A program made the translations under genes and the position numbers. Shown here in pieces: positions 1-64,000 of a stretch of DNA of 64,000 nucleotides; positions within the stretch are counted from its first letter, which is position 1, and each line of letters opens with the position of its first letter. The notes under the pieces are model-generated. The model did no database searches. It was not told the DNA's origin and saw nothing but the letters and a program-made list of their open reading frames with translations. Source of the DNA: Haematobia irritans (taxonomy: Eukaryota; Arthropoda; Insecta; Diptera; Muscidae); contig NC_134398.1 in NCBI RefSeq assembly GCF_050003625.1, positions 104,014,404 to 104,078,403 on the forward strand, written 5' to 3'.

Positions 1-720
1 TTGCTTAAAATTTTGCAGAAAAAGAACAATTAGTACTAGAGTCAAGTGTGCTAAATTTTATTGAAATCGGTTCAGATTTAGATATAGCTCCCATATATAT
101 CTTTCGCCCGATATGGACTAATACGGTCCCAGAAGCTAGAATTTTGTCCCAATTAGGTTGAAATTAGGGGTACAATTAGTAGTGTAGTCAAGTATGCAGA
201 ATTTTATTGAAATTGGTTCAGATTTAGATATAGCTCCCATATATAGCTTTCGGCCGATTGACACTCATATGACCACAGAGGCCAATTTTTAACTCCGATT
301 TAGTTGAAATTTTCCACAGGGAGTAGAATTAGCATTGTTGCTATGCGTGCCAAATTTGGTTGAAATCGGTTCAGATCTAGATATAGCTCGCATATATAGC
401 TTTCGCCCGATTTACACTCATACGACCACAGAGGCAAATTTTTTGCTTCGATTTAGTTGAAATTTTGCACAGGGAGTAGAATTAGCATTGTAGCTATGCG
501 TGCCAAATTTGGTTGAAATCGGTTCAGATTTAGATATATCTCCCATATATAGCTTTCGCCCGATTTACACTCATATGACCACAGAGGCCAATTTTTAACT
601 CCGACTTAGTTGAAATTTTGCACAGGGAGTAGAATTAGCATTGTTGCTATGCGTGTCAAATTTGGTTGAAATCGATTCAGATTTAGATATAGCTCCCATA
701 TATATGTTTTTCTGATTTCG
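1..720. repeat. Tandem ~152-bp repeat array (gggagctatat/gaaccgattt type)
   Basis: About five diverged head-to-tail units start near 60, 209, 360, 513 and 666. Each carries the phrase ttgaaatcggttcagattta followed by tagctcccatatata. There is no reading frame of note. The array resembles, in reverse orientation, the internal repeats of the composite repeat at 8284-12155, so it is probably a fragment of that dispersed family. Confidence 0.8.
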
Positions 721-900
721 ACAAAAATGGTCAAAATACCAACATTTTCCTTGTAAAATCGCCACTGCTTAGTCGAAAAGTTGTAAAAGTGACTCTAATT
801 TTCCTAAACTTCTAATACATATATATCGATAAATCATAAACGAACTTTTTCGAAGTTTCCTTAAAATTGCTTCAGATTTAAACGTTTCCCATGTTTTTTT

Positions 901-1640
901 ACTAACATTGTGTTCCACCCTAGTGCATTAGCCGACTTAAATTTTGAGTATATAGATTTTGTAGAAGTCTATCAAATTCTTCCAGATCGAGTGGTATTTA
1001 AATGTATGTATTTGGGACAAACCTTTATATATAGCTCCCAACACATTTGACGGATGTGATATGGTATCGAAAATTTAGATCTACAAAGTGGAGCAGGGTA
1101 TAATATAGTCGGCTCCGCCCGACTTTAGACTTTCCTTACTTGTTTTTTACTAACATTGTGTTCCACCCTAGTGCATTAGCCGACTTAAATTTTGAGTCTA
1201 TAGATTTTGTAGAAGTCTATCAAATTCTTCCAGATCGAGTGATATTTAAATGTATGTATTTGGGACAAACCTTTATATATAGCTCCCAACACATTTGACG
1301 GATGTGATATGGTATCGAAAATTTAGATCTACAAAGTGGAGCAGGGTATAATATAGTCGGCTCCGCCCGACTTTAGACTTCCTTACTTGTTTTTTACTAA
1401 CATTGTGTTCCACCCTAGTGCATTAGCCGACTTAAATTTTTAGTCTATAGATTTTGTAGAAGTCTATCAAATTCTGTCCAGATCGAGTGATATTTATATG
1501 TATGTATTTGGGACAAACCTTTATATATAGCCCCCAACACATTTGACAGATGTTATATGCTATCGAAAATTTAGATCTACAAAGTGATGCAGGGTATAAT
1601 ATAGTCGGCCCCACCTGACTTTAGACTTTCATTACTTGTT
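901..1640. repeat. Three tandem ~247-bp units
   Basis: Units begin at 901, 1149 and 1396 with actaacattgtgttccaccc and end with gactttagactttccttact. The first two are nearly identical and the third is more diverged. The unit end (gtcggctccgcccgactt) is the reverse complement of the left end of the composite repeat at 8284, so these are tandemly amplified ends of that family. The 180 bases before 901 are AT-rich and hold no gene. Confidence 0.85.
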
Positions 1641-1706
1641 TTATTTAGAAAAATCGGGTGGTACATATATGGGAGCTATATCATAACTTGAAAGAACAAA
1701 TTTTTG

Positions 1707-1874
<168 letters not shown>

Positions 1875-2130
1875 AATAAAAAAAAAAAAACAAGAGACAA
1901 ATTCGTTGACGCCAAGGGCCCGTAGACCAACTTGCTTTTATTGAAGGTTGAAGCGCAAAAAAAAACTACCAAAATTCCGCCTAAAGCGGTTATTGATATC
2001 GTATCGAGTTTAATGGCTTAATTACAAATAAGTGAAAAGGATAACAATGCAATTCACAAAATACAAGTAATCAAATGTCAAAATAGATAATATGCAAGGG
2101 GGGTACTCATCATAGGTTGAACCGTGAGTT

Positions 2131-2828
<698 letters not shown>

Positions 2829-2894
<66 letters not shown>
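2829..2894. repeat. (TA)n microsatellite
   Basis: About 66 bases of alternating TA between the LINE fragment and a MITE end. Confidence 0.98.
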
Positions 2895-3411
<517 letters not shown>

Positions 3412-3430
3412 TATATATATATATATATAG

Positions 3431-3797
3431 GGATCTCAACATCAAGAGCGCAACGGAACGCAAACGGTTATTGCAGATTTGGGAAGTGAAAGTGATGCCT
3501 TGGACGTTCTTCGCTGTACTAGAAATCTTGCTGGATCGGCTATTTCAATCGAAAGAGACCTCAATCCTCGACGTCAGAGAAATAAGGTTGCTATGCTCAT
3601 GATACGGAAGGAAATTTTGAAGGAGTCAAAGAAATATAAAATCATAGTGAAAGACGATAGAATGAAGATAAATGACAAATGGTATGCTTGGGATGCTGAA
3701 AATCGTCTGGTATGTGGAAAAACAAGTGCTCAAGGAATTATATGCCAATGAACTATCAAAAACAAGTTTCAATGATACTTTCGAAAAAATCTACGCA
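3431..3797 (+). pseudogene. LINE-A part 1: ORF1-like / N-terminal region
   Basis: An open stretch (3479-3751) encodes a charged segment with IERDLNPRRQRNKVAMLMIR and a DKWYAWD motif. This resembles the conserved C-terminal block that precedes the endonuclease in some insect LINEs. A frameshift near 3745 is followed in another frame by ELYANELSKTSFNDTFEKIY, and then the 1.27-kb repeat interrupts it. The reading resumes at 5069 with the endonuclease start. Family assignment below 'non-LTR LINE' is not possible from this piece. Confidence 0.6.
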
Positions 3798-5068
3798 AAC
3801 AAGTATATACGGCCGTAAGTTCGGCCAGACCGAATCTTATGTACCCTCCACCATGGATTGCGTAAAAACTTCTACGAAAGACTGTCACCCACAAATTTCA
3901 ACTCACATGGTTGTTACATATCATATACTACCACCACGCACCAAATTTCAGCCAGATCGGATGAATTTTGCTTCTCCAAAAGGCACCGGAGGTCAAATCT
4001 GGGGATCGGTTTATATGGGAGCTATATATAATTATGGACTGGCAGGAACCAATTCCTGCATGGTTGTTGGATACCCTATACTAACATCACGTACCAAATT
4101 TCAACCTAATGTGAAGAATTTAGCTCTTCCAAGGTGCTCCGGAGGTCAAATCTAGGGATCGGTTTATATGGGAGCTATATATAATTATGGACCGATATCG
4201 ACCAATTTTTGCATGGATGTTTGAGGCCATATATTAACATCACGTACCAAATTTTAACTGAATCAGATGAATTTTGGTCTTCCAAGAGGCTCCGGAGAGG
4301 AAATCTGGTGATCGGTTTATATGGGGGCTATATATAATTATGGATCGATATGGACCAATTTTTGCATGGTTGTTAGAGACCATATACTAATACCATGTAC
4401 CAAATTTCAGCCGGATCCGATGAAAATTGTTTCTCTTAGAGGCTCTTCAAGACAAATCGGGGGATCGGTTTATATGGGGGCTATATATAATTATGGACCG
4501 ATGTGGACCAATTTTTGCATGGTTGTTAGAGACCATATACTAACACCATGTACCAAATTTCAGCCGGATCGGATGAAATTTTCTTCTCTTAGAGGCTCCG
4601 CAAGCCAAATCGGGGGATAGGTTTATATGGGGGCTATACATAATTATGGACCGATGTGAACCAATTTTTGCATGGTTGCTAGAGACCATATACTAACACC
4701 ATGTGCCAAATTTCAGCCGGATCTGATGAAATTTGCTTCTCTTAGAGGTCTCGCAAGCCAAATTTGGGGATCCGTTTATATGGGGGCTATACGTAAAAGT
4801 GGACCGATATGGCCCATTTGCAATACCACCTGACCTACATCAATAATAACTACTTGTGCCAAGTTTCAAGTCGATAGCTTGTTTCGTTCGGAAGTTAGCG
4901 TGATTTCAACAGACCGACGGACGGACGGACATGCCCAGATCGACTCAGAATTTCACCACGACCCAGAATATATATACTTTATGGGGTCTTAGAGCAATAT
5001 TTCGATGTGTTACAAACGGAATGACAAAGTTAATATACCCCCCATCCTATGGTGGAGGGTATAAAAAC
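3798..5068. repeat. Dispersed 1.27-kb repeat with ~154-bp internal tandem units, inserted in LINE-A
   Basis: The insert starts near gtatatacggccgtaagttc and ends at ggtggagggtataaaa. Five to six internal units of about 154 bp start near 4005, 4157, 4309, 4463, 4617 and 4770; each contains cggtttatatgggggctata. A (GGAC)n run lies near 4915. The termini are complementary (taccctccaccat near 3842, atggtggagggta near 5050). Open frames inside are repeat artefacts. It lies between the ORF1-like part and the endonuclease of LINE-A. I cannot define a TSD. Confidence 0.75.
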
Positions 5069-5439
5069 TAGAGAATACCGCGTCTAAAAGACCAAAACTA
5101 AATATTGAACTAAAAATTATCTCGTATAACATAAATGGATTGTCGAATAAATATTTATACTCTTACTTTTTCTCTTATTTATGTAATTTTGATATAATAA
5201 TACTACTAGAAACTCATTTGGAAGGGGAATTCACAAATCAAGCAGAAAGATACTTCCGGGGTTACAATATTCAATGGATTAGTGCGGATAGAATAAGTAG
5301 ATTCGGGAGAGCTATTGGAGAAATAATGGTAGGCGTTAAAAAGAATCTACGAAATCAAAATTTAAAATATGAATTCAAAACTATGGATGGATTAATAGGA
5401 ATAGATTTAATTATGGCTGATTTTAGAGCATTGATCATG
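5069..5439 (+). pseudogene. LINE-A part 2: APE-type endonuclease, N-terminal half
   Basis: The frame starting near 5075 reads into an apurinic/apyrimidinic-type endonuclease. SYNINGL marks the first strand and IILLETHLEG carries the conserved glutamate. The frame stops just inside the next insertion. It resumes at 7168 with PLYLRSINW, the next conserved strand, and the reading frame closes if copy A and one TG are discounted. Confidence 0.8.
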
Positions 5440-6603
5440 CACTGTTAGAAAAATATGTTTTTCATATGTTCCTATATAAACAAAATGTGTTTCGGGCACG
5501 ATTTTAAACCACAATATATTTAAGTGCGAACATGTAATTTTCCTAAACTAACACTAAATGTTTGGGACATCTATGTTAATATGTTAGAATATATTATGTT
5601 TGGGGCATGAATGTTTCATAAAAATCATATGTGTGAATACAAACATATATAAATTTACAAATTTCAACTAAACATACATATGTTGTGATATTTTATTCAA
5701 AGCGACAGAGAGAGTATAGAGAAATAGAGATGGAAACCGGGAGAGTTGACGAAAGATATCAATATAACACAGCAAAAGAGTCAAAAGAGAACAATTTCTG
5801 TGAAACCGCTTGTATGTTGTTTCGGAAAACTGTTTTATGATAAGGCCAAAAATTTGATATGTTTAAGTCTAAATATTATTTAATTTGAATAAAGAGAATA
5901 TACATTCTGAACCAAGAGAATAGACATTTGAAAAACAAACAGCTTATGTTTTCGCCTTGAGAGCAGCATTTTATGTATGTGTGGACATGTGTTTTGTTTA
6001 TCATTTTGGCATTATTTTTTTCTTGGTTCGTTAAAAGAAATCAGGGGTCTTCATAAAAATAACGAAAGGGCACTATACTCTTTTTAGAGTTGGGACGGTA
6101 AAATGAAATAAGGAGGAAAGAGTGAAAAATTACACAGTAAAATGTAAAAAAACAAAGTTTAGTTTCACTTTATTAAAAAGTAGTCCACGAGGAGTTGACG
6201 GACACCATCAAATATAAAAGCGGGCATTAAGTTCGACTTTTACAGCTAAAACAATTTAAAAAGTTTATTTTCTTTAAAATGAATTATTAAAGAAAAATAA
6301 AAGGAATTTTAGAGCGATGGTGTTAAATGCTAGTAAAAAACTGTTCACTCCTAAATAAATTTATGTTTATATTATAAAATTATGTATGTATGTTTATACT
6401 CGACTCCACGTTCTTCTTTTGTTAGTTTTTGAATTCCTTCCAAATTTTAAAGTTTTGTACAAAAACAGTTTTTTATTACAAGTTTTTTATTTGCAATAAA
6501 AAATAATATTTTATCCAAAAATCATTCAATTTCGTTTATATCAAGCACTGTTACTGACTATAAATCTTTAATAACGCACATTTCGATGTTTCATTAAAAA
6601 TCT

Positions 6604-6670
6604 GTCGGGGCAGGGATTGAACCCACGACCCTTTGCATGCAAGGCAGACATGCTAACCACTGCTCCACGT
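6604..6670 (-). other. tRNA-like module 1 of copy A
   Basis: The reverse strand has an A-box-like GTGGAGCAGTGGTTAGCATG and a B-box-like GGGTTCAATCCC at tRNA spacing. The anticodon loop CTTGCAT gives TGC (alanine-like). The acceptor stem does not pair, so this is tRNA-derived, not a gene. Confidence 0.6.
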
Positions 6671-6790
6671 GGCAAACAAATGTATGTTTCTGTTAAATAA
6701 TGTTATGTTTGCATGGGCTCGTGGGCGCTGCAAACTATGCTATATAAATGTAACTTAAAACGATAATTATCTACTGGTGACTATAACAGC

Positions 6791-6860
6791 TACGTAGCCC
6801 AGTGGATAGTGTGTTGGCTTACAAACTGTATGGTCCTCGGTTCGATTCTCCGTGCAGGCG
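6791..6860 (+). other. tRNA-like module 2 of copy A
   Basis: TAGCCCAGTGGATAGTG resembles an A box and D arm, and GGTTCGATTCT matches the B-box consensus at 10 of 11 positions. The acceptor stem is poor. It is transcribed away from module 1, about 120 bp apart. Confidence 0.55.
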
Positions 6861-7167
6861 AAAGGTAAAATTTAAAAAATTTATAAAAGTGAATAATTTC
6901 TTCAACATTATTTGTATTACAGAGAAAGGTGCCAATAACTAAAAAATTTCGTGGAAGTGAAAATTACGAGTATGTTAGGGAATGCACAATCGTGTTTGGG
7001 AAAAATTCTTCCAAGCATATAATATTTTTGGCTCGAAATGCTTCCAAACATATAATATGTTCACATAAAACAAACATATTAATGTTTCGGCAGTATGCAA
7101 TAATATATGTGCTTCCTGCAAAATATGTTTGGAACATATGTTAAAGAAGCGATTTTTTTTGAGGGTG

Positions 7168-8283
7168 TGCCACTATACTTGAGAAGTATAAACTGGGCCC
7201 AAGACTTTGATAATGTTAAGCAATTCCTTGAAGTAACCGAGCAAGAGAATATAATATTAATAGGCGAATTGGCGAACTTCAGCAGGAAATTGTATATTTG
7301 TATAGAGAAAAGTTCCCAGCAGCATCTGAGAGGCGTAGATCTCAGGATAAAATAATCAATGGAAAAGGGCGTATATACTTTGAAATGTGCAATGAAAATA
7401 ATATGGTTATATTGAACGGGCAAACCAAAGGAGATGAACATGGTAAATTTAAATTTGTGAGCACTGCGGGCGAATCGGTCAATGATATATGTTCAGTATC
7501 GCAAACCCTATTGGAATATGTCGAAAATTTCATGGTAGAAGATAAAATCTGGTCCGATCATATGCCAATAGTTTTAGCTCTACGAATAAATAGTACAGAA
7601 ATCAACGAGAACAAGCTAAATCTACTGCCTAAACTTCTGTGGAGAGAATCAGACAAAAATGATTACCAAAGAAACATGGACATCATTCTACAGGATCTGG
7701 AAAATTCAGAAAGATCTAACGGATGTGGTAATTAAATCATCAAAACCGGTACAAGAAAAACCAAACTACATTAGGAAAAATAAATGGTTTAATGACAGAT
7801 GTCACTGGGCAAGGAAAAAGGTTTTTCGATGCTTGAATAAATTTAGAAAAATAAACAGCGATAATACAAAACTGGCTTATTTAATGGCTCAAAGACACTA
7901 TAAATCAGTCTGTGAAATTATAATGATATCACTAGTAAAATTAATAGTGTTCGAAGTAGTAAAGAATGGTGGACTTTAGCAAAAGAAATAAATAACCAAA
8001 ACTTCCAAATTAGCCATCAAATAGGTTCAGAATCTTTCTCAAACTACTTTCGGGACCTGCTGAACCTAACACAGCGCTCCTCGAGTATCCTTTATGCCCC
8101 CATGTTAACAATAGGCATATTATTAGATGCCGAAATAACTGTTGGAGAAATTAGAGATATGCTGAGCTCGGTCAAGTTAAACAAAGACCCAGGAGAGGAC
8201 AGGATCCCCTACGAGTTTTTCATTAACTCCACCAATAATTTTTTACAAAAATTGACGCTCGTATACAATAATAAATATGAACA
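7168..8283 (+). pseudogene. LINE-A part 3: endonuclease C-terminus to RT N-terminus
   Basis: Pieces in shifting frames encode PLYLRSINWAQDF, then NIILIG, KFKFVS, VNDICSV and WSDHMPIVL. The SDH motif is the catalytic histidine of the APE family. A linker follows, then RT block 1 near 8160-8240 with KDPGEDRIPYEFF. Several frameshifts break it. The coding sequence stops near 8283, where a dispersed repeat enters. RT continues at 12156. Confidence 0.8.
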
Positions 8284-8748
8284 AGTAAGTAAAGTAGAAA
8301 GTCGGGCGGGGCCGACTATATCATACCCTAAACCACCATTACAGAATTAGTAATCATAAGCATTTGTGGGGTAACATATAGGTCTGGGAGATAAACCGCA
8401 ATTACATATTTAAGAAAATTAAGGGGTACATGTCTATGGGTGCTTTGTGTCAATCTGACTATAGCTCATAGTCAATGTTGCCAGGGAAAATGTTCGGTTT
8501 ACCCTACAAGGACAAAAAAAGTTCCCTACTTTCCCATACATTCCCAAACAATTTTCCCTACTATATTTTTCGTTAAATTTAAAAAATTTTACAAAACAAA
8601 AATGGTTCTAAGTACTTTATTATATTAAAATATGAATATGCAACGTGTATAAATTCTATAGAAACAAAATTTTGAGAAAAAATTCCACAAAAATAAAATT
8701 TTGAGAAAATTTTTTATAGAAATAATATTTTGAAAAAAAATTTCTATA
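8284..8748. repeat. Composite dispersed repeat, left part
   Basis: It begins with aagtagaaagtcgggcgggg and ataccctaaaccacc, the family end also seen inverted at 1050-1140. Low-complexity aaattttgagaaaa text precedes copy B. The repeat resumes after copy B at 10551 and ends at 12155. No gene is visible. Confidence 0.7.
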
Positions 8749-9057
8749 CACCCTCAAAAAAAATCGCTTCTTTAACATATGTTCTAAACATATTTTGCAG
8801 GAAGCACATATATTATTGCATACTGCCGAAACATTAATATGTTTGTTTTATGTGAACATATTATATGTTTGGAAGCATTTTGAGCCAAAAATATTATATG
8901 CTTGGAACAATTTTTCCCAAACACAATTGTGCTCATTCCCTAACATACTCGTAATTTTCACTTCCACGAAATTTTATGGTTATTGGCACCTTTTTCTGTA
9001 ATACAAATAATGTTGAAGAAATTATTCACTTTTATAAATTTTTAAAATTTTACCTTT

Positions 9058-9127
9058 CGCCTGCACGGAGAATCGAACCGAGGACCATACAGTTTATAAG
9101 CCAACACACTATCCACTGGGCTACGTA
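9058..9127 (-). other. tRNA-like module 2 of copy B
   Basis: This is the reverse strand equivalent of 6791-6860 with the same A- and B-box-like text; one base differs near the anticodon loop. Confidence 0.55.
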
Positions 9128-9248
9128 GCTGTTATAGTCACCAGTAGATAATTATCGTTTTAAGTTACATTTATATAGCATAGTTTGCAGCGCCCACGAG
9201 CCCATGCAAACATAACATTATTTAACAGAAACATACATTTGTTTGCCA

Positions 9249-9315
9249 CGTGGAGCAGTGGTTAGCATGTCTGCCTTGCATGCAAAGGATCGTGGGTTCA
9301 ACCCCTGCTCCGACC
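9249..9315 (+). other. tRNA-like module 1 of copy B
   Basis: It is equivalent to 6604-6670, with anticodon-loop TGC and B-box GGGTTCAACCC. It diverges from module 2 across about 120 bp. Confidence 0.6.
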
Positions 9316-10550
9316 GAACATTTTTTTTGTTTTTTTTTTTAATTTACACATTTATATTTATACTATATTAATTTTTTTTTAAATGAAACTTCGAAATATG
9401 CGTTATTAAAGATTTATAGTCAGTAACAGTGCTTGATATAAACGAAATTGACTGATTTTTGGATAAAATATTATTTTTTATTGCAAAAATAACAATCTTG
9501 TAATAAAAAACTGTTTTTGTACAAAACTTTAAAATTTGGAAGGACTTCAAAAACTAACAAAAGAAGAACGTGGAGTCAAGTATAAACATACATACATAAT
9601 TTTATAATATAAACATAAATTTATTTAGGAGTGAACAGTTTTTTACTAGCATTTAACACCATCGCTCTAAAATTCCTTTTATTTTTCTTTAATAATTCAT
9701 TTTAAAGAAAATAAACTTTTTAAATTGTTTTAGCTGTAAAACTAGAACTTAATGCCCGCTTTTATATTTGATGGTGTCCGTCAACTCCTCGTGGACTACT
9801 TTTTAATAAAGAGGAACTAAAGTTTGTTTTTTTACATTTTACTGTGTAATTTTTCACTATTTCCTCCTTATTTCATTTTACTGTCCCAACTCTAAAAAGA
9901 GTATAGTGCCCTTTCGTTATTTTTATGAAGACCCCTGAATTCTTTTAACGAACCAAGAAAAAAATTGTGCCCATAATGCCAAAATGATAAACCCAACGCA
10001 CGTCCACACATACATAAAATGCTGCTCTCAAGGCGAAAACATATGCTGTTTGTTTTTCAAATGTCTATTCTCTTGGTTCCTAATGTCTATTCTCTTTATT
10101 CAAATTAAATAATATTTAGACTTAAACATATCAAATTTTTGGCCTTATCATAAAACAGTTTTCCGAAACAACATACAAGCGGTTTCACAGATATTGTTCT
10201 CTTTTGACTCTTTTGCTGTGTTATATTGATATCTTTCGTCAACTCTCCCGGTTTCCATCTCTATTTCTCTCTATACTCTCTCTGTCGCTTTGAATAAAAT
10301 ATCACAACATATGTATGTTTAGTCGAAATTTGTATATTTATATATGTTTGTATTCACACATATGATTTTTATGAAACATTCATGCCACAAACATAATATA
10401 TTCTAACATATTAACATAGATGTCCCAAACATTTAGTGTTAGTTTAGGAACATTACATGTTTGCACTTAAATATATTGTGTTTAAAAATTGTGCCCGAAA
10501 CACATTTTGTTTATATCGGAACATATGAAAAACATATTTTTCTAACAGTG

Positions 10551-12155
10551 TAGAAATACAATTTTGACAAAATGTTCTATAGAAATCAAATGTTGACAAC
10601 ATTTTCTACAGGAATAAAGTTTACCACACATTGTTAAAGATCAAGCCTTGCTGGCTTCTAATTTCCTCCTCTAGATCCACCAAAATGTAAAAATTCTTAC
10701 AAATTGTGTTGAGTGAAAATGTCCTACATTGTGGCCCTACGTCCCTACAAGACGCTAAATATTAGAAAAACCCTACATATAGGGAATTTCCCCTACTTCT
10801 AGCAACACTGGCTGTGTTGATATTGCGCCTACGGAGCTAGTATGCCACTAATATTGAGCCCATTATTAAAAAAGAGAAAATCGTTAAATTAGTGTGGGTA
10901 ATAAATACAAATTTGTAAAAATCGAGCAATATTCTTATGTAAGAGCTACAAGTACGTATAAGTACTATCGGCTAGTACATCAAAATTTGAAATTTGAGTA
11001 ACATTGGTTAATAAATAAGAGTACTATGGCCAAATTTGGGAAAATCGAGCGATGCATATATGTGGAAGCTATATCTAAATCTGCACCAATTTGCATAATA
11101 TTTTGCGGGTTTGATTAATACCACAAAAGGTTACCTTGTGCAAGATTTGAGTAAGATCAGTTAAGAAATGAGACCTGTATGGTCAAACATAAGGTTATTA
11201 GGGGCGAATTTTTCAAAATCGGGTGATACATATATGGGAGCTATATCTACATCTGAACCGATTTTGATGAAATTTTGCACATATAGTGAGTACTGTAGGG
11301 GACTGGAGCTAGCCAACTTTTAGTCAGATCGGTTAATAAATAAGGGTTCTAAGGCCAAATTTGGGAAAATCGGGATATACATATATATGGGAGCTATATC
11401 TAAATCTGAACCGATTTCGATGATTTTTTGCACATATAGTTAGTGCTATAGAAGACTACATTTAGCTAAATTTGGGTAAGATCGGTTGATAAATAAGGGT
11501 TTTATGGTCAAATTTAGAAAAATCGGGCGGTACATATATATGGGAGCTATAGCTAAATCTGAACCGATTTCGATGATTTTTTGCACATATAGTAAGTGCT
11601 ATAGAAGACTACATTTAGCTAAATTTGGGTAAGATCGGTTGATAAATAAGGGTTTTGTGGCCAAATTTGGGAAAATCGGGCGATACATATATATGGGAGT
11701 TATATCTAAATCTGAACCGATTTGGATGAAATTTTGCAGATTTGAAGGGCGATGGAAAAGATTACCTTTTGCCAAATTTGGTGACGATGCGTTTGCAAAA
11801 ACGCACAACGTGACCCCATTTGTCGAAATCGGGCGATACATATATATGGGAGCTATATCTAAATTTGATCCGATTTCTTCCAAATTCAATAGCGTTCGTC
11901 CTTGTGCCCAAAAAACTCCCTGTACCAAATTTCATCAAAATCGGTTAATAATTGCGACCGGAATCCTGTGAACAACAAATACATGGACAGACGGACGGAC
12001 GGACGGACACCAAGCGCTGGATCGACTCAGGAGGTGATTCTGAGTCGATCGGTATATATTTTATGGGGTCTAAAATCAATATTTCTGGTAGGAACCTTTT
12101 TTGGCCGATCAAACTTATTATACCCAAACCACTATGTGGTTTAGGGTATAAAAAG
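10551..12155. repeat. Composite dispersed repeat, right part with 150-160-bp units and 3' hairpins
   Basis: From about 11020 to 11880 there are five to six diverged units of roughly 150-160 bp, each with gggagctatatctaaatctg. A (GGAC)n run (11985-12008) follows. Next is a perfect hairpin (gatcgactcag / ctgagtcgatc, about 12020-12050, 9-base loop), then a terminal hairpin around ccaaaccactatgtggttta and gggtataaaaag. The same 3' end recurs at 48000-48200 and, inverted, at 59205-59400. No coding region is convincing. Confidence 0.8.
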
Positions 12156-12433
12156 GGGATATCGACGAGACATTTATCAGGACTGTTATATTCCCCATAC
12201 ACAAGTAAGGATCACTGAGCGATGTTTCAGATTATAGAGGGATTTCTTTTATGAATTGCGTGGCAAAAATTTGAATATTGAATAAACGGCTATTCAACTG
12301 GTTAGAGGATGGCTTTAGAAAAAAATATTCCACAGCAGATAACTTGTACACTCTAGCATCTTTGGTAAATATAAGAATAGCTGAGAAGAAAAAAGTATAC
12401 GCCTTCTTTGTGGACTTCAGAGCTGCTTTCGAC
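12156..12433 (+). pseudogene. LINE-A part 4: reverse transcriptase blocks 2-3
   Basis: The frame reads VIFPIHK, then DYRGISF, an in-frame stop, then AEKKKVYAFFVDFRAAFD, which holds the first catalytic aspartate block of RT. The frame is cut at 12434 by a CACTCACG-rich insertion. Confidence 0.8.
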
Positions 12434-12873
12434 TAGAGGTGTGCACGTGAGTAATAGTTTACTCACGCTCACGCACACTCACGACTGAAAAATCATACTC
12501 ACGCACACTCACGCACGATATTTTTTGGTAGGTCTCACGCTCACGCACACTCACGAAAAGAAAATTTGTACTCACGCACACTCACGCACGAAAACGTCGT
12601 GACTCACGAATAATTTTATGATTAATTTACCTTACCGAAGTGTCTGAAAACATGAGCATTATTTAAATCGAGAGTGTTATTAAACTCTTAACATCCCAGG
12701 TGTCACTAAAATTGTAATTGAATATAACTCTTAAGCGTTTTATGTTGGTGAGCAGGAATATTTTCGTGAGTGTAATTCTTTACTCACGCACACTCACGAA
12801 GATATTATTTTCGTGACTCACACTCACGCACGACATTTTGGTTTGTTAATCACGCTCACGCACACTCACGCTG
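12434..12873. repeat. CACTCACG-rich insertion (hAT-like, uncertain)
   Basis: It starts tagaggtgtgcacgtgagta and is built of CTCACGCACACTCACG variants at both ends, with an AT-rich middle (12605-12760). It interrupts the RT of LINE-A. The left end resembles short hAT-type termini, but the right terminus is missing and some RT sequence between the flanks is lost. The host flank just after it carries a 19-bp duplication (gggagaggaactgtccga twice, 12880-12917). Confidence 0.6.
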
Positions 12874-14378
12874 TTTGGGCGGGAGAGGAACTGTCCGACG
12901 GGAGAGGAACTGTCCGATTACTTCGAGACGAATTCAGGTGTTAAGCAATGTTGTCTTCTCTCACCATTGCTATTTGCACTATACATGAATGACATACATG
13001 AGGCATTACAAGGTGGCATTACAATAAGCGATATGAACATTAGGGTTTTGTTATATGCAGATGACATCGTGATCTTAGCAGAAGATAAAACAGAACTGCA
13101 AAGTATGATTCGTAACCTGGAAAAGTATTGCGATGATTGGAATCTGATGGTAAACAAAAGTATTAGTATTTAGAAGAGGAGGAATACTTTCAGAACATGA
13201 ACATTGTACGTTTCGTTTTTGAAGCACATACAAAATAGAAATACGCAATCTAAAAGTGCTATAAAAACTAGCTGGAAAAACTTTATACAAAAAGACAACA
13301 TTAGTTTGGTACAAAAGTGGAACCTTTATCAAGCTGTCTGTCGATCAATACAGTCCTATGCAGCACAAGTTTGGGGATATGGAAATTTCGCAGAGGTAGA
13401 TAAACTACAACGTTATTTCCTGAAAAAAGTCTTGCCACTGCCAGAATCTACACCAAATTACGCCTTAGCTATCGAAACCGGTCCATTTGGACTATATTAA
13501 CAAAACTCTATTTAAATATGGCGAAGATAGACTCCATTGTAGATTTACACACATAAACATACAGAAGGACGTGTTTTGGGTTAAGAATATAAATGGTCTT
13601 CTGGAAGAAATGGGGCTGCAACCAATAGAACCAAATGCGACACAGATACATTCAACTGTATCGCTAATAACCTGATAAGGTATTTAAATGAACGGTGTAG
13701 ACAAAGCAACCTACAAAAAGCGCTACAAAGTAATACACGGATATACAGAGACCTCAATCATACAAAAGGATATCTATATCTCAACGGTCAATACAGCACG
13801 AGAGATATTACATGGATTCTGAAAGCTAGTTGCGACCTTATATATCTTAATGGTAATAGACGCACTATCACCGAACAAGATACCACACACTGCACGTTAT
13901 GTAACCTAAGAACGACGGAAAATTTGCAGCACTTCATTGGAATATGTCCACTGCTGAGTACATATAGATTACGCTACCTTGGAAAAGTTCAATTATCAGA
14001 CGACGAAATAATAGCGGTACTAAATGGTGGAGAAACTACAGATTGGAGAAAAATTATAGCCTATGTAAAAACTGCATTAAATTATAGGCAACTTATTATA
14101 AACGAATTCAGATGACCACACACTTCATTTCGAATATACTAAAACTATATCGTTCTACTTTACAATACAAATTGAAATAGTACAATTTAAGATCCGGCTG
14201 CCGACCAAGGTCATAGCCGTATAGTCTCTTCATTAATCGCATTATATATTTTTTCAAAACCTAGAATCTACAAACCATATGTTAAAAATAATTATATTAC
14301 ATTCAAATATCCAAATTCTTAAATACAAAATGTATATAAAATGTTGTATTAATAAAGAGATACACTACTACTACTACA
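12874..14378 (+). pseudogene. LINE-A part 5: RT palm to C-terminal zinc knuckle and 3' tail
   Basis: The RT continues with VKQCCLLSPLLFALYMND, where the usual glycine of the QG pair is Cys. The catalytic YADD lies at 13054-13065. The thumb follows (YQAVCRSIQSYAAQVWG). A C-terminal region has a C-x2-C-x-H-x-C knuckle (CTLCNLRTTENLQHFIGICP, about 13890-13950) and stops after 14110. The 3' UTR has AATAAA (14350) and a (CTA)n tail (14363-14377). Frameshifts occur near 13173 and 13500. It is a non-LTR LINE with an RT and no RNase H; I do not place it in a clade. Confidence 0.85.
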
Positions 14379-14720
14379 CATAACAAACCAGCTAACTTAA
14401 TGTACTAAATTTTAATACGCGATAATTCACAATAGATTTTAATTCAGCAATTTTATATTTCAAAATATTAATTTGATTATGATTTTAAGAAAATTCATTA
14501 ACAATAGTTCAGTTCATAATTCAAAGTTCATTTACAATAATTCAAAACATTTTTAAATATTCAAAATAGTTGACAAACGTGAAGTTTGTCCATGCCCCCG
14601 GCCTTGCACTTATGCAAAATTCGATTTGCAAAGCACGGTAGCAATGGACTTTTTAGCCTCGGCCAGAATGTGCTGGTTGCGCTTGGGACGTTGGATAGAT
14701 CGTCTCTTCTTAATTATGTT
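14379..14720. other. No gene recognised
   Basis: AT-rich sequence with repeated ttcaaaat/attcaaa motifs follows the LINE-A tail; nothing codes. A small hairpin (gacaaacg/gtttgtc) is near 14572. It may include the unrecognised 3' LTR of BEL-1. Confidence 0.4.
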
Positions 14721-14804
14721 GTTAGTGTGAGCATGTTGTGATGTGGACTGTCGTGGTTGTCTTCGTGTTGTAGTTGGTGGTTGCGGTATAGGGTTCTTCG
14801 TGAA

Positions 14805-15200
14805 CTATCTGATGGGCCTTCTTGTGTGTTGGGTAGTTGTATTGTTTCGTCTTCCCGTGATTATGACTCGTCTCGTAGTGGTATTTTTTCCTGATGTTGT
14901 TTGGTGTGTCGTTGTGTTCCCGGCCGTCCTTTCCCTATGCGTGTAGTAGGCAGGCGCTGTTGCGGATGGCGTTCTCGCTATTTGTGGATGCTGATAGCCG
15001 CACTTCTGGCAGGTCGCTGGTGAACTGCACCGTTCCACGGTGTGGCTTTTTGCTAAACAGTTCATGCAGTAATTATACGTACGAACCGTCACCCTTCTTC
15101 TGTCGGCCACCGGCATCATTATGAAAATAGGGCAGTCGCGCAAAAGATGCCTCTCTTTGCATATGCTACAATCATAGACCTGGGGTGGGACATTTTCCGT
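14805..15200 (-). pseudogene. Gag-like double zinc-knuckle ORF
   Basis: The minus frame from about 15200 reads CSICKERHLLRDCPIF, then NYCMNCLAKSHTVERC, then CQKCGYQHP. These are Cys/His clusters typical of insect BEL/Pao-type and related Gag proteins, where C-x2-C-x4-H-x4-C knuckles end in a HHxLLH box. The rest is Thr/Arg-rich. It lies 3' of the BEL-1 pol stop (near 15300), which is the wrong side for a BEL gag. A TTTACAG acceptor-like site precedes it. It may belong to a second element or to a spliced 3' ORF. Confidence 0.5.
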
Positions 15201-15299
15201 TAGTGATCTGTAAATGGAAAGGACATTAATATGGGATGATGGGAAGGGTGATGTATGAAATGATTATATGAGAGGAAGGAAAGCGAAAAGGTAAGGTTT

Positions 15300-16076
15300 A
15301 AGAAGTTGATTCGGGGGAGGTTTGGTCTAAGAGCGGTAAGTAACATAATTTCACGATGGGACGAGTAATAATTACAGAAGCAACTTTGATATCAGCAACT
15401 CGAATATTATTGTCGGAACCGTGAACCGTGTTACCACCTAGCGCCAGTCGCTAGGTGGTAACAAATCGTCCATTAGACAACCAAATCGCCAATCCTCAAA
15501 TTGGAACCAGAATTCTTCCATTTATATCGTTTGACGGTGCAGAGCTTTTAACTTCGTCCATCTATTGAGAAGAGGTAAGTTCTGAGATGGGGTTTCAGGG
15601 AAAGAAATAATTGATGATCCTTTAAAAAGGTACCCGGAGTAAGATCTGTCAAATCTGATGGATCTTCAGAAACGGCAGATATGCGACGTGAATTTAGGAT
15701 TCCTTCAATCCTAGCGATAATTGTAACAAATTGTTCGAACGTGAATTTATGGGTACCAGCTATTCGTTTAAAATGATGTTTAAAACTTTTTACTGCCGAT
15801 TCCCATGATCCGCCCATATGCGGGGCATGCGGTGGGATAAATTGCCACTCAAAGCCGTGTGTTGAGTATTTTTGGGATATGTCACTGGCGGTGGATTTAA
15901 CAAAAGTAGTAAAATTCTTTTAGTAATTTTCTACTTGCACCAATGAAATTCCTTCCATTATCGGAAACCACCCTGTGGGGTAGCCTCCGCCTCCCGACGA
16001 ATCGTGTAAATGCAGCCTCAAAGGCTAGAGACGATAATTCTGAACAGGGTTCTAAGTGGATAGCCTTTATGGTGAA
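15300..16076 (-). pseudogene. BEL-1 integrase, catalytic Glu to C-terminus
   Basis: Reading leftward, SDNGRNF at 15950 carries the second catalytic aspartate. HMGGSWESAVKS at about 15810 carries the catalytic glutamate, then SEDPSDLTDLTPG, NLRIGDLVV, LPPSDWR and the tail ITRPIVKLC before a stop near 15300. This order is standard for the BEL/Pao integrase C-terminus. Frameshifts occur near 15540, 15455 and 15900. At 16077 the BEL text ends abruptly inside ggtgaaacaaacga and joins a LINE-A fragment. Confidence 0.85.
15429..15463. repeat. Perfect 15-bp inverted repeat in BEL-1
   Basis: tgttaccacctagcg and its complement are separated by five bases. It falls in the LPPSDWR region of the integrase and coincides with a frame break. 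Confidence 0.7.
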
Positions 16077-16191
16077 ACAAACGACACAGATACATTCAAC
16101 TGTATCGCTAATAACCTGATAAGTTATTTAAATGAACGGTGTAGACAAAGCAACCTACAAAAAGCGCTACAAAGTAATACACGGATATACT
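16077..16191 (+). pseudogene. LINE-A fragment duplicated inside BEL-1 (left half)
   Basis: This is near identical to 13635-13745 of LINE-A (cacagatacattcaactg... acacggatata). It is fused without spacer to BEL-1 at 16077 and interrupted by copy E at 16192. Confidence 0.9.
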
Positions 16192-17165
16192 CACGCTCAC
16201 AAAAAATCGCTTCTGTAACATATACTCCCAAACATATTTTGCTTCAAGCATATACATTTTTGGGTATTGCCCAAACATTTATATGTTTGATCTCTTCCAA
16301 TATATAATATGTTTGAAAGCATATTGGTCTAAACAATATATGGTTGGGTAGTCTAAGTTCAAAACATTTTGTATTTTTGCATCCAAATTCAATAATGTTG
16401 TCTTCCAAAAAACAATATGTTATTATGTGGACATATAATATGTTTGGAAGCATTTTGCACCCAAAACTATTATATGCTTAAAAAAATTCTCCCAAACAAT
16501 ATTGTGCTCAAAATTTTATTCATTTATTTATATATTTACAATCATAATGAATTATGAAAATAAACAGGTAATATAGGTGCTAACAACATAGGTTTTCGAC
16601 CTGAATGCTCAAAATTTTGTTTCTGCCTAATTGTATATTCTCCCACATCTTTCTCACTTCCACGAGATTTTTTAGTTCTTAGCACCTTTTTCTGTAATAC
16701 AAACATTGTAGAAGAAATTATTCAATTGTATGATTTTTTATTTTAATTTTACCTTTTGCCGGCCGGGGATTCGAACAGCGGACCACTCAGTTTGTAAGGA
16801 TCAAAGAAGTAGCTGATCAATTGCCCAAGGACAAATAAAATGTTAATTTTTTAATAACAAGCAACAACCACCAACTTAATTCAATATCGCTCCCTGTTAA
16901 ATAGCGCTCCAAGCTACTAAACACATATATGTTTATAGGCTATTTCTAAATTAATATATGTTTGCATCCAAGCATATTATATTTACAAACATTTTATGTC
17001 CCAAACATAATATGTTCTAACATATTAACATATATGTCCCAAACATGTTATGCTAGTTTATGAACATTATATGCTTGCACTCAAAAATATTGTGTTTAAA
17101 AATTTGTGTTCCAAACATATAATGTTTATAGCCAAACATATGAAGAACAGTCTTTTTCAACCGTG
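16192..17165 (-). mobile_element. CAC-family-related element, divergent copy E (974 bp)
   Basis: The left end CACGCTCACAAAAAATCGC parallels CACCCTCAAAAAAAATCGC, and the right end TTTTTCAACCGTG parallels TTTCTAACAGTG. It splits the LINE-A fragment; the uninterrupted site at 13740 reads ggatatacagagacc, so the duplication is imperfect (ct/ca). The interior shares acatatt/aacatat motifs and one tRNA-like module but is otherwise diverged and shorter. Confidence 0.7.
16757..16825 (-). other. tRNA-like module of copy E
   Basis: The reverse strand carries a weak A box and a B-box-like text (GTTCGAATCC) at tRNA spacing. It corresponds in position to module 2 of copies A-D, more diverged. Confidence 0.4.
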
Positions 17166-17330
17166 CAGAGACCTCAATCATACAAAAGGATATCTATATC
17201 TCAACGGTCAATACAGCACGAGAAATATTACATGGATTCTGAAAGCTAGTTGCGACCTTATATATCTTAATGGTAATAGACGCACTATCACCGAACAAGA
17301 CACCACACACTGCACGTTATGTAACCTAAG
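17166..17330 (+). pseudogene. LINE-A fragment duplicated inside BEL-1 (right half)
   Basis: It is near identical to 13746-13908 of LINE-A (gagacctcaatcatac... gtaacctaag), then switches without spacer to BEL-1 integrase at 17331. Confidence 0.9.
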
Positions 17331-17590
17331 ATATGCGACGTGAATTTAGGATTCCTTCAATCCTAGCGATAATTGTAACAAATTGTTCGAACGTGAATTT
17401 ATGGGTACCAGCTATTCGTTTAAAATGATGTTTAAAACTTTTTACTGCCGATTCCCATAATCCGCCCATATGCGGGGCATGCGGTGGGATAAATTGCCAC
17501 TCATATGTCACTGGGATATGTCACTGGCGGTGGATTTAACAAAAGTAGTAAAATTCTTTTAGTAATTTTCTACTTGCACCAATGAAATTC
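17331..17590 (-). pseudogene. BEL-1 integrase segment, second copy
   Basis: It repeats 15676-15950 (HMGGLWESAVKSFKHHF, TFEQFVTIIARIEG) with one internal rearrangement near 17505. It ends at the Gypsy-2 insertion (TSD attc at 17587-17590), so this copy, not 15300-16076, is the one physically joined to the BEL part at 28400. Confidence 0.85.
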
Positions 17591-19398
17591 TGTACTGTTC
17601 CGGTCCAAGACAAAAACTTCTAATATATATCAATTTGCGTGTTACCAATCCAAGTGTCTGGCATGATGGCGTTACGCTCGGCTAAACTCGCTGGATGGGT
17701 AGGTTCCTTTGGTGGTAACGACGAATGAACAGTACGAGAAAACAATATCTCATAAACATGCCAGGAAAATAGAATATTGTAAAAAAATACGGGCTGTCAA
17801 GGATTCTGATGTTGGATATAAACAAAAAAACAAGACGATGACGCTGATCTGGTATCCCACCGGGATATGAAACATCCCCGGCAGATGCTAAGCCGGTTCT
17901 ATTACCCACCCATAGGAAATGAATTCCTCCATGGCAGTTCACATTTCTACTGCCCCATACCTACCTTTTTGTTTGCTATCACCCCCTAATCCGACCTCCT
18001 ACTTCCTAATTTTGTCCATTAAAATTCAATATTTCTCATTCCAATACAATAGGTCACATAAAATTCTGTCTTTATTTCTTAACGTTAAAGTTAAACGAAT
18101 GGATCGTATGGAAATATACAAAAATTCATAAAAAATTGTATCTCTATAAAATATATAGTAAAAATACTAATTACAAAAAAAATAGAAGTCTCATCTTGTT
18201 GACGTGTTCGAATTCGATATGATTATACAATTAAATGTAACAAGAAAAAAAAATGTTAAAATTTCTCAAAAGGCAGATATGACCACATTAATGTTTCCTT
18301 CACCCAAGATTAAAAACAAAACGTAGTTCTTCGGTATTGCGCCACTTTAGTATGTCCGTCCGAATGTAAAATGTTATCTGTTTTGTAAATGTATTTGTCT
18401 CTATTTCGATTATATTGGGGATATTTTTTTTATCTTCTTTTATTAAAGCTGTAATTCTAATAGGTTTTAGTTTCTTTTAAATGATTTTTTTTATTTTAAT
18501 TTGTTTTTCTCTTCCTTTTTTTGTGTGTGTTTTTATTTTTTTTTTTTATTAGGGGCAACATTGAACTACCAAATTGGGCTAAAGATTGCCATTTTGAGAT
18601 TCCCTAAGCCTAGGTTGTACACAGACCCTACTCAAGAAATGCAACTGTCTTCAATTTCAGTTGATTGTAATGTAAATATAAAATATTCAATGTTTTCCCT
18701 ATTAGTGTATTAACGAACGATTTCTTCTCTTTCTTTCAAGATACCCTCAATATTGGCAAAGTCACGTGTGGAGTTCAGATAAGGTAAGAGTCTATCAGTC
18801 AGTGCGTTCGTCTGTCTTGTGGTCCGGAATACCTGGTGGCCAAGTGGTTTGGTTGGTTCGCTTGGATATTGCTGGGATGAATGTGGTGAGTAGCCAGAAT
18901 GTCTTCAATTAAGGGGGCTGGTTGTAAATGATGGACGATGGTGAAATACCGCCAATGCGGATATAACTTCCCCACGTGAAAGCCGAGAGCCAATGGTTTT
19001 CAATCCGCTGTAATCCCAATAGGCTTTTGTCTTTATAGTGGATGTCTTCCCAACAGAAGAACCAAAAAAATGATTCCTTCTTATTGGCAGTATTATTTCT
19101 TTTTCTCCTCTCAATTTTCTCTTTGCGCAGATTTTATATGGACCCAATAAACAAGTTTTGAAAACTTTCGATCGATAACCTCCTTCTCGCTCGTAGGTCG
19201 AAAAAAGGAAAAGACCAAACTTTTTGTCCACTTTTCTGTCATCCCCCCATGGGCCGCCATTTCCCCGTACATCTGTCAGGATGACAGCAAAGATGTCACG
19301 TACCTCCTATAGTTTGAGAAATATTGCCATAAATAAATTTCATCCATCCCCACTCCTCATTGACCACTAGATGGCGCTGGGTATAGCCGCACGCGACA
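17591..19398 (-). repeat. Gypsy-2 3' LTR (1808 bp)
   Basis: It begins tgtactgttccggtcc and ends gccgcacgcgaca on the plus strand. It is collinear with 26595-28399 with only scattered substitutions and short homopolymer length differences. Unusually long for a gypsy LTR. Confidence 0.93.
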
Positions 19399-20738
19399 AA
19401 CCTAACCATCCTTTGAAGACCACTGTAAAAGGATGGGAAGGAAAATTCGTGACATACACACTTGATCATGAAGCAGGCACGTAAAATCCTGATAGGGGAG
19501 ACTATGTTCCCGGGCGGTCCTTCAGTAAGTGAACCTAAAGTGGCCTTTGTGGAATGCTACAAGATATGCAATTTCGGAACCCTAAACCTCAAACTAGGCC
19601 CGTAGGGGGAATACATAGAATAGATTTACAATATCGTACGAAGCTGTCTGTATCACGTTCCTTCCACAACAAGGAGCATTCTCAAGGTATACATCCGGTA
19701 GAAAATGGTCCAAAGGAGAAACATATCTCCTGCATATAGCACCGGAGCATTTTCCCCCGTAACCAGTTACAGCCAACTCAGTAAAATGTGGTAATCCAGG
19801 CACATCGCCCCAGGCACACCTAATCACACTACCCTACGAATACCACAAAATTAGGCATCACCTAGACTAAAAAGGTTAGCGAATACCTATTACCAGGTAC
19901 AATAGACTACCGAATATCACTATTTACCGACGCTCCAATGAAGAACATCATCACTATCGGCAAAAAAAACATCGATCATCAGACGCAAAAAATTTATTCC
20001 GGTTCGACATAATAATCACATAAAAACCACAGGTGCCGTCGTAGCCATACCCCCGGAAGGATTCTGGGTGTACCATGACAATAAAAAGCCGTATCGGTAA
20101 TCGTGTTCAATATACACCAAGGCCCAAGATAACCCGCGAATACAAATTAATGAATTAGTATTAATAATTAAATACACTCAAATAAAATCTAGTGGAAAAG
20201 GATATATTTTTTGTTTTTGGACTCTTGTGCAAAAGTGCTAGTGAAAATCTGGAAAAAGAATGAGTGTGAGTGTAAAATAGTTATATAACGCAAATCCTAA
20301 AAAAGCATACCATATTGCATGGAGTAACGGAAATCAAACGAATTAACGAAGAATCCGCGTCTCCGCATTCAAATTTGTTAACGAAGAATGCAATGAAAAT
20401 GAGAAATATGATGCAAAGAAAAGAAAAACAAAACAAGGGTGAAAAGTGTAAACACGACTCGGACGGCCAACGGTTAAAAAGAATGCGACAATGTACGTGA
20501 TGGTATGAAACTTCCCTATACTATGAAAATATGTAAATGGAATGATTTACTGCAAAAAAAAAATTCTCTGTAAAAAAAAATAAAAAGATTAAAGCATGGG
20601 TTTCCCGTTTCCAATAAGGCCCCATGAAGAATGAGATCGTTGCTATTTTGCCCCACATAAGTGACATAGAAAAAAATGAATAAAAACAAAGGGCGCTATT
20701 GTGAATGATATTGTAAGGTGAATGAACTCGTCGAAGTG
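19399..20738. other. Gypsy-2 3' internal region, no gene recognised
   Basis: This part lies between integrase and the 3' LTR on the minus strand, where errantivirus-like elements carry env. I see only short unrelated frames and no membrane-protein-like ORF. Function, if any, is unknown. Confidence 0.5.
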
Positions 20739-20746
20739 TACTGATG

Positions 20747-21172
20747 CATAGACTATAGACTTTAGATAGATGAGCCATGAGTGTCAAACTATTTTTGACA
20801 GTTCCGAAGATTAAGAATAAACGAGAAAAATAAGAGCACGCTTACAATCTCTTTCGTTTTCCTTTTTGTAGTTTGCCAATTTTACACAAAATTAGAACGT
20901 GTTTGATGCAACAGAGGATTTATAAATAAATTAATATATTAAAAGTTCATATTTGAACAAAAAATTGTGACCAAAACCGCGAAAATACGAAATTTAATTT
21001 TGAGCAGCATTGCTCTTTACGATCAACACAAAAGCAAATGCACGAAAATTAATGTTTGGGACTGACTCTTTACGAAAAAATCAAAACGAAATGTCAGAAA
21101 ACTAATTTTTGGAACTGACACATTGTTTTTAAAGAGAATAGTGGATCATCTATCTAAAGTCTATAGTCTATG
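20747..21172. mobile_element. MITE with 27-bp perfect TIRs and 8-bp TSD
   Basis: The termini start CATAGACTATAGACTTTAG and are perfect inverted repeats over 27 bp. The 8-bp TSD tactgatg lies at 20739-20746 and 21173-21180. No coding region. An 8-bp TSD with CA-ends fits the P or hAT superfamilies. It sits inside Gypsy-2. Confidence 0.85.
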
Positions 21173-21628
21173 TACTGATGTGTCACTATTCTCTCTTTTT
21201 TTGTTATGGGTGAAATGCAAAATGGTCCAATGTACAAATAAAAGTGTGTCTAAAGAATTCATTTGATTCCGTCACCAAAATATTTGGGTGATATGAAAAG
21301 CAATGAAATATATTCCCACACTCTGTGTCGTAGTGATAAACATAAAAAATCTAAGAAAGAGATATAAACCCAGCTCCAAGGCATGTGCCGAACCAGAATC
21401 CACGCAAATCGAAAGTGTCTCCAGTTCTTCGATTGAACGTAAAGTGTCAAACAAAGACCTACGATCTCATGTTGCACACGACCCCATGGTCAAAGTCGGT
21501 AAGTGAAGCCTGAGAACATGATTAAAGAGAAATTTATATATATGGCCTCTAATCTCCAACCAGAAATCAATGAAATAACAAAAATGTTCAGCAAACATCA
21601 CCGGTCCCTGTCGATATTGCCATATATA

Positions 21629-21917
21629 CACACAAAAAAAATTTCACGAAAATTTTTCCAATTAAAATTTTAATTGAGTTTTAAAAAATATTCAATTAAA
21701 AATTTAATTGATTCAACATTTTTTTTTAATTAAAACAAAAATCAATCACAAAAATAGTAGCATCAATTAATTTTTTAATTGGATTAATTAACTTTTTAAT
21801 TGACCTTCAATTAATTTTTTAATTGATACTATCACTTCTGTGATTGAAGACATTTCAATTAAAAATTAATTGGATCAATTAATTTCGTGATTGAACCAGA
21901 AAATTTTTCTTTGTGTG
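21629..21917. mobile_element. MITE, 289 bp, CACACAAA termini
   Basis: The left end cacacaaaaaaaatttcacg and the reverse complement of the right end cacacaaagaaaaattttct form imperfect TIRs. TA lies at both flanks. The interior is tandem and inverted aattaatt/ttaattga text. No coding region. Confidence 0.7.
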
Positions 21918-21984
21918 TATACTCCCTCAACTAAGAGTCAATAATCTCTCATAGAATTAGGTTCTGGTATGAGATTTCCTAGTA

Positions 21985-22240
21985 TTCTATAGAAGTAAAT
22001 TCTCGACAATATAGAAGTAAGATCCTGAGAATTTACTGTATAGAAATGAAATTCTGAAAATATTTACTACAGAAATAAAATCCTAAAAATATTTCCTATA
22101 GAAATAAAATACTGCAATACTTCCTACAGAAATAAAATTTCTAATCTATTTCCCATAGTAATGAAATTTTAAGAATATTTCCTATAGGCAGACAACTCGG
22201 AGAATATCTTCTATAGTAATGCAGTTCCGCCAAATGAGAT
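21985..22240. repeat. Degenerate ~32-bp tandem repeat
   Basis: Seven or eight diverged units of the type ctatagaaataaaatcctga plus aatatttc. It lies just 3' of the Gypsy-2 integrase stop. Confidence 0.65.
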
Positions 22241-22329
22241 CCCTTCAATCATTTGTTTTCTTTTAAAATCTCATAAAAAGTTAAGCATATTATTTCTGGC
22301 CCGAGTATCAACAGCGCATGACTACCAAC

Positions 22330-23631
22330 TTATTGTTTCAAATCTTTAGCATGATAAACCCCCAATGGTTTGCCCTTCAGATCTTCAACTTCATATAAGC
22401 AGTTTCCCACAGGTTTTACTATGCGGCATTTAAAGAACTTTTTGCTAAGTTTGGCATTAAAATTGTTCTTGAAATCACTTTGCTGGAAACTTCTACGATA
22501 CACTTCTTGGCCAGGTATAAATTTTACGTTTCGGCTACGTGTATTGTATGACTTCTCATTTCTGATATATGCCTGGTGCAGGTTATCTCTAATTTTGTTT
22601 CGAATCAGATCTAGATGAATGGACTTAGGCAAAATATTGCATTCGGGATCCTCCAACATTCTTAGTCTCCGTGCAAGATTGTATATACTTCCATGGCTCA
22701 CCATGTTCATTCCGAACAGAGCGAAATACGGTGTAACTCCAATCGAAGAATGAACGGAGGAGCGCAACGAACATTCAATCTCGGATAAGTGTTTATCCCA
22801 CTCAGTGTGATCTTCACCCAAATAGGTTCTAATTGCCGCCAGAATAGTTTGGTTTACCCTTTCGGAGGCGTTTGCCTGAGGGGCATGGATTGCCGTCCGC
22901 ACATGTTTGATGCCAAAGTTCCTTAGAACATCAGCGAATTCTTTGCTCACGAATTGTTGTCCATTATCCGAGACAACTGTTTCTGGCGTCCCAAATTTAT
23001 GAAATACTTCGGTAATGAGAAACTTCACAACATTTTTCGTATTCGCTTTTGCCATAGCCTTCAGAAGCACATATTTAGTTAAATGATCAAGCACTATAAA
23101 TATGTATGCATTCCCAGATTTCGACCTTGGGTAAGGACCCACAAAATCTACGAATAAACGCTGAAATGGTCGTTCCGCTATAGTTTCGTTCCCCATAGGT
23201 GGTCGAAGGGTGGTATTAGAAGACTTCGCCTCCTTACACACTTGACAGTTGAGCACAAACTCTCTCACTTGTGCATTCATGTTTGGCCAATAAAAATATT
23301 TTTTTATCCTTCTAAGCGTCTTATGAAATCCACCATGTGCTACCTTAGATGGACAATGGACTTTCCCTACTATTTCTGATGTTAACTCAGCTGGTACCCA
23401 CAACTTCCATGCCAAATCCTCTCCCAGTGGTGTTCCATCATAGTGTAATGTTCTTTTATATACAAAACCGTCCAGTACTTTTATATCAGGTACTCTGGCC
23501 TCATTCCCACGGATTTGTTCCTTTAATGACTCATATTCTTCAGATTTAAACGCCTCCGAACTGAGGTCCACTAAGCTAGTCCAATCGGCCGAGATCTCCT
23601 CCATATAATACCGGGACAGTACGTCTGGCAC
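22330..23631 (-). CDS. Gypsy-2 integrase (with RNase H tail)
   Basis: This 433-residue frame starts inside the end of the RNase H/connection (PDVLSR). The zinc-binding HHCC module follows (residues ~95-140, H-x-H then CQVCKEAK). The DDE core comes next, with LFVDFVGPYP (first Asp), VVSDNGQQF (second Asp) and ASERVNQTI (Glu). A basic C-terminal domain ends in LYEVEDLKGKPLG. Integrase joins element DNA to the host chromosome. All catalytic residues are visible and the frame is uninterrupted, unlike the rest of this element. A one-base frame change near 23698 separates it from RNase H. Confidence 0.88.
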   Translation of the reverse strand: MPDVLSRYYMEEISADWTSLVDLSSEAFKSEEYESLKEQIRGNEARVPDIKVLDGFVYKRTLHYDGTPLGEDLAWKLWVPAELTSEIVGKVHCPSKVAHGGFHKTLRRIKKYFYWPNMNAQVREFVLNCQVCKEAKSSNTTLRPPMGNETIAERPFQRLFVDFVGPYPRSKSGNAYIFIVLDHLTKYVLLKAMAKANTKNVVKFLITEVFHKFGTPETVVSDNGQQFVSKEFADVLRNFGIKHVRTAIHAPQANASERVNQTILAAIRTYLGEDHTEWDKHLSEIECSLRSSVHSSIGVTPYFALFGMNMVSHGSIYNLARRLRMLEDPECNILPKSIHLDLIRNKIRDNLHQAYIRNEKSYNTRSRNVKFIPGQEVYRRSFQQSDFKNNFNAKLSKKFFKCRIVKPVGNCLYEVEDLKGKPLGVYHAKDLKQ

Positions 23632-23695
23632 GACGTTATCTTTTCCGCGTCTATGCTCAATGGTAAAGGAAAAAGATTGTAAATGCAGGCTCCAT

Positions 23696-24319
23696 CTAGC
23701 CAGCCGTCCGCTGAGACATCAGCCACTTCAGACTGCTATGGTCAGTAATCACGGTAAAGGGCATCAGTTCTATATACGGTCGGAACTTCTTGATTGCCAA
23801 AACAACAGCTAAACATTCCCGCTCTGTTACGGAATAATTCCTTTGTGCTGAGGTTAACTTATGAGAGAAGTAAGCAATCGGGTGCTCCCCTTCCTCGTCA
23901 TCCTTTTGAAACAGGACCGCACCTACTCCAATATCGGACGCATCGCACTGTACAAAGAAATCTCTAGCAAAATTAGGATGAGTAAGCACTGGACTTGTTA
24001 CCAATGCTTGCTTGAGTCTGTCAAAAGCAACTTTAACCGCGTCACTAAAGTGAAAACCGCTGCCATTCTTGAGTGTCTCGAAAATTGGTGCTGCTATGGT
24101 GGCATAATTGGGGATAAATCTTCTGTACCAACCTGTAGCACCTGTGAAACTCCTGACTTGCTTCGCTGTTTTAGGATATTGATACCTGGTTATCGTTTCT
24201 ATCCTTGCCGGGTCCGGTTTGAGCCTCCCTCCACCAACAATGTAACCAAGATATCTAAGTTCCTTGAAGCAGAACTTCGATTTGGCTACATTTATAGTTA
24301 GGCCTGCTTCCGTTAACAA
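23696..24319 (-). pseudogene. Gypsy-2 RT thumb and RNase H, palm deleted
   Basis: The frame opens at LTEAGLTINVAKSKFCF, which is the end of the RT palm. The thumb follows (VRSFTGATGWYRRFIPNYA), then RNase H with FVQCDASDIGVGAVL (first Asp), TERECLAV (Glu) and VITDHSSLKWL (Asp). The segment that should hold the YxDD motif is absent between here and the protease frame. The frame ends early at MSQRTAG by a one-base shift; RNase H text continues in the next frame to 23631. Confidence 0.88.
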
Positions 24320-24341
24320 ATCCTATCCAATTCAGCATACA

Positions 24342-25037
24342 TTAACTTCTGAACCGCCGGGGAAAAGGATAGTGTCTACTTTTTACTGGCGCTGCATCTC
24401 GTGTATCGATTGTGTGCACTTCAGACTTAGTTCGGCCTAACCCCTTCCTAGAGTAGCACGGGAACTTCCCTTTAACAAAATCCAAGCGCTTCTGCTGGTA
24501 CTCTGATAGAGCGTGCATAGTTTTGTCATCCCTAGAGCCACCATCAACCTCATCGCAGAGACTAGCTGAGTTGGTGGAGAGGCTTTCGACATTAAGCAAC
24601 TGAAACAATTTCATGAAATCAACACCTAAGAACAGCTCGCGGCCCAAACTTGGTACCAAATAAAAGGTTACTGGATTGGATTTCCCATTGAAGGTTATCG
24701 TCGCCCGTACTCTACCGGTAATCCTATGTGGACTATTGTCTGCCGTCTTGATAAAAGAAAAGAAATCTTGTATCTCCAAGCCCGCTCTTCTAACAAATTC
24801 CAGACAATTCTTACCTAAACATGAAACGGTAGCGCCACTGTCCAACAGACCTTCTATTTCTTCGCCATTAACTTTGATTTTGGTATAGAATCGAGCATCT
24901 TCTCCCACGTACAGGGACGCCGCCGCAATTTCTTGGCGAATCTTTTTACGTTGCCGAAAACGCTCTCTGGCTCTTTTTATTTTCTTGGAAACTCCGAAGA
25001 TACGTTCCCTTGTTTCTGCATACTCTTTCATTCTCAC
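24342..25037 (-). pseudogene. Gypsy-2 aspartic protease and RT N-terminus
   Basis: A basic N-terminal stretch leads to the protease active site LLDSGATVSCLG (residues ~62-73) and the distal motif LFLGVDFMK. The start of RT follows (GLGRTKSEVHTI, APVKSRHYPF). The frame breaks at PFPRRFRS near 24342, where the conserved PxVQKLMYAELDR text continues in another frame. It then jumps over a deleted palm to 24319. Confidence 0.87.
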
Positions 25038-25099
25038 ATGTAAGGGCTTAAGCTCTCTAAGCTTCGGTTGTATGGTAGTCGAAGGTTGGTTGTTGAGTG

Positions 25100-25597
25100 C
25101 TAAAGGCAGGTGGTGGTAGGGCTATATCTACTGGTCCATTCATCTTTGATGCCTGCGATACATGTGCGACTATTCAAGATCTCCTGATGCATCTTCTTCA
25201 CTTCCTCTACGCTACGCATAAGTTGAGCTTGAGCCAATCCCAAGCTTGCTATCAATTGTTCCAAATTGCCGTGAGAATCTACCTCGTTTGTTGCCCTTCG
25301 GCTTTGTTCCTCCCTGTAATCACGCCTTATATTCTGAGCCGTAATGCTAGCAAAATCCGGAGAAACGATAGTGTTATTCAAGTCACAGGAGCTGAGCGAA
25401 ATATCACAGGGTACTGCCGGTGCTAGTGACGACATAGTCTCAGTAGCTGTCACCACGGCAGTAACAGCTGCTGCAGCCGTAGTCACTATTGCAACATTCC
25501 CATTGACGGGAATTCCTTCATCCGCAGCGGATGTTGCTATTCCCTCGACGTCATTCATATTGGATTGTAGCCTACTTCCGCTTCTTGTCAATACCAT
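25100..25597 (-). pseudogene. Gypsy-2 Gag N-terminal fragment
   Basis: The 165-residue frame begins MVLTRSGSRLQ, has an Ala/Thr/Val-rich region and then a helical segment (LEQLIASLGLAQAQLMRSVE). It stops after ~165 codons. No capsid core or zinc knuckle follows before the protease, so most of gag is deleted. Identity as Gag is from position between primer site and protease, not from a domain. Confidence 0.6.
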
Positions 25598-25619
25598 ACC
25601 ATCAAAATTAGCCTAGCCT

Positions 25620-26573
25620 AGGAGTGTTCGGTGTTCTCAACTTACTGATTCCTAGTTACTCCCTAATCGAAAAAAACACAACCCAAAAATAAAAATCAGT
25701 ACCTGAAAAAAAGGTAAATTTTGCGAGAAATGTAGGTAACACGTCACTTCTCCAAATACTACAAAATATATGATTGTAATAAAAATTCAAAGAAAAAAAA
25801 TGTGCCACAAAGGTACTAAATGTCTCAAAATATGATGTCAGTCAGGTCGGATCGAGGTTATAGATGATAGCAAACGAAAAGTTAAGATAAGTAATCCTGT
25901 CAAACCATACTTTGATGCATGACATAAACAACCTTTCAAGTCCCACAAATACCAGATCAGATATATACGTTTCCTTTTCCACCGCAAAGAAGGCTAAGTC
26001 CATAGCCAAGAGGCTAATAGAGCGTCGCAGCACAGATTCTGCTTCTTACCCCTATGATCCCCATGCCTATGATTCACTTCTTCACAGATGAACCAACTCA
26101 ATCTAACTATGTAATATTACAGTTGCTAATCCCTTCGGTAGTAGCAATTAAACTCACTATCCATACCCATGATATCTAAGACTTACCACCGCGGAGATTA
26201 AACCTTGTCGAAAACAGTCAGTTTCTTATCGTATATCCCCTACAAACTGCCTCTCAATACCTAACCTCTGTCCTAGCGATTGGGCCAAATTCGTAAAAGA
26301 TAACGATATCTTCACTGCCAACTAATTCTATTGACTCTACTCTACATTTACCGTAGTCAAACAATCCCTGGCTCCTATTGCAAAACTATAAGTCCATGTG
26401 AAAGCCGACACACTTGTGCCAACAAGCGCCAAAAATTGTCCAGCCGCTACTGTATTTACCCCCCCAATAAGTGAACACGGTGAGAACTTCCCAATTCCCT
26501 TTCCCACCGGACCTACTCTATTGCCAGGGATAAAATATGTTACTATGGGTGTGACAACCAAAATCCCTTCCAG
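25620..26573. other. Gypsy-2 5' leader, no ORF recognised
   Basis: This is the untranslated leader between the primer-binding site and gag on the minus strand; no convincing reading frame. Confidence 0.5.
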
Positions 26574-26591
26574 GCCCCACGTTGGGCGCCA
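26574..26591 (-). promoter_or_regulatory. Gypsy-2 primer-binding site, tRNA-Lys type
   Basis: Three bases inside the 5' LTR the minus strand reads TGGCGCCCAACGTGGGGC. It begins with TGG, complementary to CCA of a tRNA, and is the well-known tRNA-Lys(1,2)-type primer site. Confidence 0.85.
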
Positions 26592-26594
26592 TTC

Positions 26595-28399
26595 TGTACT
26601 GTTCCGGTCCAAGACAAAAACTTCTAATATATATATCAATTTGCGTGTTACCAATCCAAGTGTCTGGCATGATGGCGTTACTCTCGGCTAAACTCGTCGG
26701 ATGGGTAGGTTCCTTTGGTGGTAACGACGAATGAACAGTACGAGAAAACAATATCTCATAAACATGCCAGGAAAATAGAATATTGTAAAAAAATACGAGC
26801 TGTCAAGGATTCTGATGTTGGATATAAACAAAAAAAACAAGACGATAACGCTGATCTGGTATCCCACCGGGACATGAAACATCCCCGGCAGATGCTAAGC
26901 CGGTTCTATTACCCACCCATAGGAAATGAATTCCTCCATGGCAGTTCACATTTCTACTGCCCCATACCTACCTTTTTGTTTGCTATCACCCCCTAATCCG
27001 ACCTCCTACTTCCTAATTTTGTCCATTAAAATTCAATATTTCTCATTCCAATACAATAGGTCACAGAAAATTCTGGCTTTATTTCTTAACGTTAAAGTTA
27101 AACGAATGGATCGTATGGAAATATACAAAAATTCATAAAAAAATTGTATCTCTATAAAATATATAGTAAAAATACTAATTACAAAAAAAATAGAAGTCTC
27201 ATCTTGTTGACGTGTTCGAATTCGATATGATTATACAATTAAATGTAACAAGAAAAAAATGTTAAAATTTCTCAAAAGGCAGATATGACCACATTAATGT
27301 TTCCTTCGCCCAAGATTAAAGACAAAACGTAGTTCTTCGGTATTGCGCCACTTTAGTATGTCCGTCCGAATGTAAAATGTTATCTGTTTTGTAAATGTAT
27401 TTGTCTCTATTTCGATTATATTGGGGATATTTTTTTGTCTTCTTTTATTAAAGCTGTAATTCTAATAGGTTTTAGTTTCTTTTAAATGATTTTTTTTTTT
27501 TAATTTGTTTTTCTCTTCCTTTTTTTGTGTGTGTTTTTATTTTTTTTATTAGGGGCAACATTGAACTACCAAATTGGGCTAAAGATTGCCATTTTGAGAT
27601 TCCCTAAGCCTAGGTTGTGCACAGACCCTACTCAAGAAATGCAACTGTCTTCAATTTCAGTTGATTGTAATGTAAATATAAAATATTCAATGTTTTCCCT
27701 ATTAGTGTATTAACGAACGATTTCTTCTCTTTCTTTCAAGATACCCTCAATATTGGCAAAGTCACGTGTGGAGTTCAGATAAGGTAAGAGTCTATCAGTC
27801 AGTGCGTTCGTCTGTCTTGTGGTCCGGAATACCTGGTGGCCAAGTGGTTTGGTTGGTTCGCTTGGATATTGCTGGGATGTATGTGGTGAGTAGCCAGAAT
27901 GTCTTCAATTAAGGGGGCTGGTTGTAAATGATGGACGATGGTGAAATACCGCCAATGCGGATATAACTTCCCCACGTGAAAGCCGAGAGCCAATGGTTTT
28001 CAATCCGCTGTAATCCCAATAGGCTTTTGTCTTTATAGTGGATGTCTTCCCAACAGAAGAACCAAAAAAAAAAAACGATTCCTTCTTATTGGCAGTATTA
28101 TTTTTTTCTCCTCTCAATTTTCTCTTTGCGCGGATTTTATATGGACCCAATAAACAAGTTTTGAAAACTTTCGATCGATAGAGGTTATCGCTCGTAGGTC
28201 GAAAAAAGGAAAAGACCAAACTTTTTGTCCACTTTTCTGTCATCCCCCCATGGGCCGCCATTTCCCCGTACATCTGTCAGGATGACAGCAAAGATGTCAC
28301 GTACCTCCTATAGTTTGAGAAATATTGCCATAAATAAATTTCATCCATCCTCACTCCTCATTGACCACTAGATGGCGCTGGGTATAGCCGCACGCGACA
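26595..28399 (-). repeat. Gypsy-2 5' LTR (1805 bp)
   Basis: It is collinear with 17591-19398; same TGT...ACA ends. Differences are single substitutions and small indels (for example in the A-run near 28070 and a 2-base change near 26872). Confidence 0.93.
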
Positions 28400-29989
28400 A
28401 TTCCTTCCATTATCGGAAACCACCCTGTGGGGTAGCCTCCGCCTCCCGACGAATCGTGTAAATGCAGCCTCAAAGGCTAGAGACGATAATTCTGAACAGG
28501 GTTCTAAGTGGATAGCCTTTATGGTGAAACAAACGAAAATTGAAACGTAACTTTTTATTATCGGAGCTCTTTTTAACGTGGAACTTTTCAACTCAAACGG
28601 CCCATCGAAATCGACGCCTGTGATATTAAAAGGAGGGGATTGTTCACATCGTACAGATGGAAGGGGAGCCATTATCTGACTACAAGACTTTTGTTTAAAT
28701 ATAACAAACGTTCGGCATTTATGAATTATATCCTTCACTCCCGGTTTTAAACGGGATATATAAAATTCAGTCTGTACCATACTGCACATAAGTGTACAAT
28801 CGGCATGAGCTAATAATTGATGCAAATTCAATAAATATAAGTGACTGAAACGCGAATTCCACGAAAGGATAATAGGAAATCGCTCGTTGTACGGCAGAGA
28901 CGAATCGGCGAGTCTTCCATTAACTCGCATTATATTTTCATGAGAAAGAAATGGATTCAAACATTTTGATTGGCTTTTATCATTAATTGGATTCGATGCA
29001 AGAAGATTAGAATATTCATCAGGGTAACACTTCTTTTGCGATAATTTAATTAAACGTGATTTAACAAATGTAACTTCTTTATGTGTAAGAAATGGATTCG
29101 AAATGTTTATTGTCGATCTCCGTCGACTCAGGCAATTGTTATAAAAACGAAACATATAGGATATAACACGCAATGCGCGATTGTAAGATGAAAATCTTAG
29201 TAAAATATCAGTATCCTCTAGCAGCCTCAAAGGCTAGAAACGATAATTCTGAACAGGGTTCTAAGTGGATAACCTTTGTGGTGAAACAAACGAAAATTGA
29301 AACGTAGCTTTTTATTATCGGAGCTCTTTTTAACGTGGAACTTTGCAACTCAAAAGGCCCATCGAAATCGACGCCTGTGATATTAAAAGTAGGGAATAGT
29401 TCATATCGTACAGATGGAAGGGGAGCCATTATCTGACTACAAGACTTTTGTTTAAATATAACACACGTTCGGAATTTATGAATTATATCCTTCACTCCTG
29501 GTTTTAAACGGGATATATAAAATTCAGTCTGTACCATACTGCACATAAGTGTACAATCGGCATGAGCTAATAATTGATGCAAATTCAATAAATATATGTG
29601 ACTGAAACGCGAATTCCACGAAAGGATAATAGGAAATCGCTCGTTGTACGGCAGAGACGAATCGGCGAGTCTTCCAATAACTCGCATTATATTTTCATGA
29701 GAAAGAAATGGATTCAAACATTTTAATTGGCTTTTATCATTAATTGGTTTCGATGCAATAAGATTAGATATTCATAAGGGTAACACTTCTTTTGCGATAA
29801 TGTAATTAAACGTGATTTAACAAATGTAACTTCTTTATGTGTAAGAAATGGATTCGAAATGTTTATTGTCGATCTCCGTCGACTCAGGCAATTGTTATAA
29901 AAACGAAACATGTAGGATATAACACGCAATGCGCGATTGTAAGATGAAAATCTTAGTAAAATATCAGTATCCTTAGTTGTCCCATGATA
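28400..29989 (-). pseudogene. BEL-1 integrase N-terminal half, with ~757-bp tandem duplication
   Basis: Reading leftward from 29989, TTKDTDILLRFSSYNR begins the integrase N-terminal part. The HHCC-type region follows (LLNLHQLLAHADCTLM...), then the catalytic core with ITGVDFDGPF (first Asp) and RVVSDNGRN (second Asp) at 28400. The segment 28464-29220 is a near-identical tandem copy of 29221-29977. The Gypsy-2 TSD falls within the NGRNF motif. A frameshift near 29755 is visible in the right unit only. Confidence 0.85.
28464..29977. repeat. Tandem duplication, two ~757-bp units, in BEL-1
   Basis: Both units start gcagcctcaaaggctag (28464 and 29221). They differ at scattered positions, which shows some divergence since duplication. 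Confidence 0.88.
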
Positions 29990-30814
29990 CACCAATAGAA
30001 AAATTATTCCATACGTGCTCAAATCGATACCGTACGTTATTGATAGTTCGCCAACCCCGTATGGTACAATATCGATACCGAACGGTACAAGCGGTACGCA
30101 AAGCATGAAAGTACCATATGGTTTTATGAAATTACCAATACGGTATTGAAAATAATACCTAAGCGGTATTAATATTTATAACATAAAGGTATTGATGTAT
30201 AAACAGTGTGATATTACCAAATAATACCAAGACGGTATTGGGTTTAATACAAACCCCGAATTTATTAATATGTTAGTTTAATAAAACACACGCAATAAAG
30301 AAATGTTTTTAAATGAATTTAATATATAAAATACATACATATACCTCATTTTTTCAACTTATAATTTTCTAAAAGTCATTCTCAAGTTATTCTCTAAATT
30401 CTTTGACCCATCGCAGGTATTTCATGCCTCAAGTTGTTTGCTGTGAGATTTGGAAAGCTTTTGTATGTCTCTTACACATCTAATGAGAGAAAACGGCCGA
30501 ATTAAAAAAAAAAAAATAATGCTAAAACATATTAGACTTACCAATACTTCACAAATTTAGTTTTTTGGTCGTCACGTTTTCCAAGAAATATGTAATTTAC
30601 TCGCCTACTTACTTTATGTGAAGAAAATAAACTACCAAGGCGACCAATTAGTTTTTAGCAACGGCGACATAACACATGTTATGGGGATGTGATACCATAA
30701 TAATACCGGATGTAAATGGTTTGATATAATGTGGTATCGAAATTGAAAGGTAACGTGAACTAAACTATTAATACCAAACGATAATGGCCACGTACCGCCT
30801 TTTTTCTACCAGTG
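29990..30814. mobile_element. 825-bp CAC-ended element with TA TSD
   Basis: The left end is CACCAATAGAAAAATT and the reverse complement of the right end is CACTGGTAGAAAAAAGG. TA duplicates at 29988-29989 and 30815-30816. Discounting the element and one TA leaves BEL-1 pol open across the junction (VNVQTY to HGTTKDTD). The interior holds many ataccgtacg/cggtattg motifs, AT-rich filler and no ORF. The CAC-(T/C)-x-x-TAGAAAAA terminus resembles CACTGTTAGAAAAA of the CAC family. Confidence 0.82.
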
Positions 30815-30816
30815 TA

Positions 30817-31466
30817 TGTTTGCACATTTACACGCTTTCCCAATTCTGGAACAACCAATGGATCTTGAGGTCGGCAGCCTCTAGTACCGAGATCTGCTGG
30901 ATTATCATGAGTTGGGACATGTCGCCAATTGCTACCAGGAACTAACTCGTGAATTTGTGAGGTCCTATTCGCAATGTACGTCTCCCAGGACCAAAGTGGT
31001 TTCGAAAGCCAACAAAGGACAATTGAAGAATCAGTCCATAGAGTAATGGAGTTTATTTTGAAATCGAAAGTCGAAGTAACATAATTGACGAGTTTAGCTA
31101 ACAGAAATGCACCATTAAGTTCCAATCTTGGCAAACATACAGGTTTGAGAGGGGCGACTTTACTCTTCGCGACAAGTAAATTAGAAAACACAACTGACTT
31201 ATCAATTTGGCATCGCAAATAAACACAGGCACAATATGCCGCTTGAGACGAATCTGAAAACCCGCGAATTTCTAAAATATCAGTTGGACAAAATTGAATC
31301 CATCTTGGTATGGAGATAGAATTAATATGAGGGAAATCAAATACGAGCCTATTTCAAGTCGATTGTGATTCTGGACCAAGATTGTCATCCCATCCAATTC
31401 CTTCTAGCCACAATTGTTGCATTAATATTTTCATTGCTTTAATATATTTCGATACAACCCAGCAAA
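30817..31466 (-). pseudogene. BEL-1 connection and RNase H
   Basis: The minus frame reads AMKILMQQLWLEGIGWDD, RGFSDSSQAAYCACVYLR, AKSKVAPLKPVCLPRLELNG, TLWTDSSIVLCWLSK and WRHVPTHDNPADLGTRG, in standard BEL/Pao order. D and E residues of RNase H are visible in GFSD, RLELNG and LWTDS. There is an in-frame stop near 31353. The text is cut at ~31466 by an inserted repeat and resumes at ~35440. Confidence 0.88.
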
Positions 31467-31828
31467 AACTCCTATTACCAGGTATGAGTACAAGTATGCC
31501 TATATATCAGCAGTAATACTTTTACACGGGCATGACATTGGAGGAAAGTACTTCCGTGCAAGCATACCAGAAGTCGAAAAATAAGTACTTCTTCGCAAGC
31601 ATACCAGCTCTCCAAAAATAATATCTTTACCATAAATATACCCAAAAAAGTGCGAACTCACCCCTGTTGTTTTGTAATCCAACTAACTATACCACGCTCC
31701 ACGACATGGATATATTCAATGGTGTTATTTTGTAATATAACTTATGTACTATACAACTTTATAAAACAAAGGTATATTTTATTGGCAAGTTTTTTCTGAA
31801 ATGTAATTTGCATTACTTATCGCTACTA
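31467..31828. repeat. Insert in BEL-1, left part (CCCAGCAAAAACT end)
   Basis: It begins cccagcaaaaactcctatta; the far end at ~35440 is the inverse (agttttcgctggg). It contains direct repeats of agtacttc-cgcaagcataccag near 31545-31605. It is interrupted by copy C at 31829. No gene. Confidence 0.5.
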
Positions 31829-32139
31829 CACCCTCAAAAAAAATCGCTTCTTTAACATATGTTCCAAACATATTTTGCAGGAAGCACATATATTATTGGA
31901 TACTGCCGAAACATTAATATGTTTGTTTTATGTGAACATATTATATGTTTGGAAGCATTTTGAGCCAAAAATATTATATGCTTGGAAGAATTTTTTCCAA
32001 ACACGATTGTGCTCATTCCCTAACATACTCGTAATTTTCACTTCCACGAAATTTATTAGTTCTTGGCACCTTTTTCTGTAATACAAATAATGTTGAAGAA
32101 AATATTCACTTTTATAATTTTTTTTTAAATTTTACCTTT

Positions 32140-32209
32140 CGCCTGCCCGGAGAATCGAACCGAGGACCATACCGTTTGTAAGCCAACACACTATCCACTG
32201 GGCTACGTA
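32140..32209 (-). other. tRNA-like module 2 of copy C
   Basis: It is the same tRNA-like text as 9058-9127 with a few substitutions; B-box-like GGTTCGATTCT kept. Confidence 0.55.
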
Positions 32210-32330
32210 ACTGTTATAGTCACCATTAGATAATTATCGTTATAAGTTACATTTATATAGCATAGTTTGCAGCGCCCACGAGCCCATGCAAACATAACAT
32301 TATTTAACAGAAACATACAATTGTTTGCCA

Positions 32331-32397
32331 CGTGGAGCAGTGGTTAGCATGTCTGCCTTATATGCAAAGGGTCGTGGGTTCAATCCCTGCTCCGACC
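32331..32397 (+). other. tRNA-like module 1 of copy C
   Basis: It is the same as 9249-9315; the anticodon loop is altered (cttatat) but B-box GGGTTCAATCCC is intact. Confidence 0.55.
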
Positions 32398-33446
32398 GAA
32401 ACTTTGTTTATTTACACATGTATATTTATACTATATTAAATTTTTATAATGAAACTTCGAAATGTGGGTTATTAAAGATTTATAGTCAGTAACAGTGCTT
32501 GATATAAACGAAATTGACTGATTTTTGGATAAAATATTATTTTTTTTGCAAAAATAACAATTTTGTAACAAAAAACTGTTTTTGGTACAAAACTTTAAAA
32601 TTTGGAAGGAATTCAAAAACTCTAACAAAAGAAGAATGTGGAGTCGAGTATAAACATACATAAATAATTTTATAATATAAACATACATTTATTTAGGCGT
32701 GAACAGTTTTTACTAGCATTTAACGCCATCGCTCTAAAATGCCTTTTATTTTTCTTTAATAATTAATTTTAAAGAAAATAAACTTTTTAAATTGTTTTAG
32801 CTGTAAAACTCGAACTTAATGCCCGCTTTTATATTTGATGGTGTCCGTCAACTCCTCGTGGACTACTTATTAATAAAGAGAAACTAAACATTGCTTTTAT
32901 ACATTTTACTGTGTATTTTTTCACTATTTCCTCCTTATTTCATTTTACTGTCCCAACACTAAAAAGAGTATAGTGCCCTTTCGTTATTTTTATGAAGACC
33001 CCTGATTTCTTTTAACGAACCAAGAAAAAAATTGTGCCCATAATGCCAAAATGATAAACAAAACACATGTCCACACATACATAAAATGCTGCTCTCAACG
33101 CGAAAACATATGCTGTTTGTTTTTCAAATGTCTATTCTCTTGGTTCCATCTCTATTTCTTTCTCTAACTCTCTCTGTCGCTTTGAATAAAATATCACAAC
33201 ATATGTATGTTTAGTCGAAATTTGTAAATTTATATATGTTTGCATTCACACATATGATTTTTATGAAACATTCATGCCCCAAACATAATATATTCTAACA
33301 TATTAACATAGATGTCCCAAACATTTAGTGTTAGTTTAGGAACATTACATGTTCGCACTTACATATATTGTGTTTTTTGAAATTGTGCCCGAAACACATT
33401 TTGTTTATATCGGAACATATGAAAAACATATTTTTCTAACAGTGTA

Positions 33447-33562
33447 TTAACGGTGCCCACTGTAGAGCCGAACCCGGACCTCAAGATATGATTTTGATTA
33501 CCGGTATTAATAGAAAGAATCACTTTTTGCCTACCCAGGTAAGTTATTATTTTTAAATCCCA
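33447..33562. repeat. Short repeat remnant between copies C and D
   Basis: It contains gattaccggtattaatagaaagaatcac and tacccaggtaag, which match 35387-35432 imperfectly. It is part of the insert whose ends are at 31467 and ~35440. Confidence 0.5.
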
Positions 33563-33869
33563 CACCCTCAAAAAAAATCGCTTCTTTAACATATGTTCCA
33601 AACATATTTTGCAGGAAGCACATATATTATTGCATACTGCCGAAACATTAATATGTTTGTTTTATGTGAACATATTATATGTTTGAAAGCATTTTGAGCC
33701 AAAAATATTATATGCTTGGAAGACTTTTTCCCAAACACGATTGTGCATTCCCTAACATACTCGTAATTTTCACTTCCACGAAATTTTTTAGTTATTGGCA
33801 CCTTTCTCTGTAATACAAATAATGTTGAAGAAATTATTCACTTTTATAAATTTTTTAAATTTTACCTTT

Positions 33870-33939
33870 CGCCTGCACGGAGAATCGAACCGAGGACCAT
33901 ACAGTTTGTAAGCCAACACACTATCCACTGGGCTACGTA
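33870..33939 (-). other. tRNA-like module 2 of copy D
   Basis: It is the same module as 9058-9127, with B-box-like GGTTCGATTCT. Confidence 0.55.
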
Positions 33940-34060
33940 GCTGTTATAGTCACCAGTAGATAATTATCGTTTTAAGTTACATTTATATAGCATAGTTTGC
34001 AGCGCCCACGAGCCTATGCAAACATAACATTATTTAACAGAAACATACATTTGTTTGCCA

Positions 34061-34127
34061 CGTGGAGCAGTGGTTAGCATGTCTGCCTTGCATGCAAAGG
34101 GTCGTGGGTTCAATCCCTGCTCCGACC
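34061..34127 (+). other. tRNA-like module 1 of copy D
   Basis: It is the same module as 9249-9315, with anticodon-loop TGC and B-box GGGTTCAATCCC. Confidence 0.6.
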
Positions 34128-35440
34128 GAACATTTTGTTTTGTTTTTTTTTTTTTTTAATTTAACATTTATATTTATACTATATTATTTTTTTTTAATGA
34201 AACTTCGAAATGTGCGTTATTAAAGATTTATAGTCAGTAACAGTGCTTGATATAAACGAAATTGACTGATTTTTGGATAAAATATTATTTTTTTGCAAAA
34301 ATAACAATCTTGTAATAAAAAACTGTTTTTGTACAAAACTTTAAAATTTGGAAGGAATTCAAAAACTAACAAAAGAAGAACGTGGAGTCGAGTATAAACA
34401 TACATACATAATTTTATAATATAAACATAAATTTATTTAGGAGTGAACAGTTTTTTACTAGCATTTAACACCATCGCTCTAAAATTCCTTTTATTTTTCT
34501 TTAATAATTCATTTTAAAGAAAATAAACTTTTTAAATTGTTTTAGCTGTAAAACTCGAACTTAATGCCCGCTTTTATATTTGATGGTGTCCGTCAACTCC
34601 TCGTGGACTACTTTTTAATAAAGAGGAACTAAAGTTTGTTTTTTTACATTTTACTGTGTAATTTTTCACTATTTCCTCCTTATTTCATTTTACTGTCCCA
34701 ACTCTAAAAAGAGTATAGTGCCCTTTCGTTATTTTTATGAAGACCCCTGATTTCTTTTAAAGAACCAAGAAAAAAATTGTGCCCATAATGCCAAAATGAT
34801 AAACAAAACACATGTCCACACATACATAAAATGCTGCTCTCAAGGCGAAAACATAAGCTGTTTGTTTTTCAAATGTCTATTCTCTTGGTTCAGAATGTAT
34901 ATTCTCTTTATTCAAATTAAATAATATTTAGACTTAAACATATCAAATTTTTGGCCTTATCATAAAACAGTTTTCCGAAACAACATACAAGCGGTTTCAC
35001 AGAAATTGTTCTTTTTTGACTCTTTTGCTGTGTTATATTGATATCTTTCGTTAACTCTCCCGGTTTCCATCTCTATTTCTCTCTATACTCTCTCTGTCGC
35101 TTTGAATAAAATATCACAACATATGTATGTTTAGTCGAAATTTGTAAATTTATATATGTTTGTATTCACACATATGAGTTTTATGAAACATTCATGCCCC
35201 AAACATAATATTTTCTAACATATTAACATAGATGTCCCAAACATTTAGTGTTAGTTTAGGAACATTACATGTTCGCACTTAAATATATTGTGGTTTAAAA
35301 TCGTGCCCGAAACACATTTTGTTTATATCGGAACATATGAAAAACATATTTTTCTAACAGTGCAGGTAATACTGCAAGTAGTAACTTTTTGATTACCGGT
35401 ATTACTGAAAGAATCACTAGTGCTTACCCAGTTTTCGCTG

Positions 35441-35736
35441 GGAACCATTCTTTTCGTCATAGTTTGTTCAGATTGTATTGGGTTTATTGAGTAAGTAAAC
35501 GAATCGGACAACGCGCTCCACTTTATACCCAAGGTTTTCGTAGAAATTGATTCGTGGAAACGAAAAACTCGGAATCGTATAAATCTTGAGAAGGGATATG
35601 AGCGAGTAATTGTGGATCATTAGTTTTGATCTTTTTCAGAGGAAACCCCGCATTCCTTAAAATATCAACAAGATCGTTCTGAGCCTTCAATGCTTCCTGA
35701 ATAGAAAACCCGTCCGATAAAATGTCGTCAACATAT
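35441..35736 (-). pseudogene. BEL-1 reverse transcriptase, palm after YVDD
   Basis: The minus strand starts at the tyrosine codon of YVDDILSDGFSIQEAL, the BEL/Pao RT active site. NDLVDILRNAGFPLKKIKTN and TKRMV follow. The Gypsy-1 TSD (atat) lies across the Tyr codon of YVDD, so that insertion cuts the RT active site. A frameshift is present near 35525. Confidence 0.85.
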
Positions 35737-36331
35737 TGTTCCGAATGTGATATTTCTTGATTTAAGTTTATTTAAATTAGTTTACGTTAATTTAAATTTC
35801 AAATTGTAACGATAAAATTACGTCATAACTTGTTAGAGTCATTTCTTTATTTTCTAGTACTTTCTTAAACATCTTTTGTGTTTCCAATCGTTCATTGTAA
35901 AAGTAACGCCTTTTGTTTTATGCCTGCACGACATCTACCTAATCTAGTAGAATGCACTAGATTATTAGCATAAGCCTAAAAGTATGTGTGCCATATCACC
36001 TGTAAAGTAACGCCGATAGAATATTCCAGATGGCTGTAGGCAATGAAGATAACCAGTTGAATATGTGGTGTTAGATAAATTGTACAAGATAGTTCTAGAT
36101 GGTTGTAGGCCAGAATATCCAGAATTTTCGAAATCGTCAAATCACGGTATATAAGCCCCTGGCGGAGGGAGCAGTCAAGTCAGTCGTAAGCTAAAGTTTA
36201 TACAGTACACATCGTAGAGCAAATAAGTGAAGCCATCAGTTAAACTAATAAATTGTAGATTGTCGTTAGTTGAAAAGGACTGTGTTTTAATTATCGGGTT
36301 ATTAAACACGCCTCAATATAAAAACGTAACA
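35737..36331 (+). repeat. Gypsy-1 LTR 1
   Basis: TGTTCCGAATG start and CGTAACA end; the other two LTRs start TGTTACG. It shares tattccagatgg with LTR 3, whereas LTR 2 has tattcctgatgg. Confidence 0.96.
36148..36185 (+). promoter_or_regulatory. Gypsy-1 LTR 1 core promoter
   Basis: TATATAA (36148) is followed 34 bases on by a TCAGTC initiator-like element (36180-36185). AATAAA at 36247 is a likely polyadenylation signal. Confidence 0.65.
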
Positions 36332-36333
36332 AT

Positions 36334-36351
36334 TGGTGTCAGAAGTGGGAT
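36334..36351 (+). promoter_or_regulatory. Gypsy-1 copy 1 primer-binding site, tRNA-Leu type
   Basis: TGGTGTCAGAAGTGGGAT starts two bases after the LTR. Its complement ends ...CTTCTGACACCA, the 3' end of insect tRNA-Leu with CCA. Confidence 0.85.
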
Positions 36352-36371
36352 AACGGGAAAAAAAATCTACA

Positions 36372-37697
36372 ATGAAGTTTAATCAGCTTCGAGTGGAAGA
36401 CTTGAAGAAGGAATTGAGCAAAATGGAGCAGCCGACTACAGGAAACAAGGCCCAATTACAAAAGCGACTACTGGAAGAGTTCGAGCGGCGCAGTATTGAT
36501 ATCGAAACACATGAGTTCGATTATAAGGAAGATCTTGACGAATCAGTGGTAGCCAGCGCCTTGGAAACTCCATCTGTAGCTTCTAATGTTGTTGATTACA
36601 CATCGATGGTCAATATTTTGAGCAAAATGATGGAAGAAAATTCTCTAAAAATGCAAGAGAATTCTAGAAAATTGGAAGAAAAATTCGACGAAAATTCAAA
36701 AAAGATGGACGAAAATTCTAGAATTCTAAATGAGAATCTTCAACAAATTGCTGAAGGCATGGAAAAACGTGTGGACCATATCGAAAGCCAAATTGGGGAG
36801 CTGGATAAGAAGATTATTTCTGTGGATGAGAAAATTATGGTTCATGATGAGAAGTTTCTACACATTGAAAGAAAAATGTCAGAGCTGGAAATTAAAGGTG
36901 GACCAGTGCGCGTTATCGAGGGCTCGAAAACCAAACCTCCTGTTTTCGATGGCTCAACTTCATTTGATGTATTCAAATTCCAATTTGAAATGGTTGCTTC
37001 TAGAAATTTATGGAACGACAATGACAAAGCAATTGAACTTCTATTGGCATTAAAGGGCAACGCCGCTGATGTGATACAAAGCATTCCCGCTGCCTCTAGA
37101 AATAATTATAATGACGTAATAGCGGCACTTCAACGTAAGTACGGCGGAGAACATAAGCAAGACATCTTCAGAATGGAATTAAGAGGAAGAGTCCAGAAGT
37201 CAAATGAGACTCTACAAGACTTTGCAACAGAGGTTGAGCGGTTGGTGCTTTTGACATATCCAGGAGAAAGTCATCCACTTGTGGACCGCATCAAGATCGA
37301 GACCTTTGTGAATGGAATTAGAGACCCTGATATAAAATGCGCGACATATGCGTCACAAAAGGCTACATTCGCAGAAACAGTAACATTTGCACTTGCACAA
37401 GAAACTGCGAGATTGTTGGCACGACCTCAAATTCACAAGGTACGCAGAGTTGAGACCGAGCAAGATGAATCAAATTCCGTGATTGACTCAGTGAAAGAAG
37501 CAGTTAAGCAGGCAATGCAAGAAATGAAGCAGGAGACAACTAAATCCAGAATAAAGTGCTATAACTGTGATAAGCCTGGACATGTTGCTCGTGAATGTAA
37601 AGCACGTCGTAAGCGATCAAGATCGAAATCGCCTTCACCGCCAAACAATAGCCATATGTGGGTGAACCCACAGTCCAGTGATTCACATTTAAACTAA
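36372..37697 (+). CDS. gag: Gypsy-1 copy 1 Gag (SAP - coiled coil - capsid - zinc knuckle)
   Basis: The 441-residue structural protein starts at the first ATG after the primer site. Residues ~1-40 match a SAP fold (LRVEDLKKEL, then GNKAQLQKRLLEE), a DNA-binding module not usual at the start of Gag. Residues ~75-180 are a long coiled coil of MDENSRILNENL-type repeats. The capsid-like region starts at PPVFDGSTSFDVFKFQF (~195). A CCHC knuckle CYNCDKPGHVARECKARRKR lies at ~398-417, followed by an RS-rich tail. It differs from copy 2 by Ser for Arg in KKELSKMEQ. The last codons form a frameshift site into pol. Confidence 0.93.
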   Translation: MKFNQLRVEDLKKELSKMEQPTTGNKAQLQKRLLEEFERRSIDIETHEFDYKEDLDESVVASALETPSVASNVVDYTSMVNILSKMMEENSLKMQENSRKLEEKFDENSKKMDENSRILNENLQQIAEGMEKRVDHIESQIGELDKKIISVDEKIMVHDEKFLHIERKMSELEIKGGPVRVIEGSKTKPPVFDGSTSFDVFKFQFEMVASRNLWNDNDKAIELLLALKGNAADVIQSIPAASRNNYNDVIAALQRKYGGEHKQDIFRMELRGRVQKSNETLQDFATEVERLVLLTYPGESHPLVDRIKIETFVNGIRDPDIKCATYASQKATFAETVTFALAQETARLLARPQIHKVRRVETEQDESNSVIDSVKEAVKQAMQEMKQETTKSRIKCYNCDKPGHVARECKARRKRSRSKSPSPPNNSHMWVNPQSSDSHLN

Positions 37698-40600
37698 ATC
37701 GAGCTAGTTCAGCGGGGCAAGAGCTGGCTCCCACATGTGATGGCCCCACAATCTCTATAGCAATAGTTCAACAGAAAAATAACAATTTGACTATTGCGGG
37801 TGGTATTAATGGATACAAGCGAACTTTGACGTTGGATACTGGTGCATCGAAATCTATTATTAGATCCGATTTAGTAAGAGGAAAAGTTACACCACTAATT
37901 GGAGTCACACGGCTACAGGTGAACCCGCAACTGTATATGGAAAGGTTCCTGTAAAGTTAACCATTGCAAACAAATCCGTTAATTATGAATTCATTGTGGC
38001 CGATATAGTGGACGAAGTTATAATTGGAGCGGATTTTATGATTGCTTTTGGTCTCAACTTGGATTTGAAGCGTCGTGTAATGACCTGGTGCGATATCGAA
38101 ATACCGGTAAACGTGGGCTACAGTGAGAATACGCCTGTCAGATATTTGACAATGAGCCAGCCAGAGTCAATACCACCAAATGCCGAAACAATTATATGGG
38201 TTTCTATGAATGGAGATTGTGAAGTCGGCAAATTGTGGGTTGTTGAACCAGCAGAAAATAAAAACAACAACATCTTGATAGCAAATGCCCTGGTAACAAC
38301 AAATGAAGAGGGACTTATTCCAGTTCGAGTTTTGAATTTATCTGACCATCAAGAGCAAATTGGAAAATTTTCGGACATTGGCAAATGTACTCCTGCCGAA
38401 GCAATAGTCAACTTGGAAAGCAAATCTCCAAAGAAGCATAATGAAGTGATGAAACATCTGGAAGGTTATGTCGAAACTTGGACACGTCATCTATCACCGT
38501 CCGAGAAAAATAAAGCCAAGAAATTGTTATGGAAAAATGCCTCCGCCTTTGCCATTGAGAAGAAAAATCAAGGGAGAACATCTGTGGTGAAGCATGAAAT
38601 AAATACCACAGAAGAAAGACCCATAAAACAGGCACCACGAAGTGTCCCTCTAGCAAAACGAGATGAGGTTCAAAAGCTCGTTAAGGAAATGGCGGAAAGT
38701 GGTGTGATTGAACCATCATCAAGTCCTTGGTGCTCGCCAGTTGTGCTGGTCAAAAAGAAAGATGGAAGTACCCGATTTTGCGTGGACTACAGAAAATTGA
38801 ATGATGTTACCAAAAAGGACAGTTATCCGCTTCCACGCATTGATGACACGTTGGACACACTAGCCGGAACAACATGGTTTTCCACGCTTGATTTGCAGAG
38901 TGGATATTGGCAAGTAGAGATCGCCGAGAAAGACAAAGAAAAGACAGCTTTTGGCGTTAATGGCGGTCTTTGGCAATTCAATGTAATGCCATTCGGGCTC
39001 TGCAATGCTCCGGCTACGTTCGAGCGATTGATGGAGCGGGTGCTAAAGGGGTTGCATTGGAAGTCCTGCTTGATATACCTCGACGATATCATAGTGATGG
39101 GCAAAACATTTGACGAGCACCTTAAGAACTTGAAAGACGTTATCCAGCAATTGTCAGCCGCTGGCTTACGACTTAACGCCAAGAAGTGCTCGCTTTTCCA
39201 GCGAGAAGTTAAGTACCTGGGTCATCATGTTACAGCAGAGGGCATATCCACCGATGAAGACAAAATTCAAGCAGTAAAAGATTGGCCACGTCCACGGAAT
39301 CTCCACGAGTTGCGCAGCTTCCTTGGTTTATGCACATACTACAGGCGTTTCGTACCAAACTTCGCCAGCATCGCCGCAAGCCTCCATAAATTAACGCAAA
39401 AAGGTACGAAGTTCCAGTGGAGTGAAGAACAGGAACAGTCATTTCATCATCTAAAAGAACTTTTATGTTCAACTCCTGTTCTGGCGTATCCAATTCCTGG
39501 CGAAAAATTTGTTTTGGATACAGATGCCAGTGCGTACGGAATTGGTGGTGTACTATCTCAACAGATTGAAGGTAAAGAAAAGGTCATCGGATATTTTAGC
39601 CGAACGTTATCCAAGCCCGAGAAGAACTATTGCGTAACAAGAAGAGAGCTGCTTGCTGTCATAGAAAGCGTGAAGCATTATCACAAATACTTGTATGGAC
39701 AGAATTTCCTGCTAAGAACTGACCATTCAGCTCTACGATGGTTGCTTCAATTCAAGAATCCGGAAGCTCAGCTGGCACGTTGGATAGAAAGACTCCAAAG
39801 CTATGATTTCAGCATCGAACATAGAAAAGGTGGCAAACACGGCAACGCGGACGCCTTGTCACGTCGACCTTGTAATGTCGAGTGCAAACACTGCTCGAAA
39901 GCTGAACATAAGGAAGAAATCGTGGATATCAGGCTGTTGCACGTCGAACCTGGAGTGGACTGGCCAGCAGAACAGCGTAAAGATCTCATTTTGAGCAAAA
40001 TTATTTCGGCGAAAGAAGAAGATAAGAAACCCAGTAAGAAAGACATCGCAGCCGAAAGCCCACTTATGAAATCATACTGGGCTCAATGGGACAGTCTATG
40101 TCTGGTCAACGGAACCCTACAACGTAAGTGGGAAAGTGAAGATGGCAAGAATAGCCGCAACTTGATAATCGTGCCAGATTCCAAGGTAAAGGATGTTTTG
40201 ACGGAATTCCACAATGGACCTAGTGGAGGTCACTTAGGAATAACCAAAACAGCCGAGAAAGTGAAGCAACGATTCTACTGGGTTGGATGCCAGAAATCAA
40301 TTGCTGAATGGGTGGCAAATTGTGAGAAGTGCATAAAGGCGAAAGGGCCAAGACGAAAAAGTAGAGGTCCTATGCAAGAGTATAGGCCAGGAGCGCCTTT
40401 TGAAAGAATAGCAATGGACGTTGCAGGGCCTTTCCCAGTAAGTGATTCTGGAAATCGATATGTCCTTGTGGTCATGGACTACTTCAGCAAGTGGCCAGAA
40501 GTTTATGCCATTCCTAACCAAGAGGCGAAGACGATTGTAGATGTAGTCGACAAGAACTGGATATGTCGCTACGGTGTGCCGACCGAGATACACTCAGACC

Positions 40601-41271
40601 AAGGAAGAAATTTTGAATCGGCCATATTCAAAGAGATGTGTGACTCCCTTGGTATCAAGAAAACAAGGACCACGCCATTGCATCCGCAGTCTGATGGCAT
40701 GGTAGAAAGGTTTAATCGCACTCTGGAAGAACATCTTCGAAAGGTGGTGGATAACGGCCAACGAGACTGGGACGATCATATACCAAAGTTTTTGCTGTCG
40801 TATAGATCAGCCATACATGATTCTACGTCACGAACACCGGCCAAGGTCCTATTCGGAACGGAATTGAAGTTGCCCGGAGATTTGATATTTGGCGCTACAC
40901 CCAATGAGCTCGCCATGGAAGAAACCAGTAACGACATACCAAACACATTTGGTAAAGTTCACGAATCAGTGCGAAACAAAATAAAAATGGTTAGCAACAG
41001 AATGAAGGCGAGATATGATCGTGCAGCAAACACTGAGGGCTTTAGTGAAGGACAACTGGTTCTGCTATTCAACCCGCAACGAAAGAAAGGATTATGTCCT
41101 AAACTACAAACACAGTGGGAAGGCCCATATAAAGTCATCAAGAAGATCAATGATGTTGTATACCGCATTCAAAAAGACGACAGCCCAAGGTCAAAGATGA
41201 AAGTCGTTCACCTGGAACGTTTGGCTCCATACGGAACGGGTTCTGTGCCTATTCGGGACGAACAGGCTTAA
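37682..41271 (+). pseudogene. pol: Gypsy-1 copy 1 Pol, protease frame broken by 7-bp deletion
   Basis: It matches copy 2 except that about 7 bp are missing near 37905, inside the protease after the LDTGAS active site. Translation after the frameshift therefore ends early. From 37996 a 1091-residue frame holds RT, RNase H and integrase intact: YLDDIIVM, FVLDTDASAYG, LRTDHSALRWL, the HHCC zinc region, AMDVAGPF, IHSDQGRNF, GMVERFNRT. Substitutions relative to copy 2 include Arg for Gln in PLAKRDEVQ and His for Gln in LGHHVTAEG. Confidence 0.93.
37688..37747 (+). promoter_or_regulatory. Gypsy-1 copy 1 -1 frameshift signal (slippery site + pseudoknot)
   Basis: T_TTA_AAC lies directly before the gag TAA (37695-37697). 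After 6 bases, GAGCTAGTTC (37701-37710) pairs with GAGCTGGCTC (37721-37730). The loop GGGGC (37714-37718) can pair with GCCCC (37743-37747). Confidence 0.8.
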
Positions 41272-41282
41272 GCGGGAGGCAG
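41272..41282 (+). promoter_or_regulatory. Gypsy-1 copy 1 polypurine tract
   Basis: gcgggaggcag lies immediately before the central LTR, the expected plus-strand priming position. Confidence 0.6.
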
Positions 41283-41877
41283 TGTTACGAATGTGATATT
41301 TCTTGATTTAAGTTTATTTAAATTAGTTTACGTTAATTTAAATTTCAAATTGTAACGATAAAATTACGTCATAACTTGTTAGAGTCATTTCTTTATTTTC
41401 TAGTACTTTCTTAAACATCTTTTGTGTTTCCAATCGTTCATTGTAAAAGTAACGCCTTTTGTTTTATGCCTGCACGACATCTACCTAATCTAGTAGAATG
41501 CACTAGATTATTAGCATAAGCCTAAAAGTATGTGTGCCATATCACCTGTAAAGTAACGCCGATAGAATATTCCTGATGGCTGTAGGCAATGAAGATAACC
41601 AGTTGAATATGTGGTGTTAGATAAATTGTACAAGATAGTTCTAGATGGTTGTAGGCCAGAATATCCAGAATTTTCGAAATCGTCAAATCACGGTATATAA
41701 GCCCCTGGCGGAGGGAGCAGTCAAGTCAGTCGTAAGCTAAAGTTTATACAGTACACATCGTAGAGCAAATAAGTGAAGCCATCAGTTAAACTAATAAATT
41801 GTAGATTGTCGTTAGTTGAAAAGGACTGTGTTTTAATTATCGGGTTATTAAACACGCCTCAATATAAAAACGTAACA
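41283..41877 (+). repeat. Gypsy-1 LTR 2 (shared central LTR)
   Basis: The 595-bp LTR, TGTTACG...CGTAACA, serves as 3' LTR of copy 1 and 5' LTR of copy 2. No flanking duplication separates the copies. Confidence 0.96.
41694..41731 (+). promoter_or_regulatory. Gypsy-1 LTR 2 core promoter
   Basis: Same TATATAA and TCAGTC pair as in LTR 1. Confidence 0.65.
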
Positions 41878-41879
41878 AT

Positions 41880-41897
41880 TGGTGTCAGAAGTGGGAT
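41880..41897 (+). promoter_or_regulatory. Gypsy-1 copy 2 primer-binding site, tRNA-Leu type
   Basis: TGGTGTCAGAAGTGGGAT, identical to copy 1. Confidence 0.85.
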
Positions 41898-41917
41898 AAC
41901 GGGAAAAAAAATCTACA

Positions 41918-43243
41918 ATGAAGTTTAATCAGCTTCGAGTGGAAGACTTGAAGAAGGAATTGAGGAAAATGGAGCAGCCGACTACAGGAAACAAGGCCCA
42001 ATTACAAAAGCGACTACTGGAAGAGTTCGAGCGGCGCAGTATTGATATCGAAACACATGAGTTCGATTATAAGGAAGATCTTGACGAATCAGTGGTAGCC
42101 AGCGCCTTGGAAACTCCATCTGTAGCTTCTAATGTTGTTGATTACACATCGATGGTCAATATTTTGAGCAAAATGATGGAAGAAAATTCTCTAAAAATGC
42201 AAGAGAATTCTAGAAAATTGGAAGAAAAATTCGACGAAAATTCAAAAAAGATGGACGAAAATTCTAGAATTCTAAATGAGAATCTTCAACAAATTGCTGA
42301 AGGCATGGAAAAACGTGTGGACCATATCGAAAGCCAAATTGGGGAGCTGGATAAGAAGATTATTTCTGTGGATGAGAAAATTATGGTTCATGATGAGAAG
42401 TTTCTACACATTGAAAGAAAAATGTCAGAGCTGGAAATTAAAGGTGGACCAGTGCGCGTTATCGAGGGCTCGAAAACCAAACCTCCTGTTTTCGATGGCT
42501 CAACTTCATTTGATGTATTCAAATTCCAATTTGAAATGGTTGCTTCTAGAAATTTATGGAACGACAATGACAAAGCAATTGAACTTCTATTGGCATTAAA
42601 GGGCAACGCCGCTGATGTGATACAAAGCATTCCCGCTGCCTCTAGAAATAATTATAATGACGTAATAGCGGCACTTCAACGTAAGTACGGCGGAGAACAT
42701 AAGCAAGACATCTTCAGAATGGAATTAAGAGGAAGAGTCCAGAAGTCAAATGAGACTCTACAAGACTTTGCAACAGAGGTTGAGCGGTTGGTGCTTTTGA
42801 CATATCCAGGAGAAAGTCATCCACTTGTGGACCGCATCAAGATCGAGACCTTTGTGAATGGAATTAGAGACCCTGATATAAAATGCGCGACATATGCGTC
42901 ACAAAAGGCTACATTCGCAGAAACAGTAACATTTGCACTTGCACAAGAAACTGCGAGATTGTTGGCACGACCTCAAATTCACAAGGTACGCAGAGTTGAG
43001 ACCGAGCAAGATGAATCAAATTCCGTGATTGACTCAGTGAAAGAAGCAGTTAAGCAGGCAATGCAAGAAATGAAGCAGGAGACAACTAAATCCAGAATAA
43101 AGTGCTATAACTGTGATAAGCCTGGACATGTTGCTCGTGAATGTAAAGCACGTCGTAAGCGATCAAGATCGAAATCGCCTTCACCGCCAAACAATAGCCA
43201 TATGTGGGTGAACCCACAGTCCAGTGATTCACATTTAAACTAA
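41918..43243 (+). CDS. gag: Gypsy-1 copy 2 Gag (SAP - coiled coil - capsid - zinc knuckle)
   Basis: The 441-residue protein is identical to copy 1 except KKELRKMEQ near residue 17. It has an N-terminal SAP-like module, a coiled coil, a capsid-like region, a CCHC knuckle and an RS-rich basic end. Gag packages element RNA in cytoplasmic particles. The frame is uninterrupted and ends T_TTA_AAC_TAA, which is the slippery site for entry into pol. It is transcribed from the central LTR. Confidence 0.95.
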   Translation: MKFNQLRVEDLKKELRKMEQPTTGNKAQLQKRLLEEFERRSIDIETHEFDYKEDLDESVVASALETPSVASNVVDYTSMVNILSKMMEENSLKMQENSRKLEEKFDENSKKMDENSRILNENLQQIAEGMEKRVDHIESQIGELDKKIISVDEKIMVHDEKFLHIERKMSELEIKGGPVRVIEGSKTKPPVFDGSTSFDVFKFQFEMVASRNLWNDNDKAIELLLALKGNAADVIQSIPAASRNNYNDVIAALQRKYGGEHKQDIFRMELRGRVQKSNETLQDFATEVERLVLLTYPGESHPLVDRIKIETFVNGIRDPDIKCATYASQKATFAETVTFALAQETARLLARPQIHKVRRVETEQDESNSVIDSVKEAVKQAMQEMKQETTKSRIKCYNCDKPGHVARECKARRKRSRSKSPSPPNNSHMWVNPQSSDSHLN

Positions 43244-46200
43244 ATCGAGCTAGTTCAGCGGGGCAAGAGCTGGCTCCCACATGTGATGGCCCCACAATCT
43301 CTATAGCAATAGTTCAACAGAAAAATAACAATTTGACTATTGCGGGTGGTATTAATGGATACAAGCGAACTTTGACGTTGGATACTGGTGCATCGAAATC
43401 TATTATTAGATCCGATTTAGTAAGAGGAAAAGTTACACCACTAATTGGAGTCAAACTACGCACGGCTACAGGTGAACCCGCAACTGTATATGGAAAGGTT
43501 CCTGTAAAGTTAACCATTGCAAACAAATCCGTTAATTATGAATTCATTGTGGCCGATATAGTGGACGAAGTTATAATTGGAGCGGATTTTATGATTGCTT
43601 TTGGTCTCAACTTGGATTTGAAGCGTCGTGTAATGACCTGGTGCGATATCGAAATACCGGTAAACGTGGGCTACAGTGAGAATACGCCTGTCAGATATTT
43701 GACAATGAGCCAGCCAGAGTCAATACCACCAAATGCCGAAACAATTATATGGGTTTCTATGAATGGAGATTGTGAAGTCGGCAAATTGTGGGTTGTTGAA
43801 CCAGCAGAAAATAAAAACAACAACATCTTGATAGCAAATGCCCTGGTAACAACAAATGAAGAGGGACTTATTCCAGTTCGAGTTTTGAATTTATCAGACC
43901 ATCAAGAGCAAATTGGAAAATTTTCGGACATTGGCAAATGTACTCCTGCCGAAGCAATAGTCAACTTGGAAAGCAAATCTCCAAAGAAGCATAATGAAGT
44001 GATGAAACATCTGGAAGGTTATGTCGAAACTTGGACACGTCATCTATCACCGTCCGAGAAAAATAAAGCCAAGAAATTGTTATGGAAAAATGCCTCCGCC
44101 TTTGCCATTGAGAAGAAAAATCAAGGGAGAACATCTGTGGTGAAGCATGAAATAAATACCACAGAAGAAAGACCCATAAAACAGGCACCACGAAGTGTCC
44201 CTCTAGCAAAACAAGATGAGGTTCAAAAGCTCGTTAAGGAAATGGCGGAAAGTGGTGTGATTGAACCATCATCAAGTCCTTGGTGCTCGCCAGTTGTGCT
44301 GGTCAAAAAGAAAGATGGAAGTACCCGATTTTGCGTGGACTACAGAAAATTGAATGATGTTACCAAAAAGGACAGTTATCCGCTTCCACGCATTGATGAC
44401 ACGTTGGACACACTAGCCGGAACAACATGGTTTTCCACGCTTGATTTGCAGAGTGGATATTGGCAAGTAGAGATCGCCGAGAAAGACAAAGAAAAGACAG
44501 CTTTTGGCGTTAATGGCGGTCTTTGGCAATTCAATGTAATGCCATTCGGGCTCTGCAATGCTCCGGCTACGTTCGAGCGATTGATGGAGCGGGTGCTAAA
44601 GGGGTTGCATTGGAAGTCCTGCTTGATATACCTCGACGATATCATAGTGATGGGCAAAACATTTGACGAGCACCTTAAGAACTTGAAAGACGTTATCCAG
44701 CAATTGTCAGCCGCTGGCTTACGACTTAACGCCAAGAAGTGCTCGCTTTTCCAGCGAGAAGTTAAGTACCTGGGTCATCAAGTTACAGCAGAGGGCATAT
44801 CCACCGATGAAGACAAAATTCAAGCAGTAAAAGATTGGCCACGTCCACGGAATCTCCACGAGTTGCGCAGCTTCCTTGGTTTATGCACATACTACAGGCG
44901 TTTCGTACCAAACTTCGCCAGCATCGCCGCAAGCCTCCATAAATTAACGCAAAAAGGTACGAAGTTCCAGTGGAGTGAAGAACAGGAACAGTCATTTCAT
45001 CATCTAAAAGAACTTTTATGTTCAACTCCTGTTCTGGCGTATCCAATTCCTGGCGAAAAATTTGTTTTGGATACAGATGCCAGTGCGTACGGAATTGGTG
45101 GTGTACTATCTCAACAGATTGAAGGTAAAGAAAAGGTCATCGGATATTTTAGCCGAACGTTATCCAAGCCCGAGAAGAACTATTGCGTAACAAGAAGAGA
45201 GCTGCTTGCTGTCATAGAAAGCGTGAAGCATTATCACAAATACTTGTATGGACAGAATTTCCTGCTAAGAACTGACCATTCAGCTCTACGATGGTTGCTT
45301 CAATTCAAGAATCCGGAAGCTCAGCTGGCACGTTGGATAGAAAGGCTCCAAAGCTATGATTTCAGCATCGAACATAGAAAAGGTGGCAAACACGGCAACG
45401 CGGACGCCTTGTCACGTCGACCTTGTAATGTCGAGTGCAAACACTGCTCGAAAGCTGAACATAAGGAAGAAATCGTGGATATCAGGCTGTTGCACGTCGA
45501 ACCTGGAGTGGACTGGCCAGCAGAACAGCGTAAAGATCTCATTTTGAGCAAAATTATTTCGGCGAAAGAAGAAGATAAGAAACCCAGTAAGAAAGACATC
45601 GCAGCCGAAAGCCCACTTATGAAATCATACTGGGCTCAATGGGACAGTCTATGTCTGGTCAACGGAACCCTACAACGTAAGTGGGAAAGTGAAGATGGCA
45701 AGAATAGCCGCAACTTGATAATCGTGCCAGATTCCAAGGTAAAGGATGTTTTGACGGAATTCCACAATGGACCTAGTGGAGGTCACTTAGGAATAACCAA
45801 AACAGCCGAGAAAGTGAAGCAACGATTCTACTGGGTTGGATGCCAGAAATCAATTGCTGAATGGGTGGCAAATTGTGAGAAGTGCATAAAGGCGAAAGGG
45901 CCAAGACGAAAAAGTAGAGGTCCTATGCAAGAGTATAGGCCAGGAGCGCCTTTTGAAAGAATAGCAATGGACGTTGCAGGGCCTTTCCCAGTAAGTGATT
46001 CTGGAAATCGATATGTCCTTGTGGTCATGGACTACTTCAGCAAGTGGCCAGAAGTTTATGCCATTCCTAACCAAGAGGCGAAGACGATTGTAGATGTAGT
46101 CGACAAGAACTGGATATGTCGCTACGGTGTGCCGACCGAGATACACTCAGACCAAGGAAGAAATTTTGAATCGGCCATATTCAAAGAGATGTGTGACTCC

Positions 46201-46824
46201 CTTGGTATCAAGAAAACAAGGACCACGCCATTGCATCCGCAGTCTGATGGCATGGTAGAAAGGTTTAATCGCACTCTGGAAGAACATCTTCGAAAGGTGG
46301 TGGATAACGGCCAACGAGACTGGGACGATCATATACCAAAGTTTTTGCTGTCGTATAGATCAGCCATACATGATTCTACGTCACGAACACCGGCCAAGGT
46401 CCTATTCGGAACGGAATTGAAGTTGCCCGGAGATTTGATATTTGGCGCTACACCCAATGAGCTCGCCATGGAAGAAACCAGTAACGACATACCAAACACA
46501 TTTGGTAAAGTTCACGAATCAGTGCGAAACAAAATAAAAATGGTTAGCAACAGAATGAAGGCGAGATATGATCGTGCAGCAAACACTGAGGGCTTTAGTG
46601 AAGGACAACTGGTTCTGCTATTCAACCCGCAACGAAAGAAAGGATTATGTCCTAAACTACAAACACAGTGGGAAGGCCCATATAAAGTCATCAAGAAGAT
46701 CAATGATGTTGTATACCGCATTCAAAAAGACGACAGCCCAAGGTCAAAGATGAAAGTCGTTCACCTGGAACGTTTGGCTCCATACGGAACGGGTTCTGTG
46801 CCTATTCGGGACGAACAGGCTTAA
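43228..46824 (+). CDS. pol: Gypsy-1 copy 2 Pol (protease - RT - RNase H - integrase)
   Basis: The frame is open from 43228, overlaps the end of gag in the -1 frame and has no convincing start codon, so it is probably made as a Gag-Pol fusion. Numbering from 43333, the protease active site is LDTGAS (D17). RT has FCVDYRKLND and YLDD (433-436). RNase H has FVLDTDAS, RRELLAV and RTDHSALRWL. Integrase has an H-H-C-C zinc module (GGHLGITK... CEKCIKAK). Its D880, D940, E976 triad keeps the D-x35-E spacing. A GPY/F-like end is QWEGPYKVIKK. There is no chromodomain or env. All catalytic residues are present. Confidence 0.95.
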   Translation, partial: FTFKLNRASSAGQELAPTCDGPTISIAIVQQKNNNLTIAGGINGYKRTLTLDTGASKSIIRSDLVRGKVTPLIGVKLRTATGEPATVYGKVPVKLTIANKSVNYEFIVADIVDEVIIGADFMIAFGLNLDLKRRVMTWCDIEIPVNVGYSENTPVRYLTMSQPESIPPNAETIIWVSMNGDCEVGKLWVVEPAENKNNNILIANALVTTNEEGLIPVRVLNLSDHQEQIGKFSDIGKCTPAEAIVNLESKSPKKHNEVMKHLEGYVETWTRHLSPSEKNKAKKLLWKNASAFAIEKKNQGRTSVVKHEINTTEERPIKQAPRSVPLAKQDEVQKLVKEMAESGVIEPSSSPWCSPVVLVKKKDGSTRFCVDYRKLNDVTKKDSYPLPRIDDTLDTLAGTTWFSTLDLQSGYWQVEIAEKDKEKTAFGVNGGLWQFNVMPFGLCNAPATFERLMERVLKGLHWKSCLIYLDDIIVMGKTFDEHLKNLKDVIQQLSAAGLRLNAKKCSLFQREVKYLGHQVTAEGISTDEDKIQAVKDWPRPRNLHELRSFLGLCTYYRRFVPNFASIAASLHKLTQKGTKFQWSEEQEQSFHHLKELLCSTPVLAYPIPGEKFVLDTDASAYGIGGVLSQQIEGKEKVIGYFSRTLSKPEKNYCVTRRELLAVIESVKHYHKYLYGQNFLLRTDHSALRWLLQFKNPEAQLARWIERLQSYDFSIEHRKGGKHGNADALSRRPCNVECKHCSKAEHKEEIVDIRLLHVEPGVDWPAEQRKDLILSKIISAKEEDKKPSKKDIAAESPLMKSYWAQWDSLCLVNGTLQRKWESEDGKNSRNLIIVPDSKVKDVLTEFHNGPSGGHLGITKTAEKVKQRFYWVGCQKSIAEWVANCEKCIKAKGPRRKSRGPMQEYRPGAPFERIAMDVAGPFPVSDSGNRYVLVVMDYFSKWPEVYAIPNQEAKTIVDVVDKNWICRYGVPTEIHSDQGRNFESAIFKEMCDSLGIKKTRTTPLHPQSDGMVERFNRTLEEHLRKVVDNGQRDWDDHIPKFLLSYRSAIHDSTSRTPAKVLFGTELKLPGDLIFGATPNELAMEETSNDIPNTFGKVHESVRNKIKMVSNRMKARYDRAANTEGFSEGQLVLLFNPQRKKGLCPKLQTQWEGPYKVIKKINDVVYRIQKDDSPRSKMKVVHLERLAPYGTGSVPIRDEQA
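43234..43293 (+). promoter_or_regulatory. Gypsy-1 copy 2 -1 frameshift signal (slippery site + pseudoknot)
   Basis: The heptamer T_TTA_AAC (43234-43240) abuts the gag stop. After a 6-base spacer, a 10-bp stem (43247-43256 with 43267-43276) encloses GGGGC (43260-43264). That loop sequence can pair with GCCCC (43289-43293), forming an H-type pseudoknot with loops of 3, 2 and 12 bases. Slipping back one base enters the open pol frame. Confidence 0.82.
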
Positions 46825-46835
46825 GCGGGAGGCAG
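46825..46835 (+). promoter_or_regulatory. Gypsy-1 copy 2 polypurine tract
   Basis: gcgggaggcag precedes the last LTR. Confidence 0.6.
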
Positions 46836-47430
46836 TGTTACGAATGTGATATTTCTTGATTTAAGTTTATTTAAATTAGTTTACGTTAATTTAAATTTCA
46901 AATTGTAACGATAAAATTACGTCATAACTTGTTAGAGTCATTTCTTTATTTTCTAGTACTTTCTTAAACATCTTTTGTGTTTCCAATCGTTCATTGTAAA
47001 AGTAACGCCTTTTGTTTTATGCCTGCACGACATCTACCTAATCTAGTAGAATGCACTAGATTATTAGCATAAGCCTAAAAGTATGTGTGCCATATCACCT
47101 GTAAAGTAACGCCGATAGAATATTCCAGATGGCTGTAGGCAATGAAGATAACCAGTTGAATATGTGGTGTTAGATAAATTGTACAAGATAGTTCTAGATG
47201 GTTGTAGGCCAGAATATCCAGAATTTTCGAAATCGTCAAATCACGGTATATAAGCCCCTGGCGGAGGGAGCAGTCAAGTCAGTCGTAAGCTAAAGTTTAT
47301 ACAGTACACATCGTAGAGCAAATAAGTGAAGCCATCAGTTAAACTAATAAATTGTAGATTGTCGTTAGTTGAAAAGGACTGTGTTTTAATTATCGGGTTA
47401 TTAAACACGCCTCAATATAAAAACGTAACA
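46836..47430 (+). repeat. Gypsy-1 LTR 3
   Basis: 595 bp, TGTTACG...CGTAACA, followed by the atat TSD (47431-47434). Confidence 0.96.
47247..47284 (+). promoter_or_regulatory. Gypsy-1 LTR 3 core promoter
   Basis: Same TATATAA and TCAGTC pair; it faces outward into BEL-1 antisense and the hAT-like element. Confidence 0.6.
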
Positions 47431-47434
47431 ATAT

Positions 47435-47548
47435 GTTTCGTGCTTAAGTATTCGAGCTACTGCGGGTTGAGTTGCTTCGACATCAGATGCCAGTTGTAAT
47501 AGCGTACGTATAGCGAGGAACGCCCCGCAATTAATGCCAAAAGTTACT
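47435..47548 (-). pseudogene. BEL-1 reverse transcriptase segment before YVDD
   Basis: The minus strand reads VTFGINCGAFLAIRTLLQLA and then ARILKHET, the conserved block just before the BEL RT YVDD. It is bounded by the hAT-like TSD on the right and the Gypsy-1 TSD on the left; the flanking BEL segments are in register on both sides. Confidence 0.85.
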
Positions 47549-47690
47549 GTTTTGACCAGGGATCCGGAGCGGTCCATTTTTTCGCTCCGCTCCGCTCCCG
47601 CTCCGGAGAAAAAAAATCGCTCTGCTCCACGCTCCGCTCCGAGAAAAAAAAATCGCTCCGCTCCGCTCCTCTTCGAGAAAAATCGGGCGG

Positions 47691-48200
47691 TACATATATA
47701 TGGGAGCTATAGCTATATCTGGGAAAATCGGGCGATACATATATATGAGAGCTATATCTAAATCTGAACCGATTTATATGAAATTTTGCAGACTTGAAGG
47801 GCGATGAAAAAGATTACCTTTTGGCAAATTTGGCGACGATCCGTTTGGAAAAAAGCACAGCGTGACCCCATTTGTCGAAATCGGGCGATACATATATATG
47901 GGAGCTATATCTAAATTTGATCCGATTTCTTCCAAATTCAATAGCGTTCGTCGTTGTGCCCAAAAACTCCCTGTACCAAATTTCATCAAAATCGGTTAAT
48001 AATTGCCACCGGAATCCTGTGAACAACAAATACATGGACAGACGGACGGACGGACGGACACCAAGCGCTAGATCGACTCAGGAGGTGATTCTGAGTCGAT
48101 CGGTATATATTTTATGGGGTCTAAAATCAATATTTCTGGTAGGCACATTTTTTGGCAGATCAAACTTATTATACCCTAACCACTATGTGGTTTAGGGTAT
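47691..48200. repeat. Composite dispersed repeat fragment inside the hAT-like element
   Basis: It includes gggagctatatctaaatctg units, the (GGAC)n run, the gatcgactcag hairpin and the terminal gtttagggtata hairpin. It is the same 3' end as 11840-12155. Confidence 0.85.
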
Positions 48201-48657
48201 AATGACTTTAAAACAATTTGTTGAAACATTTTATTAATTTTGAAGATTTTTTCAGAAATATTAAATCCATTTTGACTTCATTAAAACGAAATTTTCATTC
48301 ATGTTAGGATACACATTTTTGTGTAGAATCACTTAGCTATAAGGACAAACAGACTTCATTGAAAAGTTTAGAGACTTTTAGACAAGGAAAAAACTTTATA
48401 TCAGAGAAATACGTCTTCTATTCTAAGCAAAATTCGTATTCGTATTTTAAGCATGTGAAATATTTGGCCTCCCGACAATATTCTTTGCGGTGCACCATCT
48501 ACTATTTAATATGTAATAGAAACCAAATTTATGAAAATGGACCAGAATGGACCAGAATGGACCAAATTCTGTTTGGTCCGACCATCGGACCAAATTTAAA
48601 AATTAGAAATCTTTTGGACCAATTTTGGTCCGATCGGACCAAAACGGCAACGCTGAT
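48201..48657. repeat. Repeat block with GGTCC-rich palindromes
   Basis: It contains several ggacca/tggtcc words and the palindrome ttggtccgatcggaccaa. It ends cggcaacgctg at 48657. The block 47557-48657 recurs inverted at 58770-60008. Confidence 0.75.
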
Positions 48658-48808
48658 TGGAATTGAAAGTCTATACACAGAGTAGAAGTAACTACTCTCC
48701 GAAAGTTTTTTTTTTTGTTTTGCAACAGACGTAGAGAAAAGGTTTTGTAATATTTTATGATTTGACTTAAAAATGGGTATCTTAACATGAAACAAAAAAT
48801 TTATAGGC

Positions 48809-49252
48809 TAAGGTCAATTTGACTTTAATAATTCAGAAAAATTCTTTAAATTTAATGAAATTGTCTTTAAATTTGTTGTCTTTTTGCATATTGACTACAA
48901 AGCAAAAAATCGTTCAAATATAGGACATGTTTTTCAAAACTTTATTTTAAAGAAGTTTGTTACTTCAAACATAGCATAATTTCTACTGGGAGTCGAGTCC
49001 TAATTTGGAAAATAAAGTTGCCGTTAACTCGTTTTTAAAGGACTTTGATAGCATATGAAGAAAAAAAAGGTGAGAAAGCGAAAAATTAACATTTGCTTCC
49101 TAGAAGCAAGTACACAAAACCTAAATTTAAAAGAGAATTGTGTTTTAAAAGTGTCCTTGCTTGTATTCTCCGCTTCTTTGGCTCGGAATCAATACCAAAT
49201 TTTTTAAAGTAAAGACAAAATCTTTGGAACCGAGTATGCTTTTTTTTCAGTG
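48809..49252. repeat. Left arm of a large inverted repeat
   Basis: The arm runs from gtcaatttgactttaataat to ctttttttttcagtg and is inverted relative to 49582-50022. The spacer (49253-49581) shows nothing recognisable. Confidence 0.8.
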
Positions 49253-49581
49253 TATGTTTGCAACAACCTCCATCGAAATCAGTCCGTGGTATACCTACGA
49301 ATATTCTTACTCAGATCTAGTGTTACCTAATTTCGCTTTTTTCCCCTTTATTGTAAAAATACATTTTCGAACAGCGTTTTTAAGAAATGTTCGTTCTCAA
49401 AAAAGTAGATAACATGCAATAATACAAATCAAGTCATTAGTTTTCAATGTGAGAAAAAATTAAAATAAATAACCAAAATTGAAACTATCCATGATTTTAA
49501 TTAAATTTTCGAGAACTAATATCAGAAATAAGAGAATGCTAGGGTATAGTACAATAGTAAAGCAAATATGAATGTCCTTAC

Positions 49582-50234
49582 ACTGAAAAAACGCATGCCC
49601 GGTTCCAAAGATTTTGTCTTTACTTTAACAGTTTGGGTATTAATTCCGAGCCAAAGAAGCGGAGAATACAAGTAAGGATACTTTAAAGACGCAATTCTCT
49701 TTTAAATTTGGGGGTTATGTACTTGCTTCTAGGAAGCAAATGTTAATTTTTAATTTTTTTAGATTTTTTTCGTCAGTTGTTATCAAAATCCTTTAAAAAC
49801 GAGTTAACGGCACTTTTATTTTCCATATTAAGACTCGACTTCCAGTAGAAATTATGCTATGTTTCACGTAAAAAGCGTCTTTATTATAAAGTGTTGAAAA
49901 ACTTGTCTTATTTTTTAACGATTTTTTGCTTTGTAGGCAAGATGCAAAAAGGAAACAAATTTAAATACAATTTTATTAATTTTAAAGAATTTTTCTAAAT
50001 TATTAAAGTCACGTTGACCTTACCTCAAAAATTTTATCTTTCATGTTATGATACACACTTTTAAGTAAAATCACTTTATTATAAGGACATTACAACTTCA
50101 TTCAAAAGTTTATTGACTTTTGGACAAGGAAAAAACTTTATTGTAGAGAAATGCGTCTTCCATGTTAAGCAAAATTTGTATTCTTATTCTAAGGACATGA
50201 AATCTTTGACTTCACGACAATATTTTTTTCAGTA
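49582..50234. mobile_element. CACTGAAAAAA-ended element (653 bp), right arm of the inverted repeat
   Basis: The left end is CACTGAAAAAACGC; the reverse complement of the right end is TACTGAAAAAAATATTG (one terminal change). TA flanks both sides. Its left ~440 bp is the inverted copy of 48809-49252, and its right part repeats 48260-48490 directly. No coding capacity. Confidence 0.65.
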
Positions 50235-50667
50235 TAGAAAACTAAAAAATTAAATATAAATAAGATCGTTTAATTGCATTTATTTGGCGTTCATTATAAA
50301 CATCTTTTTAGTAATACGGGATGAAATTGATCGAAAGTACTGTTGTTACTTTTACAACACATACTAGAGATATATTTTGACATTTGCCGTTTTTGAAAAC
50401 AATTACTAAAAAAACACTTTGTGTTTTCCCCAATGTACGTACGTACAAAAATACATATCGTACATTTTAAACGTTTACTCACACTACGCTAAGTACTAAG
50501 TAATTTCAAAGTTACACATTTCATTCAAGTAATATTTTATTCGGAGCGGAGCGGTTTTTCATTTGGAAACCGCTCCGCTCCGTATTTTAGAAATGCCGCT
50601 CCCGCTCCGCTCCCGCTCCGGCAAAAAAAGGGTTTGCTCCGCTCCGCTCCGGATCCCTGGTTTTGAC

Positions 50668-51420
50668 TTGATAATCTTTAATAGAGTTATTATTGGATGG
50701 TTTGAATAAAATTCGTTGATACGGTCTATCATGGGGGTGTACAAGAATCTGTCTGAATATCCCCACAGAAAACATACTGATATTTCTGCCAATTAATAAT
50801 AACAGAAGTGAGGTCCGATTGTAATGTGGGACCGCTGCGTAATACGTCGTTAAGAGAATAGCTTGATTTCGTCTTTCGGGACGCATTAAAAACGACTCGA
50901 ACCTTTGTGGACTTATGTTCCGTTCGTAGAACCGCGTGATGTGTGAAGTAAAATGAATTAAATTTATCATCAAAAGAAATTTCGCGAGAAGTTTATTCTG
51001 CGTAATCAAGCGCTATATATTCGTTCAGAACATAATGGTTCTGTGTTCTTAGTTCAGAATCTTTGGATAGATTTCGTTCCATACGATTGTACTGAGCCAA
51101 AGCCATACATCTAGAAGGACCCAAGTACAATGAATCAGAAAATTCAAAAAAGTCGTACCATGTAACGACCATTGGGTAATCGAGTTGTAGTCTTTCTGTA
51201 ATATTCTTCACAGAACGCATCAGCAGCTGAGACGAGATGGGATGTAGGAGCTTTTTCTTGTTCCCAAAATTTTCTTAGCATTTCGTTCATAGAAGATTCT
51301 TCGAATTCATGAACATTTACGGAGAATGAATGTATCGTTTACGTCCGCATTGGACCACTGAGAATCCAGCCAAATATCGTATTATATAACAAAACGTATT
51401 AACAAAACGTTCGGAATCAT
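50668..51420 (-). pseudogene. BEL-1 reverse transcriptase N-terminal part
   Basis: The minus strand reads, across frameshifts, MLRKFWEQEKAPTS, CEEYYRKTTTR, SDSLYLGPSRCMALAQYNR, NEYIALDYAE, STKVRVVFNAS, SLNDVLRSGPTLQ and YRQILVHPHDRPYQRILF. This is the usual order of BEL/Pao RT. Frame changes are near 51150, 51000 and 50735. Upstream gag and protease are not recognised beyond 51420, so the element is 5'-truncated or diverged there. Confidence 0.85.
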
Positions 51421-51435
51421 TACCAAGGAATCATT

Positions 51436-51637
51436 ACCACCCAAAACCTAAAAAATTGCAATTTTTATATGAAAAATTTCTTTTGACCATATCTCCTTAT
51501 ATATGCGTCCTAGAGCGAAAATGACTTTAATTTGTGAACACCCCCAAAAAAAATTAAAAATCTACTCAAAACCTAGAAAACTCTACATTTTTAAATGAAA
51601 AACTTATTTTGCCCATATCTCCTAACCTAAGCGTCCT
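51436..51637. repeat. Two ~72-bp direct repeats
   Basis: cctaaaaaattgcaattttt...gcgtcct (51436-51512) recurs as cctagaaaactctacatttt...gcgtcct (51574-51637). No gene. Confidence 0.6.
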
Positions 51638-51648
51638 GGGTTTATTTT

Positions 51649-51788
51649 GAGTTTTGCTGCAAGTAGAGGATGCTGATGAGGAATGTGGTAATTCCGAAAC
51701 GTGCGTCCATCCAACCATCTTGCAGTCTATAGGGCTTTGTCCAAATAAATTTGACAAATATTCTTTTCCTCTGTTGGTTAAGCTACTC
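51649..51788 (+). repeat. Penelope-type (inferred) terminal repeat, unit 1
   Basis: A ~140-bp unit from agttttgctgcaagtag to ctgttggttaa contains hammerhead 1. It is repeated directly at 52075-52210. Tandem hammerhead-bearing terminal repeats are a known trait of Penelope-like elements. No GIY-YIG or RT ORF is present, so the family is inferred. Confidence 0.6.
51657..51725 (+). ncRNA. Type I hammerhead ribozyme, complete core
   Basis: The core CUGAUGA (51673-51679) and GAAA (51696-51699) are intact. Stem II is GGAAU/AUUCC (51680-51684 with 51691-51695). Stem III is a 3-bp minimal helix (A-C-G with C-G-U, 51699-51701 with 51704-51706) closed by two bases. The cleavage base is C51707. Stem I is GGAUG/CAUCC (51668-51672 with 51708-51712), an internal loop, then CUGCAAG/CUUGCAG (51657-51663 with 51719-51725). 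All listed pairs are Watson-Crick. It likely self-cleaves element RNA. Confidence 0.88.
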
Positions 51789-52074
51789 TTGTAGTTTAGT
51801 CAACACAATGGTTTTAAAGCTGAGATGAAAACAACAAATATGATTGAAGTACAAACCTACAATAAAAAACAAAACACGCATGAAGTAAGAGGAAGCACGC
51901 TCAAAATTAACCCAGCCAACTGCACTCAAATCGATGACTTGATGGTGGCAAAGGAAAAGAGAAATGTTTGTATGAATTTATTTCGGCATAAGCCGGCTAT
52001 CATAAACCGGAAGGTTCAAGTGTGGTTCACCATGGGTTTAGTGAACTGCCTGAATTTATTCTGATAATTGGTTG
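51789..52074 (+). other. Spacer between hammerhead repeats
   Basis: It has one 79-codon open frame (51825-52064) without recognisable domains. It may be the remnant of the element body. Confidence 0.4.
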
Positions 52075-52210
52075 ATAGTTTTGCTGCAAGTAGAGGATGC
52101 TGATAAGGAATGTGGTAATTCCGAAACGTGCGTCCATCCAACCATCTTACAGTCTATAGGGCTTTGCCCAAATAAATTTGACAAACATTCTTTTCCTCCG
52201 TTGGTTAACC
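52075..52210 (+). repeat. Penelope-type (inferred) terminal repeat, unit 2
   Basis: It is a direct copy of 51649-51788 with a few substitutions and contains hammerhead 2. Confidence 0.6.
52084..52152 (+). ncRNA. Hammerhead ribozyme copy, core-mutated
   Basis: It has the same fold as 51657-51725, but the core reads CUGAUAA. The G-to-A change at 52105 replaces the invariant G8. A second change (cttacag) unpairs one base of outer stem I. It is probably inactive. Confidence 0.8.
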
Positions 52211-52391
52211 CTTTCGGTTATTCTATGCCATATGGCATAGTCGCTTTTCAGTGACCATTTTAAGTTTATAGAGTTATGGTTTTTATCATTTCTGTATTTT
52301 TGTATTATTTTTTATGTGTTTCCTTCAAATTATTGCAAAAAAATTTAGTTAGAAGACCAAGTATATTGTGAAGTTTCAGAAAGCGTAGGTT

Positions 52392-52739
52392 AGGTTAGGT
52401 TAGGTTATGTGGCAGCCCGATGTATCAGGCTCACTTAGACTATTCAGTCCATTGTGATACCACAGTGGTGAACTTCTCTCTCATCACTGAGTGCTGCCCG
52501 ATTCCATGTTAAGCTCAATGACAAGGGACCTCCTTTTTAAAGCCGAGTCCGAACGGCGTTCCACATTCCAGTGAAACCACTTAGAGAAGCTTTGAAACCC
52601 TCAGAAATGTCACCAGCATTACTGAGGTGGGATAATCCACCGCTGAAAAATTTCTTGGTGTTCGGTCGTAGCAGGAATCGAACCCACGACCTTGTGTATG
52701 CAAGGCGGGCATGCTAACCATTGCACCACGGTGGCTCCC
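52392..52739 (-). mobile_element. tRNA-derived SINE with LINE-B-like 3' tail
   Basis: A 16-bp TSD (tcagaaagcgtaggtt, 52376-52391 and 52740-52755) flanks it. On the minus strand it begins with a tRNA-like head, has a ~180-bp body and ends in a ~75-bp tail (gtggtatcacaatggactga...cgggctgccac) with (CCTAA)n. The tail matches the 3' end of LINE-B (58179-58252). No ORF. Confidence 0.9.
52660..52736 (-). other. tRNA-like head of the SINE
   Basis: A-box-like TGGTGCAATGGTTAGCATG and B-box GGGTTCGATTCC are at tRNA spacing; the anticodon loop cttgcat is alanine-like (TGC). It resembles module 1 of the CAC family. Confidence 0.7.
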
Positions 52740-52755
52740 TCAGAAAGCGTAGGTT

Positions 52756-53254
52756 TCACATTTTAGCAAAAACAGATCATTTCGTTCTTTTATATATTTT
52801 ATTACAAAAATTACCTTTTTTGATAACTTTATTTAAGTTGTTTAGTAGATAATCATTCCTTCGATTAGTGTAAAAAAAACTGGATTCCTAAAGTAGTTCA
52901 ATAAGGCTGTACGATTTTTTTTAGTTGCTACTATGCCATACGGCATAGATCGCGTATTGAGGAAATTTAAATCACACACAAGGCTATGCTCTCTCATTCA
53001 TTCATCAACGAAACAGTGACGATTGAACACGTAATAAGATGTCTAAACTATAACTGGAAGTTAAAAAAACAGGATCTGTTTTTAATATTTTATAAGCTGA
53101 AAATTTCGAATGTGCAAATAGTTACTGGATGCCGTTCGAGTACTTTTCAGCAATTTTAAGCAAATAGAGTAAAATACAGTCCTATGCGCTTTACAGACTA
53201 TCAGTCATTCCGGACGGAATGTCCGTGTTTGTAAAGAATCTTATACGGTGTTCT
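52756..53254. other. No gene recognised
   Basis: AT-rich sequence. ctatgccatacggcatag (52930-52947) echoes ctatgccatatggcatag (52223-52240). It ends in the left TSD of LINE-B (53244-53254). Confidence 0.4.
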
Positions 53255-53365
53255 GATTTTTATTATTCAACCGTCGAACGGAACGGACGTGTTTTTAATA
53301 GCGGATAAAATCATCGTAATAAGTACCTACTACGATTTTCAAGTTTGGTGGGATATTGGGCCACC

Positions 53366-54575
53366 ATGCAGAGAAATTCAAAGACATCCACTGGGTTGCT
53401 AACTTCAGGGCGCAGTGGACGGGTATCGACTGGAGTTATAAATTTGGGCAATGACCAAGAGTTAGGCCCAATTAGTCGACCTGTAGACGGGTCGACAGGT
53501 AGCGACAATTTGACAAGTCGAACCTTTTCCAAGGTAACGGCATCAAAAGGAGGTAATCCCTCACGAAAGAGATTCAAGGAACGCAGAAATGCTTTGTTTA
53601 TCCTAAAGAAATTAGGATCAGTCGACCCAAGCACGTTGTCGGCTAAACAAAGCGATTCCTTAAAATGGGCTCAAGGAATTCTTGAGGCTGGAAAAAGGGA
53701 ACGATCACCGGATGAGCTGCCATCCTCCAAAAGGGATCAACGATCGTTTGCCTCAGTTGCTAAAGACAGCCTTGTGATGGCTATCATAAATAAAGGAGCA
53801 TTGGACGGTATGGTTCCAAAGCAAAAATGGGGGGAAATTGAGAATGCTTTGTCTGGCGTCTACTCGCAGGTGCTGGAAAAGTTTCCCGGCCCAGATCCTC
53901 GACACCAAGAGGCTGGTTGGTATCAAGGACGATTTAAACTAGTCGCATTTGAGGACCAGAGGTCCTGCTCTGATACTAATTGGTGAAGTTTGGGAAGGAG
54001 CTGCTCTAGAGTTAGTCGAGAAGAAAGACATACCGGCTAGACCAAGAGCACATGCGTGGATACCTGCAAACCCTCCTGACCCTGAATCTATTTTAAATAG
54101 ACTGAAACAATGCAATCCAGATCTTCCAACAGCTGATTGGAAGGTTGGCCGTTTGGATGAAGTGGATGGGCCAAGACGGCATGCAGTGTTTATATTGAAC
54201 ACTCAGTCTTTGCCACATCTAGCAAAGTCTCAGGGCCGTGTATGTTATGGCTTTCTTTATATCCAAATGAAGGTGTATAAAAACGATCAGCTAAAGGATT
54301 CAGAAATGGACAAGCCTCAGTCTGAATCAGAAGTAAGCGGATCCTCTTGCGAAGTCGAGGGAGATACCAAAGTTGAAGACATGGATAGATACCGTATGCG
54401 TGAGGAGGCTTCTACTGCCTCAGAACTCACCAAAGTTGAACCTATGGTTATTGCGAGAGTCACCGATATCTCTGAAGAGGACATTCTTGATGACTCGATT
54501 GAAGCGGCTGATGTGACGGTTGTTGAAAATCTCGATGGTCCTACGGATCCTCCAGATAAATCTTCATCATTGTAA
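53366..54575 (+). pseudogene. LINE-B ORF1 (Gag-like), frameshifted
   Basis: The start is the ATG at 53366 in the context ccaccATG. The first part (to 53986) is basic and Gly/Ser-rich, then helical, with WYQGRFKLVAFEDQRS. The second part (53949-54575, another frame) continues with GEVWEGAALELVEKKDIPAR, ARPRAHAWIPANPPDPE, CNPDLPTADWKV and an acidic Ser/Glu-rich end. The break lies around 53960-53990. I see no CCHC knuckle. ORF1 proteins of this class bind element RNA. It overlaps ORF2 by 41 bases. Confidence 0.8.
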
Positions 54576-57234
54576 GGCTGCATGTGCTGCCTTAAAAGTT
54601 CTCCTGATGAAAGGGGACATAGACATAGTTCTTATTCAAGAACCATATGTTTATAGAAACAAAATATGTGTATTAAGTACTCCGGGGTTCAAACTATTGC
54701 AGTATACTGGTAATGATGTAATTCGAGCCTGTATAATTGCTAAAAACGAGCTTAACTTGTTTCTGCTTCCTTCAATGTGCAATGCAGACACTGTCGTTGC
54801 CAGTTTAGAAATAGCCAAATGCAAATATTGGGTATCTTCGGTCTATATGGGACATGACAGGGAGATGCCTCCATGTGCCGTTAAGACCTTAGTTGAGGAG
54901 TCACTGAAAACAAAGACGAAACTCATTATGGGATGCGATGCGAATGCGCATCATAGTATATGGGGAAGTAGTGATACTAATGCAAGGGGAGAGTCGCTAA
55001 TAGACTTTATTTTGCGTACTAATCTGGTAGTGTGCAACAAGGGAGATGCCCCAACCTTTGTCACTAAAAACAGGCAAGAGGTTTTGGACATCACCTTGGC
55101 CTCGCAAGAACTGAATGAAATGATATCTGAGTGGCATGTTTTAAGTGAACACAGCTTCTCAGATCATCGCTACATCAGTTTCAAATTTGATGTTCATAAA
55201 ACCAAGACCATATTTCCGCCAAATGTTAGGAAAGCTGACTGGAATAGGTATAGGGAATCCTTCAATATGATGATACCGGAGACAAATATGAGCACTGTAC
55301 AAGTTATCGAACACGCAGTGGAGAGGATTTCTAAGGCCTTCAACATTTCACTGAAAGCTGCATGCCCTAAAGGGAAGCCAAGGGGGAAAAATCGACCACC
55401 ATGGTGGTCTACGGAGTTAGGTAATATGCGGAAATCGTGCAGGAAGCTCTTTAACAAAGCAAAGTCCACCAGAGCTCCTGTGGATTGGGACGCTTACAAG
55501 AAGAATCTGAGAGGATACAAGCGAGAACTGAGAAAGGCTCAGCATAACTCTTGGAATGATTACTGCAGCAGCATTGAGAATACGTCCGAGGCTTCCAGAC
55601 TACGGAAGGTTCTAGCATGCACCAACTCCGCTCCAGGTTTCATTAAAACATCGGAGGGCAATTGGACAACGTCCAGTGAGGAGACGCTGGAGGTACTATT
55701 GGACACACATTTTCCAGGAAATCAGACGGTTGAACCATGTAATGGCGGTGCCACAGTGGCTCAGCGGTCGTTTCCTATCGAGGAAATTGTATCAGAATCT
55801 AGAATAAAATGGGCGTTAAATAGCTTTGGATCATTCAAATCCCCCGGACCTGATGGAATTACTCCGGCGGAGTTAAAAGCGGTGGCTGACAGAATTATCC
55901 CCTGGTTGTCGGCGATATATGTAGGATGTATCAACTTAGCATATATTCCACGAAAGTGGAGAGAATCAAAAGTCGTTTTCATACCTAAAGCGGGAAAAGC
56001 CTCTCACTCGAATGCGAAGGATTTCCGACCAATCAGCTTATCATCATTCCTACTTAAGACTCTGGAGAGGATGATAGATATTTATCTTAGAACTAGCGTC
56101 GATTCAAGTTTGCTCTCGAAACGACAACATGCATACTCGAAAGGCAGGTCTACTGAGACCGCATTACATGAACTAGTCAGCTTTATTGAAAGCTCACTAT
56201 CTGTCAAAGAATACACAATCGTGGCATATCTAGACATCGAAGGAGCGTTCAATAACGTCCATCCGAGCTCGATATTAAATGGACTGACAACTCTGAATGT
56301 TGATCCAGGTATACTTAGGCTGTTAGACGAACTTCTAAGGAAGAGACGCATTTCAGCCACACTAGGACAAGCAAACATACAAAGGTATGTGAACAGAGGC
56401 ACTCCTCAAGGAGGAGTTCTATCACCTCTTCTTTGGAATGTTGCTATAAACGACCTTCTGGTTTCCCTAGAAAAAGAAAGGATACAAGTGGTGGCATACG
56501 CAGATGATGTGGCGCTAGCAGTCAGGGGAAAATTCCCATCAACAGTTAGAGATATTATACAGAGAGCCCTCCGGATGACTGAGAAATGGGCGAAAGATAA
56601 TGGTCTTGGGGTAAATCCTGCAAAGACAGAACTAGTCATGTACTGCAAAGATCGCAAAACTCCCACGGTTAGGCCCATATCCTTAGGGGGTATTGAAATT
56701 CCCTTTAGGGAGTGTGCAAAATACCTTGGCGTTATTTTGGACAGGAAGCTGAACTTTAAGCTTAATATTGAAGAAAGGGCGAGGAAAGCAACGGTAGCTT
56801 TATACTCGTGCAAAAAGGCAATAGGGAAAAAATGGGGACTAAAACCAAAAATTGTACATTGGCTATACACGGCAGTGGTTAGACCTATAATGCTATATGG
56901 TGTTGTAGTCTGGTGGCCGGCACTTCAGAAACCGACTGGTTTAGATAAAGTTCAGCGTATGGCGTGTTTGTGTATCTCAGGTGCATTCAGCAAGACAGGA
57001 ACAAACTCCCTTAATGTCATACTGCATCTATTGCCTTTAGACATTTTGGCCAAACAGTCAGCTGCAACAACGGCTGTGCGGTTGCGCGAGCTATCGCTGT
57101 GGTCGGAAAAACGTTGCGGTCACAGTTCGGTCCTCAAAATAATGCCAGATGTGCCTAACGTAGTGGATTACACTTTGGCGAGCCCACTTTTCGACAAAAA
57201 GTTTGAGACTCTAATTCCCAACAGTGAAGCGTAG
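54535..57234 (+). CDS. LINE-B ORF2: APE endonuclease and reverse transcriptase
   Basis: The first ATG is at 54535; the frame is open from 54520. The endonuclease spans roughly residues 5-220 (LQINLHHCKAA, IVLIQEPYVY, MGCDANAHHSIWGS, SDHRYISF). A linker has RPPWWSTELGNMRKSCRKLF. RT spans ~440-740 with VVFIPKAGK, DFRPISLSSFLLK, AYSKGRSTE, VAYLDIEGAFNNV, RGTPQGGVLSPLLWN and AYADDVALAV (YADD at 56497-56508). The endonuclease nicks target DNA and RT copies the RNA there. A TAG at 57232-57234 cuts the frame; the same frame continues with RNase H. Confidence 0.92.
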   Translation: MVLRILQINLHHCKAACAALKVLLMKGDIDIVLIQEPYVYRNKICVLSTPGFKLLQYTGNDVIRACIIAKNELNLFLLPSMCNADTVVASLEIAKCKYWVSSVYMGHDREMPPCAVKTLVEESLKTKTKLIMGCDANAHHSIWGSSDTNARGESLIDFILRTNLVVCNKGDAPTFVTKNRQEVLDITLASQELNEMISEWHVLSEHSFSDHRYISFKFDVHKTKTIFPPNVRKADWNRYRESFNMMIPETNMSTVQVIEHAVERISKAFNISLKAACPKGKPRGKNRPPWWSTELGNMRKSCRKLFNKAKSTRAPVDWDAYKKNLRGYKRELRKAQHNSWNDYCSSIENTSEASRLRKVLACTNSAPGFIKTSEGNWTTSSEETLEVLLDTHFPGNQTVEPCNGGATVAQRSFPIEEIVSESRIKWALNSFGSFKSPGPDGITPAELKAVADRIIPWLSAIYVGCINLAYIPRKWRESKVVFIPKAGKASHSNAKDFRPISLSSFLLKTLERMIDIYLRTSVDSSLLSKRQHAYSKGRSTETALHELVSFIESSLSVKEYTIVAYLDIEGAFNNVHPSSILNGLTTLNVDPGILRLLDELLRKRRISATLGQANIQRYVNRGTPQGGVLSPLLWNVAINDLLVSLEKERIQVVAYADDVALAVRGKFPSTVRDIIQRALRMTEKWAKDNGLGVNPAKTELVMYCKDRKTPTVRPISLGGIEIPFRECAKYLGVILDRKLNFKLNIEERARKATVALYSCKKAIGKKWGLKPKIVHWLYTAVVRPIMLYGVVVWWPALQKPTGLDKVQRMACLCISGAFSKTGTNSLNVILHLLPLDILAKQSAATTAVRLRELSLWSEKRCGHSSVLKIMPDVPNVVDYTLASPLFDKKFETLIPNSEA

Positions 57235-58116
57235 TGTACACGGACCCCGGGGAATAAAAGATATATAGATTTCTACACTGATGGCTCAAAATTGGATGGC
57301 CAAGTGGGTTTCGGAGTATATTCTAAAGATCTGGAACTTCGAATAGCGAAAAGATTACCTGATCACTGTAGTGTTTTTCAGGCTGAAATATTAGCAATAA
57401 GAGAAGTGGTGAATTGGCTGAGAAGTAATGCTCCAAGCAATATTGGCATTAATATATACTCAGACAGTCAACCTGCAATAAAATCCTTGGACTCTGTGTT
57501 CCTCAACTCGAAAACGGCCATCGACTGCCGCAAATCTCTCAATGAGGTGGCTGAGCAGCACAATATTCACCTAGTATGGGTGCCTGGCCACAGGAACATA
57601 CCGGGGAACTGCGAAGCAGATGAGCTAGCAAGGCTAGGAACTACCTTACATATTCCAGGGGAACTAGAATCTGTTGGTGTGCCTCTGGCTACCTGCAAGC
57701 TCTTACTGCGTGAGAAGGCTGTCATGATGGCAAATGTTCGATGGGAGAATTGTAAGGGTTGTAACGACACCAAGCAAATATGGCCCCATTTCAACTTAAA
57801 CCGCACACTAGATATGCTAGTGTTCTCGAGACGCCAGATATCACTCCTGATATCTGCTATAACGGGTCGCTGCCTGATAGGCGATTTTGCAAAAACTATT
57901 GGTGCGAAGTATAATGACTATTGTATGAGCTGTCATGATGCGGAGGAAAAGGAATCAATAAAACACCTCTTGTGTGAGTGTTCTGCATTTTGTGTAAGGC
58001 GTAAGCAAATTTTAGGGGCATATAGCTTCAGATTACTAGCGGACCTGGAAAACGTTAACTTAAGCAGTCTGCTAATGTTTTTGGAACAATCTGGTTGGTT
58101 CAACAGAAGAAAATAA
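57235..58116 (+). pseudogene. LINE-B ORF2 continuation: RNase H
   Basis: It is in the same frame as ORF2 after one TAG codon. RNase H motifs are DFYTDGSKLD (Asp at 57280), VFQAEILAIREVV (Glu at 57385), IYSDSQPAIKSL (Asp at 57463) and VPGHRNIPGNCEADELAR (Asp at 57619). A C-terminal Cys/His cluster follows (CMSCHDAEEKESIKHLLCEC). All RNase H catalytic residues are present. Without readthrough of the stop it is not made. Confidence 0.88.
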
Positions 58117-58178
58117 TCGAGAAGGTTCAACGGTTAATACTAGATGTGCCCATATGTAATAGGTACTTTTAGTTAATG

Positions 58179-58252
58179 TGGTATCACAATGGACTGAATA
58201 GTCTAAGTGAGCCTGAATCTTAATCGGGCTGCCACTTTAACCTAACCTAACC
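58179..58252 (+). repeat. LINE-B 3' tail shared with the SINE
   Basis: gtggtatcacaatggactga ... cgggctgccactttaacctaacctaacc. The same tail, with minor changes, ends the SINE at 52392-52467 (minus). Confidence 0.9.
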
Positions 58253-58507
58253 TACGGTGTTCTCACCAAGCATGTTTTGGGGTTTGAAATGATTTCCCTT
58301 TATAAGCACTTCAAAACGAGACGTTTACGCCATACTAAAAAACAAGTTCAAAACACAAGTTTTCCTCCAAAACACGTCAATTTTATACGGTGTTCTCACC
58401 AAGCATGTTTTGGGGTTTGAAATGTTTTCCCTTTATAAGCACTTCAAAACGAGTAGTTTTCGCCATACTAAAAAAAGTTCAAGTTTTCCTCCAAAACACG
58501 TCAAAAT
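58253..58507. repeat. Two ~133-bp tandem units at the LINE-B target
   Basis: Units start at 58253 and 58386 with tacggtgttctcaccaagca. The LINE-B insertion lies at the start of unit 1. The next ~260 bases (58508-58769) show no gene. Confidence 0.8.
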
Positions 58508-58769
58508 TAGAATGTGAACCCAGCTAATTTGGAATATACCCCGAATAACATACCCTATTCAAAATATATGACAATATTGAAATAAGTTTCATAAAATAAA
58601 CAAAGGCTTTTAAGGACATGTGAAAATAACATACAATTTTTTTCCCTTTGCGTTCGCGGTAATTATTTGGACATAGGTTGCATATATGTGAATTTCGAGT
58701 AAATGTGAATTTCTTGTTTCCATGGTAACTGTCAAACTAAAACATCTCAACCCGATGTGAACGGTGAAC

Positions 58770-60008
58770 AGCGTTGCCGTTTTGGTCCGATCGGACCAAA
58801 ATTGGTCCAAAAGATTTCTAATTTTTAAATTTGGTCCGATGGTCAGAACAAACAGAATTTGGTCCACTTTGGTCCATTTTCATAAATTTGGTTTCTATCA
58901 CATATTAAATAGTAGATGGTGCACCGCAAAGAATATTGTCGGGAGGCCAAATATTTCACATGCTTAAAATACGAATTTTGCTTAGAATAGAAGACGTATT
59001 TCTCGGAAAAAAAGTTTTTCCTTGTCTAAAAGCCTCTAAACTTTTCAATGAAGTCTGTTTATCCTTATAGCTAAGTGATTCGACATAAAAATGTGTATCC
59101 TAACATGAATGCAAATTTCGTTTGAATGAAGTCAAAATGGATTTAATATTTCTGAAAAAATCTTCAAAATTAATAAAATGTTTCAACACATTGTTTTAAA
59201 GTCATTATACCCTAAACCACATAGTGGTTAGGGTATAATAAGTTTGATCTGCCAAAAAATGTGACTACAACAAATATTGATTTTAGACCCCATAAAATAT
59301 ATACCGATCGACTCAGAATCACCTCCTGAGTCGATCCAGCGCTTGGTGTCCGTCCGTCCATCCGTCCGTCTGTCCATGTATTTGTTGTTCACAGGATTTC
59401 GGTCGCAATTATTAACCGATTTTGATGAAATTTGGTACAGGGAGTTTTTTTGGGCACAAGGACGAACGTTATTGAATTTGGAAGAAATCGGATCAAATTT
59501 AGATATAGCTCCAATATATATGTATTGCCCGATTTCGACAAATGGGGTCACGTTGCACTTTTTTACTAACCGATCGTCGTCAAATTTAGCACAAAATAAT
59601 CTTCTGTGTCACCCTTTAAGCCTGAAAATTTCATCGAAATCGGTTCAGATTTAGATATAGGTCCCATATATATGTATCGCCCGATTTTGCCAAATTAGGT
59701 CATAAAATCCTTATTTATCAACCGATCTTACTCAAAGTTGGCGAAATGTAATCTTCTATAGCACTAACTATATGTGCAAAAAATCATCGAAATCGGTTCA
59801 GATTTAGCTATAGCTCCCATATATGTACCGCCCGATTTTTCTAAATAAAATAAAACTCAATTGAACAAATAATACAATGTTTGTACTATAATTTTCTCGA
59901 AGAGGAGCGGAGCGGAGCGATTTTTTTTCTCGGAGCGGAGCGGTTTTTTTTTCTGCGGAGCGGGAGCGGAGCGGAGCGAAAAAAATGGACCGCTCCGGAT
60001 CCCTGGTT
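58770..60008 (-). mobile_element. hAT-derived block (end GGATCCCTG), inverted partial copy of 47557-48657
   Basis: From right to left it holds the CAGGGATCC terminus, GGAGCGG arms, a composite-repeat fragment (59205-59835) and the GGTCC-rich block, stopping at cagcgttgcc (58770), the same point where the 47557-48657 block ends. It truncates Gypsy-3 RT after FIDNYASL. No 8-bp TSD is found. Confidence 0.75.
59205..59835 (-). repeat. Composite dispersed repeat fragment, inverted
   Basis: Terminal hairpin taccctaaaccac/gtggttagggta, the tcgactcag hairpin, the (GTCC)n run and two ~160-bp units; the inverse of 47691-48200. Confidence 0.85.
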
Positions 60009-60560
60009 AGGGATGCATAATTGTCGATAAAGCGACGATACCAGCCTACTACACCTAAAAATCTTCGAAGCTCACGTACAGTCCCAGGAGGCTGCATATC
60101 CATAATGGCTGAGAAGGATCTGGTTTCATCACTCCCTCGCCAATTATGTATCCCAATATATTTAGGTCATCTAAATAAATGAAAACCATTTCCCTTAACT
60201 GAGGAGGTATTATGAGGTCCATCAACCTGCATAATGTCATGGGGGCATTAGTAAGACCAAAGGCATAACTACATATCTATACAGCGGACGGTTCGGTACG
60301 GTGAAGACTGTATAATTCCGGCTATCTTCGTCCAGTTCCACCTGCCAGAATGCATGTTTGAAGTCCAGAGAAGATATGTATCTAGCTTTCGGTAAACGAC
60401 TCAAAATTCCGTCAATTTTCGGAAGAGGATAAGCATCCTTAATCGTCACTGCATTTAGCTTCCGAGAATCTAGACACAGTCTCACTTTCCCCTCTTTATC
60501 TACCATGGCTACAGGGCTACTCCATGAGCAGTTCGGCGGCGCTATCTCAATTACTTTGAG
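60009..60560 (-). pseudogene. Gypsy-3 reverse transcriptase, truncated
   Basis: The minus frames encode NCSWSSPVAMVDK, VRLCLDSRKLNAVTIKDAYP, ISSLDFKHAFWQV, then after a frameshift near 60240 VFIYLDDLNIL (YLDD) and RRFLGVVGWYRRFIDNYASL. The conserved text between palm and thumb is partly lost near 60130. The hAT block ends it on the left; the jockey-like insertion separates it from its N-terminus on the right. Confidence 0.85.
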
Positions 60561-60571
60561 GGCCAACATTC

Positions 60572-61445
60572 TAATAAAGATGTAAAGTTATTGTTATATA
60601 AGTCAATGGTTCGATCTATTTTAAGCTATGGTGCACCAATCTGGTTCAATATTTCTCCCGCTTATATGGAAAGGCTCAGAAAATTTGAGAGAAAATGTTT
60701 GAGATCATGTACAAATCTTTTCAGATCAGCCCACACAAACTATACACACTTTGTATCCAATAAAATTCTCTATGATTCAGCGAATGTTAACAGAATAGAT
60801 AACTTTTTAATTAAAACAATAAGGAATCATATCCTCAAATGTACAAATAATGATACAAATAATTTAATATTGGCTCCGTATTATGCTGATGAATCATATA
60901 TATGTAATACACTTGAAACGGGATATGTCCCTCCAGAAGCCTTTCTGTATTTAGACAAAATGGGCTACATACAAAACAGTGAAGGTGTTCCACAGTTTTA
61001 TCATTTATTCAGAAGACCTAATGTAAAATCTTTCGACATTAACCTCAGAAATAGTAACGAACTACGATTTGATACAACAATAACTAAAAAGGATAGAATA
61101 GACTTTAGTAAGATACTCAAATTTTGGTGGTATAAACCATAATAAAATTACTTCTTTTTTAATCCTTGACTTCTCTTTACAATGCAAATAAAATAATGTT
61201 TTTGTACAGCTTTTCATTATATTGCACACTATATTAAGTAGTTCCAATGTAAACTTTATAACATATAAGTAATTGATAAAAACAAGAATGAATGTAGAAA
61301 ACATATATGTAATGTACTAGAGAGTTCGATGTCGGACCTGTGTATTTGAAGTACTATATTTACCTACTTTGTTTATTGGTAGTTTATACTTATGAGAAAT
61401 AATTAAATAAATAAACAAATTGAAAAAAAAAAAAAAAAAAAAAAA
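60572..61445 (+). mobile_element. 5'-truncated jockey-like LINE with poly(A)
   Basis: An 11-bp TSD ggccaacattc (60561-60571 and 61446-61456) flanks it. It ends in about 23 A residues after AATAAATAAA. Only the 3' end of ORF2 is present (60591-61142): LYKSMVRSILSYGAPIWFN and ERLRKFERKCLRSCTNLF, the post-RT region of jockey-type elements, 183 codons to a stop. It is inserted in Gypsy-3 pol on the opposite strand. Confidence 0.88.
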
Positions 61446-61456
61446 GGCCAACATTC

Positions 61457-62277
61457 GATCTATCTCAGAATGTAATTTCTTCTCAACGCCGGGCGACACT
61501 GAAAAATATCGTTGTTTCACCGGTCTGGAGTCGGGATAAAGTTCGATCTTATGTCTAAGGAGTTTTGTCCGGCCTAAGCCTTCGCTTTCATAAGACGGGA
61601 ATAAGGATATAACTTTCTGTAGCTTACTTTGTTCCGAGGAACTTAATTTATGCATAACTGGAAAATCATGTATATCATCCGCATCAAAACTAAACGATTC
61701 TAAAATCTTTCGTAGTAGTCCAAATTCAATAAAGAAATCGGCACCGAGATAATAGTCCTGACATAAATCGGGTATTACATAAATTCTCATTATTTTCGAA
61801 ACATTACGAAATCTGATTTCACCCTCAACATAACCAACTATTCGATGTGCGACCCCCCGCTGTCTTAACATTTTCATTCAAAGGTTTATATTTCTTGCCA
61901 CTCTCTATAAGGTCCTTAGCAGCTTTGTTCCCTATACACGTTATGGAAGCTCTCGAATCTAATAAAGCAAAAACATTTTCCCCAAGTACTTGTACATTAA
62001 TAAACGGTCTACAGTCCGTTAATTTTTCTATGGCACAAATCGATTCCCGAAGGAATTTCCTATTTCTCCTAATTTTATTCCAAAATGATTTAATTCTTTC
62101 ACAAGATCTTAAATATCTTTTGTCCTCTTTGTTCGTCGAATATATTCGTAACTCTTCACAAAATATTTCCGCTCTTTTCTTCTGATAATGTCTTTGGTGA
62201 TATGGTACTATTTGATATACTTTAACACGTTCCTCACATGACTGGCCAAATATCATATCGTTTTTTAATATAGTCAC
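61457..62277 (-). pseudogene. Gypsy-3 protease and RT start
   Basis: The minus strand encodes a basic N-terminal stretch, the protease site LLDSRASITCIG and, in another frame, YYLGADFFIEFG and GLGRTKLLRHKIELYP, then the RT start VKQRYFSVSPGVEKKLHSEI. The expected DSGA is DSRA here, which should inactivate the protease. The frame changes near 61850. Motif layout parallels Gypsy-2 (LLDSGATVSCLG, GLGRTKSEVHTI), so the two are relatives. Confidence 0.85.
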
Positions 62278-62296
62278 AGTCTGGGTAGATGATGTA

Positions 62297-62560
62297 CTAG
62301 TAGTTCATATCCTGTTTTCTAATTTTGTTTGGGGTACATTCGATTCGTTGTCTGCACCCCGCCTTTGGAGTTTCCCCGTTTCTGACAATAAGCACAGTTT
62401 GGCTTGAAATACCCTCTGCTCTGCATCCATAACAAAATATGTTGCGTTCTTCCATGCAGTCTACATAACGGCGGCCCTCCTTTCGGCAGTTCCAACATCT
62501 AGCTTTTTCTAATTCTGAAATACCAATCACATCCGATGTATCATTACCTAAATCATCAAT
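62297..62560 (-). pseudogene. Gypsy-3 Gag zinc-knuckle region
   Basis: CWNCRKEGRRYVDCMEER is a CCHC knuckle whose His is replaced by Arg. FCYGCRAEG begins a second knuckle. It lies between capsid and protease as expected, after a frameshift. Confidence 0.75.
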
Positions 62561-62639
62561 TCCATTTCGTTTACCTGCCTCCTAACAGGGTGAAGACAAG
62601 ATTTCTCTTTGTCATCTAGCAATGCTCCTCTTCGAAGTA

Positions 62640-63470
62640 TTAAGTGACGAATTTGAGCCACAGAAGTAAGATTTTGATCAAATAAATCCTTCCTGATCTT
62701 TGGACAAAGATTGTGACTAAAATATCTAATAACTCATGATCCGGAATGGGGTATATCAATCTATCACAGAGATATTGGACAGCGTTATAGAAATCATCGA
62801 ATCTTTCATTTTCCATCTGTCTTCTCTCACGAATCAATTCTTTTTTATCGCCATCTGAAAGGTGATCCTGGAAATGGGATCTCAAGGCATCGCATAATGA
62901 AGACCATTCTACTCTTTCAACAGAACGTCGATATCTCCAGTACCAATCTAATCCTCTACCACTAAAAAGAATATGTAAATGTTCACATAGAACCTCAAAA
63001 TCCCCACCTAGACTGTCATTCGTCAGGGCAATTACCATATAAATAAATTTATCAACTGGAATCTTATTTGAGTTGCCACAGTACGATATATTCCAACTCT
63101 GTACTAATTGAGCAATTCTACCACTACTATTAACGACAGAAGAAGCTAATGATTGTGGCTGGAAATTGTTTGGTGCTGGATAGCTTGGGTGAGAACTTTG
63201 AGTACGATGTAGTACACCTGGTTCAGTCTCTGAACGGCATTGATTCCTAATGGAATGGGACAAACCTGAATTTCTCATAGGTGAAAAATCATCCCTAGGC
63301 CAATCCGGTTCAGTTCCAACTGGTCTTTGTATCGTCAATTGACTTATTTGTTATGAAAGATTTCTAAAAGTATCTTGTATACTTTTAAATTCAGAATCTA
63401 ATTTATTTTCCAAAGATGCAATTTTAGATGTCAATTCAGAATTATCCGGAGGAAAAATATTGCTAGCCAT
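62640..63470 (-). pseudogene. Gypsy-3 Gag, capsid part
   Basis: The likely start is ATG at 63468-63470 (MASNIFPPDNSELTSK), with a helical N-terminus and an in-frame stop near 63350. From 63338 the frame runs on with a Pro/Ser-rich linker, then VDKFIYMVIALTND, FSGRGLDWYWRYRR, WSSLCDALRSHF and ERRQMENERFDDFYNAVQYL, typical of an insect gypsy capsid region. A frameshift near 62720 ends it. Confidence 0.75.
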
Positions 63471-63532
63471 TGCTGCATTATTGTTATCTTCTATTGCAAT
63501 TGCCTGCACGGTCTGATCTAAATTCGTGATTT

Positions 63533-63697
63533 CTTAATCCATTCTAATAAACAATTACGATGAAAATAGTGTAAGCAAGTTGTACGAACAATATTAGTCG
63601 ACTTTTCCAATGTATTACAACAAACTGAACACGCATCCAATCGACCGTTTCCTCGCGGCAAATTATTACCACTATGCCTTACGCATATTTTTCCGTT
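63533..63697 (-). pseudogene. RING-H2-like Cys/His cluster upstream of Gypsy-3 gag
   Basis: A ~55-codon open minus frame reads CSVCCNTLEKSTNIVRTTCL then HYFHRNCLLEWIKKS before a stop. C-x2-C, then C-x-H-x2-H-x2-C, then a Leu/Trp-containing helix is the first six ligands of a RING-H2 finger. The last C-x2-C pair is lost at the stop, after which only one Cys follows. No in-frame ATG is visible. It lies directly upstream of gag in the same strand. RING fingers act mostly as E3 ubiquitin ligases; the role here is unknown. Confidence 0.55.
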
Positions 63698-64000
63698 TTC
63701 TCAAAAAAAAATTAATACCTAATTACAAAATTTACCAACAAAAACAATAAATCGCAAATATTCATAACACTTAGGCTTTAAATCCAATCCATCACATATA
63801 GATTTATACCAAAATTCGTCCATAATAAACAAATCTATCTAATTACTTAATAAACTAGATATCACAGAATTCATTAACTTAACGGTCGAGAGCTCAAAAT
63901 CCATATCAACCTCGCACTTCCACTACAAGTTAATTCTCTCCTGATCTAAATATCTATCAAATACTTTGATATTTGAGTGAAAAGAATCGTAGAAATTTAT
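63698..64000. other. No gene recognised
   Basis: AT-rich DNA upstream of Gypsy-3 gag. It is probably the leader or 5' LTR of Gypsy-3; the outer LTR end is outside the window. Confidence 0.35.

Follow-up and report, generated by a model that had tools for sequence, protein, structure and literature searches.

Animal non-LTR retrozymes, in the descriptive passages of Cervera and de la Pena 2020 (PMC7229834), are small AT-rich tandem repeats that carry one type I hammerhead ribozyme per unit, occur in many copies from dimers upward, share their genomes with Penelope-like elements (PLEs), and give RNAs of about 170-400 nt. The element analyzed here, located in a 64-kb stretch of DNA from Haematobia irritans, the horn fly, a muscid (the window), is alike in all these respects, with a slightly longer monomer of 427 nt. 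Retrozyme-like repeats in insects are already mentioned in the same passages, so this kind of element is known as such. The newt and axolotl hammerhead repeats described there (units of 330-350 bp) share with our element a weak, near-palindromic stem III that favors dimers, and stem III of the element can form two pairs and a tetraloop as does HHR_Amex2, a likeness we draw from the description given in PMC7229834. Dipteran hammerheads, including those of the house fly, are of type III in the cited part of PMC7936874, whereas those reported here are of type I.

PLEs and Terminons have been named as the likely movers of animal retrozymes, based on shared hammerheads and co-occurrence (PMC7761336, in the part that treats this point). 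For a PLE of Anolis, the relevant passages of PMC11167929 report two neighboring internal start positions for reverse transcription, which lie within an AC-rich stem-loop and match the optional tail, together with AT-rich cleavage sites on the target, insertion that is unaffected by hammerhead mutants, and a ribozyme that cuts only with the protein present. The optional tail of rotifer Penelope measures 31 bp, and inverted copies of Penelope are mostly head-to-head (PMC3846280, from its account of these copies). Compared to PLEs as portrayed in these two sources, the element is alike in its pair of neighboring internal 3' starts (or optional 30-40-nt tail), and likewise in an AC-rich start, an AT-rich target, inverted partial copies and a pseudo-LTR hammerhead. 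It differs from them in having neither a reverse transcriptase (RT)/endonuclease ORF nor DNA similarity to 16 local PLE loci, and its hammerhead passes a descriptor that local PLE 5' regions fail.

Titles and abstract openings of the open-licence papers listed by our searches contained no Haematobia retrozyme and no two-site 3' ends of retrozymes, and a term search within the text of PMC12910113 found no mention of ribozymes. Below we document 3' ends at two fixed sites and a hairpin of PLE type; we found no description of either in the passages of PMC7229834 on which we draw. Within the literature searched, sequence evidence for the partner of a retrozyme seems to be new.

Two hammerhead-shaped units in a direct repeat

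We scanned both strands of the window with a type I hammerhead descriptor (CUGANNA core, stem II of at least 3 bp, GAAA, stem III of at least 3 bp, stem I of at least 3 bp) and obtained exactly two matches, with C3 at 51673 and 52100 and with stems I/II/III of 5/5/3 bp in both. Among 100 first-order Markov windows, the strict CUGANGA core produced an average of 0.03 matches per window, none as strong. A repeat search returned two direct repeat copies of 132 nt each, 96% identical at a spacing of 427 (Table 1). Scan and repeat search together bear out an earlier note made from the sequence, which had proposed two hammerhead-shaped units in direct repeat, 427 apart. The whole conserved core that the note ascribed to unit 1 is found in the descriptor scan (G8 at 51678; C17 at 51707, with cleavage predicted after C51707), as are the two differences it had seen in unit 2: the counterpart of G8, at 52105, is A, and position 52149 has changed from G to A, a change present in one of 53 units and costing one outer stem I pair. 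Unit 1 thus has the features of the type I class (core, three stems, open ends in stem I), and unit 2 has them without G8.

Table 1. Features of the retrozyme copy in the window. Monomer numbering (m) starts at m1 = 51708, the first base past the predicted cleavage site.
Feature	Coordinates	Strand	Description
Retrozyme copy	51650..52208	+	559 bp = 1.3 monomers; m370, through one full unit, to m74
Direct repeat copy 1	51650..51781	+	From repeat search
Direct repeat copy 2	52077..52208	+	From repeat search
Hammerhead unit 1	51657..51725	+	Core CTGATGA, GAAA, short stem III; outer stem I CTGCAAG/CTTGCAG; inner stem I GGATG/CATCC; stem II GGAAT/ATTCC
Hammerhead unit 2	52084..52152	+	G8A at 52105; outer stem I pair broken at 52149
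Hairpin A	51773..51804	+	GTTGGTTAAGCTAC / GTAGTTTAGTCAAC, just upstream of the 3'-end sites; predicted fold
3'-end site 1	51834..51849 (m127-m142)	+	AC-rich; putative reverse-transcription start; 27/50 + 9/20 ends
3'-end site 2	51874..51889 (m167-m182)	+	AC-rich; second putative start; 14/50 + 9/20 ends
Hairpin B	51889..51902	+	GAG-GAAGCACG-CTC; counterpart of CGG-NRRGCACG-CCG before local PLE ATG
TTAA/C junction	52205..52209	+	3' end of the window copy lost; parallel in L030

The 3-bp stem III that had been drawn for these units did not hold up, as its 2-nt loop is forbidden by the energy model. Realistically, stem III would be formed by A15.1-U16.1 and a C-G pair closing a GUGC tetraloop, or else by pairing with a second copy. 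The sequence ACGUGCGU is nearly self-complementary, so that two copies of it can form eight pairs, worth -8.8 kcal/mol when the duplex is taken by itself; a shared stem III was absent from the minimum free energy (MFE) co-fold of the two units. Folded individually, unit 1 (z -3.4) retains stem II and the outer part of stem I, with the inner helix shifted, while unit 2 (z -1.3) does no better than many shuffles. As the active form appears neither in these folds nor in the co-fold, the active fold has competitors. Compensatory change within the family is nearly nil, with a single unit (L016) in which ACAGCTGT replaces ACGTGCGT and stem III is preserved.

The check by covariance model that the earlier note had called for was negative, with no hammerhead match in Rfam. 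At the gathering score nothing matched in the whole 64-kb window, none of the matches at E<=10 in 51400-52400 was a hammerhead, and the Hammerhead_3 model had no match over the whole 1.17-Gb assembly; as a control, this model matched nowhere. The Rfam result is evidence against a hammerhead, yet we do not consider it decisive, since a hammerhead is favored by the descriptor and by conservation among the copies.

Several other repeats surround the copy. Directly upstream, at 51439-51637, lie two copies of an AT-rich repeat of ~125 bp that are 81% alike. A SINE-like insert at 52376-52755 has a tRNA-like end when read by eye and an exact 16-bp flanking direct repeat (TCAGAAAGCGTAGGTT); ARAGORN reported no tRNA in this stretch. 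The palindromic motif CTATGCCATATGGCATAG occurs at 52222-52244 and at 52927-52949, about 700 bases apart. Also by eye, two very similar neighboring retroelement copies (36354-41271 and 41900-46824) contain gag- and pol-like open frames of 447 aa and 1135/1198 aa, and a LINE-type ORF of 905 aa is followed by a 293-aa RNase H-like frame at 54517-58116.

A multicopy family with retrozyme features

A 581-base query against the genome gave 57 matches from 40 scored candidates, on five large contigs, at 79-100% identity (88-100% for the 40 leading matches); the 4580 first-look candidates of this search are not a copy count. With a 124-base probe (m10-m133) we obtained 45 matches from 40 scored, 24 of which have an identical score at 98% identity, a pattern that suggests recent spread of the retrozyme. 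A tandem piece of the ~427-nt monomer was present in each of the first 30 loci mapped.

Among 85 full hammerhead units from 60 loci, 66 have a whole core (all eleven core positions checked are right, position 17 carries an allowed base and the core is free of gaps), and 19 do not. The G8A change is private to the window copy (1 of the 85 units), so the loss of G8 is uninformative on the family. In 20 full-length dimers, the mean pairwise difference amounted to 5.2% and 6.0% for the ribozymes and to 11.7% and 9.1% for the interior halves. The rest of the direct repeat differs by 7.2% and 6.0% in the same dimers, and the ribozyme therefore hardly stands out from its own repeat.

With 38%, the GC content of the element lies below the 45-50% set for retrozymes, and its 427-nt tandem monomer falls within the repeat definition of this class (150-450 bp, type I hammerhead, dimers upward). 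The family is also non-coding with many dispersed copies, as judged from four frames of one copy and the genome matches: Pfam returned nothing above cut-off in these frames (one chance-level match, E 0.097), in agreement with the earlier note that the element contains no RT/GIY-YIG ORF. An ORF with telomerase-like RT and GIY-YIG, by which a PLE is recognized, is lacking, and at 559 bp the element is too short for one. In the testable sequence-level features, the element agrees with animal non-LTR retrozymes, and it does not have the coding capacity that marks a PLE. The window copy is one copy of a young, multicopy, gene-less retrozyme family. Of the former reading as a Penelope relic or a ribozyme-only derivative, the latter half stands in substance (multicopy, no Pfam match in four frames), while the relic finds no blastn match in the 16 PLE loci; the link to Penelope survives as a shared insertion signature rather than as descent by decay.

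Most copies end at two 3' sites

We mapped 50 terminal 3' ends in 40 loci, selected for two units and with anchors short of the anchor end left out, and found 27 at m127-142, 14 at m167-182 and 9 elsewhere. A second sample comprised 20 of the 45 places from the probe search, in which upstream length was not rewarded and copies had to reach m133 (the probe end); here, 9 ends lie at m133-136, 9 at m169-181, one at m162 and one at m159. Pooling both samples places 59 of 70 3' ends in two AC-rich sites ~38 nt apart. The binomial estimate is 2e-34 for the first sample (41 of 50) and 1e-21 for the second (19 of 20, in m133-136 and m162-181), for windows drawn post hoc after the data had been seen; as sites and targets are both A-rich, the mapping of ends may overrun by several bases. 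The stretch between the two sites corresponds to the optional "tail" of PLEs.

One of the nine off-site ends (L030) has a nested insertion of ~520 bp at TTAA, after which the element resumes. The window copy ends in the same style (TTAA/CCC), which probably reflects an insertion at TTAA; its far half beyond the junction was not found in the 64-kb window. The insert itself, a ~520-bp sequence within the retrozyme copy (L030:2111-2638), lies between two TTAA, starts with CCCTTTC and is piggyBac-like.

The 5' ends are variable. In the second sample, 19 of 20 copies cross the cleavage site and 19 of 20 are shorter than one unit, with one longer than a full unit. None of the 20 has its 5' end at m1, where in vivo cleavage would leave its trace, the nearest being m7. 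The reads across the cleavage site mean that the template was uncut or re-ligated, and, with no start at m1, these 20 inserts show nothing that points to cleaved linear RNA as the template. Recurrent 5' ends are m346 (3 of 20) and m301 (2 of 20, and 5 of 30 loci of the first mapping), which flank a predicted hairpin that may halt the polymerase.

A head-to-head inverted partial copy adjoins the element in 9 of 30 loci. Within 60 nt, half of the 3' flanks (25 of 50; 24 of 41 at the two sites) contain the AT-rich repeat TTTCTATAGA/TCTATAGAAA, which occurs in 0.19% of 20000 random 60-mers of the window. Since the target is often itself a repeat, target-site duplications, which in animal non-LTR retrozymes exceed 4 bp where they occur, are hard to call. 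The PLE-type features that the element displays are thus two-site 3' ends, an AT-rich target and inverted partial copies.

A hairpin with a counterpart in local PLEs

A protein search of the genome, with a composite of PLE RT motifs as query, scored 150 RT matches out of 797 candidates, the best at E 6e-32. Open frames of 840-900 aa hold many of these matches, and inverted or tandem pairs are frequent among them. RVT_1 matched both local PLE ORFs scanned; YVDD is present in all four ORFs checked and a GIY-YIG-like motif in three of the four, and a local PLE protein shows 51% identity to a Drosophila virilis protein. As a PLE marker, PF01541 (GIY-YIG) proved uninformative, being missed by the D. 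virilis relative and by two local PLE ORFs as well; its only match in the genome lies in a frame that, from the letters read by eye, we take to be SLX1, adjoining MED31.

The pseudo-LTR of the local PLEs runs from a hammerhead-like motif through a hairpin and an AC-rich stretch to CGG-NRRGCACG-CCG, ~30 nt before the ATG, and its hairpin ends in GGTCAAC in several families. The strict CGG-NRRGCACG-CCG hairpin is found in 11 of 22 PLE 5' regions and a near match in two more (L054, L057); the remaining nine have no start region (truncated, part of a neighbor, or wrongly delimited). Neither strict nor relaxed hammerhead descriptors matched in the 16 PLE loci or the 22 5' regions. Reading the 5' regions L053-L069 by eye, we noted a kept GAAATAT(T/C)G. 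In 8 of its 10 contexts a hammerhead-like core stands in front of this motif, and an additional base often precedes stem II; the exceptions are L056 and the other L054 context, seemingly in an ORF. The AUAU of this motif could self-pair in a dimer.

On a scale whose zero is the base directly preceding hairpin B, 9 of the 30 listed PLE 3' ends lie at -45 to -34, 16 at -17 to 0 and 5 elsewhere, in a list that includes overlapping loci (L045-L047 with L058; L051 with L052) and weak second-reference matches (L057, L081); ends at 0 are probably mapping overruns. On the same scale, the 3'-end sites of the retrozyme lie at -54 to -39 and -14 to +1. Many PLE copies also sit in the same AT-rich TTTCTATAGA repeat as the retrozyme copies.

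Compared to the PLE hairpin, hairpin B of the retrozyme has kept the loop and changed two of three stem pairs, on both sides. Its pattern matches once when both strands of the window are searched; among 20000 Markov shuffles of the monomer, 15 contain it, a post hoc and flattering figure, as the pattern was chosen by eye after comparing the sequences. Independent of this choice, the 40-base block 51890-51929 has a diversity of 4.8%, against 13.8% and 8.8% in its neighbors, and hairpin B is unchanged in 38 of 48 copies. In blastn (E<=1e-3), the element had no match in the 16 PLE loci of the same genome, which sample some of the PLE families. Hairpin B may well serve as a signal for the PLE protein.

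Mobilization in trans as the favored explanation

Since the retrozyme ends share two sites, the type of target and inverted copies with PLEs, we infer mobilization in trans by the PLE protein; the window copy very likely belongs to an animal non-LTR retrozyme family that is moved by the genome's own PLEs. Tandem or dimeric copies would first be transcribed, and type I hammerheads would cut the RNA to ~427-nt units, either alone or as dimers via the near-palindromic stem III. In a dimer formed by the transcript of the window copy, the intact core of unit 1 would join the cleavage site of unit 2, and the G8A core would fail on the unit 1 site. A tRNA ligase could then join the ends into a circle, by analogy to the account in PMC7229834, where coral, mussel and axolotl retrozymes are the examples for a ribozyme that makes unit-length, circularized RNA, as the present one may do. 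Going by the shared module, the PLE protein would recognize hairpin A, the AC-rich sites and hairpin B, nick AT-rich DNA and start reverse transcription at either of two sites ~38 nt apart; the two-site ends are observed, and the start is read from them. Copying would proceed back through the ribozyme, mostly halting within one unit and sometimes going beyond, and in part of the cases result in a head-to-head inverted partial copy, both outcomes being seen in the copies.

It is possible, though we consider it doubtful, that PLEs mobilize the element from linear read-through RNA and that circles have no part. Nineteen of 20 inserts cross the cleavage site and one exceeds a unit, and unprocessed RNA is the dominant substrate in the Anolis PLE (PMC11167929, in its account of that system). 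However, a circle would likewise give reads through the cleavage site, and the ribozyme seems to matter, with 66 of 85 cores intact and less diversity than in the interior.

We regard it as quite unlikely that the element is a Penelope relic, that is, an internally deleted PLE retaining two pseudo-LTRs. The order of parts is indeed that of a PLE pseudo-LTR (hammerhead-like motif, hairpin, AC-rich stretch, hairpin B), but blastn (E<=1e-3) links the element to none of the 16 PLE loci, which represent some of the PLE families, Pfam has no match above cut-off in four frames, and the ~427-nt unit in 30 of 30 mapped loci, together with 24 copies at one 98% score, indicates that the element spreads as such. 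Very unlikely is a SINE-like element moved by a LINE rather than a PLE. Truncation at the 5' end is typical of LINE-driven copies, too, and a LINE-type ORF, read by eye, is present in the window; against this stand two 3' ends 38 nt apart, the head-to-head inverted partial copies, and a site geometry, hairpin B and target repeat common to the element and the PLEs. A satellite-type tandem repeat that spreads at the DNA level, its ribozyme without a role, would fit the monomers in tandem and the first animal hammerheads, described in satellite DNA (as recounted in PMC7229834), but is extremely improbable for copies that are dispersed over five large contigs and of which 19 of 20 in the second sample are below one unit, with the fixed 3' and variable 5' ends of reverse transcription.

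Returning to mobilization in trans by PLEs, we are inclined to think, with some reserve, that animal retrozymes are RNA parasites of PLEs that carry a stand-in for the recognition module of the PLE protein. This stand-in would be a hairpin whose GCACG loop is kept and whose stem is changed in pairs (CGG/CCG to GAG/CTC); two AC-rich start sites would precede it by about 10 and 45-50 nt, and nothing else in the sequences would be recognizably shared. If this is true, it would provide direct sequence evidence for the suspected partnership of retrozymes and PLEs and define a minimal substrate of PLE reverse transcription. As to which machinery moves animal retrozymes, 70 mapped ends, a shared hairpin and a shared target in one genome point to PLEs. 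These data give a testable minimal RNA substrate, and since this genome holds both uninterrupted PLE frames of ~850 aa and retrozyme copies with near identity over the probe, the partnership could be reconstituted in vitro.
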